This document shows positions 1-7,486 of a DNA stretch of 7,486 nucleotides, in pieces (position 1 is the stretch's first letter; every line of letters starts with the position of its first letter). Origin of the DNA: JAMORN01 sp027063545 [NCBI: bacterium] (lineage in GTDB: Bacteria; JAMORN01). A model generated the notes under the pieces. It worked only from the letters and a program-made list of their open reading frames with translations. It was not told where the DNA came from and did not search any database. Made by a program: the position numbers and the translations under genes. The DNA is taken from positions 1-7,486 of the forward strand of contig JAMORN010000130.1 in NCBI GenBank assembly GCA_027063545.1, in the 5' to 3' direction.

Positions 1-1
1 A

Positions 2-337
2 AATATAGTAGGAAAAAAATTCCATATTACTGAGGATGGCGAAGTTTATGTAGATGGTAAATATGTAGATCAAATTCTTGTGGTAGATTTTTCCGATAGA
101 GAAAATACCCTAATTTCCCATGAAAATGGATATTTTGAAGCAAAAGATCTTTCCACTCAAATATGGACTAAAGATGTAAAAATTATGCAGGGTTTTTTAG
201 AAACAAGTAATGTTAATCCAATAAATGAAATGGTAAAATTAATTGATCTATATAGAACATTTGAGATAAATCAAAAGGTTATAACAACAATAGATACAAC
301 TTTAGACAAAGCAGTAAATCAAGTAGGAAGAGTATAA
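2..337 (+). CDS. flgF: Flagellar proximal rod protein FlgF, C-terminal part (5' end outside window)
   Basis: The open frame enters from the left edge and gives 111 residues. A GTG at position 80 is an internal Val codon rather than the start, because the frame stays open upstream and reads like family sequence (VYVDGKYVDQILVVDF). The C-terminus carries the rod/hook signature LETSNVNPINEMVKLIDLYR followed by FEINQKVI and ends NQVGRV. FlgF and FlgG are axial rod proteins exported by the flagellar type III system, and they assemble through their terminal helices. The ending resembles FlgF (…VNEVGR-type) more than FlgG (…ANNLKR-type), and the next gene is a clear FlgG, so FlgF is the better call. 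The N-terminal half cannot be assessed. The stop lies 24 bases before flgG, which indicates an operon. Confidence 0.85.
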   Translation, partial: NIVGKKFHITEDGEVYVDGKYVDQILVVDFSDRENTLISHENGYFEAKDLSTQIWTKDVKIMQGFLETSNVNPINEMVKLIDLYRTFEINQKVITTIDTTLDKAVNQVGRV

Positions 338-361
338 AAATTTAAATAAAGGAGGTAGAAG

Positions 362-1150
362 ATGATAAGATCATTATATACAGCAGCAAGTGGAATGAAT
401 GCACAACAACTTTTAGTTGATACTATATCTAACAATATTGCAAACGCTAATACAAATTCCTTTAAAGAAGATAGAGTTGAATTTGCTGATCTCTTGTATC
501 AAATAATAAAAGATCCTGATGCAAAAGTAGATTCAAGAGCAAGAAATATCTTAGGAATCCAAATAGGTTTAGGAGTAAAAACTGTTGCAACTAAGAAAAA
601 TTTTAAAGCAGGTTCTCCTCAAGAAACAGGAAATCCAACTGATCTGATGATAAATGGCTCAGGTTTCTTTCAAGTAGAACTCCCCAACGGAAAGATTGCT
701 TATACTAGAAATGGTAATTTTAATATATCTGCAGATGGATATCTAACCACTGCTGATGGATACAAAATAGAACCTGAAATTATAATTCCAGAGGATGCAG
801 AACAAATAACAATTACAAGTGATGGATATGTTTTAGTAAAGGTGGCGGGTGAGGAAGAGCCAGAAGAGGTTGGAAGAATTGAACTTGCTTATTTTATCAA
901 TCCAGCCGGTCTCAAAAATCTTGGTGGAGGATATTATGAAGAAACTGTTGCAAGCGGTGAACCAAAGGTAGAATATCCGGGTGAGGAACTAACAGGACAA
1001 CTTATGCAAGGGTATTTAGAAGCCTCAAATGTTAATGTAATTGATCAAATGGTTAGTTTGATTACAGCCCAAAGAGGATACGAAATGAACTCTAAATCAA
1101 TTCAAGTAACAGAAGATATGCTTGCCTTAATAGCCCAACTTAAGAGATAA
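362..1150 (+). CDS. flgG: Flagellar distal rod protein FlgG
   Basis: The protein has 262 residues, the usual family length (about 260). It starts with the classic rod motif MIRSLYTAASGMNAQQ and SNNIANANTNSFK (residues 1-35). The D1 signature NPTDLMINGSGFFQV…YTRNGNF spans residues 91-120, and the C-terminal helix LEASNVNVIDQMVSLITAQR to LIAQLKR spans 219-262. FlgG forms the distal rod that passes through the P- and L-rings. It is exported through the flagellar type III apparatus and accordingly has no Sec signal peptide. The ATG follows a strong AAAGGAGG ribosome-binding site at 348-355, which fixes the start. It sits between flgF and flgA, with only 2 bases before the flgA ATG. No cysteine and no frame disruption were seen. 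Confidence 0.96.
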   Translation: MIRSLYTAASGMNAQQLLVDTISNNIANANTNSFKEDRVEFADLLYQIIKDPDAKVDSRARNILGIQIGLGVKTVATKKNFKAGSPQETGNPTDLMINGSGFFQVELPNGKIAYTRNGNFNISADGYLTTADGYKIEPEIIIPEDAEQITITSDGYVLVKVAGEEEPEEVGRIELAYFINPAGLKNLGGGYYEETVASGEPKVEYPGEELTGQLMQGYLEASNVNVIDQMVSLITAQRGYEMNSKSIQVTEDMLALIAQLKR

Positions 1151-1152
1151 CT

Positions 1153-1878
1153 ATGAAAGGGAAAAATATAAAAGTCTTGTTTTGCTTGCTGGTTAGTTTT
1201 GTTTTACTTTTTAATATCAAGATAAATGCTAAAAATGAAGATTACTCTAAAATTAGTTTTAACACATTAGACTATATAAAAAGTATAGTAAAAGATTCTT
1301 TAATTTCTAAAGATACAACTATAATTAAACTTGTTCTAACACCTTACTCTTCTTTAAATAAAATAAAAAAAATATCCCCTCTTGATATAAAAAAAATTGA
1401 GATTCTTCCTCAAAAAACAAGAAAATATTTGAGTGTAAAATTACTTTTAAAAAACAAAAAATTTGTGTTCTTTAAGTTTGAGATAGAAAAATATAAAAAA
1501 GTGCCTGTTTTGAAAAAAATTGTTCAAAAAGGGGAAAAAATTTCCTCTGATATTATTATTGAAAAGGTTATTAATATATCAAATTATAATGCTCAAGATA
1601 TAATATATGATAAAAATAAGTTAATAGGAAAAATTGCGGATGTAGCTTTAATAGACAACACTCCTATAAGAGAAAGTCAAATAAAAACTCCTCCTTTAGT
1701 AAAAAGTGGAGAAACAATAAAAGTAATTTTTAATTACTCAAAATATGTAACTATCACTTTTACTACCAAAGCACTAAATAGTGGAAAACTTAGAGATAAA
1801 ATTCTATACAAAAATCCTTTTAACAAAAAATTAGAATACGGAATAATTATTGGAAAGGGTAAGGTAAAGAAACTATAA
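1153..1878 (+). CDS. flgA: Flagellar P-ring assembly chaperone FlgA
   Basis: The protein has 241 residues with a Sec-type signal peptide: Lys-rich start, hydrophobic core at residues 8-22, likely cleavage near INA/K at 26-27. The C-terminal half is a recognisable SAF/ChapFlgA domain. It contains VPVLKKIVQKGEKISSDII (117-135), LIGKIADVALIDNTPIRESQ (157-176), PPLVKSGETIKVIF (180-193), KALNSGKLRDKI (206-217) and a terminal GIIIGKGKV. FlgA is a periplasmic chaperone needed for FlgI polymerisation into the P-ring. Residues 30-115 are very Lys/Ile-rich and poorly conserved, as is usual for this family. The start lies 2 bases after the flgG stop with only a weak AAGAGA upstream, so translation probably depends on coupling to flgG. 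Two A8 tracts (1365-1372 and 1389-1396) lie within the frame. The assignment rests on domain pattern plus operon position. Confidence 0.9.
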   Translation: MKGKNIKVLFCLLVSFVLLFNIKINAKNEDYSKISFNTLDYIKSIVKDSLISKDTTIIKLVLTPYSSLNKIKKISPLDIKKIEILPQKTRKYLSVKLLLKNKKFVFFKFEIEKYKKVPVLKKIVQKGEKISSDIIIEKVINISNYNAQDIIYDKNKLIGKIADVALIDNTPIRESQIKTPPLVKSGETIKVIFNYSKYVTITFTTKALNSGKLRDKILYKNPFNKKLEYGIIIGKGKVKKL

Positions 1879-1881
1879 AAC

Positions 1882-1897
1882 TGGCACAAGATTTGTA
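1882..1897 (+). promoter_or_regulatory. Probable sigma-54 (-24/-12) promoter for flgHI
   Basis: The sequence TGGCACAAGATTTGTA begins 3 bases after the flgA stop. It has a full TGGCAC -24 element. GG (1883-1884) is separated by exactly 10 bases from GT (1895-1896), which sits where the -12 GC is expected. The only departure from the core consensus is T for C in the -12 dinucleotide. Sigma-54 control of rod, ring and hook genes is established in several flagellated bacteria. The predicted transcription start is near 1908, giving a leader of about 72 bases before flgH. An activator would bind upstream, inside flgA; no activator site was identified. Confidence 0.6.
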
Positions 1898-1905
1898 TTT
1901 AAAAT

Positions 1906-1931
1906 ATTTAAAGTAAGAAAACTACTTAAAT
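1906..1931 (+). repeat. AT-rich inverted repeat at the start of the flgH leader
   Basis: ATTTAAAGTA (1906-1915) and TACTTAAAT (1923-1931) are inverted copies with one bulged A and a 7-base loop. The repeat begins at the position where a transcript from the sigma-54-like promoter would start. It could therefore form a 5'-terminal hairpin in the mRNA or act as a protein site. It contains few G-C pairs and has no T tract after it, so it is not a convincing terminator for flgA. Confidence 0.3.
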
Positions 1932-1963
1932 TAATACTACAACAAAATAAGTTAGAAATTTAA

Positions 1964-1979
1964 GGAAAGGGAGGGAAAT
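1964..1979 (+). promoter_or_regulatory. Atypical G-run ribosome-binding site of flgH
   Basis: The purine tract GGAAAGGGAGGGAAAT ends two bases before the flgH ATG. It contains the core GGAGG but is built from two GGG runs, unlike the AAAGGAGG of flgG. It fixes the flgH start at 1981. The whole stretch can pair with the pyrimidine tract at 3838-3853 downstream of flgI (14 uninterrupted Watson-Crick pairs, then G-U and G-C). Confidence 0.65.
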
Positions 1980-1980
1980 T

Positions 1981-2550
1981 ATGAAACGAAAGCTATTAAA
2001 AATAATAATTTTTATTATCCTATTTTCGTCAATAACTTATGCTTATGATATTTACTCTCTTTATACCCCCAAACGTCCATATAAAGAGGGTGATATTATA
2101 ACTGTTATTATTGCAGAAGAGGCAAATGCTCAAAACATAGCAGCAACAAAAACAAAAGTCTCAGCAGAACAAAATTTAAATGTTAAAGCAGGAACAGGAA
2201 TTTTAGATTTTATAAAAGCTTTTAGTGGTGGTTCTTCTCAAAAATCCGATTATTATGGCAATGGATCTACTCTAAAAAAAGGAGAACTTGATGCTAAAAT
2301 TTCTGTTAAGGTGATTAAAGTTCTTGATAATGGAAATCTTTTAATAGAAGGCTCTAAAGTTGTAGAGATTAATAATGAAAATGAAATTATAGAAGTAAGA
2401 GGGATAATAAGACCTTCTGACATTGCTCATGACAATACAATTTATTCCTACAAAATTACAGACGCAAGAATTACATATAAAGGAAATGGTGTTGTAAATA
2501 ATTCTCAAAAACCGGGAATTATAACAAGATTTTTTAACTGGTTGTTCTAG
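1981..2550 (+). CDS. flgH: Flagellar L-ring protein FlgH (no lipobox)
   Basis: The protein has 189 residues and is shorter than the roughly 230 of enterobacterial FlgH. FlgH forms the L-ring bushing in the outer membrane. Diagnostic segments are YKEGDIITVIIAEEANA (34-50), GELDAKISVKVIKVLDNGNL (101-120), LIEGSKVVEINNENE (121-135) and RGIIRPSDIAHDNTIYSYKI to DARITYKGNG (140-170). A signal peptide is present (residues 1-21, hydrophobic 8-16, likely cleavage after TYA). There is no cysteine anywhere in the protein, so the N-terminal lipidation typical of FlgH cannot occur by the usual route. The start is fixed by the purine-rich ribosome-binding site ending 2 bases upstream. It lies 102 bases after flgA and 45 before flgI, and probably has its own sigma-54 promoter. 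Confidence 0.93.
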   Translation: MKRKLLKIIIFIILFSSITYAYDIYSLYTPKRPYKEGDIITVIIAEEANAQNIAATKTKVSAEQNLNVKAGTGILDFIKAFSGGSSQKSDYYGNGSTLKKGELDAKISVKVIKVLDNGNLLIEGSKVVEINNENEIIEVRGIIRPSDIAHDNTIYSYKITDARITYKGNGVVNNSQKPGIITRFFNWLF

Positions 2551-2582
2551 TTTTTTAATATGATAATCTAAAATAGTAAAAA

Positions 2583-2595
2583 GGGGAAGGGAAAG
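2583..2595 (+). promoter_or_regulatory. Atypical ribosome-binding site of flgI
   Basis: GGGGAAGGGAAAG lies directly against the flgI ATG at 2596. It lacks a true GGAGG core and is made of G runs separated by A. It can form 13 consecutive pairs (with G-U at both ends) with the pyrimidine tract at 3849-3861, adjacent to the part that matches the flgH site. Confidence 0.5.
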
Positions 2596-3837
2596 ATGAG
2601 AAAAGATTTAATAAAAATTGGTATAATAATTATAATCTTATTCCTCCTTTCAACATATGCAGCTTTATATGCGCAACAAAATCAAGGCTTTATGAGAATA
2701 AAAGATATGGCTCATATTCAAGGATATAGTAAAGTAAAACTTATAGGGTATGGCCTTGTTGTTGGTCTTGATGGGACAGGAGATTCAAGAAGCGCAAGAT
2801 TTACAATAAACTCTATTGCTAATATGCTTGCTAAATTTGGAATAGAAATAGACTCTAAAAGACTCAGAACAAGAAATGTTGCTGCTGTTATGGTTACTGC
2901 AGAAATTAATCCTTTTATGAAAAAAGGAACACCTATTGATGTTACAATATCTTCTATTGGAGATGCAAAAAGTTTAAAAGGTGGAACACTTCTTATGACT
3001 CCTCTTACAATAAATGGAGAGGATATTTATGCTGTTGCACAAGGCCCAACTTTTGTAGGTGGATATGAATATACCACACGAGATTTAGGATATTTAAAAC
3101 ACAATCATACTCTTGTTTCAAGAATTCCAAATGGTGCTGTATTAGTTAAAGAACTAAAATCTCCTTTAGAATCAATTAAAGATAGCTTTTATATTTATTT
3201 AAATAGACCTGACTTTACAAATGCTTTGAGGGTTGCAAATGCAATTAATAATAATCTATCTCAAAATTATGGTGTTCAGTCTCTTGCTGAGGCTATTGAT
3301 CCATCTACAATTTTAGTTAGAATACCACAAAACTATAATAATAAAGTGGGAATAATGAAATTAATTTCTGATATAGAAGGGCTTTATATAAACCCTGATA
3401 CTGAAAATAAAATAGTTATTAACGAAAGAACAGGAACAATTGTTATTGGGGGTGATGTTAGAATTAGACCTGTTGCTATTGCTCATAGTAATTTATCTAT
3501 AAGAATAGGTTCTCCAACAAAGATATATAGAAAAATGGTTAATGTTGCTCAAGGAGATATAAATGTAACTCCACAACTTACTACTGGTGATGTTATTCTA
3601 ACAGATTCTTTAATCGTTAATGTTTCTGGTGGAAATGTAAATGTTAATCCTACCCAAATCAATCAAGTAAATCCTAACAATCCAAGGGAAAAATTTATAA
3701 ATCTTCCAGCAACAACAACTATTCAAGATTTAACAAACGCTTTAAATCAATTAGGAGTAAAACCAAGAGATATTATAACAATTATTCAACTATTAAAAAA
3801 TGCTGGAGCAATTAATGCAGAAATTGTTGTGATGTAG
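2596..3837 (+). CDS. flgI: Flagellar P-ring protein FlgI
   Basis: The protein has 413 residues, longer than the E. coli protein (365). The Sec signal peptide covers residues 1-26 with likely cleavage at LYA/QQ. FlgI signatures run along the whole length: RIKDMAHIQGYSKVKLIGYG (34-53), LVVGLDGTGDS (54-64), RNVAAVMVTAEINPFMKKGT (93-112), IDVTISSIGDAKSLKGGTLL (114-133), INERTGTIVIGGDVRIRPVA (275-294) and the C-terminal LGVKPRDIITIIQLLKNAGA then EIVVM. It forms the periplasmic P-ring around the rod, with FlgA as its chaperone. An Asn/Val-rich stretch at about 341-369 interrupts the region before the C-terminal helix. There is no cysteine, whereas the E. coli protein relies on an intramolecular disulfide. 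No flgJ follows; the next genes are convergent. Confidence 0.97.
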   Translation: MRKDLIKIGIIIIILFLLSTYAALYAQQNQGFMRIKDMAHIQGYSKVKLIGYGLVVGLDGTGDSRSARFTINSIANMLAKFGIEIDSKRLRTRNVAAVMVTAEINPFMKKGTPIDVTISSIGDAKSLKGGTLLMTPLTINGEDIYAVAQGPTFVGGYEYTTRDLGYLKHNHTLVSRIPNGAVLVKELKSPLESIKDSFYIYLNRPDFTNALRVANAINNNLSQNYGVQSLAEAIDPSTILVRIPQNYNNKVGIMKLISDIEGLYINPDTENKIVINERTGTIVIGGDVRIRPVAIAHSNLSIRIGSPTKIYRKMVNVAQGDINVTPQLTTGDVILTDSLIVNVSGGNVNVNPTQINQVNPNNPREKFINLPATTTIQDLTNALNQLGVKPRDIITIIQLLKNAGAINAEIVVM

Positions 3838-3866
3838 ATTTCCCTCCCTTTTCCCTTCCCTCCCCA
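3838..3866. promoter_or_regulatory. C-rich tract in flgI 3' UTR; G-quadruplex motif on - strand; anti-Shine-Dalgarno complementarity
   Basis: Immediately after the flgI stop the + strand is almost pure pyrimidine, with five C runs (3842-3844, 3846-3848, 3853-3855, 3858-3860, 3862-3865) separated by 1, 4, 2 and 1 T. On the - strand this fits the G3+N1-7 quadruplex pattern and stands out sharply in DNA of about 30% GC. In the + strand mRNA it is complementary to the ribosome-binding sites of flgH (3838-3853 with 1964-1979) and flgI (3849-3861 with 2583-2595). The sequence pattern is directly visible; a regulatory role is inference. Confidence 0.5.
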
Positions 3867-3905
3867 GATGACTTGGGAGTGTTTACTCTTAAAGTTGTCT
3901 GGGGA
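3861..3905 (+). terminator. Long hairpin between convergent flgI and recG, probable end of the flagellar transcript
   Basis: Arms 3861-3880 and 3885-3905 form a stem of 20 pairs with one bulged A (3891) and a GTTT loop (3881-3884). The base of the stem is TCCCCAGA / TCTGGGGA. Four pairs are G-U in the + strand RNA (3869-3897, 3870-3896, 3875-3890, 3876-3889). In the - strand RNA they become A-C mismatches, so the continuous stem belongs to the flgI transcript. A T6 run (3919-3924) follows only 13 bases later, so this is not a textbook intrinsic terminator. It may instead stabilise the 3' end or work with a factor. Confidence 0.5.
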
Positions 3906-3922
3906 ATATCTATATTAATTTT

Positions 3923-6040
3923 TTATGCTTCAAGTCTTACTAATTTATCCTTATACTCCTCTGCCAGATATTCAATTAAATCTGAAGAGAATCTCTTATC
4001 TTCTATAGATAAACTATCAAGATTCTTTATATACACCCTTATAAAATCCTTGATCTTTGCTATTAAATTTCCATCTCTTATTAGATTTATAAATCTAAAT
4101 TCAGTAAGACCAGATTGTCTTACACCTGTTAATTCTCCGGGTCCTCTTATTTTTAAATCCTCTTCTGCTATTTCAAAACCAGAATTTGTTTTTTCTAAAA
4201 TATAAAGTCTTCTTAAAGAATCGGGAGAAATATTCTCTGAGGTTATTAAAAAACAATATGATTCATACTCCCCTCTTCCAACTCTACCTCTTAATTGATG
4301 AAGTTGAGAAAGACCAAACCTTTCAGCATTTTCAATAACCATTACTGTTGCATTTGGCACATCAATTCCAACTTCAATTACAGTTGTAGAAACAAGTATA
4401 TCATATTTTTTATTTCTAAAATCATTTAAAATCCTTTCCTTTTCTTCACTCTTCATTTTTCCATGAAGAAGCCCAACATTAAACTCTTTAAAAACAACCT
4501 CATTAAGCCTGTTTGCACTTTCTATTGCACTTTTTAAATTTAACCTTTCATTCTCTTCTATTAAAGGATAAATAAAATAAGCCTGTCTCCCCTTTTTTAA
4601 TTCTTGTTTTAGAAAATTATAAACTTTTTCTATTTTATCTGATTTAATAACATAAGTTTTTACTGGCTTTCTTCCCGGAGGCATCTCATCAATTATTGAA
4701 ACATCCAAATCACCATAAAGGGTTTGGGTTAAGGTTCTTGGAATAGGCGTTGCTGTCATATAGATCAAATGTGGCTTAAAAGGTGCTTTTGAATGCTCTA
4801 TTAGTTTACCTCTTTGCTCAACACCAAATCTATGCTGCTCATCTACAATTGCAAGTGCTAAAGAAGAAAACTCAACATCATCTTCTATCAAAGCATGGGT
4901 TCCTATAACTATTGCTGGATCTCCATTTTTTAGAATTGTTTTTATTTTATCCTTTTCTTTCTTTTTTGTATCTCCTATTAATAAATAAATTGGGAAATTT
5001 TTTCCAAAAAGCATTGAGGTTAATTTTTGATAGTGCTGACGAGCTAATACTTCTGTAGGAGCCATCATAACAGTTTGATAACCAAAAGATGTAAAAAGAA
5101 TCATAAAGAAAAAAGCAACTGCAGTTTTTCCACTACCAACATCTCCTTGAATTAATCTATTTACAACCTTTCCATCTTTTATATCTTTTAGAATTTCAGA
5201 AACAACTCTTTTTTGTGCATTTGTAAATTCAAACGGGAAAAAAGAATATAAGTGTTTAACATCATTTTCTGTTATATCTATTCTAATACCTCTTGATAAT
5301 TTATCCTTCTGGCGTTTATATTCAAGTAAAAACATTAAAGGATATATCTCCTCAAATTTCATTCTAAGAATAGCTTTTTTGTAATTTTCTCTATCTGTGG
5401 GAAAATGAAGTTCTTTTAAAGATTCATATAAGGGTAAAAATTTTATTACCTTTAAAAAACTCTCTGGTAAATACTCAGTTATTTCATCCTTAACATAATC
5501 AAGGGCTGTTTTTATTATTTTTGAAAGAAATTTAGAATCTATGGAAAAAGATTTCATCTTATCAGTTATTCTATATACTGGATAAATACCTGTTTTCTCC
5601 TTTAATTCTTCATCAGAAAAAACCTTTTCAAACTCTGGATGAACAATCTGCCACATATTAAACATATAATGAGCCTTACCTGATGCTATAATCTTATCAC
5701 CTATTTGAAAAAAATTTTTAAGCCATGAGGAATATTTGAAAAATATTAAACTTATAAAAAAATTTTCACAATAAAGAAGTACTCTTAAACGTTTAGTATT
5801 TTTTCCAATCTCTTCAACTGACTGAACCTCTCCAAATACAGTTATATATTTATTCTCCTCTATTGTTTGATAGGTATCTAAATTAGACCTATCTATATAT
5901 GTTTTTGGAAAATAAAGTAGAATATCACCAATAGTATAAAAGCCCAGCTTGTTAAACTGGGCTTTTCTTTTTTTTCCTATACCTTTAAGATTATCAATTG
6001 GCTCTTTTAAAACAGGATAAAACCTTTCAAAATAGAACAT
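3923..6040 (-). CDS. recG: ATP-dependent DNA helicase RecG
   Basis: The protein has 705 residues, close to the E. coli length of 693. RecG is a double-stranded DNA translocase that regresses stalled forks and processes branched intermediates. The N-terminal wedge domain begins with the helix-hairpin-like LKGIGKKRKAQFNKLGFYTI (18-37), followed by an OB-fold region to about residue 140. Superfamily 2 motifs are intact: Walker A GDVGSGKT (299-306), Ia MAPTEVLARQH (326-336), II DEQH (400-403), III TATPIPRT (429-436), V STTVIEVGIDVPNA (551-564) and VI QLRGRVGRG (582-590). The RecG-specific C-terminal segment LEKTNSGFEIAEEDLKIRGP follows at 615-634. A stop just upstream in frame limits the start to this ATG, which has no clear Shine-Dalgarno sequence. 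It lies 13 bases after recA, so co-transcription is likely. Confidence 0.98.
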   Translation of the reverse strand: MFYFERFYPVLKEPIDNLKGIGKKRKAQFNKLGFYTIGDILLYFPKTYIDRSNLDTYQTIEENKYITVFGEVQSVEEIGKNTKRLRVLLYCENFFISLIFFKYSSWLKNFFQIGDKIIASGKAHYMFNMWQIVHPEFEKVFSDEELKEKTGIYPVYRITDKMKSFSIDSKFLSKIIKTALDYVKDEITEYLPESFLKVIKFLPLYESLKELHFPTDRENYKKAILRMKFEEIYPLMFLLEYKRQKDKLSRGIRIDITENDVKHLYSFFPFEFTNAQKRVVSEILKDIKDGKVVNRLIQGDVGSGKTAVAFFFMILFTSFGYQTVMMAPTEVLARQHYQKLTSMLFGKNFPIYLLIGDTKKKEKDKIKTILKNGDPAIVIGTHALIEDDVEFSSLALAIVDEQHRFGVEQRGKLIEHSKAPFKPHLIYMTATPIPRTLTQTLYGDLDVSIIDEMPPGRKPVKTYVIKSDKIEKVYNFLKQELKKGRQAYFIYPLIEENERLNLKSAIESANRLNEVVFKEFNVGLLHGKMKSEEKERILNDFRNKKYDILVSTTVIEVGIDVPNATVMVIENAERFGLSQLHQLRGRVGRGEYESYCFLITSENISPDSLRRLYILEKTNSGFEIAEEDLKIRGPGELTGVRQSGLTEFRFINLIRDGNLIAKIKDFIRVYIKNLDSLSIEDKRFSSDLIEYLAEEYKDKLVRLEA
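5938..5975 (+). terminator. Terminator-like hairpin plus T8 inside recG, antisense orientation
   Basis: AAAAGCCCAG (5938-5947) and CTGGGCTTTT (5957-5966) form a perfect 10-pair stem with a 9-base loop. On the + strand a C and T8 (5968-5975) follow, giving the form of an intrinsic terminator for transcription antisense to recG. The segment encodes RecG residues 27-34 and uses GC-ending codons (GCC, CAG, AAC, CTG, GGC) that contrast with the A/T-ending codons around it. In the recG sense direction the hairpin is followed only by TTTTAT, a poor terminator. It might block antisense read-through towards recA, or it might be a by-product of coding sequence. Confidence 0.4.
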
Positions 6041-6053
6041 AAAAGAATATTAT

Positions 6054-7103
6054 CTATTGTTCCTTTTCTACCTTATTAGAATCGTTTTGCTCTTCCTCTT
6101 CTAAGCCTAAATATATCCTCACACTTCTATAAATCTCTTCAAAAATATCTGGATGATTTTTCATAAATTCTATAGCATTATCCTTTCCTTGGCCTAATTT
6201 TTCGTTTTTATATGAATACCAAGAGCCACTTTTATCTACAATTCCTGCTTCTACAGCAATATTTAATACATCACTATAAACCGAAAAACCTTCGCCATAT
6301 ATAACATCAACACTTGTTTGTCTGAATGGAGCAGCAAGTTTATTTTTTACTACCTTTATTGTTACTGTATCACCTAAAACTGCATCATTCTTTTTTAGTG
6401 TTTGAGATTTCTTTTTTAACTCAATTCTTATTGAAGCATAAAACTTTAAAGCATTACCTCCTGTTGTTACCTCTGGATTTCCAAACATCACGCCAACTTT
6501 GGATCTTAATTGATTTATAAATATCATACAAGTTTTTGATTTATTTACAGAAGAGGTTAATTTTCTTAAAGCCTGAGACATAAGCCTTGCTTGTAGAGCA
6601 ATGTTAGCATCACCCATATCACCTTCCAACTCTGCTCTTGGCACCAAGGCTGCAACTGAATCTATTATTATAACATCTATTGCTCCACTTCTAACAAGTG
6701 TTTCTGCTATTTCAAGAGCCTGCTCTCCATAATCAGGTTGGGAAACTAAAAGAGAATCAATATCAATACCTAAAGCTTTGGCATAATTTGGATCAAAAGC
6801 ATGTTCTGCATCAATAAAAGCAGCCACACCACCTTGTTTTTGAGCCTGAGCAACTACATGAAGCGCTAAGGTTGTTTTTCCTGAAGATTCATTACCATAT
6901 ATCTCAATTATTCTACCCCTTGGCATTCCACCAATTCCTAAAATAGCATCTACTGAAGGAATCCCTGTTGGTATAACCTCTGTTTGAGTGTGAGCCTTTT
7001 CCCCTAAAGCCATTATAGAGCCTTTTCCATAGGCCTTTTCTATTTGACTAATAACAGATTCTATTGCTTTTTTCTTATTTTTGTCTATATTTTCAAATGG
7101 CAT
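6054..7103 (-). CDS. recA: Recombinase RecA
   Basis: The protein has 349 residues (E. coli 353). RecA forms ATP-dependent filaments on single-stranded DNA, catalyses strand exchange and promotes LexA-type cleavage. Visible motifs are the N-terminal oligomerisation helix ([19 protein letters not shown], 13-31), Walker A GNESSGKT (70-77), catalytic Glu100 in FIDAEH, Walker [16 protein letters not shown] (144-158), loop L1 around EGDMGD (160-165), Gln198 in FINQLR and loop L2 with [20 protein letters not shown] (205-224). The second P-loop residue is Asn where E. coli has Pro. The C-terminus is acidic (LEEEEQND). The ATG is preceded by AGGGAGG 7 bases upstream (minus strand, 7111-7117), which supports this start. 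recG follows 13 bases downstream. There is no recX in the interval. Confidence 0.99.
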
Positions 7104-7141
7104 AGATTTACCTCCCTATCTTTAATTATTGAATTTATAAA

Positions 7142-7170
7142 AAAATAAAATAGGTTGGGTATATTTTCAA
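7142..7170 (-). promoter_or_regulatory. Candidate sigma-70-type promoter of recA-recG
   Basis: On the minus strand, TTGAAA (7165-7170) and TATTTT (7142-7147) are 17 bases apart, 39 bases before the recA ATG and beyond the end of the upstream gene. Spacing is ideal and the -35 matches 5 of 6. The -10 is weaker, and in such AT-rich DNA chance matches are frequent. No palindrome of the GAAC-N4-GTTC or CTGT-N8-ACAG LexA type was seen in the gap. Confidence 0.4.
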
Positions 7171-7196
7171 GAAAGAATTTTTTGTGAAAACAATAA

Positions 7197-7486
7197 TTAA
7201 AATAAATAAGTGTCTAATTCATTATATATTCTATCAAGTTCTTTTTTGAGTCTTGGATCTTTTTTATCTAACCAACCTTTATCAAACCAATAATGATAAG
7301 AAGTATGGACAATATTCCAACCTGCTCTTTTTAAAACCTTAATTCTTTCAATATGTTCATCTACTAGATATTTTCCTGTTTCATCAAAATGATTTTTACC
7401 ATCAACTTCTATTGCCACATATTTTTTATTATTTGTGTTATATAATACAAAATCTAATCTATATTTATTAACTGTTTTAACTTGAT
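7197..7486 (-). CDS. C-terminal part of a restriction-endonuclease-like (DUF559/MTES_1575-type) protein, 5' end outside window
   Basis: The frame is open from the right edge, giving about 95 residues. A GTG at 7418 is an internal Val codon, since VNKYRLDFVLYN…YVAIEVDGKNH reads as one domain across it. The pattern is an Asp in YRLDFVL, then IEVDG, then HIERIKVLKRAGWNIVHTSYH. This is characteristic of PD-(D/E)XK-like nuclease domains such as DUF559/Vsr-like or REase_MTES_1575. These occur alone or at the C-terminus of large helicase or AAA proteins. D of RLDF and E of IEVD are the probable metal ligands, with the usual Lys replaced by Asp. What lies N-terminal cannot be seen, so the substrate and full architecture are unknown. 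The stop is 93 bases before recA, in the same direction. Confidence 0.7.
   Translation of the reverse strand, partial: QVKTVNKYRLDFVLYNTNNKKYVAIEVDGKNHFDETGKYLVDEHIERIKVLKRAGWNIVHTSYHYWFDKGWLDKKDPRLKKELDRIYNELDTYLF

What the first reader, a model, noticed from the sequence alone, without database searches (positions are those of the whole stretch)
3838..3861. flgI 3' UTR carries an anti-Shine-Dalgarno tract matching both flgH and flgI ribosome-binding sites
The pyrimidine tract after flgI pairs with the flgH site as 3838-3853 : 1964-1979, with 14 uninterrupted Watson-Crick pairs, then one G-U and one G-C. It pairs with the flgI site as 3849-3861 : 2583-2595, with 11 Watson-Crick pairs flanked by two G-U. 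The two matched segments are adjacent, overlapping by 5 bases, and both target sites are atypical (GGGAGGG and GGGGAAGGG rather than AGGAGG). If the mRNA folds back, or if a 3'-end fragment is released as a small RNA, translation of both ring proteins could be repressed together. The caveat is that any C/U-rich tract will partly match purine-rich ribosome-binding sites, including that of recA (7 bases, AGGGAGG).
Basis: partly seen in the sequence, partly recalled or inferred. Interest (0 to 1): 0.65.

Follow-up and report, generated by a model that had tools for sequence, protein, structure and literature searches.

The report
Flagellar 3'-end anti-ribosome-site tract
Just after the last flagellar ring gene, an AT-rich bacterium carries a short C/T-rich stretch that is a near-perfect complement of the ribosome-landing sites of both ring genes and of a rod gene elsewhere in the genome, which suggests an untested RNA feedback brake on flagellum building.

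Summary
The tract 3838-3864 pairs with the flgH ribosome-binding site (RBS; 14 Watson-Crick pairs, 16 with one G-U) and the flgI RBS (11, or 13 with two G-U). Among 543 translation-initiation regions (TIRs) from 121 of 355 contigs of this 23% G+C genome, flgH and flgI are two of the three best partners by duplex energy. The third is flgB, a flagellar rod gene on another contig, met in a whole-genome search with the tract. Of 1,611 same-strand pairs of a 3' flank and an upstream TIR, these two score 14 and 11; the next scores 9. No permuted tract of 20,000 reaches both values. Against: the flgI match alone is unremarkable (918 of 20,000), and 258 of 500 permuted tracts match some TIR by 11 or more.

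Best reading (0.47): a 3' UTR, or a small RNA processed from it, that represses flgH, flgI and flgB by masking their RBSs; flgB points to action in trans. No genome of the same phylum is held, so covariation could not be tested. Rivals: minus-strand G-quadruplex, Rho site or terminator, shared CsrA sites, chance. Kin: icaR, OppZ/CarZ, FlmE.

The parts
3838..3864 (+). C/T tract (anti-Shine-Dalgarno) in the 3' UTR of flgI, directly after the stop codon (the pure C/T run itself is 3839-3865)
   Evidence: Sequence; by number of C the second C/T run of 10 or more bases in the window plus 100 contigs (537 kb); predicted unpaired >=0.8 at 3840-3860
3838..3853 (+). segment complementary to the flgH RBS (also 14 Watson-Crick pairs with the flgB RBS on contig C85)
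3849..3861 (+). segment complementary to the flgI RBS
1964..1979 (+). flgH RBS, GGAAAGGGAGGGAAAT, start codon at 1981
   Evidence: FlgH by Pfam PF02107 E 2.4e-47
2583..2595 (+). flgI RBS, GGGGAAGGGAAAG, start codon at 2596
   Evidence: FlgI by Pfam PF02119 E 1.6e-111
3861..3905 (+). strong hairpin directly after the tract; T-run at 3919-3924
   Evidence: -28.2 kcal/mol for 3838-3924; -33.5 with an outer A/U stem 3830-3839:3908-3917 that would leave the tract as a bulge and end one base before the T-run
1882..1897 (+). sigma-54-type promoter-like site TGGCACAAGATTTGTA between flgA and flgH (one mismatch)
   Evidence: scan; rpoN gene in genome; consensus recalled
1981..2550 (+). flgH (L-ring)
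2596..3837 (+). flgI (P-ring)
3842..3865 (-). same DNA read on the other strand: polypurine tract with five runs of >=3 G, G-quadruplex motif downstream of recG (rival reading)
   Evidence: only motif of its kind in the window plus 100 contigs; minus-strand fold falls from -26.6 to -41.7 kcal/mol when quadruplexes are allowed

Best explanation
The flgI 3' UTR is a feedback brake. The flgHI transcript, possibly made from a sigma-54 promoter before flgH, ends in an exposed C/U tract plus a stable hairpin. The 3' end, most likely as a processed small RNA and possibly also by fold-back of the whole mRNA, base-pairs with the Shine-Dalgarno regions of flgH, flgI and, in trans, flgB. That would block ribosome loading (and could expose the duplex to RNase III), so that ring and rod protein synthesis falls as the transcript accumulates. 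Shown here: the complementarity, its preference for three flagellar RBSs in the sample, the predicted exposed tract and hairpin, promoter-like sites and an rpoN gene. Inferred: transcript ends, processing, in vivo pairing, repression and its purpose.
For:: of 543 TIRs the three best by duplex energy and by run are flgH (14, -26.2), flgI (11, -25.2) and flgB (14, -24.8); no other TIR has a run above 9. With competing structure allowed (cofold) they rank flgB 1, flgI 2, flgH 4; flgB came out of a whole-genome search with the tract and hairpin; best two of 1,611 same-contig pairs of a 3' flank and an upstream TIR; of the seven GGGAGGGAA sites in 1.57 Mb, two lie in the tract and two are the flgH and flgB RBSs; the other three (C213, C267, C313) have no start codon with an ORF of more than 30 aa just after them; 0 of 20,000 permuted tracts reach both values; sigma-54-like sites begin 60 bases before flgB and 99 before flgH. 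Precedents: icaR, OppZ/CarZ, FlmE.
Against: No relative, so no covariation. No Hfq found (assembly 82.7% complete). The flgI match alone is common among permuted tracts (918 of 20,000) and its energy is matched by 290 of 2,000. The flgH and flgI RBSs are predicted to pair with their own early coding sequence (about 2048-2062 and 2642-2654), which competes and is itself a possible control. Other flagellar TIRs scanned do not match well: flgC, fliE, fliF, fliG, fliH, fliI, fliJ, flgJ, flgN, flgK have runs of 4-7, fliK and flgD 6, flgG and flagellin 5, csrA 6, fliW 9. Two of four sigma-54-linked flagellar leaders have ordinary RBSs. flgB and flgH being alike could have another cause (CsrA, see rivals). 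Only 40% of the genome's bases were scanned for TIRs.
Confidence: 0.47

Rival explanations
1. DNA or RNA G-quadruplex: on the minus strand the tract reads GGGGAGGGAAGGGAAAAGGGAGGG. It could fold as a quadruplex in the template strand of flgI or in recG read-through RNA, acting as a pause or barrier between convergent genes. The RBS match would be a by-product of both being G/A-rich.
For: Only such motif in the window plus 100 contigs; strong predicted gain with quadruplexes allowed; position between convergent flgI and recG.
Against: Does not explain the matching spacing of G-runs and the AAAT flank shared with flgH and flgB, nor that the best three of 543 partners are flagellar.
Confidence: 0.15
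2. Terminator accessory: a C-rich, G-poor loading site for Rho, or simply the lead-in of the strong hairpin. The RBS complementarity is incidental.
For: rho present (577.7 bits); a 27-base run without G or A; strong hairpin and T-run follow. Terminator-like arms ending in C-rich plus T-runs elsewhere also match RBSs, e.g. the hairpin after flagellin on C151 matches the flgI RBS by 12.
Against: In one search the long matches of other 3' flanks scatter over unrelated genes; known Rho sites are longer (recalled).
Confidence: 0.14
3. The flagellar RBSs are alike because a protein such as CsrA binds them (AGGGA repeats), and the tract is unrelated or masks CsrA sites.
For: csrA follows fliW on C143. 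Of 543 TIRs, 17 have two or more ANGGA motifs (a recalled CsrA motif), and four of these 17 are flagellar: flgH (three motifs, the most), flgB, flgN and flagellin, against at least 16 flagellar or fliW/csrA genes known in the sample.
Against: A protein does not need a complementary tract; flgI is not among the 17; flgN and flagellin do not match the tract well.
Confidence: 0.12
4. Chance or mutational by-product (for example a template-switch copy of RBS-like purine sequence), without function.
For: Permuted tracts often match some TIR by 11 or more (258 of 500), and three or more TIRs in 51 of 500; no conservation testable.
Against: Joint match to both genes of the same operon in 0 of 20,000 permutations; best two of 1,611; third partner flagellar.
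Confidence: 0.12

Closest known systems
icaR 3'-UTR/5'-UTR pairing, Staphylococcus aureus (PMC3868564; abstract and passages read)
   Same: C-rich anti-SD motif (UCCCCUG) in a 3' UTR pairs with the SD region of the same mRNA.
   Different: There a 7-base motif, one gene, a long 3' UTR and experimental proof; here 14 and 11 Watson-Crick pairs to two cistrons plus a third gene elsewhere, a short predicted 3' UTR, no experiment.
OppZ and CarZ, Vibrio cholerae (PMC7398697; abstract and passages read)
   Same: RNA from the 3' UTR of an operon base-pairs with its own transcript and inhibits translation.
   Different: OppZ repression of oppB is strongly reduced in E. coli lacking hfq and depends on RNase E maturation; here no Hfq was found and processing is unknown; an additional target on another contig (flgB) is predicted.
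FlmE/CJnc230, Campylobacter jejuni (PMC11187230; abstract and section list read)
   Same: Small RNA processed from an RpoN-dependent flagellar mRNA (flgE), regulating flagellar genes.
   Different: The direct targets named are flgM and Cj1387c, not its own operon.
UhpU, MotR, FliX, FlgO, Escherichia coli (PMC10578931; abstract and section list read)
   Same: UTR-derived RNAs tuning flagella.
   Different: Sigma-28 dependent; MotR and FliX pair within coding sequences.

Membership tests
3' UTR anti-SD pairing with the own mRNA (icaR type) | 3' UTR motif complementary to the SD of the same mRNA | tested here: met
   (same mRNA is inferred from gene order)
3' UTR anti-SD pairing with the own mRNA (icaR type) | pairing blocks initiation and creates an RNase III substrate | not testable with these tools
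   no transcript or bench data
autoregulatory 3' UTR-derived sRNA (OppZ/CarZ type) | 3' UTR ends in a terminator hairpin with an exposed pairing region | tested here: inconclusive
   exposed tract and strong hairpin predicted, but the T-run follows only the outer A/U stem and the terminator scan listed just a 5-pair part of the region; feature recalled
autoregulatory 3' UTR-derived sRNA (OppZ/CarZ type) | discrete stable RNA released by processing | not testable with these tools
   no RNA-seq
autoregulatory 3' UTR-derived sRNA (OppZ/CarZ type) | Hfq assistance (OppZ) | tested here: inconclusive
   no Hfq match in an 82.7% complete assembly
RNA family curated in Rfam | match over the gathering score | tested here: not met
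   3500-4200 searched, two sub-threshold hits only
G-quadruplex | four or more G-runs with short loops on one strand | tested here: met
   minus strand; formation itself untested

The most novel reading that the evidence does not exclude
A bipartite 3' UTR element that acts as a multi-target anti-Shine-Dalgarno RNA: one half silences the first cistron of its own operon and, in trans, the likely leading gene of another sigma-54 flagellar operon; the overlapping half silences the second cistron. Outer rings and rod would be throttled together, perhaps without Hfq.
Probability: 0.28. Interest if true: 0.72.

Novelty: new variant of a known kind. Interest (0 to 1): 0.5.

Why it matters
RNA feedback from the 3' end of an mRNA onto its own ribosome sites is documented for few genes in the papers seen here (icaR, opp, car). 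A case that ties together rod, P-ring and L-ring synthesis, in a lineage with no other held genome, would extend it to assembly of the flagellar basal body. It offers a simple test: three leaders, one tract, defined base pairs.

Tried and rejected
Relatives: the phylum search returned only the own genome. The genome-contig scan returned one distant Bacteroidetes locus. Of 40 other genomes, 16 had a flgI match; two very weak ones (L016, L017) were left out. In loci from the other 14 (same domain only), the longest match of the flgI or flgH 3' flank with the gene's own RBS was 9, and of the flgI flank with the flgH RBS 10, in 12 loci that hold flgH. C/T runs of 10 or more follow flgI in 3 of the 14 (L002, L007, L010); the one in L002 reads, by eye, as coding. 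One search gave an earlier, cruder table of these loci in which some strands were picked wrongly; it is not used. Covariation was not testable.

16S rRNA: none found in the assembly, so the anti-SD was not read directly; SD preference was taken from RBS counts. Rfam: nothing over threshold in 3500-4200. Own promoter for a small RNA: the scan lists no + strand sigma-70-like site between 3324 and 3838, so a processed RNA is favoured. No taxon name came from RecA.

Run length alone as proof was rejected. Papers: (12 of 86 listed) and 59 no listed title or abstract opening describes a flgH/flgI 3' UTR of this kind; only those searches were made. Passages of an S. aureus review (PMC9266662) added nothing used here. 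RepG/tlpB is recalled only.

TIR calls rest on a simple ORF finder with a recalled SD reference string; some starts are surely wrong (flgA, for one). fliH, fliI, fliJ, the flgJ-like gene (Pfam: SLT domain only) and the motE-like gene (below Pfam cut-offs) are named by eye or context, as are rpmH and queF.

Full report
What is there. The window is a whole contig (C130) of a 1.57 Mb, 355-contig assembly that is the only held genome of its phylum. It encodes the end of a gene not scanned (flgF-like by position), then flgG, flgA, flgH and flgI, and, convergent to them, recG and recA (recA by its matches). The sampled sequence is 23% G+C. Directly after the flgI stop codon comes a C/T tract (3838-3864), then a hairpin (3861-3905) and a T-run (3919-3924). 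The stretch 3830-3925 folds far better than shuffles (z -5.77, 0 of 200). The tract is predicted open (unpaired >=0.8 at 3840-3860). With 3830-3837 included, an outer A/U stem forms and leaves most of the tract as a bulge; the first two bases, 3838-3839, are then paired.

The pairing. Both duplexes are exactly as described. A search of the whole assembly with 3838-3915 gave four places: the tract itself, the flgH RBS, C85:244-257 (the same 14 bases), and a C119 site that matches the far end of the query. The C85 site lies before a gene whose product matches the flagellar rod domain (PF00460). By sequence, and because flgC begins near the end of another contig, I read it as flgB. Its start lies 60 bases after the beginning of a sigma-54-like site without mismatch.

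How special. Of 543 TIRs from 121 contigs (622,227 bases), runs of 14, 14 and 11 belong to flgH, flgB and flgI; all others are 9 or less. Duplex energies rank these three first; cofold energies, which allow competing structure, rank flgB 1, flgI 2 and flgH 4. In a test of every 100-base 3' flank against upstream TIRs on the same strand and contig (1,611 pairs; matches with at least four G/C), this tract gives the two longest (14 and 11); the third, 9, is not RBS-like. Across all 277,670 flank-TIR pairs, 42 reach 11 or more and 10 reach 13 or more, some from terminator-like arms, so length alone is weak evidence. Permuting the tract gives flgH >=14 in 60, flgI >=11 in 918 and both in 0 of 20,000; three or more TIRs with >=11 occur in 51 of 500. 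What is unusual is that the partners are the gene just before the tract, the gene before that, and a third flagellar gene.

Regulatory setting. rpoN, csrA and rho are present and Hfq was not found; fliW is next to csrA. A scan for sigma-54-like sites with at most one mismatch gives 24 in the sample, against 0-2 in five base shuffles; most are not placed closely before a gene. Four stand before flagellar genes: flgH (99 bases, one mismatch), and without mismatch flgB (60), a flgJ-like gene (53) and a motE-like gene upstream of fliK and flgD (71). Only flgB and flgH of these four have the GGGAGGG RBS. That motif is not exclusive to flagella: of 29 GGGAGGG sites genome-wide, four stand just before a start codon (flgH, flgB, an rpmH-like and a queF-like gene).

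Competing readings of the RBSs. Both flgH and flgI RBSs are predicted to pair with their own early coding sequence, so they may already be weak or controlled locally. CsrA-like ANGGA motifs occur twice or more in 17 of 543 TIRs, four of them flagellar: flgH, flgB, flgN and flagellin. Shared CsrA control could therefore account for the likeness of the flgH and flgB sites, though not for the complementary tract.

Mechanism. I favour RBS masking by the 3' UTR, mainly as a released RNA: flgB cannot be reached in cis if it is on a separate transcript, as the contigs suggest. The two matched halves overlap by 5 bases, so one RNA would serve one target at a time at full length. Repression is the expected outcome of masking an SD (as in icaR) but is not shown here.

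Limits. No transcript data, no covariation, a fragmented assembly, simple start-site calls, and about 60% of the bases not scanned for TIRs. The G-quadruplex reading of the other strand is real as a motif and cannot be excluded; both could coexist.

Noticed in passing
L115 (C151), about 3231-3260: A terminator-like hairpin after a flagellin gene has a C-rich 3' arm plus T-run that complements the flgI RBS by 12 bases; looks like an ordinary terminator arm.
   Followed up: partly
window 1882-1897 (+); L060 288-303 (-); L098 4601-4616 (+); L118 3009-3024 (+): Sigma-54-like promoter sites before flgH, flgB, a flgJ-like gene and a motE-like gene: a candidate sigma-54 flagellar regulon in this lineage.
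   Followed up: partly
L107 (C143) 5389-6089: fliW-csrA pair; the fliW RBS region also matches the tract by 9 bases.
   Followed up: partly
L145 (C138:1-37) and L155 (C289:117-153): The same palindrome-like stretch with GGGAGGG sites in opposite orientation stands near the ends of two contigs.
   Followed up: no
window 2641-2651 and 2048-2062: Early flgI and flgH coding sequences are predicted to pair with their own RBSs; the flgI stretch reads TTCCTCCTTTC.
   Followed up: partly
window 7197-7484 (-): Partial gene with a restriction-endonuclease-like domain (PF18741 MTES_1575) and a RAP match at the contig end.
   Followed up: no
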